DNA from: an uncultured Eubacteriales bacterium
GTDB taxonomy: Bacteria; Bacillota; Clostridia; Christensenellales; Aristaeellaceae
DNA length: 40,007 nucleotides
Assembly: GCA_900317565.1 (NCBI GenBank)
Contig: ONHI01000013.1
Coordinates: 1-40,007, forward strand
Direction: 5' to 3'
Shown here: positions 1 to 40,007 of the stretch, one piece after another
How positions within the stretch are numbered: position 1 is the first letter of the stretch
How the letters are laid out: the number at the start of each line of letters is the position of its first letter
The notes under the pieces: model-generated
What the model was told of the DNA's origin: nothing
Databases searched by the model: none
Seen by the model: only the letters and a program-made list of their open reading frames with translations
Made by a program: the position numbers and the translations under genes

Positions 1-954
1 GCCTTCGGGCTGGTCGTCACCATCATGATGGGCTTCCACTTTCGCGGCGCCATATTCATCAACCGCAGCCTGAAGCGCCTCAAGGAGGACATGCTGCTGG
101 CACAGCCCGGGATCATACCGCTGGTGCCGCTATTCGTGGAGGTGTTTTACAAGCAGATCCGGGACGGCGTCCAGAAGAGAGGCAAGGAGCGGACCTTCAG
201 GCTGGGCGTCAAACTCAGCCGCTGCCTGCTGGCCCTGGGCATCGACATCCGCCCGCGCCTGTTCAGGCAGATATTGGAGCCCTTCGGCGGCAAGCTGAAG
301 TACTTCATCAGCGGCGGGGCCTATCTGGACCCGTTCTACGTGAAATTCTTCCGGGACATCGGCGTGGAGATCATCAACGGCTACGGCGCCACGGAGTGCT
401 CTCCCTCGCTGTCCATCAACCGGAACTACCACCATCGCGACGGCAGCGCCGGGCTGCTGATGCCAGGCGTGGAGGTCAAGATCTCGCCGGAGGGCGAGGT
501 GCTGGCCCGGGGACCGATGGTGATGAAGGGCTATTACAAGAACCCGGAGGAGACGGCAAAGGTGCTTCGGGACGGCTGGTACGCCACGGGCGACCTGGGC
601 TACATGGACGCGGATGGCTTCCTGTTCCTGACGGGCCGGACGAAGAACCTGATCATACTGAGCAACGGGGAGAACATCTCCCCGGAGGAGCTGGAGAACG
701 ATTTCAACCGCGATCCGGGTGTCCGGGAGGCGCTGGTCTACGAGCAGGACGGCCTGATCGTGGCGGAGATCTATCCCGAGGAGGACCACCTGGGCGACGA
801 GGCCTATTTCCAGGCGCTGAAGCAGAAGGTCAACCAGGGGCGGCCCGCCTACAAGCAGGTGGCGCGGATCGTGCTGCGGGATGAGGATTTCGTCCGCAAC
901 ACCACGAAGAAGATCGTGCGCTACAAGAACGTACCGCAGAACAGACAAGCCTGA
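1..954 (+). CDS. Acyl-CoA/acyl-ACP synthetase (AMP-binding), 5' truncated
   Basis: The frame is open from base 1, so the start lies upstream and only the C-terminal ~317 residues are present. The family activates a fatty or other carboxylic acid to an acyl-adenylate and transfers it to a thiol. Visible core motifs in order are YGATECSP (bases 382-405), YATGDLG (580-600, with the ATP-ribose-binding Asp at 592-594), GRTKNLIILSNGENISPEE in the hinge region, and NTTKKIVRYK near the end, which carries the conserved lysine. An acyl carrier protein follows 20 bases downstream and an acyl-ACP thioesterase lies nearby. The thiol acceptor may therefore be ACP rather than CoA (inference). The closest type is the long-chain fatty acid ligase group, and the exact substrate is not readable from sequence. 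Confidence 0.9.
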   Translation, partial: AFGLVVTIMMGFHFRGAIFINRSLKRLKEDMLLAQPGIIPLVPLFVEVFYKQIRDGVQKRGKERTFRLGVKLSRCLLALGIDIRPRLFRQILEPFGGKLKYFISGGAYLDPFYVKFFRDIGVEIINGYGATECSPSLSINRNYHHRDGSAGLLMPGVEVKISPEGEVLARGPMVMKGYYKNPEETAKVLRDGWYATGDLGYMDADGFLFLTGRTKNLIILSNGENISPEELENDFNRDPGVREALVYEQDGLIVAEIYPEEDHLGDEAYFQALKQKVNQGRPAYKQVARIVLRDEDFVRNTTKKIVRYKNVPQNRQA

Positions 955-974
955 GGATGAGGAGGACACACGGC

Positions 975-1199
975 ATGTTTGAGAGAGTTACGGCGATTCT
1001 CCGGGAGTACACCGACCACAAGGAAACCCCGATCAGCATGGACAGCAGCCTGGTGGAAGACCTGGGGCTGAGCTCCCTGGAGGTCATCAACCTGGTGCTC
1101 GCCTTCGAGGATGAGTTTGAGATCGAGATCCCCGAGCGCATCATCCCCACGATGCACACGGTGGGGGACATCGTGGCCTACCTGGAGAAGAACGCCTGA
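975..1199 (+). CDS. Acyl carrier protein
   Basis: This 74-residue protein has the size and acidic character of an acyl carrier protein. The motif EDLGLSSLEVINLV matches the phosphopantetheine attachment site, with Ser34 (the second serine of LSSL) as the probable modified residue. An upstream in-frame ATG at 957 exists. The sequence GGAGGA at 961-966 sits 8 bases before the ATG at 975, so 975 is the better start. The gene begins 20 bases after the acyl-activating enzyme and is surely cotranscribed with it. It carries acyl chains as thioesters in the cytoplasm. Because it is paired with an adenylating enzyme and not with a fab cluster, it may be a dedicated carrier and not the housekeeping ACP; that part is inference. 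Confidence 0.92.
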   Translation: MFERVTAILREYTDHKETPISMDSSLVEDLGLSSLEVINLVLAFEDEFEIEIPERIIPTMHTVGDIVAYLEKNA

Positions 1200-1213
1200 C
1201 GGGCTCGCATAGC

Positions 1214-1250
1214 ATGCCCCCGCTCTGCCGCGCAGGCAGGGCGGGGGCAT
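1214..1250. terminator. Strong stem-loop between convergent ACP and DUF4342 genes
   Basis: A near-perfect hairpin pairs 1214-1229 with 1235-1250: sixteen pairs including one G-T wobble, with a 5-base loop. It is followed on the plus strand by ATTATATA. It lies 14 bases after the ACP stop and before the end of the convergent minus-strand gene, so it probably ends the plus-strand transcript. No good T-run follows on the minus strand. Confidence 0.75.
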
Positions 1251-1270
1251 ATTATATACTGAGGATTCGA

Positions 1271-1801
1271 TCAGGCTTCGACGCCGATGCTGTTGCCGTT
1301 GATGCTGTAGCGGCAGCCCGCGAACAGGCCGACCGCCAGCAGCAGCGCGCAGGTGCCGAAGCTGAACAGCAGCAGCACCGCCAGCACGGTGACGGGCATC
1401 TCCAGCAGCTGTTCGCCGCCCCTGTGGATGGCGAAGCGGTTGCGGTTGCCCAGGGCGATCAGGTCCGCGATGGCCCGTCCGAACCGCTTCAGGCCGCCGG
1501 TTCCGCGGGCCTTTTTGGAATTGCCGCGGGCGGGCGCTTCGGCGACGTCGATTCGCACATCCGCCGCCTTGCTCCCGGCGGCATCGGGCTCAACGTCGTC
1601 GGAAATCTCCCCGGCGCTGGCGGCTACCGCGTTCAGCTCCTGCATCCGGCGGAACTTCTCCTGCTCCAGCAGGTGGGTCGCGGTCAGGGTGTTCCAGTTG
1701 CCGGCCTCCAGCGCGGCTTTCGCCTCCTCCAGGGAGATGTTCATCTTGGCGGCCAGCTGTTCGGTCATCTCATACTCCGTCATCGTCTGAACCTGTGTCA
1801 T
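1271..1801 (-). CDS. DUF4342 family protein with UBA-like N-terminus and one membrane segment
   Basis: The protein has 176 residues. Residues ~8-55 form a UBA/TS-N-like helical domain (EEAKAALEAGNWNTLTATHLL). A polar linker follows, then a C-terminal DUF4342-type region in which a short basic strand (GNRNRFAIHRGGEQLLEMP) leads into a hydrophobic segment that would cross the membrane, ending in a short polar tail. The function of the family is unknown. A longer frame from the ATG at 1834 is unlikely, because that codon overlaps the -10 element. The ATG at 1801 has GGAGG 8-12 bases upstream. It is transcribed alone, away from the thioesterase gene, from a clear promoter. Confidence 0.8.
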   Translation of the reverse strand: MTQVQTMTEYEMTEQLAAKMNISLEEAKAALEAGNWNTLTATHLLEQEKFRRMQELNAVAASAGEISDDVEPDAAGSKAADVRIDVAEAPARGNSKKARGTGGLKRFGRAIADLIALGNRNRFAIHRGGEQLLEMPVTVLAVLLLFSFGTCALLLAVGLFAGCRYSINGNSIGVEA

Positions 1802-1832
1802 GGTTTTGTCCTCCGTTCGATTTGATGGGCCC

Positions 1833-1860
1833 ATTATAGCCCCGGAAAATGAAATGCCAA
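1833..1860 (-). promoter_or_regulatory. Sigma-A type promoter for the DUF4342 gene
   Basis: On the minus strand TTGGCA (1860-1855) is followed after 16 bases by a perfect TATAAT (1838-1833), about 30 bases before the chosen start codon. Confidence 0.7.
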
Positions 1861-1905
1861 GAAAAAAGGATTAGGAGAAGATTAGAAAACGATGGGTTTC
1901 CCCTG

Positions 1906-1934
1906 TGGACACCCCGCCGGGGATGGAGTATAAT
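1906..1934 (+). promoter_or_regulatory. Sigma-A type promoter for the thioesterase gene
   Basis: TGGACA (1906-1911) and a perfect TATAAT (1929-1934) are separated by 17 bases and lie 42 bases before the thioesterase start. This promoter and that of the DUF4342 gene are divergent. Confidence 0.75.
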
Positions 1935-1976
1935 GGATGCGCGACAATTTAACCGGACGATGCGAAAAAGAGGGAT

Positions 1977-2708
1977 ATGCCCGTGGAGATGAAATACACA
2001 AAGACGGTCACGATACTGCCGAGCCAGCTGAACCCGGAGGGCCAGCTGGGCCTGGCGCACACCTTCGACCTGTTCATGGACACGGCCACCGAGGCCGCCG
2101 GGGCGATGGGCGTGGGCTGGGACTTTTTGAAGAAGAAGGGGCTTTTCTGGATCACGGTCAAGGCCCGGGTCCGCTTCATCAAGCCCCCGATGATGCTGGA
2201 GACGGTGGAGGTCTCCACCTGGCCGGAGCAGCCGGGCGAGAAGCGCTGCAACCGCGATTACGCGATCCGCAGGGACGGGGAGCTGCTGATCACCGGCAAG
2301 ACGGAGTGGGCCATCGTGAGCATGCTCACCCATCGCCCGCAGTCCATGGCGAAGGTGCTGCCCCAGGGCTTGACTTACCCGGAGGAGCGCGTCTCCCCGG
2401 AGCCCTTTCCGATGATCGACGAGGCGTTTGCAGATCCGCCGTACCACGAGCACCGCGTGGACGCGCTGGACATCGACATGGCCAGGCACATGAACAACGT
2501 GGCCTATGTCCGCGCGATCATGAATTCCTTCACGACGAAGGAATGGAGGAAGCTGAACGTCACGCAGATGGACATCATCTTCATTGCCTCCGCCGTCGAG
2601 GGGGACGTGCTGCGGCTCCAGAAGCGGGAGGCGGGGGACCATATCGACATTCGCGGCAGCATCGCGGGCGGCAGGACCAGCGTGCTTGCCCGGCTGACCA
2701 GGGGATGA
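1977..2708 (+). CDS. Acyl-ACP thioesterase (FatA/FatB-like, double hotdog)
   Basis: This 243-residue protein resembles bacterial acyl-ACP thioesterases, which hydrolyse acyl-ACP to free fatty acid and ACP in the cytoplasm. The N-terminal hotdog half contains GVGWDFLKKKGLFWITVKAR and a core strand around VSTWPEQPGEKRCNRDY. The C-terminal half contains DALDIDMARHMNNVAY. In plant FatB enzymes this second motif supplies an Asp, an Asn and a His. Here Asp167 and His171 are kept, but the Asn position is Ala169. The start at 1977 follows GAGGG closely; the ATG at 1989 is the alternative. An ACP and an acyl-activating enzyme lie upstream, which fits a fatty-acid release or recycling role. It is monocistronic and convergent with the AraC-type regulator. 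Confidence 0.87.
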   Translation: MPVEMKYTKTVTILPSQLNPEGQLGLAHTFDLFMDTATEAAGAMGVGWDFLKKKGLFWITVKARVRFIKPPMMLETVEVSTWPEQPGEKRCNRDYAIRRDGELLITGKTEWAIVSMLTHRPQSMAKVLPQGLTYPEERVSPEPFPMIDEAFADPPYHEHRVDALDIDMARHMNNVAYVRAIMNSFTTKEWRKLNVTQMDIIFIASAVEGDVLRLQKREAGDHIDIRGSIAGGRTSVLARLTRG

Positions 2709-2742
2709 TATGGATCGACGCGGCTGATGGGCGCAGGCCGGC

Positions 2743-3654
2743 CTACTCTCCGCCGTTCCCGTTCAGACGCCGGTATTCCACGGGGCTCATGCCCTTGATC
2801 TCCCGGAAGCTGCGGGTGAAATAGCTGCTGTCCTGGAAGCCGCACTGCGCGCCGATGTCCGCGATCCTCTCGTCGGTGGAGCTCAGCAGCTCCGCGGCCT
2901 TCTGGACCCGGAAGCGCTTGACGTACTGTATCGGGGCCATGCCGATGGTGCCCTTGAAGCAGCGCAGGCATTCGCTCTCCCCGATCATGGCGCTGCGGGC
3001 GATGTCCGCCAGCGTCAACGCCTCGGCGTAGTTCTGCTGGATGTAGCGCAGCATCTGCTTGATGCGCTCGCTGTCCCGCAGGACCTTCTCGTTGGCGATG
3101 GCCTTCTGCGCGGGCATGTTCCGGCAGAGCAGGAACACGAGCTCCGACAGTGCCGCGCGCACCCGGAATTCATAGCCCGGCTGGTCCGCCGCGCCCTCCT
3201 GCCAGGCGGTTTCGATGCATTCCAGCGCCCGGGCGTGCCAGGGCTGGCTGCCGTCCAGCGCCAGGCTCTTCGGCCCGCCGGCGATCAGGGGCCGCAGGTA
3301 GGCCTGCCAGAAGACGCTGTCGATGCCGCCGCCGATGAGCCGGGGATGAAACACGATGGAATGATACCGGCAGTGGCTGTCGGGCACGCCCTGGGCCGCG
3401 TGCAACACGTCGGCGTTGATGAAAAAGCCCTGTCCCGGCCCCAGGCGGAAGTGGCGGCGGCCCGCTGAGATGGTGGCCTCGCCGGACGCCACGGCCACGA
3501 CCTCCAGCTCGTCGTGCCAGTGCCAGGGCACCCGATCCCGCTCCAGGTCGTCGTGATAGAAGGCCACCGGGAACAGCGGCGTGCCGTGGTTCGCCAGCTC
3601 CTGGCCCTGGCTGTTGGTGAAGAACATATCGTTTCCGCAGGGTGAAATGGCCAT
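2743..3654 (-). CDS. AraC-family transcriptional regulator with cupin sensor domain
   Basis: The protein has 303 residues. The N-terminal ~140 residues form a cupin-like sensor (WHWHDELEVVAVASGEATISAGRRHFRLGPGQGFFINADVLH), typical of sugar-responsive AraC regulators. A helical linker follows, then a C-terminal double helix-turn-helix (~residues 200-300) with the signatures TLADIARSAMIGESECLRCFK and the conserved DIGAQCGFQDSSYFTRSFRE. It should bind DNA and activate transcription in response to a small ligand. A GGAGG lies 8-9 bases before the ATG. It is divergent from the 55-residue small gene at 3812. No obvious sugar gene adjoins it except the MFS transporter at 4081-5217, so its target is not certain. 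Confidence 0.92.
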   Translation of the reverse strand: MAISPCGNDMFFTNSQGQELANHGTPLFPVAFYHDDLERDRVPWHWHDELEVVAVASGEATISAGRRHFRLGPGQGFFINADVLHAAQGVPDSHCRYHSIVFHPRLIGGGIDSVFWQAYLRPLIAGGPKSLALDGSQPWHARALECIETAWQEGAADQPGYEFRVRAALSELVFLLCRNMPAQKAIANEKVLRDSERIKQMLRYIQQNYAEALTLADIARSAMIGESECLRCFKGTIGMAPIQYVKRFRVQKAAELLSSTDERIADIGAQCGFQDSSYFTRSFREIKGMSPVEYRRLNGNGGE

Positions 3655-3729
3655 TTGTTATCCTCCATGATGGCGATATTGTCCAACTGAACAGGCGAAT
3701 TTATGCTAACATTCCTCTGATTTTGCTGA

Positions 3730-3779
3730 TATAATTATAGCCGAAGTTGAGGAGCGGCGCAAGCCCCTCCGATACTTCG
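3730..3779 (+). promoter_or_regulatory. -10 element and structured 5' leader of the small gene
   Basis: A perfect TATAAT (3730-3735) lacks a convincing -35. The expected transcript start (~3742) coincides with an inverted repeat in which CGAAGT (3742-3747) pairs with ACTTCG (3774-3779), with a further GAGG/CCTC pairing inside. The leader of about 70 bases ends in AAAGGAGG (3796-3803) before the ATG at 3812. Confidence 0.45.
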
Positions 3780-3811
3780 ACCATATGCCCTCGGCAAAGG
3801 AGGATGAAATT

Positions 3812-3979
3812 ATGAAGCGTTTGTTCAACAGGCACATCTATCTGGGACGTCTGGCCAGCCGCACGGACGATGAATTCATCGGCTGCCTGAATCAGTCTCT
3901 GGAGGTCAAGCCCGACGCGCTGCGCTGGTTCTGCGGCATGCACGATCTGGAGTCGACCTTCATCTGCCAGGCGCTGTGA
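3812..3979 (+). CDS. Small protein of unknown function (55 residues)
   Basis: I do not recognise a family. The protein is 55 residues, mixed in charge, without a signal peptide or membrane helix. It contains FNRHIYLGRLASRTDDEF and two cysteines late in the chain (WFCGMHDLE and FICQAL). The gene is supported by a textbook AAAGGAGG (3796-3803) 8 bases before the ATG and by a TATAAT element with a folded leader upstream. An earlier in-frame ATG at 3785 overlaps the leader and lacks a ribosome binding site. It is divergent from the AraC-type regulator and could be its target (inference). Confidence 0.6.
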   Translation: MKRLFNRHIYLGRLASRTDDEFIGCLNQSLEVKPDALRWFCGMHDLESTFICQAL

Positions 3980-4061
3980 CCGCGCCTGCGCGCCATGCGA
4001 TCCGCCGGGAAGCGGAAGAAGCGCCGACCGGTTTCATATCATAATCGAATGTGAACAAAGC

Positions 4062-4087
4062 AAAAAGGGCTGACCTGAGGTCAGCCC
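4062..4087 (-). terminator. Rho-independent terminator of the MFS gene
   Basis: GGGCTGACCT (4067-4076) and AGGTCAGCCC (4078-4087) form a stem. On the minus strand it is followed by TTTTT (4066-4062). The stem includes the MFS stop codon (4083-4081), so the coding sequence and terminator overlap. Confidence 0.8.
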
Positions 4088-5217
4088 CTTTCCATTGCCG
4101 CCATGCGGCGCAGGGGCACGAAGAACACTCCGATGGTGGCGAGCATCAGCGCGCCGCACATGGCGTAGACGGTACCGATGCCGGTGACGTCGGCGATCAA
4201 ACCGCCCGCCAGCGATCCCACGATGCGCGCCACGCCGAAGGAGATCATCTGCAATACGCTCTGCGCGCTGGCCTGGAGCTTGGGGCTCGCGACGCGGCCC
4301 AGGTAGAGCATCGGGAAGAATTCAAAGCAGGCCAGGTGGGCGATGGACAGCGACTGGGCCAGCACGATGGCCCACGGCGCGCGCAGCACGGACAGCAGCG
4401 CGAAGCGGACCGCCCCGATCACCAGCCCCACGATCAGCCAGGTCCACATGGACAGCCGCTTCATCAGCCTGTCGCCCACCAGCAGAAAGGGGATCTCCAG
4501 CATGACCGCCAGCGTGGAGATGACGCCCGCCACGGCGTTGCTGATGCCCAGGTCGCCCAGGTGCTTGGAGAAGAAGCTGAGGTTGAATTGGTGGCCGATG
4601 TGCCCCAGGAAGATCACGGCCATCAGCAGCACCAGCTCCCGGTCGTGCAGGAAGGCGGTGAGGGAGATCTTTTCGCTCCGGTGCTGGTGTCCCTCCACCT
4701 TGGGCAGCAGCAGCGCCGAACCCGCCGCCAGCATCAGCATCACGCCCATGGCGGGGTACAGCCCCCGCAGCGACGCGGTCAGCAGGAAGCCCGTGGTCAG
4801 TATGCCCACCTGGTAGCCCACGGTGCCCATCATGCGCACCGGGCCGAAGCTCTTGCCGTGGGTGGCGGTGTACTCTATGGCGATGGCGCTGCCCACCGGC
4901 ATGGCCGGCAGGTTCAGCGTGTTGTAGAGCGTCAGCACCAGCAGCAGCGGCACAAACGCATGGGCGGCGGGCACCACGAAGAAGCAGGTGACCCCGGCCA
5001 GCGCCAGCGCGACGGCCAGCACCGTGCGCTTGTACCGCACCCGGTCCGCCAGCATCCCCCAGGCGGGCTGCATGAACAGCGCGACCAGGGCCATGATCGA
5101 CGAGATCAGCCCGATCTGGCCGTCGGAAAGCCCGATTTCGCCGTAAAACTTCGGCGCGAAGGTGGTCATGCCCGTCGCGATGAAATTCACGGCGTAGAAC
5201 AGGAACAGCGCGCTCAT
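4081..5217 (-). CDS. Major facilitator superfamily transporter (LacY/nucleoside-symporter-like)
   Basis: This 378-residue protein has about twelve hydrophobic segments in two halves joined by a charged loop (KVEGHQHRSEKISLTAFLHD). The loop after helix 2 contains GMLADRVRYKRT, the typical MFS motif between helices 2 and 3. The overall form matches MFS proteins that import sugars or nucleosides with protons; the substrate cannot be read from sequence. A GTG at 5229 is in frame. GGTGAG sits 7 bases before the ATG at 5217, which I prefer. The gene is transcribed alone and ends in its own terminator. The AraC-type regulator lies beyond the small gene and could control it. Confidence 0.88.
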   Translation of the reverse strand: MSALFLFYAVNFIATGMTTFAPKFYGEIGLSDGQIGLISSIMALVALFMQPAWGMLADRVRYKRTVLAVALALAGVTCFFVVPAAHAFVPLLLVLTLYNTLNLPAMPVGSAIAIEYTATHGKSFGPVRMMGTVGYQVGILTTGFLLTASLRGLYPAMGVMLMLAAGSALLLPKVEGHQHRSEKISLTAFLHDRELVLLMAVIFLGHIGHQFNLSFFSKHLGDLGISNAVAGVISTLAVMLEIPFLLVGDRLMKRLSMWTWLIVGLVIGAVRFALLSVLRAPWAIVLAQSLSIAHLACFEFFPMLYLGRVASPKLQASAQSVLQMISFGVARIVGSLAGGLIADVTGIGTVYAMCGALMLATIGVFFVPLRRMAAMERG

Positions 5218-5283
5218 ATCGCTTCTCACCCGATCATATTTATCATATTCTCCGGCCCTGCGTCGTTCGCGGCCCGGACGGTC

Positions 5284-5402
5284 CTAGAGTGTGTTTCTAA
5301 AAACCCTGAAGCGCATTTTCGGCGTATTTGACTGCATTTCTGTGTTGCTTTTCCTTGACTTGCAACCAGTAAGCCTGCGGAAAAGCGCCTTGAAATGCAG
5401 TC
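5284..5402. repeat. Imperfect palindromic intergenic element (MITE-like)
   Basis: Two pairs of inverted arms are visible: GACTGCATTTC (5330-5340) with GAAATGCAGTC (5392-5402), and GCTTTTCC (5347-5354) with GGAAAAGC (5379-5386), around a 24-base loop. The left flank from CTAGAGTGTGTTT (5284) has no matching right flank, so the element may be truncated on the right. It occupies most of the 226-base gap between the MFS gene and the VTC-domain gene. The miniature-element interpretation is inference, because no second copy is in the window. Confidence 0.55.
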
Positions 5403-5443
5403 GAAAAGCGCGTTCGACGCGCGATCACGGGGAGGCGAGGCGC

Positions 5444-6169
5444 ATGGACGCCCAGATGACCTTTAAGCGATATGAATTGAAATACATGCTCACCCGCAGG
5501 CAGGCGGCGCTGCTGAAGGCGGCGATGGCCGGCCACATGGAGCTGGACCGGTTCGGCCACTCCTCCATCCGCAACATATACCTCGATACCGACAGCTTCC
5601 GGCTGGTGCGGCGCTCCATCGAAAAGCCGCTGTACAAGGAAAAGCTGCGGGTGCGGGCCTACGGCAGGGCGGACCGGGAGGACGCGGTGTTCGTCGAGCT
5701 GAAGAAGAAGTTCGAATCCGTGGTCTACAAGCGCCGCCTGACGCTGCCCAACCGGGAGGCCATGGACGCGCTGGAGGGCGGCGGACCGCTTCCGGCCATC
5801 TGGCAGATCGCCCGGGAGATCCAGGCGTTCCGCGATTTCTACGGCCCGTCCCTGAAGCCCGCGATGTTCCTCAGCTACGAGCGGGAGGCCTACTATCCCA
5901 CCGACGGCGAGGATTTCCGGCTGACGCTGGACGAGCGCATACTCTGGCGCACGGACCACATGGACCTCTCGGCGGGGTGTTTCGGCACGCCGCTGCTGGG
6001 AGCGGACCAGGTGCTGATGGAGCTCAAGACCCCCGGCGGCATACCGCTGTGGATGGTCGATTTCCTCAGCGCGAACGGCATCCGAAAGATTTCATTTTCA
6101 AAATACGGTGCGGCCTATCGGCAGCTGATGGCCGCGGACAATGTGATGGGAGGCAGGCGCTGTGCTTAA
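5444..6169 (+). CDS. Polyphosphate polymerase (VTC) domain protein
   Basis: The protein has 241 residues and matches the VTC catalytic domain, a tunnel-fold triphosphate-binding domain that in yeast Vtc4 makes polyphosphate. Visible elements are FKRYELKYMLTRRQ at the N-terminus, NIYLDTDSFRLVRRSI, KLRVRAYG, VFVELKKKFESVVYKRR, and near the C-terminus VLMELKTPGGIPLWMVDFLS then ISFSKYGAAY. These contain the conserved basic and acidic residues of the tunnel. GGGGAGG lies 8 bases before the ATG at 5444. The frame is open further upstream into the palindromic element, but that part does not look coding. It overlaps the next gene by 8 bases, so translation is probably coupled. Bacterial members commonly sit with DUF4956 and DUF4353 or CotH genes, as here; their real product is not established. 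Confidence 0.87.
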   Translation: MDAQMTFKRYELKYMLTRRQAALLKAAMAGHMELDRFGHSSIRNIYLDTDSFRLVRRSIEKPLYKEKLRVRAYGRADREDAVFVELKKKFESVVYKRRLTLPNREAMDALEGGGPLPAIWQIAREIQAFRDFYGPSLKPAMFLSYEREAYYPTDGEDFRLTLDERILWRTDHMDLSAGCFGTPLLGADQVLMELKTPGGIPLWMVDFLSANGIRKISFSKYGAAYRQLMAADNVMGGRRCA

Positions 6170-6848
6170 TTCAATCTTCAAGGGTATCTTCGATTCCTCG
6201 GCCATGACGGTCATACCGATTTCCGACTTTCTGCTGTGCGTGGCGGTGGCGCTGGTCATCGGCGCGGGCATCGCGCTGACGGCGTCCCGGCGCGCCAACC
6301 TCTCCCACAGCTTCCTGGCCGCGCTGGCGGCGCTTCCGGCGCTGGTGTGCGTGACGATCATGATGGTGAACGGCAACATCGGCGCGGGCGTGGCCACGGC
6401 GGGCGCGTTCAGCCTGGTGCGGTTCCGCTCCGCCCCCGGCACGGCCAAGGAGATCGCGCTGATCTTCATGGCGATGGTGGCGGGCCTGGTGGCGGGCATG
6501 GGCTATCTGGCCTACGCGGCGCTGTTCGCGCTGATACTGTGCGTCATATTCCTGCTCCTGGGCCGCTTTGACCCGGAGGCGAAGGGCCTGACCAAGACGC
6601 TGCGGATCACGATCCCGGAGGATCTGGACTACGACGGCGTGTTCGACGGGCTGATGAAGGAATACTGCAAGCGCTGGCGGCTGACGCAGGTCAAGACCGT
6701 GAACATGGGCAGCCTGTTCCGGCTGAATTACCAGCTGACGCTGAAGGACGGCGCAAACGAGAAGGCGTTCATCGACGCCCTGCGCTGCCACAACGGCAAC
6801 CTGGAGATCGCGCTGCTGCAAGGGGAGAGCGTGAGCTCGGAGCTGTAA
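6162..6848 (+). CDS. DUF4956 membrane protein
   Basis: The protein has 228 residues. Four hydrophobic segments lie in residues ~20-135, including a conserved patch GAFSLVRFRSAPGTAKEIALIF between helices, followed by a soluble C-terminal domain of ~90 residues (ITIPEDLDYDGVFDGLMKEY). This is the DUF4956 layout. The start is GTG at 6162, with GGGAGG 8 bases upstream. It overlaps the VTC-domain gene by 8 bases, indicating translational coupling and a shared complex or pathway. In the family the membrane protein is thought to partner the VTC-domain protein, possibly exporting or anchoring a polymer, but this has not been shown to my knowledge. Confidence 0.85.
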   Translation: MLNSIFKGIFDSSAMTVIPISDFLLCVAVALVIGAGIALTASRRANLSHSFLAALAALPALVCVTIMMVNGNIGAGVATAGAFSLVRFRSAPGTAKEIALIFMAMVAGLVAGMGYLAYAALFALILCVIFLLLGRFDPEAKGLTKTLRITIPEDLDYDGVFDGLMKEYCKRWRLTQVKTVNMGSLFRLNYQLTLKDGANEKAFIDALRCHNGNLEIALLQGESVSSEL

Positions 6849-6864
6849 AGGAGTGTGCTTCCAC

Positions 6865-8949
6865 ATGAAGCGTCTATATAGATTGATCTCTGGCATCATC
6901 GTCCTGGCGCTGCTGGGCGCGATCCCGCTGTCCGGCGTAGCCGAGACCGCGGCGGAGCTGAATCTTCCGCAGCTGGACGACTGCTTCACGGAGCGGGATC
7001 TGTTCGGCACGTGGGACGCCACCGCGACGCAGATCGCGCTGGAGGGCGACACCGCCGTCATCGCCTCCCACGTCGTCGACGTGGCGGGCGGCATGGTCAC
7101 GATCGTGGACGGCGGCGTCTACGTGCTGTCCGGCACGCTGGACGACGGCCAGATCGTGGTGGACGTGAAGGACGACGAGAAGGTGCAGCTGGTGCTGAAC
7201 GGCGTCAGCATAACCTGTTCCGATTCCGCGGCCATACTGGTCCGGCAGGCCGACAAGGTCTTCATCACGCTGGCCGAGGGCACGGAGAACACCCTGGCCA
7301 ACGGCGGCGAATTTGCGGAAGAGGGCGTGGACGCGGTGATCTGGTCCGACGAGGATTTGACCTTCAACGGCACCGGCACGCTCATCATCGATTCGCCCGC
7401 GGGCGACGGCATCGACGGCAACGACGACGTCAAGTTCGCCTCGGGCAGCTACGTCATCACCGCCGCGGGGCGGGGCGTGGACGCCAACGACAGCATCCGC
7501 GTGGCGGGCGGCGATTTTACCGTCACCACCCAGGGCACGGCCTTCCGCGCCGACCACGATACCAACGCGGACCTGGGCTACATCTACATCTGGGACGGCA
7601 GCTTCACCATCGTCATCGGCGACGGCGCGGGCGAGTTCCAGACCCAGGACGGCATGATGGGCATGATGGGCGGCATGCAGGGCAGGATGGCGTTCGACGG
7701 CGAAGCCATGACCCCGCCCGGATTTTCGGGCGAGGACGGCGAAATGCCGACACCCCCGGAATTCACCGGCGAAGACGGCGAAATGCCGACGCCCCCGGAA
7801 TTCACTGGCGAGGAGGGCGAAATGCCGACGCCTCCGGACTTTACCGGCGAGGAGGGCGAAATGCCGACGCCCCCGGAATTCACCGGCGAGGAGGGCGATA
7901 TGCCGACGGAGCAGGGCACTGACGGCGATTCGACATTCCAGCCCCCACAGGGCGGCATGGGCAGCTTCCGGGGCGCGGCGACCGAAGAGGACGCCGAGGC
8001 GGACGGGACTTCCCGCAAGGGCTTCAAGGCCAGCGGCGACATCGTGATCATCGGCGGCAGCTTCGACCTCGACACCGCGGACGACGCCTTCCACGCGGAC
8101 GGCGACCTGCTGGTGTTCGACGGGACGATCGCCGTCGCCAGCGCCGACGACGGGCTCCACGCGGACGGCAGGCTGACGGTCGCGGGCGGTATCATCAATA
8201 TCGCCCAGAGCAGCGAGGGCCTGGAGGCGGAGGTCATTGCCCTCTCCGGCGGCAGCGTTGCCCTGATCGCCTCGGACGACGGCCTGAACGCCCGCAGCAG
8301 CACCGGCGACAAGGAGAGCTTCGAGGCCCAGGAGGGCGTGTTGATCCAGATCTCCGGCGGCACGCTGTACGTGAACGCCAGCGGCGACGGCATCGATTCC
8401 AACGGCGATATCCTCATCACCGGCGGTACGGTCGTGGTGTCCGGCCCCGAGAACAACATGAACGGCGCGCTGGACTGCAATGGCACGGCGACCGTCAGCG
8501 GCGGCACCGTCGTCGCGGCGGGGGCGTCGCATCGGCGCCTCCGCATCGCTGTGTTTGCCCTGTATTCCAGGCATTTCGGGGTTTTCAGGAGGGCTTTAAT
8601 GTGGTATACTGTTTGTGTAGGCATACCACGAAGTTCATTCCTGAGGGGTGCGGGCCATGTTTGGAAAGAAGTTTCAGCTGAACAGCCAGAATCTTGCAGC
8701 CATCGAGGAGATCGGCAAGCACATGCCCGGCGGCTTCTTCATCTACAGGGAGGAGAAGCCCGGCGAGCTGCTGTACGCCAACCACGCGGTGTACAACGGC
8801 GGCTTCTTCATCTACAGGGAGGAGAAGCCCGGCGAGCTGCTGTACGCCAACCACGCGGTGTACAACATCTTCGGCTGCAAGAACGGGGAGGAGTTCCGGG
8901 CGCTGACCGGCAACACCTTCAAGGGCATGCTGCACCCGGACGACTTTGA
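6865..8949 (+). CDS. Secreted DUF4353 (carbohydrate-binding beta-helix) protein with aberrant C-terminus
   Basis: A signal peptide (MKRLYRLISGIIVLALLGAI, cleavage near SGVAE) leads into two blocks of right-handed beta-helix repeats of the DUF4353/Cthe_2159 type. Their turns are rich in Asp and Gly (DSPAGDGIDGNDDVKF, ASGDGIDSNGDILITGG). Proteins of this type bind acidic polysaccharide and calcium at the cell surface. The blocks are split by five 13-residue repeats (7711-7905). Family-like sequence stops at GGTVVAAGAS (about base 8527). The remaining ~140 residues are basic, non-family sequence read through the histidine kinase promoter and over the first ~290 bases of the kinase gene in another frame. 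The gene is thus probably 3'-truncated or frameshifted. The ATG at 6865 follows AAAGGAG with an 11-base gap and comes 16 bases after DUF4956. Confidence 0.8.
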   Translation: MKRLYRLISGIIVLALLGAIPLSGVAETAAELNLPQLDDCFTERDLFGTWDATATQIALEGDTAVIASHVVDVAGGMVTIVDGGVYVLSGTLDDGQIVVDVKDDEKVQLVLNGVSITCSDSAAILVRQADKVFITLAEGTENTLANGGEFAEEGVDAVIWSDEDLTFNGTGTLIIDSPAGDGIDGNDDVKFASGSYVITAAGRGVDANDSIRVAGGDFTVTTQGTAFRADHDTNADLGYIYIWDGSFTIVIGDGAGEFQTQDGMMGMMGGMQGRMAFDGEAMTPPGFSGEDGEMPTPPEFTGEDGEMPTPPEFTGEEGEMPTPPDFTGEEGEMPTPPEFTGEEGDMPTEQGTDGDSTFQPPQGGMGSFRGAATEEDAEADGTSRKGFKASGDIVIIGGSFDLDTADDAFHADGDLLVFDGTIAVASADDGLHADGRLTVAGGIINIAQSSEGLEAEVIALSGGSVALIASDDGLNARSSTGDKESFEAQEGVLIQISGGTLYVNASGDGIDSNGDILITGGTVVVSGPENNMNGALDCNGTATVSGGTVVAAGASHRRLRIAVFALYSRHFGVFRRALMWYTVCVGIPRSSFLRGAGHVWKEVSAEQPESCSHRGDRQAHARRLLHLQGGEARRAAVRQPRGVQRRLLHLQGGEARRAAVRQPRGVQHLRLQERGGVPGADRQHLQGHAAPGRL
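7711..7905 (+). repeat. Five 39-bp tandem repeats inside the DUF4353 gene
   Basis: Five imperfect copies of a 39-bp unit encode variants of TPPEFTGEEGEMP. They form an acidic, proline-rich linker between the two beta-helix blocks. The last copies differ by only a few bases, suggesting recent slippage expansion. Confidence 0.9.
8582..8610 (+). promoter_or_regulatory. Probable promoter of the hybrid histidine kinase
   Basis: TTTTCA (8582-8587) and TATACT (8605-8610) are spaced by 17 bases, 46 bases before the kinase start. It lies inside the aberrant 3' extension of the DUF4353 frame, supporting the view that this stretch was originally intergenic. Confidence 0.5.
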
Positions 8950-11683
8950 GACCGTGACCAAGTCCATCGAGGAGCAGGTCGAGGGCGACGAGGCCCAGAT
9001 GGACTATACGGAATACCGCATCATCCGCAGGGACGGGGCGGTGCGCTGGGTGGACGATTACGGCCATTACACCCACACCGACGCCTACGGCGGGATCTAC
9101 TACGTCTTCATATCGGACATCACGGAGAAGCGGGAGCGCATGGAGACCGACCTGGCCGTGCACCAGGCCGTGATCGAGGCGCTGAGCGAATCCTATCACA
9201 CCGTGTGGCTCATCACCAACGTGGAGACGGAATCCTTCTCCCTCTATCGCGGCGATACCTCCGGCGATACGGTGCACGGCACGGCGAACCTGGACGCGCT
9301 GGCCCAGATCAAATACTCCCAGGCGAAGGACCGCTACATCCGCCGGATGGTGGCCAAGTGCGACCAGAAGCGGCTGCAGAAGGAGCTTTCGCTGGATTAC
9401 ATGGTCAAACAGCTGGCCGTGCGGCCGCAGTACAACCTGAACTATCTGCGGGTCATGGACGACGGCACGGAGAAGTATTTCCGCATCGAGCTGACCCGGC
9501 TGAACATGCCCAACGGCAAGATGGGCGTCGTCTGCGGCTTCAAGGACGTGGACAAGGACGTGCGGCAGGCCCAGGCGATCCAGCAGGAGCAGCAGCGGGA
9601 GCTGGAGCAGCAGCTGGCCCTCCAGGAGCAGCTCCTGGAGCAGGAGAAGCACCGGGCGCAGCTGGACAACATGATCACGGCCATGGCCTCCGATTACCGC
9701 AGCGTGTACCACGTGGACCTGGACAACGACGAGGCCATCTGCTACCGGGCGGACCCCAAGGACCCGGACCACTACGTGGAGGGCATGCGCTTTTCCTTCC
9801 GCGAGCGCTTCGCCGAGTACGGCGAGCTATACGTGGACGAGCAGTATAAAGAGGGCTTTCGCCAGTTCATCGAGCCGGACCATATCCGCGCCGCCCTGTC
9901 CACGGAGAGCATCATCGCCTATCGCTACCTGGCCCACCGGAACGGCAGCGATTACTACGAGATGCTGCGCATGGCGGGGGTGCGCCATCCGTCGGACCGG
10001 GACGATCACATCGTCCACGCCGTGGGCATCGGCTTCACGGTGATCGACGCGGAGATGCGGGAATCGCTGGAGCAGCGCCGGGTGCTGGTGGAGGCACTGG
10101 ACGCGGCGCGGCAGGCTAACAGCGCCAAGACGGCGTTCCTGTCCAGCATGAGCCATGAGATTCGCACGCCCATGAACGCCATCATCGGCCTGAACAGCCT
10201 GGCGCTGAAGGACGAGACGCTCATTCCCCGGACCCGGGAATATCTGGAGCGGACGGGGGAGAGCGCCCGGCACCTGCTGGATCTGATCAACGAAATACTG
10301 GACATGAGCCGCATCGAATCCGGCAGGATGGTGCTGCGCAACGAGGAATTTTCCTTCAGCGGCATACTGGAGCAGATCAACACCATGGTCATGTCCCAGT
10401 GCAGCGACAAGGGGCTGAAATACGCCTGCCGCATCCTAAGCCCGGTGGACGATTATTACATCGGGGACGCCATGAAGCTGAAGGAGGTGCTGATCAACAT
10501 TCTCAGCAACGCCGTCAAGTTCACCGAGGCCCCCGGCAACATCACGCTGACGGTGGAGCGCACGGCGGTGTTCGGCGACCAATCCACGATGAAGTTCTGC
10601 ATCCAGGACACCGGCATCGGCATGGACCGGGATTTCATTCCCAAGGTGTTCGACGCCTTCGCCCAGGAGGACGGCAGCCGCAAGAGCAAGTACGGCAGCA
10701 CAGGACTTGGGATGGCGATCACGAAGAACCTGGTGGAGATGATGAACGGCACGATCGACGTGGAATCCGAAAAGGGCGTGGGGACGCTGTTCACGGTGAT
10801 CGTCAGCCTGCGCAACTGCGAGCAGTCGGGCACGGAGCGGGAGATCGACCCCGGCGCGCTGAAGGTGCTGGTGGTGGACGACGATCCGATCACGGCGGAG
10901 CACGCGCGCACGGTGCTGGACGAGGTCGGCATCTTTACCGACGTGTGCCACGACGGCGAGACCGCCCTTCACATGCTGGATCTCCAGCACGCCAAGCAGG
11001 ACCCCTACAACCTGGTGCTGCTGGATTGGAAGATGCCGGGCATGGACGGGCTGGAGGCGGCCCGGCTGATCCGCCAGCGCTATGACAACGAGACGACCGT
11101 CATCATACTGACGGCCTACAACTGGGACGAGATCGCCGACGAGACCGTGGTGGACAGCTTCCTCGCCAAGCCGCTGTTCGCCTCCAACGTCATGGCGGAG
11201 TTCGAGCGGGTCGCCCGCAGGAACAACATGAGCCTGTTCCGGGAGAAGCAGCGGGCGGAGCTGACGGGGCGGCGCGTGCTGCTGGCTGAGGACGTGGAGA
11301 TCAACGCCGAGCTGATGAAGGACATACTGTCCCTGGAGGATGTGGAGGTCGACCATGCCGAAAACGGCAGGGTCGCCCTTGAGATGTTCGAGCAAAGCGA
11401 CCTCGGCGCGTACAGCGCCATACTGATGGATGTGCGCATGCCCGTGATGGACGGCCTGGAGGCCGCGGCGGCCATCCGGGCGCTGGACCGGGCGGACGCG
11501 GCCACGATCCCCATCATCGCCCTGACCGCCAACGCCTTCGACGAGGACGTGCAGCGCTCCCTCCAGGCGGGCATGAACGCCCACCTGACGAAGCCGGTGG
11601 AGGCGGAGCACCTGTTCCAGACCGTGGGCGAGCTGATCTACGAGGCGGAGCACAGGGCCGCCCGGCAGCAGGCACAGGCATAG
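8657..11683 (+). CDS. Cytoplasmic hybrid histidine kinase with two receiver domains
   Basis: The protein has 1008 residues and no membrane segment. Domains in order are: a PAS/PAC domain (~25-155), a second sensor-like region (~165-300), a glutamine- and glutamate-rich coiled coil (~310-340), another PAS-like region (~345-470), HisKA with SSMSHEIRTP and phospho-acceptor His500, and HATPase with Asn614/Asn618, DTGIGM at 651-656 and STGLGMAI. Receiver 1 has VVDDDP and phospho-acceptor Asp790 in LLDWKMPGMDG. Receiver 2 has Asp925 in LMDVRMPVMDG and the closing lysine in LTKP. It would sense a cytoplasmic signal and pass phosphate along internal receivers. Output must go through another protein, as there is no DNA-binding domain. 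Residues 25-47 are repeated exactly at 48-70. GAGGGG lies 8 bases before the ATG at 8657. Confidence 0.93.
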   Translation: MFGKKFQLNSQNLAAIEEIGKHMPGGFFIYREEKPGELLYANHAVYNGGFFIYREEKPGELLYANHAVYNIFGCKNGEEFRALTGNTFKGMLHPDDFETVTKSIEEQVEGDEAQMDYTEYRIIRRDGAVRWVDDYGHYTHTDAYGGIYYVFISDITEKRERMETDLAVHQAVIEALSESYHTVWLITNVETESFSLYRGDTSGDTVHGTANLDALAQIKYSQAKDRYIRRMVAKCDQKRLQKELSLDYMVKQLAVRPQYNLNYLRVMDDGTEKYFRIELTRLNMPNGKMGVVCGFKDVDKDVRQAQAIQQEQQRELEQQLALQEQLLEQEKHRAQLDNMITAMASDYRSVYHVDLDNDEAICYRADPKDPDHYVEGMRFSFRERFAEYGELYVDEQYKEGFRQFIEPDHIRAALSTESIIAYRYLAHRNGSDYYEMLRMAGVRHPSDRDDHIVHAVGIGFTVIDAEMRESLEQRRVLVEALDAARQANSAKTAFLSSMSHEIRTPMNAIIGLNSLALKDETLIPRTREYLERTGESARHLLDLINEILDMSRIESGRMVLRNEEFSFSGILEQINTMVMSQCSDKGLKYACRILSPVDDYYIGDAMKLKEVLINILSNAVKFTEAPGNITLTVERTAVFGDQSTMKFCIQDTGIGMDRDFIPKVFDAFAQEDGSRKSKYGSTGLGMAITKNLVEMMNGTIDVESEKGVGTLFTVIVSLRNCEQSGTEREIDPGALKVLVVDDDPITAEHARTVLDEVGIFTDVCHDGETALHMLDLQHAKQDPYNLVLLDWKMPGMDGLEAARLIRQRYDNETTVIILTAYNWDEIADETVVDSFLAKPLFASNVMAEFERVARRNNMSLFREKQRAELTGRRVLLAEDVEINAELMKDILSLEDVEVDHAENGRVALEMFEQSDLGAYSAILMDVRMPVMDGLEAAAAIRALDRADAATIPIIALTANAFDEDVQRSLQAGMNAHLTKPVEAEHLFQTVGELIYEAEHRAARQQAQA
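8729..8866 (+). repeat. Exact 69-bp tandem duplication in the kinase gene
   Basis: Bases 8729-8797 and 8798-8866 are identical by direct reading. Each copy encodes 23 residues starting GGFFIYREEKPGELL. The unit is a multiple of three, so the frame is kept. It doubles the first strand region of the first PAS domain. Confidence 0.95.
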
Positions 11684-11706
11684 CGATCCCCGACAGGTAT
11701 GCAAAG

Positions 11707-11728
11707 GGCCCGCCGTTTCCGGCGGGCC
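11707..11728. terminator. Shared terminator of convergent kinase and MFS genes
   Basis: GGCCCGCCG (11707-11715) pairs with CGGCGGGCC (11720-11728) around TTTC. On the plus strand it is followed by TGAATTTTAT and on the minus strand by CTTTGCAT. Both T-tracts are weak, but the position between two stops fits a bidirectional terminator. Confidence 0.7.
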
Positions 11729-11734
11729 TGAATT

Positions 11735-12919
11735 TTATGTCGTCTTGACCAGCTTCACCGCGCGGCTCAGCGCGAGGGTCAACAGCAGCGTGCCGAACCC
11801 GGCGAAGAATTGCACCACCAGCAGCGCCGTGCGCACCCCGACGGCGTCCATCAGCCATCCGCCCAGGATCGTCGCCAGCAGGCTGCCCAGCGTGGTGGCG
11901 GTGCCCGCCAGCGTCACGCCCCGCAGCAGCTGGGACTGGGGCAGCACGTGGCGCATGTAGTCCATCATGCCCGGCACGTACACGGCGCAGCTGGCGAAGT
12001 TCAAAAGCTGTACGGCATACAGCACCCGGGGATTGGGCGCAAGCAGCGTCAGCACGTCCTTGGCCAGCCAGAACCAGATGGAGATCATGAACAGCCGCAC
12101 GCCCTTACCCCGGCGGCTGAACCGGGCGAACAGCAGCATCGCGGGCAGCTCGGTCATGGCGCTGAGGGTGATGGCCGTGCCCAGATCGCCGCTGCTGCCG
12201 CCGATGCTGAGTATGATCTGCACCAGGAAGTTGTCGATGAAGGAATAGGTCAGGAACATGCAGCCCACGCCCACCAGGAACAGCGCCAGCGAGGGCTGGC
12301 GGCGCAATATCTCCGCGTAGGACGCGCCGCCCTTCTCCGGGCCGGTCTGTCCGGCGGAGGAGGGGACCCGGGCCAGGAACAGCGCCAGGATCAGCGCCGC
12401 CACCGCCGCGCCGTAGGCACCGGGCAGTATCGACGGCGAAAGCCGGGTCAGCAGCCGGCCCATCGCGAAGGACGACAGCGCGTAGGCCGCGGAGCCCACG
12501 CCCCGGGCCAGGCCGAAGTTCACCGGCCTGCCCAGCGCCTCGAAGTTCTGGTGCAGCGCGTTGACGGAGGGCTGCATCATCGATTGCACGGTAAACATGA
12601 TCGCCAGCATCGCGGCCAGCGGCACGCGGCCCAGCGGCAGCGTCAGCACGGCCAGCGACAGCGCCGCCACGGGGATGTACGCGCAGGCGATGGCGATGTT
12701 CAGCCGGACGCCCTGCCGGCTGAACATCGATCCCACCACCGGCTGCAATATGGCCGACAGCAGGTAGGAAAGGCCGAGGATCAGGCCGATCTGCCCGTTG
12801 GTGAAGCCCCGATCCAGCAGAAACACCGACGCGAAGCCCACCATCAGGCAGAATATCGCCCAGTAGAGCCCCTGGATCAGCGCGTAATAGGGGGTGGCGT
12901 TGCGAATCCTTTGCGGCAT
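11735..12919 (-). CDS. Major facilitator superfamily transporter
   Basis: This 394-residue protein has twelve predicted hydrophobic segments, starting with YYALIQGLYWAIFCLMVGF, and a polar central loop (SSAGQTGPEKGGASYAEILRR). It resembles the MFS group around LacY and PPP/nucleoside symporters. It is the last gene of the glycan locus, 39 bases after the GH31 gene, with GAGGTGA before its ATG. Uptake of a mono- or disaccharide released by the locus enzymes, or sugar efflux, are both possible. Substrate is not readable from sequence. Confidence 0.88.
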   Translation of the reverse strand: MPQRIRNATPYYALIQGLYWAIFCLMVGFASVFLLDRGFTNGQIGLILGLSYLLSAILQPVVGSMFSRQGVRLNIAIACAYIPVAALSLAVLTLPLGRVPLAAMLAIMFTVQSMMQPSVNALHQNFEALGRPVNFGLARGVGSAAYALSSFAMGRLLTRLSPSILPGAYGAAVAALILALFLARVPSSAGQTGPEKGGASYAEILRRQPSLALFLVGVGCMFLTYSFIDNFLVQIILSIGGSSGDLGTAITLSAMTELPAMLLFARFSRRGKGVRLFMISIWFWLAKDVLTLLAPNPRVLYAVQLLNFASCAVYVPGMMDYMRHVLPQSQLLRGVTLAGTATTLGSLLATILGGWLMDAVGVRTALLVVQFFAGFGTLLLTLALSRAVKLVKTT

Positions 12920-12958
12920 AAGCTCACCTCGTGCGGGTCATGAATCGACCCCTGTGAA

Positions 12959-15373
12959 TCACTCCACGCTCTCCAGCTCCGCCAGCGCGCCGATCAGCCC
13001 GGCGGGCAGATTCACCGTCATCCAGGCCGCCAGCCGGTGCTCGGGACGGGCCACGGTCTCGGATATCTCCAGCATGCGGTCCTTGTCCGCGTTGGCCATG
13101 CGCATGGGCAGCAGCAGCGCGTGCACCATCGCCGGCCTGTCCAGCGCGGGGCAGGCGGGATAGTCGCGCCAGCGCAGCGTCGCGCCGGCCCCGGGCTTCA
13201 CGTCCAGCGCCAGCGTCAGTGTGCGGGTCTGCGCGTCGTAGCGCGCTTCAAAGCCGCAGTCGGCCTCGTCCGGCAGCGCGTTCGCCACGCCCACCAGCTC
13301 CACGCTGATCCTGCGGTCGGTCGGCAGCAGCTCCGTCGCGCCCTCGGCGCTCAGCAGCCGCAGCGTCAGCCCGTCGCCCTCCTCCAGCGCCACGCGGGTC
13401 TCGCAGCGGCGGTAGTTTGGCGAGCCGGGACGGCTGCCGTCGTCCTCCACCAGCGATCCCTCGCCGCAGGCCCCGGCAAAGGCCCGGAACACCACGTTTT
13501 TCGGCAGCGGGCAGCCGTTCTCCGGCGCGAAGTCGGCGTCCATCGGCAGGATGGCGCCCGGGCGCACGAACACCGGCATGTCGGACAGCGGGCGATAGAC
13601 GTTCAGGCTCTGTCCGCCGGTGTAGCGCAGGCCTGTGAAGAAGTCGACCCACTGTCCCTCCGGCAGCCAGACCCTGGCGGAGGCCAGCTTCGTATCGGCG
13701 TCGGCGGGGGTCACGATGGGCGCGACCAGCAGCTCGCCGCCGAACATGTACTCGTTGCGTTCCACGTCCCGGAGCTTCCAGCCCAGGTCCCAGTCGTAAT
13801 AGACGGGATAGAGTATGGCGCTGCCCTCCTCGGCGGCCCTCAGCGCGCGGGTGTACAGCCAGGGCACCAGCCTGTGGCGCAGCCGCAGGAAGTGCTCCAT
13901 GACGGCGCAGGGCTCCATGGAATAGCTCCAGGGCTCCTTGCTCAAAAACTCGCTCATGGACGAGTGCAGCCGCATGATGGGGGAGAACACGCCGAATTGC
14001 AGCCAGCGGGTGGCCAGCTCCTCGTCCCGGATGCCCAGCATGTGCCCGCCGATGTCGTGGCTCCACCAGCCGTAGCCGATGTTGGCCGCCGTGGCGGTGA
14101 AATAGGGCTGGAAGGCCAGGCTGTCCCAGGTGATGCAGCTGTCGCCGGAGAAGCCCACGGGATAGCGGTGGCTGCCCGGCCCGCCGTAGCGGGAGAAGGT
14201 CATGCCCACGTCGCCCTTGCGGTTGGCGTACATGTAGCGGGTGTGGTTCAGCACGAACAGCGGGTCCACGCCGGGCACGCTGCTGCCGCCGCGCTGCTGC
14301 CAGTCGATCCACCAGAAGTCCACGCCGGTGCGCTCGAAGCTGTCCAGCACCACCTTTTCAAAGGCCTTCAGGAACTTTTCACTGGAGGCGTCGAAGTCCA
14401 CGGGATAGCCGCTGTCCGGGTCGATGCCCATCTCCCGGGCCATCTCGGGGTAGAGATCCTCGCAGGCGCGCACGCCGTCGGCGGGGTGGTCGTTCAGCGT
14501 CACCTTCAGATGGCGCTCGTGCAGCCAGTCCAGCATGGCCTTGGGGTCGGGGAACATCGCCGGGTCCCAGGTGTAGCCGGTCCAGCCGGAGCCGTACTTG
14601 GGATCGATGTCGGTGACGTGCCAGTTCATGTCGATCACCGCCACGGACAGCGGCACCCGCTCCGCGGCAAACTTCTCCATCAGCGCCTTGTAGCTCTTCT
14701 CGGTGTAGCGGTAATAGCGGCTCCACCAGTTGCCCAGGGCGTAGCGCGGCAGGGACGGCACGGGGCCGGAGAGGCGATAGAAGTCCCGCAGCGCGGCCTT
14801 GAAGTCGTGGCCATAGGCGAACAGATACAGATCGACGCTGACGCCGTCCGCGGGCGTCAGGTTGCCCTGAGCGTCCATGCCCATGCTGCGGCTGTCGTCC
14901 AGCACGGCGAAGCCGTCCATGGACATCAGGCCGTCGCCCATCTCCAGAGGCTTGTCCTGCTCGCCCACGAAGAAGGCCTTCTTCACGCCGCCGTCCGCCT
15001 GGTCCAGCGTGCGGGCGGTGCCCTTCAGGTTGCCCACCGATTCGCCGTAGTGCCAGACGCTGGCGTGGCTGAGCAGCGCGTTCTTCAATACGGCGCTCAG
15101 GCCCTCGGCGGAGAAGGGCTTTTTGTCGTATTCCAGCCGCAGACCGTCGGTCTCGATGCTCAGCCTGTCGCCGCTGTCCCGCACGGTGAAGGCGGGCAGC
15201 GGGAATTCGCGGTTGATGACCGCCTGGGTCGCGCCGTCGCGGAAGTGGCCCTCCGGCTCGTATTCCAGCCGCAGCAGCCGGTCCGTCAGCACCGTGATGC
15301 GCCAGCCCTCGCCCGCGATCACCGCGCCTTCGGTGGGCGCGGGACGGATGGCCCAAATGTCGGTAAAGGTCAT
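12959..15373 (-). CDS. Glycoside hydrolase family 31 (alpha-glucosidase/alpha-xylosidase type)
   Basis: The protein has 804 residues with no signal peptide, so it acts inside the cell. An N-terminal beta-sandwich (~1-215) precedes the (beta/alpha)8 barrel, which begins near LGNWWSRYYRYTEKSYKAL. The probable nucleophile is Asp357 in FWWIDWQQRG and the acid/base Asp411 in GFSGDSCITW. WWSHDIGGH follows. C-terminal beta domains complete the usual GH31 form. The family cleaves alpha-linked glucose or xylose from non-reducing ends with retention. GGAGG lies 6 bases before the ATG. It is downstream of an Opp-class ABC importer and GH13 enzyme in one locus, but a stem-loop with TTTT (15392-15420, minus) precedes it and may lower its expression. 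An alpha-glucosidase role is the simplest reading; xylosidase is an alternative. Confidence 0.93.
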   Translation of the reverse strand: MTFTDIWAIRPAPTEGAVIAGEGWRITVLTDRLLRLEYEPEGHFRDGATQAVINREFPLPAFTVRDSGDRLSIETDGLRLEYDKKPFSAEGLSAVLKNALLSHASVWHYGESVGNLKGTARTLDQADGGVKKAFFVGEQDKPLEMGDGLMSMDGFAVLDDSRSMGMDAQGNLTPADGVSVDLYLFAYGHDFKAALRDFYRLSGPVPSLPRYALGNWWSRYYRYTEKSYKALMEKFAAERVPLSVAVIDMNWHVTDIDPKYGSGWTGYTWDPAMFPDPKAMLDWLHERHLKVTLNDHPADGVRACEDLYPEMAREMGIDPDSGYPVDFDASSEKFLKAFEKVVLDSFERTGVDFWWIDWQQRGGSSVPGVDPLFVLNHTRYMYANRKGDVGMTFSRYGGPGSHRYPVGFSGDSCITWDSLAFQPYFTATAANIGYGWWSHDIGGHMLGIRDEELATRWLQFGVFSPIMRLHSSMSEFLSKEPWSYSMEPCAVMEHFLRLRHRLVPWLYTRALRAAEEGSAILYPVYYDWDLGWKLRDVERNEYMFGGELLVAPIVTPADADTKLASARVWLPEGQWVDFFTGLRYTGGQSLNVYRPLSDMPVFVRPGAILPMDADFAPENGCPLPKNVVFRAFAGACGEGSLVEDDGSRPGSPNYRRCETRVALEEGDGLTLRLLSAEGATELLPTDRRISVELVGVANALPDEADCGFEARYDAQTRTLTLALDVKPGAGATLRWRDYPACPALDRPAMVHALLLPMRMANADKDRMLEISETVARPEHRLAAWMTVNLPAGLIGALAELESVE

Positions 15374-15391
15374 ATATGCCTCCTGTCAAAA

Positions 15392-15420
15392 CGCCGGAAG
15401 CTCGTGCTGGGCTTCCGGCG
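15392..15420 (-). terminator. Intra-operon terminator/attenuator before GH31
   Basis: On the minus strand a perfect 10-bp stem (15420-15411 with 15401-15392, arms CGCCGGAAGC/GCTTCCGGCG, 9-base loop) is followed at once by TTTTG. It has rho-independent terminator form, yet GH31 starts 19 bases later without a promoter of its own. Partial read-through is therefore likely. Confidence 0.7.
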
Positions 15421-15439
15421 CTCCTGTCCTTTGATTTTG

Positions 15440-16411
15440 TTATTTGACCAGTGAATGGAAGCAGCGCACCATGCGCTCGTTGCCCAGGTCGGTCTCGCCG
15501 GGGCGGGACTTGCGGCACTCGTCGGTGGCGTAGGGGCAGCGCGGCGCGAACTTGCAGCAGGTCAGCGCGAACTCCTTGTCCTCCATGTCGGCCATGACCA
15601 TGTTTTCCTTCCACTTGTCGCCCACGCGGGGCACCGCGTTCATCAGCAGCTCCGTGTAGGGATGGGCGGGGTTGTCCATCAGCTCCTTGGCGGGCCCGTA
15701 TTCGATCAGGCCGCCGCGGTACAGCGTGGCGATGTAATCGGACACGTAGTAGGCGGTGGACAGGTCGTGGGTGATGTAGATGAACGACACCTGGTACTGC
15801 TCCTTCAGCTCCTTGAACAGGTTGACGATGTTCATCTTCATCGAGGCGTCGATGGCGGCCACGGGCTCGTCGGCGATGATCAGCTTCGGCCGGGTGATGA
15901 GCGCCCGCGCGATGGAGATGCGCTGGAGCTCGCCGCCGGAGAACTGGGTCATGTACTTGCCCTTGACCACCTGCAGCGACATGCCCACGTTGTGCAGCGT
16001 CTCGTCGATCAGCTTGTCCGCCTCGGCGCGGCTCTTGCAGATGCCCAGGCGCAGCGCCGTGTTGTACAGGTAGGTGTCCACGGTCTTGCGCATGGAGAAG
16101 GTCTCGAAGGGGTTCTGGAAGATGGGCTGCACGTCCAGCTTGAACTGCTGGGGATCATAGCCCTTCTTGTCGGCGTAATCGTGGCCCAGCAGCGTGATCC
16201 GGCCCTTGTCCGCCGTGTACAGGCGCAGGATCATCTTGCACAGCGTGGATTTGCCGCAGCCGGACTCGCCGACGATGGACAGTATCACGGGCTTGCCCGC
16301 GTCGATGGACAGCGAAACGTCGTCCGTGGCGAGTATCTTCTTGCGGCTCAGCATGCCGCCGATGCGGAACTCCTTGCTGACATGGTCGATCTCAAGCAGC
16401 TTTTGCGCCAT
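15440..16411 (-). CDS. ABC importer ATPase, OppF/DppF type
   Basis: The protein has 323 residues. Walker A is GESGCGKST, the Q-loop lies in VQPIFQNPFETFS, the ABC signature is FSGGELQRI, and Walker B is LIIADEPVAAID, followed by the switch histidine in ITHD. The C-terminal extension has the Cys-rich oligo_HPY motif (CCKFAPRCPYATDEC) found in oligopeptide/dipeptide/nickel importers, which may bind an iron-sulfur cluster in some members. It powers uptake together with the neighbouring ATPase and the two permeases. It begins 1 base after the stop of the upstream ATPase gene, indicating coupled translation. Context with GH13 and GH31 suggests an oligosaccharide substrate in place of peptides (inference). 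Confidence 0.94.
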   Translation of the reverse strand: MAQKLLEIDHVSKEFRIGGMLSRKKILATDDVSLSIDAGKPVILSIVGESGCGKSTLCKMILRLYTADKGRITLLGHDYADKKGYDPQQFKLDVQPIFQNPFETFSMRKTVDTYLYNTALRLGICKSRAEADKLIDETLHNVGMSLQVVKGKYMTQFSGGELQRISIARALITRPKLIIADEPVAAIDASMKMNIVNLFKELKEQYQVSFIYITHDLSTAYYVSDYIATLYRGGLIEYGPAKELMDNPAHPYTELLMNAVPRVGDKWKENMVMADMEDKEFALTCCKFAPRCPYATDECRKSRPGETDLGNERMVRCFHSLVK

Positions 16412-16412
16412 G

Positions 16413-17384
16413 TCAGTTCACCTCCGATTCCAGATAGTGGCAGGCCGCGTAGCGCCCGGGCCTGATCTCCCGGAATGCCGGGGGCGGATCCTGGCGGCAC
16501 TTGTCGGTGGCCTGGGGGCAGCGGGCGGCGAAGCGGCAGCCCGGCGGCGGGTTCTTCAGGGCCGGCGGACGGCCCGGGATGCCCACCTTCTGGCTCTTGT
16601 CGCCCACGCGGGGCAGCGCGCCGATCAGCATCCGGGTGTAGGGATGGATCGGGTCCTCGAAGATGTCCTCGGTGGGGCCCAGCTCCACGAAGGAACCGGA
16701 ATACATGATGCCCATGCGGTCGGTGATCTGATAGTGCACGCCCATGTCGTGGCTGACGATGACCAGCGTGTTCTTGAACTGCTTCTGCAGGTCCATCAGC
16801 ATCATCAGTATGCCGCGCTGCACCACCACGTCCAGGGCGGTGGTGGGCTCGTCGGCCAGCACCACGTTGGGGGACATGAAGGTCGCCAGCGCGATGACGG
16901 CCCTCTGGCGCATGCCGCCGGACAGCTGGAACGGGAAGGCGTCCAGCACGTCGGGGGACAGGCCGAGGCCCTCCATGTACTTGGCCACGCGGGCCAGCGT
17001 CTGGGCCGGGGTCTCCTCCTTGCTCTCCTTGGGGATGGAATCGAGGAACTGGTCCTTCAGCCGGACGATGGGGTTCAGCACGCTCTGGGCGGCCTGGGGC
17101 ACATAGGAGATCTGGTTCCACCAGCTGTTGCGGATCTGGCCGGATTCAAACCGGAAATCCTGGCCGTTCTTGGTGCCGCTGAGGATGACCTTGCCCGAAT
17201 CGATCTCCAGCGGGAATTCGATGATGTCGTACAGTGTCTTGAGCAGGGTTGACTTGCCGCATCCGGACTCGCCCGCGATGCCGAATACCTCGTTGTCGCG
17301 GATCTCGAAGTCAACGTCCTTTACGACGTGGACGTTGCCGTCGATCGTCTTGTAGGAGGCGGACAAATGATCGATTTTCAGCAT
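16413..17384 (-). CDS. ABC importer ATPase, OppD/DppD type
   Basis: The protein has 323 residues. Walker A is GESGCGKST, the Q-loop lies in ISYVPQAAQSVLNP, the signature is LSGGMRQRA, Walker B is VVLADEPTTALD, and the switch histidine is in VSHDMG. The C-terminal oligo_HPY extension includes PGCRFAARCPQATDKC. It pairs with the OppF-type subunit to form the asymmetric ATPase dimer of the importer. It starts 2 bases after the OppC-type permease gene with GAGGTAG upstream of the ATG. All transporter genes keep this tight spacing, so one transcript is expected. Confidence 0.95.
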   Translation of the reverse strand: MLKIDHLSASYKTIDGNVHVVKDVDFEIRDNEVFGIAGESGCGKSTLLKTLYDIIEFPLEIDSGKVILSGTKNGQDFRFESGQIRNSWWNQISYVPQAAQSVLNPIVRLKDQFLDSIPKESKEETPAQTLARVAKYMEGLGLSPDVLDAFPFQLSGGMRQRAVIALATFMSPNVVLADEPTTALDVVVQRGILMMLMDLQKQFKNTLVIVSHDMGVHYQITDRMGIMYSGSFVELGPTEDIFEDPIHPYTRMLIGALPRVGDKSQKVGIPGRPPALKNPPPGCRFAARCPQATDKCRQDPPPAFREIRPGRYAACHYLESEVN

Positions 17385-17386
17385 CT

Positions 17387-18223
17387 TTATCTACCTCGTT
17401 TCATGGCGGTATAGTCGTTGTAGCCGGTGATCAGCATGAACAGGCCGACGAACAGTATGATCGTGCCCAGGATCGGCGGCAGGATCCAGTTCCAGCGGCC
17501 CATCATGATGGCGTTGTAGTTCCGGGCCCACTGGATCATGTTGCCCAGGGAGACCAGGTTGCCGGGGGACAGGCCCAGCACCGCCAGGCCGGATTCCGAC
17601 GCGATGGCGCTCAGCGTGGCGTTCATGAAGTTTGAAAGCGCCCAGGTCAGCGTGAAGGGCAGTATCTCCGTCACGACGGTCTGCAGCGTTCCCTCGCCGG
17701 AGAACCAGGCCGTGTGGACGAAGTCGCGCTCCTTCATGGTCAGCGCCATGGAGCGGATCTGGCGGCTCGGCCAGGCCCAGGCGAACACCGCCAGCACCAA
17801 CGCCAGCAGGATCACCGTGGAGCTGCCCTTCATCAGCGAGGTCATCATGATCAGCACCGGCAGCGACGGTATGACCACGAACGTATCGGTGACGACCATC
17901 AGTATCCTGTCGAGCGCGCCGCCCACGAAGCCCGAGATCAGGCCCACGAGCACGCCCACGACGGTGCCGATGGCGGCGACGATGAAGCCGATGGTCAGGG
18001 AATTATGGATGGCCTCGATCAACAGCCAGAAGATGTCCTGCCCCTGGGAGGTGGTGCCCAGCCAGTGCTCCGCGGAGGGCGCCAGGTTCTTCATGCGGAT
18101 GTTGTTCGGGAACGGATCCGTGTGCGGTATGAAATACACCACGAAGCCGAGAATGAGGAAGAACAGTGTGATGATCAATCCCAGCTTCAGGCGCAGACTC
18201 GCGTTTCTCCAGAATTTCTTCAT
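17387..18223 (-). CDS. ABC importer permease, OppC/DppC type
   Basis: This 278-residue membrane protein has one N-terminal helix (LGLIITLFFLILGFVVYFI), an external loop with LGTTSQGQDIFWLL, and five further helices. The coupling EAA-type loop is around RQIRSMALTMKERDFVHTAWFSGEG, which contacts an ATPase. The layout is that of the OppC/DppC class of the binding-protein-dependent transport superfamily. The family usually moves peptides, nickel or, in some bacteria, oligosaccharides. It lies 19 bases after the OppB-type gene, and GGAGGAG precedes its ATG. Confidence 0.94.
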   Translation of the reverse strand: MKKFWRNASLRLKLGLIITLFFLILGFVVYFIPHTDPFPNNIRMKNLAPSAEHWLGTTSQGQDIFWLLIEAIHNSLTIGFIVAAIGTVVGVLVGLISGFVGGALDRILMVVTDTFVVIPSLPVLIMMTSLMKGSSTVILLALVLAVFAWAWPSRQIRSMALTMKERDFVHTAWFSGEGTLQTVVTEILPFTLTWALSNFMNATLSAIASESGLAVLGLSPGNLVSLGNMIQWARNYNAIMMGRWNWILPPILGTIILFVGLFMLITGYNDYTAMKRGR

Positions 18224-18242
18224 AGCTTGCTCTCCTCCTTTC

Positions 18243-19241
18243 TCAGCTGTAGCGAATGCGCGGATCGATGAACGGATAGATCAGGTCGGCGATCAGCGTG
18301 CAGGTCGAGATGGCGACGATCGATATGGTGATACAACCCAGTATCATGTTGTAGTCCGACTGCATGATGGCGCCCTGGATCAGCGTGCCGACGCCCGGAT
18401 AGCCGAAGATGATCTCCGTCATGATCGAGCCGTTGAACACACCGCCGAGGCTCATGGCCAGGGCCGTGATCTGGGTCAGTATGGAATTGCGGAAGACATA
18501 GCTGCGGCCGATCTTGCCCTCAGACAGGCCCCTGTAGCGGGCGTAGAGGACGAAATCCTCCTCGGCGGTGGTGCTGGAAAGGGATTTCATCGAAATGATC
18601 CACCAGCCGGTGCCCAGCAGCAGGATCGACAGCGCGGGCAGCACCGAGGCCTTGAGCAGCGTAGCGATGAAGGTCGCAGTGCCGTTGTTGTACTGTATCG
18701 TGGCCTGCAGCGGGAACCAGCCCAGCACGTAGGCGAACACGATTTGCAGCACCAGGGCGAGTATGAAGTAGGGGATGGGGTAGATACAGATCGCGACGGC
18801 CTCCAGGATCTTGGAGGAGGTCTTGTTCTTGCGGAAGCCCGCCAGCAGGCCGATGAAGTTGCCGATGATCCATGCCACGATGGTCGTGATCATCGACAAC
18901 CCTACCGTGTACGGCAGGTTTCGTGATATGATCTCGCCGCAGGGCGTGGGATAGCTCATCAGCGAGGGTCCGAAGTCAAAGTGCAAAAGCCCCTTCCACA
19001 GGAAGGAGGTATACTGCGTCCACAGCGAGCCCTCCAGGCCGAACTGTGTGCGCAGCTGGGTACGCAGCGCTTCCTTCGCCGCCGGGTCCATGTCGCCCGA
19101 ACGCGCTTGCATCTGGCCGATCATGCTCTCCACGGGGTCCGAGGGGAACATGCGCGGAATGAAGAAGATGAAGGTTACGCCGATCAGGATCGTCAGCGCC
19201 CACGTGAGTACGCGCAGGCCCAGATACTTCCAAAATTTCAC
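18243..19241 (-). CDS. ABC importer permease, OppB/DppB type
   Basis: This 332-residue protein opens with a short helix (VLTWALTILIGVTFIFFIP), then a large external loop containing QFGLEGSLWTQYTSFLW and LHFDFGPSLMS, typical of OppB. Five more helices follow, with the coupling loop around STTAEEDFVLYARYRGLSEGKI. It forms the pore with the OppC-type permease. The start is a GTG at 19241, with AAGGGG 8-9 bases upstream; no better ATG is nearby. It is separated from the upstream binding-protein gene by 178 bases that hold several stem-loops, a common arrangement that lets the binding protein be made in excess. Confidence 0.93.
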   Translation of the reverse strand: MKFWKYLGLRVLTWALTILIGVTFIFFIPRMFPSDPVESMIGQMQARSGDMDPAAKEALRTQLRTQFGLEGSLWTQYTSFLWKGLLHFDFGPSLMSYPTPCGEIISRNLPYTVGLSMITTIVAWIIGNFIGLLAGFRKNKTSSKILEAVAICIYPIPYFILALVLQIVFAYVLGWFPLQATIQYNNGTATFIATLLKASVLPALSILLLGTGWWIISMKSLSSTTAEEDFVLYARYRGLSEGKIGRSYVFRNSILTQITALAMSLGGVFNGSIMTEIIFGYPGVGTLIQGAIMQSDYNMILGCITISIVAISTCTLIADLIYPFIDPRIRYS

Positions 19242-19419
19242 TGGCTACACCCCTTCGTTCTCGCAAAATCAAATCTGCTTTGCAAGTTTTGATGGCCGCG
19301 CCTTCTTGTAAAGGAGCGCGCCAAATGTTAACAATGCTACACGTAAAGGAATGCACGCGCCGCCGCGGGGACGGCGCGTGCAGGAAATCAGATGTGCCTG
19401 TCAGGCAGCTTCAGTGCGA
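19242..19419 (-). terminator. Stem-loop cluster between binding protein and permease genes
   Basis: The strongest hairpin is a perfect 10-bp stem, GCACGCGCCG (19353-19362) with CGGCGCGTGC (19372-19381), 39 bases past the binding-protein stop. On the minus strand it is followed by ATTCCTTTACG, a poor T-run. Two weaker inverted repeats lie further on, one around 19293-19319 and one around 19268-19293 (ATCAAA/TTTGAT ends). It could act as a partial terminator or as an RNA-stability element. No promoter was recognised here. Confidence 0.55.
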
Positions 19420-21336
19420 TCAGCCCTGAACGGGGGTGATGTAGGGCAGGATGTACTTGAAGCAGCTCCACCACCACCAGGGTCCGTTGTAGGCATTGTC
19501 CGCGGTGGGATAGCCTTCCCAGACGGTGCTGTTGGCGGGCACGTACTTGACGCCGGAGTGGAAGCCGATGAAGGGCATATCCTCGACGGCGGTCTTCAGG
19601 AACTCGATGCCCAGCTGGTAGGACTCGTCGGAATCCGGGGAGACCTTGGCCAGGTCATGGATGATCTGGGTGGCCTTCTCGTTGTTCCAGCGGGTACCCT
19701 GGCCGGAGCTGCGCTCGCCAACGGGCACGATCAGGTCGCCGTCCCAGCCACTGATCTGGGAGTAGATGTCCCTGGTGATGAAGCCGGTGGGCCAGATGCC
19801 GCGCAGCTCATATTCGCCGGTGCCGTTGATGGTGTCCCAGGTGGCGGAGGACTCGGAGGAGATCTCGCAGTTGAAGCCGAACTTGCTCAGCTGGTCATAG
19901 GCGGCGGTCACGCCACGGCCGGCCTGGGCCTCGGTGTCGGCCAGGTAGGTCAGGTGGATGACGAAGGGCTCGCCGTTGAAGTACCAGCCGTCGTCCTTCT
20001 TCTCCAGGCCCGCTTCGATGAACAGCTTCTCGGCCAGCTCAGGATTGTACTTCCAGTAGCCGATGCCGAACATGTCTTCCAGGTAAGCACGGTCACCCTC
20101 GATGCCCAGCTCGCCGGCCATGCGCTCGCAATAGTCGGGATCCCAGACATCAGCGCCGGTGATGACGGTGCCGTCGGACAGCTCCATCTGGAACTCGTTC
20201 TGCAGCCACTCGGCGACGGGGCGATAGTACAGCTCCTGGCCGGCGGTGGTGGCGGTGATGCAGGGGAACGCGGAGGCACGGCCAGCGCCGTCGAAGATGG
20301 ACAGGGAGATCTCATCGAAGTCCATGGCCAGCGCGACGCCCCAGCGGAAGTACTTGCTGTCGAAGGGAGCGCCCATGCCGATGCCGAAGCCGATGCCCTT
20401 GGAGCAGGGGTCGTCAGAGGTGGCGTACGGGAACTCGTTGTACCAGCAGGCGATCTTGTCGTTCTGGGAAACCATGTAGTCCAGGATCTCGGGCGTCACT
20501 TCGCACAGGATGTCGACGTCGTTGGAGATCATGGCCATCTGGCGGGTGGTGTCATCGCCCAGGGCGCGGACCCAGACGTACTTGGCCATGGTCGCGTCGG
20601 CGCCAATGCCATAGTGATCGGCGGCGGCGATGCCCATCGCGGACTGCTGCCAATCCTCGCGCAGCTCGTACAGGATCCACTGGCCGTTGGGATCGAAATC
20701 CTTCACGACATACGGGCCAGCGGTGACCTTGCCGTCATACACGAAAGCGGACGGATCCTCGGCATCCTTGAAGATGTGCTCGGGCACGATGTAGTAGTCG
20801 CAGCCCCAGATGGTGACGCCGAAGCGCAGGGCCAGGCGGGGGAAGGAATCGACCATGTGGAACTTCACGGTGTAATCGTCGACCTTCTCCACGGACTCCA
20901 GCACGCTGTTGGTCCAGGCGGAGCAGCCGATGTTGGAGCAGCCCTTGATCATGTCGAAGGTGAACACGACGTCGTCGGCATTGATGTCCTCGCCGTCGGA
21001 CCACTTCATGCCCTCACGGAGCTTCACGGTGAACTCGGTGAAGTCCTCGTTGGGCTCGGGCATCGCAGCGGCGACCTCGCCGAACTGCTCACCGGCAACG
21101 GTGTCGATCTCCCACAGGTGGGCGGTGATCAGCTGATGGATGCCGAAGCCCATCTGCACGCCCAGCGTGTAGGGGTTGAACTGACCGGGCATGTCGGTCG
21201 GGGTCTGGGTCTCCATGATCAGCGTCTCGGAACGGGGGGTTCCGACGTCGGTCGTCTCCTCGGCGAACGCGGTAAAGCCCATGAACAGGGACATCACCAT
21301 CGCCAGCACGAGAGCCAGAGACAGGGTCTTTTTCAT
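19420..21336 (-). CDS. ABC importer solute-binding protein (SBP family 5)
   Basis: This 638-residue protein has a clear signal peptide (MKKTLSLALVLAMVMSLFMG) with a cleavage site at AFA-EE. There is no lipobox cysteine, which is unusual for a Gram-positive binding protein. The mature part is a family 5 binding protein, with the characteristic FTVKLREGMKWSDGEDINADDVVFTFDMIKG near residues 90-125 and a long second lobe. It captures the substrate and delivers it to the OppBC-type permease. AAGGAGG lies 8 bases before the ATG at 21336. It follows the GH13 gene by 66 bases with no terminator, so both share the GH13 promoter. Family 5 proteins bind peptides, but some bind oligosaccharides, which the glycosidase context favours here. 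Confidence 0.93.
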   Translation of the reverse strand: MKKTLSLALVLAMVMSLFMGFTAFAEETTDVGTPRSETLIMETQTPTDMPGQFNPYTLGVQMGFGIHQLITAHLWEIDTVAGEQFGEVAAAMPEPNEDFTEFTVKLREGMKWSDGEDINADDVVFTFDMIKGCSNIGCSAWTNSVLESVEKVDDYTVKFHMVDSFPRLALRFGVTIWGCDYYIVPEHIFKDAEDPSAFVYDGKVTAGPYVVKDFDPNGQWILYELREDWQQSAMGIAAADHYGIGADATMAKYVWVRALGDDTTRQMAMISNDVDILCEVTPEILDYMVSQNDKIACWYNEFPYATSDDPCSKGIGFGIGMGAPFDSKYFRWGVALAMDFDEISLSIFDGAGRASAFPCITATTAGQELYYRPVAEWLQNEFQMELSDGTVITGADVWDPDYCERMAGELGIEGDRAYLEDMFGIGYWKYNPELAEKLFIEAGLEKKDDGWYFNGEPFVIHLTYLADTEAQAGRGVTAAYDQLSKFGFNCEISSESSATWDTINGTGEYELRGIWPTGFITRDIYSQISGWDGDLIVPVGERSSGQGTRWNNEKATQIIHDLAKVSPDSDESYQLGIEFLKTAVEDMPFIGFHSGVKYVPANSTVWEGYPTADNAYNGPWWWWSCFKYILPYITPVQG

Positions 21337-21402
21337 AAGAATGGCCTCCTTACTATATTCTAACGGCACTGCGGCCGCCAGGTTCGATGGGGGGACGGGC
21401 GC

Positions 21403-22959
21403 TTATTTCAGCACCACGAAGGACTGGGGACCCATGGCCAGCCGCCTGGCGTGGGCGTCCGCCATGCCCAGCACGAACAGCACCTGCCGGTCGTCCGCGT
21501 CCACGTCGGCGAACAGCTTTTCGCCGGAGGGATTCACGGCCAGCAGCAGGCTGCCGCGCCGGTAGACGAAGGGCTTGCCCTTCTCGGCGCAGACGGTCTC
21601 GTATTCGCCGTCGGCCTGCAGGTCCGCCTCCTCGTGGCGCAGCTTCAGCAGCGCGCGCACGGTGTTCAGCAGCGAGGCGGGATCGTCCTGCTGGCTCTCC
21701 ACGGTGGGCGCATCCGCCGCCGGGTCCACCGGCAGATACAGGCTGTCCGCGCAGCCGGTGGAGAAGCCCAGGTTCTTCGAGCTGTCCCACTGCATGGGCG
21801 TGCGGGCGCCGGTGCGGTAATAGCCGCCCTCCTTGGTGGGCAGGTCCAGATAGCGCATGCCGATCTCGTCGCCGTAGTACAGGAAGGGCACGCCGGGCAT
21901 CGTGAAGATGAAGGCGTAGGCCAGCTTCAGTTCATCCATCTCCATGTTGAAGCGGGGACGGATGGTGTCGTGGTTGCAGGTCAGCATGGAGATATAGCCG
22001 ATGTCCCGGGTATCCTTGTACCAGGCCTCGTACTGCTCCAGGAAGCGGTTGATGTCCCGGTCGGGGGCGTCCTTGCGGAAGTAGCTGTTGTCCACGCCGT
22101 CGTTGACGCTGAAGCCCTTCTGATAGTCGCGCATCAGGCTGGCGTAGCCGCCGCCGGGATGGTTCAGGTAGAAGTCCATGTGATAGCCCGCGCGCAGCGC
22201 CACCGGCGGATCGCTCCACTCGGCGACCATCGCGGCGTCGGGGTATTCGGCGTCCAGCATCTCGCGCACGTTCCGCCAGATGGCGCTGGTGCCGCTCTTC
22301 TTCTCGTCGTCGAACTTGACCAGCGACGCGGCCATGTCCACGCGGAAGCCGTCGCAGCCGTGGTCCAGCCAGAAGCGCATGACGTCCTTCATGGCCTCCC
22401 GGGTGGCGATGGCGTCGGGATGGTCGGTGGCCAGCTGCCAGGGCTCCTCCGGCTTCAAAAAGCCGTAGTTCAGGGCGGGCTGGCACTTGAAGAAGTTCAG
22501 CGCGTAGGTGGCGCTGCGCTCGCTCTCGCCGCCGATGAAGCCCATGCCCTTCGCAGGCTGGAAGCAGAAGTCCGTCCAGATGTAGCGGTTGGAATATTCG
22601 TTGGTCTCGGCCTTCTGGCTCTGCCTGAACCACTCGTGCTCCTCGCTGGTGTGGCCGGGGACCAGGTCCAGCAGCACACGGATGCCCCGCTTGTGGGCCT
22701 CGCCGAACAGGCGGTACAGGTCGTTGTTGTTGCCGTAGCGCGGCGCGACCTTTTTGTAATCGCGCACGTCGTAGCCCGCGTCCTTGAAGGGGGAATCGAA
22801 GCAGGGGTTGATCCACAGGGCGTTGCAGCCCAGGGACTTGATGTAGTCCAGCTTTTCGATGATGCCGTTGAAATCGCCGATGCCGTCCCCATTGGTATCG
22901 TAATAGGATTGGGGATAGATCTCATAGAAGACCGCGTCCTTCAGCCATTGGGTTGACAT
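21403..22959 (-). CDS. Glycoside hydrolase family 13 (alpha-glucosidase/trehalose synthase-like)
   Basis: This 518-residue intracellular enzyme begins WLKDAVFYEIYPQSYYDTNGD and has a (beta/alpha)8 barrel. Conserved regions are: I, DLVPGHTS (98-105, with His103; the usual Asn before it is Gly102); II, GFRVDMA with nucleophile Asp208; III, MVAEWSD with acid/base Glu247; and IV, CNHDTIR with Asp331. Region V reads QPALN, close to the QPDLN of oligo-1,6-glucosidases and relatives. The enzyme hydrolyses or transfers alpha-glucosyl units; the exact linkage is not readable. It is the first gene of the minus-strand glycan locus. AAAGGA precedes the ATG, and a strong promoter with an adjoining LacI-type operator drives it. 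Confidence 0.92.
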   Translation of the reverse strand: MSTQWLKDAVFYEIYPQSYYDTNGDGIGDFNGIIEKLDYIKSLGCNALWINPCFDSPFKDAGYDVRDYKKVAPRYGNNNDLYRLFGEAHKRGIRVLLDLVPGHTSEEHEWFRQSQKAETNEYSNRYIWTDFCFQPAKGMGFIGGESERSATYALNFFKCQPALNYGFLKPEEPWQLATDHPDAIATREAMKDVMRFWLDHGCDGFRVDMAASLVKFDDEKKSGTSAIWRNVREMLDAEYPDAAMVAEWSDPPVALRAGYHMDFYLNHPGGGYASLMRDYQKGFSVNDGVDNSYFRKDAPDRDINRFLEQYEAWYKDTRDIGYISMLTCNHDTIRPRFNMEMDELKLAYAFIFTMPGVPFLYYGDEIGMRYLDLPTKEGGYYRTGARTPMQWDSSKNLGFSTGCADSLYLPVDPAADAPTVESQQDDPASLLNTVRALLKLRHEEADLQADGEYETVCAEKGKPFVYRRGSLLLAVNPSGEKLFADVDADDRQVLFVLGMADAHARRLAMGPQSFVVLK

Positions 22960-22992
22960 ACAAACATCCTTTCCGTATAATAATATCAGCGA

Positions 22993-23008
22993 GGTTAATC
23001 GCTTAATC
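22993..23008. promoter_or_regulatory. LacI-type operator at the GH13 promoter
   Basis: GGTTAATCGCTTAATC contains TTAA-T-CG-C-TTAA, an inverted repeat with a central CG as LacI-family operators have. It begins 7 bases downstream of the GH13 -10 element, where a bound repressor would block transcription. The same core occurs at the GH38 promoter. Confidence 0.75.
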
Positions 23009-23015
23009 TATAAAT

Positions 23016-23044
23016 ACTATAACACCTTCATGCGCAATTGTCAA
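23016..23044 (-). promoter_or_regulatory. Sigma-A promoter of the GH13-ABC-GH31 operon
   Basis: On the minus strand a perfect TTGACA (23044-23039) is followed after exactly 17 bases by TATAGT (23021-23016), 57 bases before the GH13 start codon. Confidence 0.85.
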
Positions 23045-23129
23045 CAATGACTTTACGGTTTTTACGATTTGCGCCTCATGTGAATCGATTTCGCTGCTAT
23101 TGTTTAACTTTCAATTAATGTTTATGGCA

Positions 23130-23175
23130 CGGGCTTCGCCCGCGGGTTGCGGGGAACGGGGGAAAGTGCTATACT
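23130..23175 (+). promoter_or_regulatory. Candidate lacI-type gene promoter with upstream hairpin
   Basis: TTGCGG (23147-23152) and TATACT (23170-23175) are spaced by 17 bases, 26 bases before the LacI start. Just upstream, CGGGCTTCGCCCG (23130-23142) can form a hairpin with a TTCG loop; its role is unknown. No TTAA-type operator overlaps this promoter, so strong autoregulation is not evident. Confidence 0.5.
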
Positions 23176-23201
23176 TTGTGGGGGAGCGGAGGAGGCAGAA
23201 T

Positions 23202-24209
23202 ATGGCAACGCTCAAGGAGATCGCGAGGGCGGCGGGCGTCAGCACGGCGACGGTGTCCAACGTCATCAACGGCAATTACAAGCGGGTGTCCGAGGAGACC
23301 GTGGCGCAGATCCAGGCGCTGATCCGCCAGGCGGGGTATGTTCCCAACCAGGCCGCCCGGTCGCTGGCCCAGCGGGAATCCCGGTTCATCGCCATCATCG
23401 TGCAGGCGAGCCCGGATGAGAACATCTTTTTAAACCCGTATAACGCCACCTATGTGGGGGCCCTGATCGTCAACCTGTATAAAAAGGGGTATTATCCGTT
23501 GATCCGCTTCACCGACGACTTCGGTGCTGTGGAGCAGGACATCCGGGGCTGGAATGTGGCCGGCGCGCTGTTCAACGGCTCCTACAGCCGCTACCTGGAG
23601 AACCTGGAATCGCTGGCGTTCATACCCTCCGTGTTCACGGATTGCTATTTCGACCTGCCCGGCGTCAACCACGTCCGGCTGGACGACGAGGCGGGCGGAC
23701 GCATCGCAGGGGATTATCTGTACCGTATGGGGCATCGCCGGGCGGCCTTCGTCGCCATGGCGCTGGAGGACAGCGACGTGGACAAGCGCCGCCTGGTGGG
23801 CTTTAGGGACGCGCTGGGCAGGCACGACCTGACGGTGCCGGACCAGTGGGTGTTCCCGAGCGCGGATTTCGAGGCCCAGCGGGAGCGGCTGACGGCGCTG
23901 CTGGGCAGCCCGGACGGGCCCACCGCCTTCTTCTGCAGCGCCGACCAGATCGCGCTGCACCTGATCGACTTCATGCGCTCCGTGGGGCTCTCGGTGCCCG
24001 GGGACATCTCCGTGATGGGCTTTGACAACCTGCCCATAGCGTCCGTATCCGTGCCGAAGCTGACCACCGTCGCCCAGGACATCGACCAGAAGGCGCTGGT
24101 CAGCGTGGACACGCTGGTGCGCCACATCCAGAACAAGGACCTTACCCCGGAGAAGGTCATACTCGGCGTCAGCCTCGTGGAGCGCGAGAGCGTGAGGCGG
24201 CTGGGCTGA
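23202..24209 (+). CDS. LacI-family transcriptional regulator
   Basis: This 335-residue protein has the LacI helix-turn-helix at residues 1-50 (ATLKEIARAAGVSTATVSNV, then a hinge helix with NQAARSLAQ) and a periplasmic-binding-protein-like sugar domain (~60-335, with HVRLDDEAGGRIAGDYLYRM, FFCSADQIALHLIDFMR and SVMGFDNLPIASVSVPKLT). It should act as a sugar-responsive repressor. The ATG at 23202 is preceded by GGAGGAGG; an open frame extends to 23100 but lacks a signal there. It is divergent from the GH13 operon and convergent with GH38. Two matching inverted repeats at the GH13 and GH38 promoters are its likely binding sites (inference). Confidence 0.94.
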   Translation: MATLKEIARAAGVSTATVSNVINGNYKRVSEETVAQIQALIRQAGYVPNQAARSLAQRESRFIAIIVQASPDENIFLNPYNATYVGALIVNLYKKGYYPLIRFTDDFGAVEQDIRGWNVAGALFNGSYSRYLENLESLAFIPSVFTDCYFDLPGVNHVRLDDEAGGRIAGDYLYRMGHRRAAFVAMALEDSDVDKRRLVGFRDALGRHDLTVPDQWVFPSADFEAQRERLTALLGSPDGPTAFFCSADQIALHLIDFMRSVGLSVPGDISVMGFDNLPIASVSVPKLTTVAQDIDQKALVSVDTLVRHIQNKDLTPEKVILGVSLVERESVRRLG

Positions 24210-24222
24210 GCGCACAAGGCAA

Positions 24223-24259
24223 AAGACAGCGCCCCGATCATCGATCGGAGCGCTGTCTT
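24223..24259. terminator. Bidirectional terminator between lacI-type and GH38 genes
   Basis: AAGACAGCGC (24223-24232) pairs with GCGCTGTCTT (24250-24259). After one mismatch, CCGATC pairs with GATCGG around a 3-base loop. The minus strand continues TTGCC after the stem, giving TCTTTTGCC. It serves two convergent genes. Confidence 0.85.
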
Positions 24260-24268
24260 ACATGATTA

Positions 24269-24287
24269 GGAAAACGGAACGTTTTCC
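24269..24287. repeat. Perfect short hairpin downstream of GH38
   Basis: GGAAAACG (24269-24276) and CGTTTTCC (24280-24287) form an 8-bp stem around GAA, 45 bases after the GH38 stop. It may add to termination of GH38 or protect its RNA end. Confidence 0.6.
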
Positions 24288-24331
24288 GGGTCGGCGACAT
24301 CCGCAGGATGGCGTCGACAATCATAACATGG

Positions 24332-27300
24332 TCAGAAGCTGAGCCGCAGCGTCTTGACCTCGAAGGTGTGGAAATCCAGGGCCACCGCGCCGCCGTCCAC
24401 GGCCAGCGCCTCCCCGGGATTTTCCAGCATGTCGCACGCGCGGACGCCCTTGACGGGCAGGTGGATGCCCAGCGTGCAGCGAGTGTCCGCCCGCTTGGCC
24501 TCGTACAGGCGCAGGATCAGGTCGCCGCTGCCGTCCTCGGCGGGCTTCACCGTGTCGATGAACACGTTGGGCGCGTCCACCGTGAAGGCGCTGAACGGCG
24601 CGCAGCCGCCCCTGGCCACGACCATCGGCACGTTGAGGTCATAGGCCTCGCGCACCACGTCGCTGCTCATGAAATCGCCCTCCCAGGCCGTGAAGGCGTA
24701 GGTGAAGCGGTGGCTGCCGTTGTCCGCCCGCATCTCGGGGCTGGCCGCCGCCCGCAGCAGCGTCAGCTGCATGGCGTTGCCGTTCATGGAGATGCCGTAC
24801 TTGCAGTCGTTCAGCACCGCCGCGCCGTGGTTCTCGTCGCACAGCGCGCTGTAGCGCTGGTTGCAGACCTCGAAGCGGTCGGAATCGTAGAGCCTGGACC
24901 GGTGGGTGGGGCGCTTCATGTAGCCGAACTGGATCTCGTTGATGCCCTCGGTCGCCCGGACGTTCACCGGGAATTCCACCTTCATCAGGCGGTGCAGCTC
25001 GCGCCACTGGACGTCGGTGACGAAGTCCAGGCGGCGGCTGCCGGCCTCCAGCACGATGTCCTGCTCGAAGTCGGAATCCAGCACCTTCCGGGACAGATGC
25101 AGCACCGCCCGCAGCGGCCCCGCCTCCACGACGGTCAGCTGGACGGGCTCGTCGATGGCCACGGGCTGGAGGATGTAGTTGGAGTCGATGTCCCAGGCGT
25201 CGAACAGCCGCGGCACGTCCTTGTACATCAGCAGCCGGTTCATGGGCCCGGCGGCGAATTCCCGGCCGGAGCGCTTGTCGACGAAGGACACGATCTCGCC
25301 CCGGGCATTCAGCTCCGCGCGGATCACGGCGTTCTCGATCACCGCGCCGCTCTGCGTGAGCTGCGCCGCGGCCGCCTTGCCGGACACCGTCACCGCCTGG
25401 GGCTTCAGGGACACCGCGCCGCAGGCCGGCACCGTCACCAGCGCCAGCACGCCGTCGCCGTCCCGCTGGGTGGCGATGCTGGTGCCGTCGGAGGTCACCG
25501 CGCCGCCCTCGTATTCCGCGGGCAGCCGCACCAGGCCGCGCCGCTCGAAGGACAGGGAGTTGAACACCGTCACGCCGTCGCCCCCGGCCAGCGCCGCCAG
25601 CGCGCCGTCACGCACGGCCTCGGCCTCGGCGATGATCCACTTGTGGTCCCTGCGGGCGTCCTCATACACCCGGGCGATGGAGGAGCCGGGCAGTATGTCG
25701 TGGAACTGGTTCAGCAGCAGCTTCTTCCACGCCGCGTCCATGCGATCCAGCGGGTATTCCGCGCCCTTCAGCAGGGCCAGGCTGCCCCACATCTCGGCCT
25801 CGCGCAGGGCCAGCTCCGACTTGCGGTTGCCCTTCTTGATGGCCGCCTGGGAGGTGAATACGCCGCGGTGGGCCGAGAAGTACAGCTCGCCCACATAGGT
25901 GTGCTTCGGGCCGCCCTGGGCCTGCATGTCGTCGAAGAACTGCACGGGCCCCTCGATCTTCACCCGGGGCATGCCCTCCAGGTCGGCCTCGCGCAGCGCG
26001 AATTCGATGTGGTCCCGGGTGGGGCCGCCGCCGCCGTCGCCGTAGCCGAAGGGCAGCAGGAAGGAATCCAGGCCCCGCTTCTGGACCCGCTTGTTCCAGG
26101 TCTCCACGATCTCCTTCGGGTCGGTGCGGTAGGTGTAGCTGGTGGGCAGGAAGGAGGTGATCTCGGAGCCGTCCGCGCCCTGCCAGGTGAAGTAGTGGTA
26201 GGGAAACTGGTCGCCCTCGTTGTAGGACCAGAAGATCTTCTGGGTGACCAGGTATTTCACGCCCGTCTTGCTCAGGATCTGGGGCAGCGCCGCGGAGTAG
26301 CCGAAGGTGTCCGGCAGCCACAGCACCACGCTGTCCACGCCGAACACGTCCCTGAAGTAGCGCTTGCCGTGCAGCACCTGGCGCACCAGCGATTCGCCGC
26401 TGGTCATGTTGGTGTCGGGCTCGACCCACATCGCGCCCTCGGGGATCCACTGGCCCTTCTTCGAGGCCTCCACGATGCGCTCGAACAGCTCCGGATAGTG
26501 CTCCCGGCACATCTCATAGGCGGCGGGCTGGCTCTGCAGGTACTTGTATTCGGGGTATTCGTCGATCAGCCGGAGCTGCTGGGCGAAGGTTCGGCTGGTC
26601 TTGCGATGGGTCTCCGCCATCGGCCACAGCCAGGCCAGGTCCAGATGGGCGTTGCCGATGGCGTAGAACACCGGCGCGGTGGCGCCGTTCGCGGCCTCCA
26701 TGGCGGGCTTCAGCGCCTCCCGGGCCGCGCGATAGCTGGCCACGCGGGCGTCCAGGTCCTGTTCGAAGTCCACGATCAGCGTGGCCTTCTCCAGCGCCTC
26801 GGCCACGTGGTCCGCCCGCAGGCTCTCCTGGTCCAGCTGGTCGCCCAGCAGCGACAGCGTGGTCAGGTCCAGGAACAGCTGGTAGGCGTCCTCGTTCCAG
26901 ATGCCGTAGGTCATGTTGCCCAGCGCAGTGCGCTCGCAGTCGGCCTTGGGGTCCTGATAGCTGCCGGGCAGCACCGGGCCCGTGGCGCAGCCCTGCAGGC
27001 TGCTCTCGGGATAGAAGTGGCCGGCGTAGGCCTCGATCAGCAGGTCATAGGCGTGGCCCGCCTCGCCGCTGTCCGTCAGGAAGTTGTCGACGATGTAGTG
27101 ATGGGGCACGTGCACCCACTCCGCGCGGCGGGTGCCGAAGGATCTGCCGTCCACGAAGATCGTGGATTCGCCGCCGGTCTGCAGGTCCATGGCGATGCGC
27201 CTGCCCGCCGCGGCCTCCGGCAGCACGATGCGGCTGCGCATCCAGCAGTATTCCCAGGTGTGGCCCCAGACCGTGCCGGGTGCCATCGGCGCGAAGCTGC

Positions 27301-27445
27301 CCTGCCGCGCCTGGTCGGGGGTCAGGTGGTCCATGGTGAGGAACGATTCGACCTCGATCGGTCCCAGCGGGATATACAGGTCCTTTTTCAGCGTTTCCAG
27401 CCAGTGCGCAAGCCTGTGCTGCCATTCCGAGTGCATGTACTTCAA
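24332..27445 (-). CDS. Glycoside hydrolase family 38 alpha-mannosidase
   Basis: The protein has 1037 residues, the usual length for bacterial GH38, with no signal peptide, so it is intracellular. The N-terminal sandwich is followed by the catalytic domain with GNAHLDLAWLWP (zinc ligands His267 and Asp269), LWLPDTFGYSAALPQIL (nucleophile Asp379) and GYGDGGGGPTRDH. C-terminal beta domains follow (~650-1037). The family cleaves alpha-mannosidic linkages with zinc and retention. The start is TTG at 27445, with GGAGGG 6 bases upstream; the ATG at 27436 would be 15 bases away. The promoter has a LacI-type operator identical in core pattern to that of the GH13 operon, so mannosidase and alpha-glucosidase functions appear co-regulated. 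Confidence 0.94.
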   Translation of the reverse strand: MKYMHSEWQHRLAHWLETLKKDLYIPLGPIEVESFLTMDHLTPDQARQGSFAPMAPGTVWGHTWEYCWMRSRIVLPEAAAGRRIAMDLQTGGESTIFVDGRSFGTRRAEWVHVPHHYIVDNFLTDSGEAGHAYDLLIEAYAGHFYPESSLQGCATGPVLPGSYQDPKADCERTALGNMTYGIWNEDAYQLFLDLTTLSLLGDQLDQESLRADHVAEALEKATLIVDFEQDLDARVASYRAAREALKPAMEAANGATAPVFYAIGNAHLDLAWLWPMAETHRKTSRTFAQQLRLIDEYPEYKYLQSQPAAYEMCREHYPELFERIVEASKKGQWIPEGAMWVEPDTNMTSGESLVRQVLHGKRYFRDVFGVDSVVLWLPDTFGYSAALPQILSKTGVKYLVTQKIFWSYNEGDQFPYHYFTWQGADGSEITSFLPTSYTYRTDPKEIVETWNKRVQKRGLDSFLLPFGYGDGGGGPTRDHIEFALREADLEGMPRVKIEGPVQFFDDMQAQGGPKHTYVGELYFSAHRGVFTSQAAIKKGNRKSELALREAEMWGSLALLKGAEYPLDRMDAAWKKLLLNQFHDILPGSSIARVYEDARRDHKWIIAEAEAVRDGALAALAGGDGVTVFNSLSFERRGLVRLPAEYEGGAVTSDGTSIATQRDGDGVLALVTVPACGAVSLKPQAVTVSGKAAAAQLTQSGAVIENAVIRAELNARGEIVSFVDKRSGREFAAGPMNRLLMYKDVPRLFDAWDIDSNYILQPVAIDEPVQLTVVEAGPLRAVLHLSRKVLDSDFEQDIVLEAGSRRLDFVTDVQWRELHRLMKVEFPVNVRATEGINEIQFGYMKRPTHRSRLYDSDRFEVCNQRYSALCDENHGAAVLNDCKYGISMNGNAMQLTLLRAAASPEMRADNGSHRFTYAFTAWEGDFMSSDVVREAYDLNVPMVVARGGCAPFSAFTVDAPNVFIDTVKPAEDGSGDLILRLYEAKRADTRCTLGIHLPVKGVRACDMLENPGEALAVDGGAVALDFHTFEVKTLRLSF

Positions 27446-27497
27446 TGTGATCCCTCCACTTCCTCCTGTGTTTTGAAACGAGGCGATATGGGCCGCA

Positions 27498-27511
27498 GTT
27501 AAGCGTTTAAC
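27498..27511. promoter_or_regulatory. LacI-type operator at the GH38 promoter
   Basis: GTTAAGCGTTTAAC has perfect GTTAA/TTAAC arms around a central CG. It starts 11 bases downstream of the -10 element, the same layout as at the GH13 promoter. Confidence 0.78.
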
Positions 27512-27522
27512 CCTATGCCCTC

Positions 27523-27552
27523 ATACTATCACAATCCCCGTGTGCCTGTCAA
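27523..27552 (-). promoter_or_regulatory. Sigma-A promoter of the GH38 gene
   Basis: On the minus strand a perfect TTGACA (27552-27547) is followed after 18 bases by TAGTAT (27528-27523). It lies about 78 bases before the TTG start. Confidence 0.75.
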
Positions 27553-27577
27553 TACGGGAATGGGCCGAAACCGCCGT

Positions 27578-28519
27578 TCAGGCCCCGGGCTCCGGCTCCG
27601 CCCCCGCGGGGCCGCGGTAGCTGAAGCAGAGCATGGTGATGTCGTCGAACTGCTCCGCGCCGTCCACGAAGGCGCGGATGCCGTCGTTCACCTGTACCAT
27701 GGGCCGGACCGCCCGGAAGTAGATGAACAGTATCAGCAGCGCGTTGGTCACCAGCAGGCTGATGCCGCCCCATATCGCCATCGACCGCAGGTTGACGTTC
27801 AGTATGTGGGCGAAGGCGGGCCAGTCGTACTCCAGGCACACGACGTAGCGCAGCGTGCCCGACGCGAACACCGGGGCCACGGCCAGGTACATCAGCTCGT
27901 TGTAGACCGTGTCCTGCAGCCGCTCATACAGCATATCGCCGTAATCCTCCCCGTAGACGCCGTTTTGCAGGGTGTCGATGACCGCGAAGGCCTCCTCCTT
28001 GCTCCAGTATTCCCCCAGGAAATGGTATCCGCTCTCGTCCGTGTCCACGCTGCTCTCCATGATCACGAAGAGATCGTCCCTGTCATCACCGTAGAGCTCG
28101 TCGTCGTCGCGGATATCCATGATGAAGACGCCGTCGAACCGGCCCTTCAGCCGCTGGTCGTCGAACCAGGCGCACATATACCGGTACATCGCCTTCGCGA
28201 ACGCCCGCTGGGCCTGGGGGCTCATGGCGTCCAGCTCCGCCGGCGTGACCTCCGCGGCGCCGACGCCCGAGCGCTCCAGGCGCTCCAGCATCTGCGCGTC
28301 GAGGGCGCCGTCGGGCTCCTCCATCATCTCCGGGTCGTCCTGCCACTGGTCCAGCACCCGGCCCACGATCTCCGGGTTCATGAACAGGGCCCTGCATTCG
28401 CCCATGTCCTGCTCGATCTGCCCGTTCTGGGATTCGATGTACATCTTGCGGGTGCCCTGCACCACGACCGTGCCGATCAGCAGCAGCGCAAGCACAAAGG
28501 CCACCGTGACGGGGGGCAT
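27578..28519 (-). CDS. Membrane sensor fused to the tail of a SpoIIE/RsbU phosphatase domain (internally deleted)
   Basis: From the ATG at 28519 the protein has 313 residues. A first membrane helix (PPVTVAFVLALLLIGTVVV) leads into an acidic external region of ~230 residues, then a second helix (WGGISLLVTNALLILFIYF) and the start of a HAMP-like linker (RAVRPMVQ). Next comes FVDGAEQFDDITMLCFSYRG, which matches the last strand and metal-site motif (QFDDITM) of PP2C-type SpoIIE/RsbU phosphatases. Roughly 200 or more residues of HAMP and catalytic domain are missing. The product should be inactive as a phosphatase. The frame stays open up to 28681, but that part looks non-coding and lacks a ribosome binding site. 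The start remains uncertain. Confidence 0.7.
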   Translation of the reverse strand: MPPVTVAFVLALLLIGTVVVQGTRKMYIESQNGQIEQDMGECRALFMNPEIVGRVLDQWQDDPEMMEEPDGALDAQMLERLERSGVGAAEVTPAELDAMSPQAQRAFAKAMYRYMCAWFDDQRLKGRFDGVFIMDIRDDDELYGDDRDDLFVIMESSVDTDESGYHFLGEYWSKEEAFAVIDTLQNGVYGEDYGDMLYERLQDTVYNELMYLAVAPVFASGTLRYVVCLEYDWPAFAHILNVNLRSMAIWGGISLLVTNALLILFIYFRAVRPMVQVNDGIRAFVDGAEQFDDITMLCFSYRGPAGAEPEPGA

Positions 28520-28737
28520 GCTGTATCCCGCCGGGGCGGGCCGGAAGCAGCGATCGGAGGTTAAAGTATCGTTAAATCTGGCAGGCTCCCTCCGGCCTCC
28601 GGCGGGCCGGGGTGGGCGGCGGTTTTTTTCATGGCGTACGAATATAGAAATGCCGGTCATACGCAGGATTTTGCCGCCCATATGGCGAATAATATTGGAA
28701 TCAGGTTTAGTTTTGACACTGCGGGGGGGATGGACCC

Positions 28738-30666
28738 ATGCCGGAGCTGCACTACAGGGACGCGCTGAAGCTGGCGCAGAGGGAGTATCGTGCGTGCGTC
28801 GCCGCCGGGAAGGACCCCTGTCTTCCCGTGCTGGACGATATCATCCCCACGGAGCGCACCGCCACGGGGATAAACCTGGGGCTGGTCTCCATCCCCGCGG
28901 AGCTCATCGTCGGCACGAAGACCCGCGGGCGCACGAACGCCTTCGCCCGGAACTTCATGCCGCTGCTGGCGGAGAATTCGGAGTTCGCCCAGAAGTGGGA
29001 GCGGCTGTGCCAGTCCCACCTGGCGGAGGGCATCCGCGATCCCATCAAGGTGTATGAATACATGAACCGCTACTACGTCCAGGAGGGCAACAAGCGGGTC
29101 AGCGTGCTCCGCTTCTTCGGCGCGGTCAGCATCCCGGGAGAGGTGATCCGCATCCTGCCGAAGGACGCGGATTCAGAGGAGGCCCGGCTGTACCAGGAAT
29201 ACCTGGCCTTCAACCGGCTGAGCGGCGTCAACTATGTGGAGCTGTCCAAGCGGGGCGGCTATCAGAAGCTGCAGGCCCATGTGGGCAAGGGCGCGAACGA
29301 GCCCTGGGACGACGAGGACCGCCGCCGGTTCTCCTCCGCCTACCACGCCTTTAAACAGGCGTACGAGAGCGTGGGCGGCGACAGGCCCGCCATCCCCGCC
29401 GCCGACGCCATGCTGGCGTACCTGGAGATCTACGGCTATGACGCCCTGTGCGCCGGAGCACCGGCGGAGCTGCGCAAGGCCATCTCCCGGATGTGGGAGG
29501 AGGTCGAGCTGAAGCGGGAGGATTCGCCCATCGAGCTGAAGGCCGAGCCCGCGAAGGAGAAGAAGGCGGCGCTGCTGTCCAAGGTCGTGACCGCCGTGAA
29601 GCCCATGAAGGTGGCCTTCATCTACGACAAGAACCCGCGCAATTCCGCCTGGGCCTACGGGCACGAGCAGGGGCGGCTGCGCGCCGGGGAGGCGCTGCAG
29701 GGCAGGGTCGAGACCGGCGTCTACGGCGACGCCATCGTGAACGGGGAGACGCAGACCATCGAGCGGGCGATCGCCGACGGCCACAGGGTGCTGTTCACCA
29801 CCTCGCCGCGCATGCTGCCGGCCAGCCTCCAGGCGGCCGTCGCGCACCCGGAGGTGACGGTGTTCAACTGCGCCCTGAACCAGTCTCACCGCTATATCCG
29901 CACCTACTATCCCCGCATATACGAAGTGAAATACATCATCGGCGCCATCGCCGGGGCGATGGCCGAGGGCGGCGACATCGGCTATGTGTGCGATTATCCC
30001 ATCTACGGGCAGGTCGCGGGCATCAACGCCTTCGCCCTGGGCGTGCAGCTGGTCAATCCCCGGGCGAAGGTGGTGCTGGAGTGGTCGTCGGTGGACGGCA
30101 TCCGGGCCGCGAAGCGGAAGCTGGAGGACCGGGGGATCCGGCTGATCTCCTCCCAGGATTCCGCGCGGCTGGCCGACGGCAGCTTCGGCGTGAACGGGCT
30201 GACGCTTTCTGAAGAAGGCCGGTCGGTCATGCTGGCCGCGCCGCTGTGGAAGTGGGACGTCTATTACGAGGAGATCCTGCGTCGGCTGCTGGACAGGACC
30301 ATGAAGGAGGAATACGCGGCCAGCAGCAAGGCGCTGAACTATTACTGGGGCATGGCCGCGGGCGTGGTGGACGTGCAGTGCGCGCCCGAGCTGCCCGAGG
30401 GCGTGCGCAAGCTGGCAGAGTTTCTGAGGCAGGGCATCCGCCGGGAGCTGTGCGATCCCTTCCGGCTGCCGATCCGCAACCAGTCCGGCGAGGCCGTGGC
30501 CGGTGAGGGGGACGCGCTGCTGCTGGAGCAGATCATGGAGATGGACTGGCTCGTGGACAACGTGGTGGGCACGATCCCCGTCTACGACGCGCTGAAGCGC
30601 TACAGCAGGGCCACCGTGGACGTGATGGGCGTGGGCCCCTCCACGAAGGACAAGGCCGCCGACTGA
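28738..30666 (+). CDS. Cytoplasmic Bmp/PnrA-domain protein with ParB-like N-terminal region
   Basis: This 642-residue protein has no signal peptide or lipobox. Residues ~95-145 (DPIKVYEYMNRYYVQEGNKR, then VSVLRFFGA) resemble the ParB/Srx-type nucleotide-binding fold with its G-N-x-R signature. A linker with a basic/acidic stretch follows. From residue 290 (MKVAFIYDKNPRNSAWAYGH) to ~600 the protein matches the Bmp/PnrA family of nucleoside-binding proteins, with YEVKYIIGAIAGAMAEGGDI as the typical core motif. Family members are usually lipoprotein receptors for purine nucleosides; a cytosolic fusion implies a sensor or regulator instead. It is the first gene of a four-gene operon with a ribokinase-type enzyme and a deaminase-fold protein. 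GGGGGGGA precedes the ATG. Confidence 0.82.
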   Translation: MPELHYRDALKLAQREYRACVAAGKDPCLPVLDDIIPTERTATGINLGLVSIPAELIVGTKTRGRTNAFARNFMPLLAENSEFAQKWERLCQSHLAEGIRDPIKVYEYMNRYYVQEGNKRVSVLRFFGAVSIPGEVIRILPKDADSEEARLYQEYLAFNRLSGVNYVELSKRGGYQKLQAHVGKGANEPWDDEDRRRFSSAYHAFKQAYESVGGDRPAIPAADAMLAYLEIYGYDALCAGAPAELRKAISRMWEEVELKREDSPIELKAEPAKEKKAALLSKVVTAVKPMKVAFIYDKNPRNSAWAYGHEQGRLRAGEALQGRVETGVYGDAIVNGETQTIERAIADGHRVLFTTSPRMLPASLQAAVAHPEVTVFNCALNQSHRYIRTYYPRIYEVKYIIGAIAGAMAEGGDIGYVCDYPIYGQVAGINAFALGVQLVNPRAKVVLEWSSVDGIRAAKRKLEDRGIRLISSQDSARLADGSFGVNGLTLSEEGRSVMLAAPLWKWDVYYEEILRRLLDRTMKEEYAASSKALNYYWGMAAGVVDVQCAPELPEGVRKLAEFLRQGIRRELCDPFRLPIRNQSGEAVAGEGDALLLEQIMEMDWLVDNVVGTIPVYDALKRYSRATVDVMGVGPSTKDKAAD

Positions 30667-30705
30667 CCGCCGCGCCGGACGGGCGCAATGAATGGAGGAA
30701 TTGGT

Positions 30706-31608
30706 ATGCGGGAGAAGCGCGTGCTGAACTTCGGCTCGCTGAACCTGGACTATGTCTATCGGGTGGACCACTTCGTGCGCCCCGGCGAGACCCTCAGCGC
30801 GGACGCGCGAGTGGTCAAGTACGGCGGCAAGGGCCTGAACCAGTCCGTGGCGCTGGCGCGCGCGGGCGTCCGGGCGGCCCACGCGGGCTGCGTCGGCGCG
30901 GGCGGCGAGGGCCTGAGGGCGCTGCTGGACGGCGAGGGCGTGGACACCTCGAAGCTGGTGGCCGTGGAGGAGATGCAGGGGCACACCGTCATCCAGGTGA
31001 ACCGGGAGGGTGAGAACTGCATACTGCTGTTCGGCGGCTCGAACCAGTGCGTCACGCCGGAGCAGATCGCCGCCACGCTGGCGGACTGCGCCGCCGGGGA
31101 CTGGCTGGTGCTTCAAAACGAGATCAACAACCTGCCCGCCATCGTGGACGCGGCCTGTGAAAAGGGCATGACGATCGCGCTGAACCCCTCGCCCTGCGAC
31201 GGGAGGCTGGACGCGGTGGACTTCGGCAAGCTGTCCTGGCTGCTGATGAACGAGGTGGAGGCCGGCCAGATCACCGGCAGCGAGGACCCCGGGGAGGCCT
31301 GGCGCCGTCTGCACGGGCGCTGGCCGGGGCTCTCCGCGCTGATCACCCTGGGCAGCGCGGGGAGCGTGGCCTTCAGGGTGACGGGCTACGGGATCGAGAC
31401 CGCCCGGCAGGAGGCGTTCAGGGTCAAAGCCGTGGACACCACCGCCGCGGGCGACACCTACACTGGCTATTTCATCGCCGGGCTGATGTCCGGCATGCCC
31501 CTTCAGGATTGCATGCGCCGGGCGAGCAGGGCCTCGTCCATCAGCGTGACGCGCCTCGGGGCCGCGGATTCCATACCCTTCCAGGCGGAACTGGACGACG
31601 AAGCATAG
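30706..31608 (+). CDS. PfkB/ribokinase-family sugar kinase
   Basis: The protein has 300 residues. The N-terminal signature is NFGSLNLDYVYRVDHFVRPG, then KYGGKGLNQSVALARAG, the ribokinase-like substrate-binding glycine pair. The C-terminal signature DTTAAGDTYTGYFIAGL contains the catalytic Asp of the G-A/G-G-D motif, with Ala in place of the usual first Gly of GAGD. It phosphorylates a sugar, most probably ribose or a nucleoside, with ATP in the cytoplasm. GGAGGA sits 6 bases before the ATG at 30706; the ATG at 30688 is less likely. It lies 39 bases after the Bmp-domain gene, which supports a nucleoside or ribose link. Confidence 0.92.
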   Translation: MREKRVLNFGSLNLDYVYRVDHFVRPGETLSADARVVKYGGKGLNQSVALARAGVRAAHAGCVGAGGEGLRALLDGEGVDTSKLVAVEEMQGHTVIQVNREGENCILLFGGSNQCVTPEQIAATLADCAAGDWLVLQNEINNLPAIVDAACEKGMTIALNPSPCDGRLDAVDFGKLSWLLMNEVEAGQITGSEDPGEAWRRLHGRWPGLSALITLGSAGSVAFRVTGYGIETARQEAFRVKAVDTTAAGDTYTGYFIAGLMSGMPLQDCMRRASRASSISVTRLGAADSIPFQAELDDEA

Positions 31609-31663
31609 ATGTGACGACGCTGTCCTGCAACGACCTGGCGCTGAGAGACGGGGGGGAACGGAG

Positions 31664-34048
31664 ATGACGGAGTTCTATTTTCTGATATATACGCTCATCG
31701 CCCTGATACTGTCCATGGTGGATTTCCAGTTTGCCGTGAAGGCCTTCAGGCGGCAGGGAAAGGTCGGCCGGGCGCTCGGCTGGTCGGCGGCGTCCGCGGG
31801 GGTCATCACGCTGGCCTACCTGGGCAGCGTGCACACGACCAACCCGCTGCTGGTTTCCCTGTGCTCGAACCTGACGTTCATCAGCATCGACTGCATGCTG
31901 GTGTCCCTGGCCTACTATGCCTTCCTGGTGACGGGCCTGTACCGCATGAAGGGCAACCGGATCGTCAACAACACGATCCGGCTGCTCGCCGCGGCGGACA
32001 TGCTGGTGCTGCTGGTCAACATATTCACCGGCTCGGCGGTGACCTTTGAGCGGCTGGAGCCGGTGGGCGTCCGCTACCAGATGAAGACGCCCTACGTCAT
32101 CCACCTGGTGTTCACCTATTTCATCGTGGTGCTGACGCTGATCGTGCTGATCCACAAGAGCGTGAAGACGCCCCGCAAGTACCGCAACCAGTATCTGCTG
32201 ATCATCGCGGCCATCGGGGTGGTGGTGCTGATCAACGCCATCTTCCTGTTCCAGGACCAGGGCTCCTTCTTCACGAAGGTGGACTGCTCCACGCTGGGCT
32301 ACAGCATCGGGCTGTTCCTGATGTACTGGACGGCCTACGACTACAAGCAGAACGACATGCTCAACTCGCTGTCCAAGACGGTGGTGGAGAACGTCAACCA
32401 GGGCATCGTGCTGTTCGACTACATGAACGAGCTGATCATGTTCAACGCCAGGGCCCAGGCGCTGCTCAAGGGCGTGCCGCTGCGGGAGGCCATGCTCGTG
32501 GACGACTTCTGCGGGGCCATCGGCATCCCCGTGGGCGAGGCGGACCACTTCAGCACCCAGTGCGACATCCCGGGCTGCGTGCCCATGCGGTGCGATTACA
32601 GCGTGCTCAGGGACGAGCGGGACGGCGCCATCGGCCAGCTCTACGCCTTCACGGACATCACCCGGGACACGGACCTGACCACGGGCTTCGAGTACGCCAA
32701 GGACTATGCCTTCACGGACCGGCACGCCGCGCTGTTCCCCGCGCCGACGACGGTGATCGTGTTCGACATCATCGGGCTGAGGGAGATCAACCGCGTGCGG
32801 GGCCGGGACCGGGGCGACCAGATGATCCGCGAGCTGGCGAAGGAGATGCGGCAGGCGCTGCCCCAGAACGCCACGTTCCTGCGGGGCTTCGAGGCCTATC
32901 TGATCGCGCTGTGCCCGGGCAGGGAGGAGGCGGACATCGCCGCGCGGGCGGAGCCGCTGCTGCGCGTGGAGGGCGAAAAGCGCATCTACGGCCTGAGCAC
33001 CACGGGCAGCCGCACGCTTTCCGGGGCGCTGGAGGCGGCCTATCGCAGCATACAGATCAAGAAGCTGCTGTGCGCCGGCTCGCTGCGCTCCCAATCCCTG
33101 GCGTCGCTGGTGCGCGCGCTGAAGGAGGCCGACGCCGACACGGAGGACCACGTGCGCCGGACCCAGAAGATGGGGGCCATGCTGGGCCGCCGCATCCACC
33201 TGACGGACGCGCAGCTGGCCCAGCTGGAGCTGCTGTGCCTGCTGCACGACATCGGCAAGATCGGCATACCGCTGGAGATATTGAACAAGCCGGGCAAGCT
33301 GGCCGACCAGGAGTGGGAGGTGCTGCGCACCCACCCGGAGAAGGGCTACCAGATCGCCATGTCCGCGGACGAGCTGAGCACCATCGCGGACATGATACTC
33401 TACCACCACGAGCGCTGGGACGGCCGCGGCTATCCCAAGGGCCTGAAGGGGGACGAGATCCCGATCCTCTCCCGGATCATATCCATCGTGGACGCCTACG
33501 ACGCCATGGTGAACGACCGCAGCTACCGCAAGGCGCTGAAGCCGGAGAAGGCCCAGGAGGAGATCCGGGTGAACGCGGGCACCCAGTTCGACCCGGCGCT
33601 GGCGGCGGAATTCCTGGCGCTGCTGGCGGACCACCCGGAGATCGCCCTGGGCGAAAAGGTGGGCCCGGAGGCCGAGCGCGGCGTGGTGACGGCGCTGGCG
33701 ACGGAGGCGGACGCCACGGGCGTGACGGTGCCCATCGCCTACAGCCGCTACATGCTGGATCTGAGCGAGACCATCATCGGGGTGGACCATCGCTTCGAGG
33801 AGATCACCGGCTATACCGCGCTCGACGCCGTGGGAAGGATGTCCCAGTTCGACCTGATCCCGGCGGAGGACCGGGCCCACTATATGCTCCAGGTGAGCAA
33901 GCAGTTCACCCAGGGCGACATGGCCTACCTGCGCCACGAGATCATGCGCAAGGACGGCAGCCGGATACAGGTCGCCTGCTACGGCAGGCGCTACTACGAT
34001 TCGGCGGTCAAGGCATACCGAAACGAAATCATCATCTTCCGGCTGTGA
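31664..34048 (+). CDS. 7TM-PAS-degenerate GGDEF-HD-GYP-PAS signalling protein
   Basis: The protein has 794 residues. Residues 1-240 form about seven membrane helices of the histidine-kinase 7TM sensor type. Residues ~250-330 are a PAS domain (VENVNQGIVLFDYMNELIMF). Residues ~360-460 look like a GGDEF domain that has lost its motif (LRGFEAYLIAL where GGDEF is expected), so it should not make cyclic-di-GMP. Residues ~490-640 are an HD-GYP phosphodiesterase: HDIGKIG with His528/Asp529, HPEKGY, HHERWDGRGYP (GYP at 589-591), and a following VDAYDAM. A second PAS domain (~690-794) closes the chain. It should degrade cyclic-di-GMP or a related cyclic dinucleotide at the membrane. It is the third gene of the nucleoside-linked operon, 55 bases after the kinase. 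Confidence 0.92.
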   Translation: MTEFYFLIYTLIALILSMVDFQFAVKAFRRQGKVGRALGWSAASAGVITLAYLGSVHTTNPLLVSLCSNLTFISIDCMLVSLAYYAFLVTGLYRMKGNRIVNNTIRLLAAADMLVLLVNIFTGSAVTFERLEPVGVRYQMKTPYVIHLVFTYFIVVLTLIVLIHKSVKTPRKYRNQYLLIIAAIGVVVLINAIFLFQDQGSFFTKVDCSTLGYSIGLFLMYWTAYDYKQNDMLNSLSKTVVENVNQGIVLFDYMNELIMFNARAQALLKGVPLREAMLVDDFCGAIGIPVGEADHFSTQCDIPGCVPMRCDYSVLRDERDGAIGQLYAFTDITRDTDLTTGFEYAKDYAFTDRHAALFPAPTTVIVFDIIGLREINRVRGRDRGDQMIRELAKEMRQALPQNATFLRGFEAYLIALCPGREEADIAARAEPLLRVEGEKRIYGLSTTGSRTLSGALEAAYRSIQIKKLLCAGSLRSQSLASLVRALKEADADTEDHVRRTQKMGAMLGRRIHLTDAQLAQLELLCLLHDIGKIGIPLEILNKPGKLADQEWEVLRTHPEKGYQIAMSADELSTIADMILYHHERWDGRGYPKGLKGDEIPILSRIISIVDAYDAMVNDRSYRKALKPEKAQEEIRVNAGTQFDPALAAEFLALLADHPEIALGEKVGPEAERGVVTALATEADATGVTVPIAYSRYMLDLSETIIGVDHRFEEITGYTALDAVGRMSQFDLIPAEDRAHYMLQVSKQFTQGDMAYLRHEIMRKDGSRIQVACYGRRYYDSAVKAYRNEIIIFRL

Positions 34049-34094
34049 CAAGGCGCGCATGAGTGCGCCCGGCCGGAACGAAAGGAGGCGCGAT

Positions 34095-36527
34095 ATGCTC
34101 TTTTTCCAGCAGTTCTACCTGGACCGCGAGAAGGACATCGTCGTGGATCTGTACCTGGAGGGAGAGCGGATGTATCACGTCATCCGTACCCCGAACCACC
34201 ATACCGGCAACCTCATCACGAACCTGGCCCGGCTCTGCGGGCTGGAGACCTCCATGGATGAAAACGGCCTGAAGGTCATCCGCGGCGAGGTGCCCTGCTA
34301 TTACGACGGCGACAACCGCCGGGTGTACATCCTCCGGCTGGGGGACACGAAGGTGGCCAACATCTATCCGGACGGGCTGGTGGAGCTGAAGGCCTCGGTC
34401 CCGGCCATCTCCAAGACGCTGATGAGCCAGACCAAGGATTATCGCCTGGGCATCGAAAAGACCATCGTCAAGACCTACATCCGCAGCGATTGCAAGTTCC
34501 GCACCGACCTGCACACCCACATGAACGGCAACCTGCCGCCGGACGCGCTGATCGCCCTGGGCATCACCCACCAGATCCGCTATCCCTATTATTATGTGAA
34601 AAAGCTGGGTCTGCAGTGTACACTGGAGCAGATCGCCCGGCTGGAGGCGGCGCGGGTGGTCGCGGAGCAGTCGCTGGGGGAGACCCCGCTGACGGGACGG
34701 CACCGGGAGCGGCGCATCGACGATTTCACCTTCATCAACTTCGCCGACCTGATACTCGGCAACCCGGAGCACGCCGCCGAGAACATCGAGCGGATACGCA
34801 ATTCCCTGACCATCCCCAAGGACGGCCAGGCGGTGTTCGCGAACCTGGAGAAGGTGTATCTGTACCGCTATGTGTTCACCAAGGGCGTGCCCGCCCAGGA
34901 CCCCTTCGTGGGCGTGAACATCGACCGCATCCCCGACCGGGAGGTCCGGGCCTATACCGAGCGCATGCGCCGCGACCGGGAGGACGACCGCTATCGGGGC
35001 AACACGCTGTACCAGGACCTGCTGCTGTGGATCGCCCGGGAATACCAGCGCCACGGCATCGTGTACGCCGAGATCTCCGACACGGCGCTGTTGAACCGGG
35101 CGGAGTATCCCGACAAGCTGCGCCAGATCCACGAGGTCATGCCCGCCGTCACCCGGGAGACCGGCGTGCTGCTGCGCTTCCTGGCGGGCATCCGGCGGGT
35201 GCCGCTGACCATCGTGAAGGACAAGGTCACCCCCAACGACTACCTGGCCGAGAACCTGCGCTGCCTGCGGGCCGTGGCCGGGGACCCCTATGTGGCCGGG
35301 AGCGACATCATCGGCGAGGAGATCAACGACATACTGGAGCTCAGAAGCGTCATCCGCGAGCTGGTGCGCCTGGCGGGGGAGCACCCCGGCTTCGTGATCC
35401 GCATCCACGCCGGGGAGAACGACAGCCTGCGGGACAACGTGGCCAACAGCATACGCTGCGTGGCCGAGTCGCTGGAGCCGGGCCAGCCCATGCCGCCGCT
35501 GCGCCTGGGCCACGGGCTGTACACCTGCGACCTCAGGAGCGAGAAGGGCAAGCGGCTGCTGGCCCAGATGCGGGAGCTGGGCGTGACGCTGGAATTCCAG
35601 ATCACCTCCAACGTGCGCCTCAACAACCTCTCCCGGCTGGAGCGCCATCCGCTGCGCCGCTATCTGAACGCCGGGGTGCGCTGCGTGCAGGGCACCGACG
35701 GCAGCGCGCTGTACGGCACGAACTCCATCGACGAGGAGCTGAGCCTGGAGAAGCTGCTGGGGCTGACCCAGGCGGACCTGCGCCGCATGCGCCAGGCCGA
35801 GGACGACATACTCGCCCGGAGCCTGCGGGTGTTCGACGAAAAGGCCGAACGCTTCCGGGAGGAATGCACCGGGGACATCGAGCGCTTCTACCGCGCCAGG
35901 CTTGAGAGCGCCGACCGCGCCCCCGCGGACCTTTGGCGGGGCGGGGACAAGGTGGCCTCCGAGGAAGCGCTGAAGGACCTGCTGGCGACGCTGCCGAAGG
36001 GGCTCACGCCCATCGTGGTGGCCGGGGGCAGCTTCAACAGCAGCCGCCGGAGCACCCGGCTGCGCCCGGAGGACCGCGCCTTCATCGACGCGCTGCTGGC
36101 CCAGGCCGACCCGGAGAAGGTCTGCTTCGTGGTGGGCCACGCGCTGGCCGCCCAGGAGGGCTATCTGGTGAAGCAGGCGGCGGAGCGGTTCCGGGTGTTC
36201 GCCATCGTGCCCAACCGGCTGACCCACGCCCAGGCCGCTCGATTGAACGAGGCGAGGCCCGGCGTCCTGGTGTCCATTGAAAGCACCGGCGCGGGCCTCT
36301 ACAAGAGCTTTGCCTATGAAATTTTCAAGCGCCAGCCCTCGGCGCTGATCGCCTTTGACGGCAACTCCGCGGCGCTGAACCTGATCCAGGAGGCGCGCAA
36401 CGCCCGCCACAAGTGCCGCATATTCATCAATCCCCGCTCCCGCGGCCTCGCCGCCAAGGGCAAGCTGCTGGAGGGCTATGTCCAGCCCCTGGGGGACGCG
36501 GCGGCGCTGCTGGACGCGATCCGGTGA
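34095..36527 (+). CDS. Adenosine deaminase-fold metallohydrolase fused to SLOG-like Rossmann domain
   Basis: The protein has 810 residues. An N-terminal beta-rich region (~1-130) precedes a deaminase-like barrel with TDLHTHMNGNLPP (metal ligands His140, His142), IRIHAGEN (His438, catalytic Glu441), RLGHGLY (His473), FQITSNVRLNN, and QGTDGSALYGTNS (metal ligand Asp535). Mouse adenosine deaminase has a second Asp right after this ligand that contacts the purine; here it is Gly536, so the substrate may differ. From ~630 the chain enters an alpha/beta domain with TPIVVAGGSF, VCFVVGHALAAQEGYLVKQA and ALIAFDGNSAALNLIQEARN, resembling SLOG/LOG nucleotide-binding folds. AAAGGAGG lies 6 bases before the ATG at 34095. 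It is the last gene of the operon, 46 bases after HD-GYP. Confidence 0.82.
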   Translation: MLFFQQFYLDREKDIVVDLYLEGERMYHVIRTPNHHTGNLITNLARLCGLETSMDENGLKVIRGEVPCYYDGDNRRVYILRLGDTKVANIYPDGLVELKASVPAISKTLMSQTKDYRLGIEKTIVKTYIRSDCKFRTDLHTHMNGNLPPDALIALGITHQIRYPYYYVKKLGLQCTLEQIARLEAARVVAEQSLGETPLTGRHRERRIDDFTFINFADLILGNPEHAAENIERIRNSLTIPKDGQAVFANLEKVYLYRYVFTKGVPAQDPFVGVNIDRIPDREVRAYTERMRRDREDDRYRGNTLYQDLLLWIAREYQRHGIVYAEISDTALLNRAEYPDKLRQIHEVMPAVTRETGVLLRFLAGIRRVPLTIVKDKVTPNDYLAENLRCLRAVAGDPYVAGSDIIGEEINDILELRSVIRELVRLAGEHPGFVIRIHAGENDSLRDNVANSIRCVAESLEPGQPMPPLRLGHGLYTCDLRSEKGKRLLAQMRELGVTLEFQITSNVRLNNLSRLERHPLRRYLNAGVRCVQGTDGSALYGTNSIDEELSLEKLLGLTQADLRRMRQAEDDILARSLRVFDEKAERFREECTGDIERFYRARLESADRAPADLWRGGDKVASEEALKDLLATLPKGLTPIVVAGGSFNSSRRSTRLRPEDRAFIDALLAQADPEKVCFVVGHALAAQEGYLVKQAAERFRVFAIVPNRLTHAQAARLNEARPGVLVSIESTGAGLYKSFAYEIFKRQPSALIAFDGNSAALNLIQEARNARHKCRIFINPRSRGLAAKGKLLEGYVQPLGDAAALLDAIR

Positions 36528-36539
36528 CGCGGCGCGGGC

Positions 36540-37067
36540 TCAATCGGCCTGCTCCGCCTCCTCCAGCGACTCCACCACGGTATCGTAGGCCTGCCGGACC
36601 TCCTCGTGCGTGTGCGCATCGGCGTTCACCAGCGTGTTCCATGCCCGGGTGACGTCCTCGCCCGCCTGGGCGAGCCAGGCCTCCACCGCGGGGCGGTTCT
36701 GGTCGATCAGCGCCTGGGTGTCCGCGGCGATCTGCCGGGCCCAGTCCGTCACGCCGATGTCCTCGGCCCACTGGGAGACGTCGTCCAGCGCGCCCTGCGC
36801 CCATCCGGAGAGACCGGTTTCCTCGGCCCACTGGGAGACGCTGTCGACCGCGCCTTCCACCCAGCCCGTGACGCCGGAATCCACGGCCCAGTCGGAGATG
36901 GCCTGCCCGGCGTCCCCGGCCATGCCCACCAGGGAATCCCAGGTCTTGCCCAGGTTGGACAGGAAGTCTTCGGCGTGGGAGGCCTGCGCGGCAGGGCCGG
37001 CGACGCCGGTCAGGGCGCTCAGCAGCAGCGTCAGCGCCAGCAGCAGGGAGATGTTCTTTGTACGCAT
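36540..37067 (-). CDS. Small secreted protein with three Trp-containing 20-residue repeats
   Basis: This 175-residue protein has a signal peptide (MRTKNISLLLALTLLLSALT, cleavage near AQA-SHA). Residues 58-117 are three 20-residue repeats beginning S-D/Q-W, with Trp at 60/69, 80/89 and 100/109 and a Gly-Ala-x-Asp turn in the first two. The acidic, helical C-terminal part contains EAWLAQAGEDVTRAW. I do not recognise a family. The repeats may form amphipathic helices at the cell surface or in a self-associating bundle (inference). GGAGG precedes the ATG at 37067. A longer frame to 37157 would start upstream of the promoter and is rejected. It is convergent with the deaminase-fold gene, 12 bases apart. 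Confidence 0.72.
   Translation of the reverse strand: MRTKNISLLLALTLLLSALTGVAGPAAQASHAEDFLSNLGKTWDSLVGMAGDAGQAISDWAVDSGVTGWVEGAVDSVSQWAEETGLSGWAQGALDDVSQWAEDIGVTDWARQIAADTQALIDQNRPAVEAWLAQAGEDVTRAWNTLVNADAHTHEEVRQAYDTVVESLEEAEQAD
36717..36896 (-). repeat. Three 60-bp repeats inside the small secreted protein gene
   Basis: Three 60-bp units encode the 20-residue Trp repeats. Units two and three share long near-identical DNA (for example CTCGGCCCACTGGGAGACG on the plus strand), which points to duplication within the gene. Confidence 0.8.
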
Positions 37068-37128
37068 GATATCGTCCTCCTTCGGCAGGAACAGGCATCG
37101 CCCCTGCCGCGTTTTCGTGTTTGTGCCC

Positions 37129-37157
37129 ATTATACAGGGGAACGGGGGGCGTGTCAA
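37129..37157 (-). promoter_or_regulatory. Perfect-consensus sigma-A promoter
   Basis: On the minus strand TTGACA (37157-37152) and TATAAT (37134-37129) both match consensus fully and are separated by exactly 17 bases. The start codon of the small secreted protein is 61 bases downstream. Strong expression is expected. Confidence 0.88.
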
Positions 37158-37267
37158 CGCCGCGCCGGACCATTCCGGGAATCAAAATATATTATATCAG
37201 TAAGGGGCCAGAGGCCCCGCAGCGCGCCGACCGGGCGCTTCTCCCGGCGGTGCGTCCGGAGGAGACC

Positions 37268-39331
37268 ATGAAGAGAGTGTACCTTGCGACGATACTGCTC
37301 GTCCTGCTCGCCGCGTTGCCGTTCGCGCGCCCCGCGGCGGCGGAGGGGGAGGACCCCGCCGAGTGGACGGTGATATTCTACCTGTGCGGCAGCGACCTGG
37401 AGAGCAGGCACGGCTACGCCACGGGCAACCTGGAGGAGATCGCGGACTGCGCCAGCTATTCCGCCATGCACGGCCTGTTCCTGGAGGAGACGGCCCCGGA
37501 GCTGTCGGACGCGGCCCCCGGGACCGTGAACGTGGTGATCGAGACCGGCGGCAGCCGGGAATGGCACGCCGCGGACGGGGACCTGGGCATGCAGATCGAT
37601 CCCGGCGCGCTGCAGCGCTGGCGCTTCGACATGCCGGACAGGATCAGCTTTGAGGATGAGGTGTGCCCCTTCGTGCTGGAGGACACGCAGCCCCTGGCCA
37701 GCATGGCCGATCCGCAGACGCTGTGCGATTTCATCCGCTGGGGCGTCGAGAACCACCCGGCGAAGAAATACGCGCTGGTGCTGTGGGACCACGGCCTGGG
37801 CAGCAAGGAGGGCCTGTTCATCGACGAGCTGTTCGGGGGCGACACCATGTCCCTGGACGCGCTGCGCACCGCGCTGGCGGAAGGCGGCGCGCAGTTCGAG
37901 GCCGTGATATTCGACGCCTGCATGATGGGCAGCATCGAGACCGCCTGGGCCATCAGCGGCAATGCGCGTTGGATGGTCGCCTCGGAGGAGGTGGTGGCCG
38001 GGCAGGGCACCGCCATCGGCGATTGGCTCCAGCAGCTGATATTCACGCCCCAATGGGACGGCAGGCGCCTGGGGCGCTGGATCTGCGACATGACCCAGCG
38101 AAAATACGCCGGAAGCGACGGCGGCCAGGCCCAGGACACGCTCACCTGGGCGGTGATCGACCTGGATCAGATCGAGCGCGTGGCGCGGCTGTTCGACCGG
38201 TTCTTTGCGGATTGGGGGACGACCTACGCCACCAATCCCTTTATGATGATGAACAAGGCCTCGGTGCTGAAGGAGGCCTTTGAGTTCGGCCTGAACGGCG
38301 ACAACATGATCGACCTGGCGGGGATATTCTACAATCCCTACCTCGCCGTGAACCTGGACTGGGACATGTACAGCGAACTGCTGGACGCGCTGTCGGACGC
38401 GGTGGTCTACAACGTCCACGGTCCGGACCGCAGCCAGGCGGGCGGCCTGTCCTTCTGCTACGCGGTGGATCTCACCCCGAGCGAGCTGGACGCCTACGCG
38501 CTCAACTGCCCTTCGCCCAGCTACCTGGCCTTCCTGGACGCCATCAACCCGACCTGGACGGCCCCGGATTGGGTGTATGAACAGGCGGAGCGCCTGCCGG
38601 AGATCCTGGAGCTGCCGGATTATCAGGTGAGAGTCGAAAAGTACGTGGACGGCAACGGCGCCCCCGCCATCGCCATCAAGGAGGGCTATGCGAGCGTGAA
38701 CATGGTGCTCGTCGACCTGTATCGTCTGAATGACCAGACGGGCAGGACCGTGCGGCTGGGCAGCACCCTGGCGCAGCCTGATTTCGACGAGGCAAGGGGG
38801 CTGATCTACAACTTTAATGGCTTCGGCGTGTGGCCCACGGTGGAGGGGGTGCACTGCGATGCCGAGCTGGTGTTCAAGGGCGAAATGGGCATGGCGCTGT
38901 ACAACATCCCCGTGCGGATCGGCTCGGACAACTATCTGCTGCGGTGCGGCCATGATGAGTTCGCCGACGAGCCGCTGACCGTCTACGGCCTGTGGGAGGG
39001 CTATGATGCCGACAGCGGGGTGTTCAACCGCAACGTGGTGCCCCTGTCCGCGGTGGTGGGGCAGGAGTTTACGCTGCTCTATCCCATCGACGGCGGGGAA
39101 GAGGGCCGCACGCTGTATGAGGCCAGCGAGCCGCTGACCATGTACCGTCAGCTGGAGATGGCGCCCAAGCCCCTGGCGAGCGGCATCTACTACATTGACT
39201 TCTGGGTGAAGGATGGCTTCAAGCGCCGCCTGGAGGTCGGCAGGGCGGAGGTATACTGGGACGGCGAAACCCTGAGCGTGCCGGAGGGCGCGTGGCAGGG
39301 GGAGATGACGCTGACCGTGCCGGAGGAATGA
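37268..39331 (+). CDS. Secreted clostripain-family (C11) cysteine peptidase
   Basis: The protein has 687 residues with a signal peptide (KRVYLATILLVLLAALPFA, cleavage near AAA-EGED). The mature start WTVIFYLCGSDLESRHGYAT is typical of clostripain-like proteins. The catalytic His175 lies in LVLWDHGLGS and Cys218 in VIFDACMMGSIETAW, the standard C11 pair. After the peptidase region (~30-400) comes a ~280-residue beta-rich C-terminal part that often accompanies secreted members. It would cleave proteins after basic residues outside the cell, if family specificity holds. GGAGG lies 5 bases before the ATG at 37268. It is divergent from the Trp-repeat protein gene. TATATT at 37188 is a possible -10 without a clear -35, and GGGGCC/GGCCCC (37204-37218) forms a leader hairpin. 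Confidence 0.92.
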   Translation: MKRVYLATILLVLLAALPFARPAAAEGEDPAEWTVIFYLCGSDLESRHGYATGNLEEIADCASYSAMHGLFLEETAPELSDAAPGTVNVVIETGGSREWHAADGDLGMQIDPGALQRWRFDMPDRISFEDEVCPFVLEDTQPLASMADPQTLCDFIRWGVENHPAKKYALVLWDHGLGSKEGLFIDELFGGDTMSLDALRTALAEGGAQFEAVIFDACMMGSIETAWAISGNARWMVASEEVVAGQGTAIGDWLQQLIFTPQWDGRRLGRWICDMTQRKYAGSDGGQAQDTLTWAVIDLDQIERVARLFDRFFADWGTTYATNPFMMMNKASVLKEAFEFGLNGDNMIDLAGIFYNPYLAVNLDWDMYSELLDALSDAVVYNVHGPDRSQAGGLSFCYAVDLTPSELDAYALNCPSPSYLAFLDAINPTWTAPDWVYEQAERLPEILELPDYQVRVEKYVDGNGAPAIAIKEGYASVNMVLVDLYRLNDQTGRTVRLGSTLAQPDFDEARGLIYNFNGFGVWPTVEGVHCDAELVFKGEMGMALYNIPVRIGSDNYLLRCGHDEFADEPLTVYGLWEGYDADSGVFNRNVVPLSAVVGQEFTLLYPIDGGEEGRTLYEASEPLTMYRQLEMAPKPLASGIYYIDFWVKDGFKRRLEVGRAEVYWDGETLSVPEGAWQGEMTLTVPEE

Positions 39332-39337
39332 GCAGTG

Positions 39338-39372
39338 GCCCGGGGAGGACGGAAAATGTCCCCTCCCCGGGC
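39338..39372 (+). terminator. Hairpin after the C11 peptidase gene
   Basis: GCCCGGGGAGG (39338-39348) pairs perfectly with CCTCCCCGGGC (39362-39372), 6 bases past the stop. No T-run follows, so on its own it is a weak terminator; the T-run comes after the neighbouring palindrome. Confidence 0.55.
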
Positions 39373-39531
39373 AATGTCATTCATATGAGGAAGTAGATCC
39401 TTAACGCTTCGCTAGGCCTATGGCCACGACTCCGGCTGCGCCTCCGCTCAGAATGACGATACCGATTTGTTCGTCATCCTGAGCGCAGCGAAGGATCTAC
39501 TATCTTAATGACATTGCCCCGGGCTTTTTTT
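39366..39531. repeat. Nested palindromic element ending in a T-run
   Basis: Outer arms CCCGGGCAATGTCATT (from 39366) and AATGACATTGCCCCGGG (to 39523) pair with one bulge. Inside are GTAGATCCTT (39393-39402) with AAGGATCTAC (39491-39500), and an innermost CGCTCAGAATGACGA (39445-39459) with TCGTCATCCTGAGCG (39471-39485). Seven Ts follow at 39525-39531. The inner sequence resembles short palindromes scattered between genes in many bacteria (from memory). The whole can act as a large terminator for the peptidase gene. Confidence 0.75.
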
Positions 39532-39552
39532 GTTCAGATGTCCCCCGGGGTG

Positions 39553-39581
39553 TTGAAAAATGGCAGGGGGTGTGTTATCAT
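39553..39581 (+). promoter_or_regulatory. Sigma-A promoter of the right-end kinase gene
   Basis: TTGAAA (39553-39558) and TATCAT (39576-39581) are separated by 17 bases, 43 bases before the kinase ATG. Confidence 0.75.
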
Positions 39582-39624
39582 GATAAAAAACCCTACAGAT
39601 TTTAACATAAAGGAGAGGTATACC

Positions 39625-40007
39625 ATGCTCAATCTGAACCTGAAGCCCGCCGGCTCCTGCCGGTACGACGCCGTGTCCCTGGGCGAGATCATGCTGCGAC
39701 TGGATCCCGGCGAGGGCCGCATCCGCACCGCCCGCGAATTCAAGGTCTGGGAGGGCGGCGGCGAGTACAACGTCGTGCGCGGCCTGCACAAGTGCTTCGG
39801 CATGAACACCGGCGTGCTGACCGCCTTTGCGGACAACGAGGTGGGCCGCCTGCTGAAGGACCTGATCGAGCAGGGCGGCGTGGACACCAGCCTGATCTAT
39901 TGGAAGAAGACCGACGGCATCGGCCGCATCTGCCGCAACGGCCTGAACTTCACCGAGCGCGGCTTCGGCATCCGCGGCGCCGTGGGCTGCTCCGACCGCG
40001 CCAACAC
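39625..40007 (+). CDS. PfkB-family carbohydrate kinase (KdgK-like), 3' truncated by window
   Basis: Only the first 127 codons are present and the frame is open at the window end. The protein starts MLNLNLKPAGSCRYDAVSLG and continues with GEIMLRLDPGEGRIRTAREF and WEGGGEYNVVRGLHKCFGM. This resembles the N-terminus of 2-keto-3-deoxygluconate and fructose kinases, where the Gly-Gly-x-x-x-Asn motif contacts the sugar. The start has AAAGGAGAGG upstream (from 39610) and a good promoter. The ATP-binding half lies outside, so the substrate class stays open. Confidence 0.85.
   Translation, partial: MLNLNLKPAGSCRYDAVSLGEIMLRLDPGEGRIRTAREFKVWEGGGEYNVVRGLHKCFGMNTGVLTAFADNEVGRLLKDLIEQGGVDTSLIYWKKTDGIGRICRNGLNFTERGFGIRGAVGCSDRAN

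Follow-up and report, generated by a model that had tools for sequence, protein, structure and literature searches.

A clostridial adenosine deaminase-superfamily protein with altered substrate-contact residues and a predicted SLOG-like C-terminal domain

Results

The window, that is, the whole stretch of 40,007 nucleotides analyzed here, carries on its forward strand a gene of 810 codons before the stop (34095-36527, stop codon 36525-36527), which we refer to as ADA-SLOG. Its reading frame is already open from an ATG at 34059 (822 aa, to 36527, + strand). The ATG at 34095 is nevertheless the likely start, since the motif AGGAGG (34083-34088, +), probably its ribosome-binding site, lies 6 nt upstream and the matches of homologues begin at residue 1 of the 810-aa form. 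A ribokinase-type gene and a gene for a Bmp/PnrA-like domain protein are found upstream in the window. ADA-SLOG is present in a single copy in its own genome, a draft that is 89.8% complete and in which no other PF00962 gene was detected. The product, presumably cytosolic, consists of a beta-rich N-terminal region (residues 1-130; 34095-34484, +), a TIM barrel of the adenosine deaminase (ADA) type (residues about 135-570; 34497-35804, +), and a C-terminal domain with a predicted SLOG fold (residues 612-810; 35928-36524, +). The predicted model of the full-length protein has a mean pLDDT of 82.4 and a pTM of 0.79, with values of pLDDT below 50 near the active site at residues 370-377, 408-410, 506-513, and 539-549.

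Relatives were collected in a scan with one genome per species, which returned 265 stretches; we used the best 80 of these 265, a choice that leans to the closer ones. The alignment comprises the window and 48 loci (49 sequences), with the others 56-79% identical to the window. Comparison of ADA-SLOG with the loci L001, L002, and L004 gave dN/dS values of about 0.19-0.23 overall, indicating purifying selection. Constraint is unevenly spread over the protein: It is strongest in the N-terminal region (dN/dS about 0.06-0.08) and weakest in the C-terminal region (about 0.27-0.32). The N-terminal region, whose beta-rich character is seen in the full-length model, gave no significant Pfam match in any of the 49 sequences and none among PDB sequences.

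The core of ADA-SLOG belongs to the adenosine deaminase superfamily. It matches the Pfam A_deaminase model with an E-value of 1.6e-15 and 57.4 bits (curated cut-off 27), and the search of PDB sequences returned 11 matches at E up to 1, of which the best nine are named adenosine deaminases. A profile-profile alignment with 26 other PF00962 proteins covers residues 316-568 (Prob 98.9, E 3.3e-17), the HxH part falling into a second, weak stretch (Prob 14.8); the stretch of about 210-315 within the barrel does not align to ordinary ADAs. The full model retrieved ADA, ADAL/MAPDA, AMPD, and ADA2 structures in a Foldseek search (best E 5.2e-10), RdrB and Cad1 structures being absent among the best 50 of the 57 matches at E <= 0.001, and a viral fold search gave nothing at E <= 0.001. 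The NCBIfam adenosine-deaminase models are matched far under their cut-offs (43 bits versus 216.55 for TIGR01430), which leaves ADA-SLOG below the equivalog threshold for deaminases that act on adenosine.

The metal-binding and catalytic residues of the superfamily (HxH, H, E, H, D) are all in place, as the initial annotation had read from the window sequence, and they are invariant in the 49 aligned sequences. These are H140 and H142, metal ligands in the motif HTHMN (residues 140-144; 34512-34526, +), H438 and E441 in HAGE (residues 438-441; 35406-35417, +), H473 in GHG (residues 472-474; 35508-35516, +), and the metal Asp D535 in TDG (residues 534-536; 35694-35702, +). The glycine that follows, G536, is invariant in the same 49 sequences. 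So are Gly407 and Glu441, which we take to be the contacts to N3 and N1 of the purine, respectively.

Two substrate-contact positions are changed. At the site of mouse Asp296, which contacts the purine, TDG is present in all 81 members (the 80 loci and the window protein), and in the profile-profile alignment D535-G536 falls where ordinary ADAs have the TD-N/D pair. The replacement of the purine-contact Asp by Gly536, first noticed in the window protein, thus extends to the whole set, with TDD found in none of the 80 loci. In the 26 other clostridial ADA-fold proteins, Gly does not occur at this site; 13 of them have Asp and the other 13 Asn, so that Asp is not universal there. This comparison set was made of 24 PF00962 proteins from the class survey and two from the family survey, leaving out the ADA-SLOG members, three RdrB-like frames, the 56-aa fragment G253, and two matches below the cut-off without an ADA-motif frame (G068 and G070, at L143 and L144). 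At the site of mouse Asp19, the residue is N144 in ADA-SLOG: Asn was found in 77 of the 80 rows in which HxH could be read (L052 was left out) and Ser in the remaining three (L044, L045, L077). Among the full-length clostridial ADAs, 17 in number, 15 have Asp here and two have Glu; other residues are seen in the nine remaining proteins of the 26, the shorter divergent ones of unknown substrate. ADA-SLOG therefore has neither of the residues of an adenosine-type site (Asp19 and Asp/Asn296).

These changes can be read against what is known of other members of the superfamily. In mouse ADA, Asp19 binds the 5'- and 3'-hydroxyls (PMC12669630), so its loss in ADA-SLOG would fit a phosphorylated substrate, although it is no proof of one, given that nine of the 26 ADA-fold proteins, of unknown substrate, are changed there too. 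Superfamily members that act on ATP and not on adenosine do so without Asp19: TaqCad1 has Gly (PMC12669630), and of the three proteins that match RdrB models one has Asn at this site, another Thr, and the third Gly. TaqCad1 is described as producing ITP without deaminating adenosine, with Asn in place of mouse Asp296 and Gly in place of Asp19 (PMC12669630); the substrates given for Escherichia coli RdrB are ATP/dATP, AMP and adenosine not being acted on (PMC9994260). When mouse Asp296 is mutated to Asn, binding of the substrate and catalysis both suffer severely (PMC12669630), and by this analogy the activity of ADA-SLOG on adenine could be weak or lost because of Gly536.

Carried further, the replacement of both substrate-binding aspartates would suit an ADA-fold protein of little or no catalytic activity, kept as a binding or regulatory scaffold. 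We hold this to be very improbable, because none of the 49 sequences departs from the metal ligands or from the catalytic Glu and His, and because TaqCad1 is an active enzyme even though it, too, has neither aspartate (PMC12669630). Gly at the N7-contact position, universal in the 81 members and absent from the 26 other proteins, could alternatively make room for a modified purine, ADA-SLOG then being a deaminase of a 6-substituted nucleoside or nucleotide or of one modified in the imidazole ring or at N6; the N6-methyl-AMP deaminases 6iv5 and 6ijm are indeed among the fold matches of the full model. No particular modified substrate is indicated, however, and the ADAL/MAPDA structures (best E 6.9e-9) match no better than those of ordinary ADA (5.2e-10), so that we consider this explanation improbable.

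For the C-terminal domain, the evidence comes from structure prediction. Residues 612-810 modeled alone reached a pLDDT of 90.6 and a pTM of 0.89, and the best match of this model in the PDB by Foldseek was DprA (4ljk; E 1.0e-4, prob 1.00), with Moco carrier proteins (6y01, 2iz5), LOG (1t35, 5zbj), TRPM8, and YgdH among further matches. We take all 19 matches at E <= 0.001 to be SLOG proteins, and likewise 49 of the best 50, the exception being 7dl7; TM-scores by query for the 19 are moderate (0.52-0.62). The predicted fold is that of the SLOG superfamily (DprA, LOG, Moco carrier protein, YgdH, and the N-terminal region of TRPM), but a match at the sequence level is lacking. Neither the Pfam search (for SLOG) nor the search of PDB sequences gave anything over controls, and hhalign against clostridial references (23 DprA proteins, one of 24 loci, L175, being left out for want of a usable frame, and nine LOG proteins) gave a Prob of 0.17 for DprA and 0.11 for LOG, compared with 0.05-2.4 for 23 control profiles of neighbor families. 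The Rossmann-type, SLOG-like domain suggested by the initial annotation is thus supported by the predicted fold, SLOG proteins making up all but one of the best 50 matches, whereas profile comparison remains at control level. A Toprim domain was also considered, since Toprim_2 matched 15 of the 49 sequences, and was dropped because the match is weak (best E 0.0081) and no Toprim protein is among the best 50 fold matches.

LOG phosphoribohydrolases carry the motif PGGxGTxxE. This motif is absent from the conserved C-terminal sequence of ADA-SLOG, in which we judge DGNSAAxNLIQE to be the glycine-containing counterpart; the invariant residues of the domain include GGSF, E688, E729, YKS, and G756-N757. 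Together with the LOG and YgdH structures among the fold matches, these invariant residues could be taken to indicate a bifunctional catabolic enzyme, in which deamination by the ADA core would be combined with hydrolysis of the N-glycosidic bond by the SLOG domain, the reaction of LOG/PpnN enzymes. The ribokinase-type and Bmp/PnrA-like genes upstream in the window would agree with such an enzyme. Nevertheless, the absence of PGGxGTxxE speaks against it, the two upstream genes are not conserved next to the homologues, and we assign it only a small probability.

ADA-SLOG is carried by some gut and rumen Clostridia. We found it in 11 genomes out of 391 in the class and in 2 out of 398 in the phylum sample (its own genome counted in each), and in 21 of 100 genomes of its own family, own genome included, one of these being a fragment at a contig end. 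PF00962 is present in 14 of 60 family genomes, as 12 frames of more than 800 aa like ADA-SLOG and two small ones. The carriers within the family fall in 9 of 50 genera, and carriage is uneven within genera (e.g., three of four in its own genus and one of three in g234). Pairs of carriers from the same genus number 17 versus 3.1 expected, a value reached in none of 20,000 shuffles (relatedness among genera being ignored). This clumping by genus is a pattern more of inheritance than of a defense gene that comes and goes, and suggests that ADA-SLOG is vertically inherited.

A survey of the genes beside the homologues, as the initial annotation had proposed, revealed no conserved neighbor across 81 loci. 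Among codon-scored ORFs, most loci have no cluster in common other than ADA-SLOG itself (80 of 81, the main gene being unrecognized in L045); the next cluster occurs in 16 loci, counted anywhere on the stretch, and flanking genes are shared within small groups of loci. Recurrence was judged from these clusters and not from the profile scan of neighbors. That scan covered 134 of the 187 candidates, with one protein for each cluster; 133 of these proteins came from L001-L055, so that the more distant homologues are hardly represented. No Pfam family was found in more than three of the 134 proteins. At E <= 1e-20, each of the 25 defense models listed, out of 51, was matched by a single neighbor protein; they include DRT helicase, GajB, SspA, DndA, PDC-S05, CARF_PDDEXK, and mad3, none of them recurrent, and in our judgment some of them pick up ordinary genes. 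Plasmid and phage records gave 47 and three matches to ADA-SLOG, respectively, none of which covers 80% of the query, and those listed (30 of 47 and three of three) are mostly annotated as adenosine deaminase or unannotated. No relative was found in the collection of viral contigs searched, and ThsB_TIR gave no match in the draft genome of ADA-SLOG (89.8% complete).

In layout ADA-SLOG resembles RdrB (PMC9994260), likewise a protein of about 800-900 aa with an N-terminal extension before HxH and with an insert that separates HxH from the third His. The HxH of E. coli RdrB is H152/H154 (PMC9994260), the counterpart of H140/H142, and the Asp19 site is not Asp in either protein. Matches to the PADLOC RdrB models (E 5e-21 to 8e-35) were obtained in the class for three large ADA-fold proteins, one of them adjoined by an RdrA match. 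All three, with the HxH motifs HFHLN, HVHLT, and HLHAG, keep a DD pair (TDDQ, IDDP, SDDP), whereas ADA-SLOG has DG. None of the 49 ADA-SLOG members matches the RdrB models at E 0.01, and profile comparison with RdrB gave a Prob of 2.6 (with three RdrB sequences only). On these grounds we rejected membership in RdrB; the common layout is a resemblance. The initial annotation had mentioned the large deaminases of RADAR systems while seeing no RdrA-like ATPase adjacent to the gene. The latter point agrees with the absence of an RdrA match from the draft genome, a weak test in that no control genome gave a match either, and the former, as a hint of defense, is weakened by the lack of RdrB matches.

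The other deaminase of phage defense to be compared is Cad1, in which an ADA domain is joined to a Rossmann-type nucleotide-sensing domain, as may also be the case in ADA-SLOG. The PADLOC model CARF_ADA is matched weakly by 40 of the 49 members (best E 1.6e-8), and in the window protein the match is limited to residues 313-550. A search of the class for Cad1 with PDLC01908 gave 11 matches, which we rejected: They are open frames as long as ordinary ADAs (329-358 aa), and their matches start no earlier than profile position 243. In TaqCad1, both mouse Asp19 and Asp296 are replaced as they are in ADA-SLOG, but by Gly and Asn, respectively, instead of Asn and Gly (PMC12669630). The sensor of Cad1 is a CARF domain that precedes the ADA domain, whereas the SLOG-fold domain follows it in ADA-SLOG, and Cad1 is associated with type III CRISPR, whereas ADA-SLOG has no conserved neighbor gene. 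The comparison does not show ADA-SLOG to be Cad1.

The likeness in architecture and in the loss of the two aspartates (PMC12669630), the CARF_ADA matches, and the occurrence of SLOG as the sensor part of Thoeris ThsA (PMC12948488) nonetheless raise the alternative of a stand-alone immune effector akin to Cad1 or RADAR, whose SLOG domain would sense ADP-ribose or a cyclic nucleotide and trigger a toxic deamination of the nucleotide pool. We think this has a low probability. No signal-making or other gene is conserved beside ADA-SLOG, the matches of neighbors to the defense models listed are single and non-recurrent, the own draft genome is without ThsB_TIR, and neither a plasmid or phage match covering 80% of the query nor a viral-contig relative was found; the clumping by genus also tells against it, though defense would be compatible with it as well. 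The hint of phage defense in the initial annotation is weakened by these results and by the absence of RdrB-model matches. A stable physiological role is therefore favored over phage defense, because of the lack of a conserved neighbor, the clumping of carriers by genus, and the lack of a full-length match in the phage, plasmid, and viral collections searched.

Discussion

We tentatively propose, giving it somewhat less than an even chance, that ADA-SLOG is a zinc-type, cytosolic deaminase of 5'-phosphorylated purine nucleotides, modulated by a ligand of its SLOG domain and encoded by a vertically inherited, stand-alone gene of ordinary physiology, with a role in nucleotide homeostasis. A purine nucleotide would enter the barrel, where Glu441 and the metal-bound water would deaminate it through hydrolysis of the 6-amino group, free adenosine not being preferred. 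Binding of a nucleotide-type ligand to the SLOG domain would alter the activity of the deaminase; such modulation by the C-terminal domain is suggested solely by the parallel with Cad1 and ThsA. The initial annotation had considered an enzyme for a signaling nucleotide or modified nucleoside, gated by a nucleotide-sensing domain; its observations on the sequence were confirmed, and its interpretation is supported in part. That ADA-SLOG is, beyond this, a self-contained signaling enzyme of one protein, whose SLOG domain senses a nucleotide-derived ligand and gates the deamination of a purine nucleotide other than adenosine in a re-tooled base pocket, and a CRISPR-independent counterpart of Cad1 fixed in the core physiology of gut Clostridia, seems to us doubtful.

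Sensor-plus-deaminase proteins are known from phage defense (Cad1), and RdrB is a deaminase driven by a partner. ADA-SLOG would be such a sensor-fused ADA-fold enzyme, conserved in many clostridial species and with a different sensor fold. We found no published description of its architecture in the literature searched, the coverage of which was partial, so that it may be mentioned elsewhere. Adenosine deaminase and the SLOG domain both appear in one review, in passages that do not join them (PMC12948488), and no paper in the literature searched brings together adenosine deaminase, Lachnospiraceae, and SLOG. If our proposal is true, ligand-gated deamination of nucleotides also exists in ordinary physiology, with another sensor fold and no visible context of defense. 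With Gly invariant at the position of the N7 contact, the question of the substrate is open to direct experiment. The proposal would also correct the annotation as a plain adenosine deaminase that ADA-SLOG likely receives automatically. Ordinary Add has in common with it the TIM barrel, the metal ligands, and the HAGE, GHG, SN, and TD motifs; ADA-SLOG is more than twice as long and differs in its additional N- and C-terminal regions, the insert, Asn144, and Gly536.

Genes flanking the ADA-SLOG gene

The gene encoding the adenosine-deaminase (ADA) barrel with a C-terminal SLOG-fold domain (34095-36527 (+)) is immediately preceded by the 3' end of a membrane sensor gene (31664-34048 (+)), whose product has HisKA_7TM, PAS, HD_5/HD and C-terminal PAS domains in Pfam. 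A GGDEF match in this protein scores under the GGDEF cut-off, and by our reading the sequence is RGFEA at the expected GGDEF site. When we compared the neighborhoods of ADA-SLOG homologue loci, the sensor gene was not conserved next to the homologues. Further 5' lies a gene for a 642-aa protein (28738-30666 (+)) with a Bmp/PnrA-like Pfam match limited to residues 291-450, residues 1-290 being without any Pfam match, and downstream of it a ribokinase-type gene (30688-31608).

On the 3' side, a 205-aa protein (36540-37157 (-)) has a start resembling a signal peptide and Pfam matches that all fall below cut-off. Its sequence includes roughly three imperfect repeats, each some 20 residues long (WAVDSGVTGWVEGAVDSVSQ, WAEETGLSGWAQGALDDVSQ and onward). 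The Clostripain-family (Peptidase_C11) protein at 37289-39331 (+) has a start resembling a secretion signal and scores far below the cut-off of the clostripain equivalog model.

Homologues and other surveyed loci

The homologue survey found two ADA-SLOG genes in a single assembly, JAFWIM, on separate contigs (L071 and L072).

In a clostridial genome, the gene pair L141:8539-11991 and L141:5787-8525, both (-), consists of a match to the PADLOC models of the RADAR deaminase RdrB and a 1151-aa neighbor. No PADLOC model matches the neighbor at E 0.01, and it is possibly a divergent RADAR partner.

Nine ADA-fold proteins (L124-L130, L136, L137) are short, at about 311-328 aa. They retain TDD or SDD, lack Asp at the position of mouse ADA Asp19, and in six cases carry an HNH start motif.
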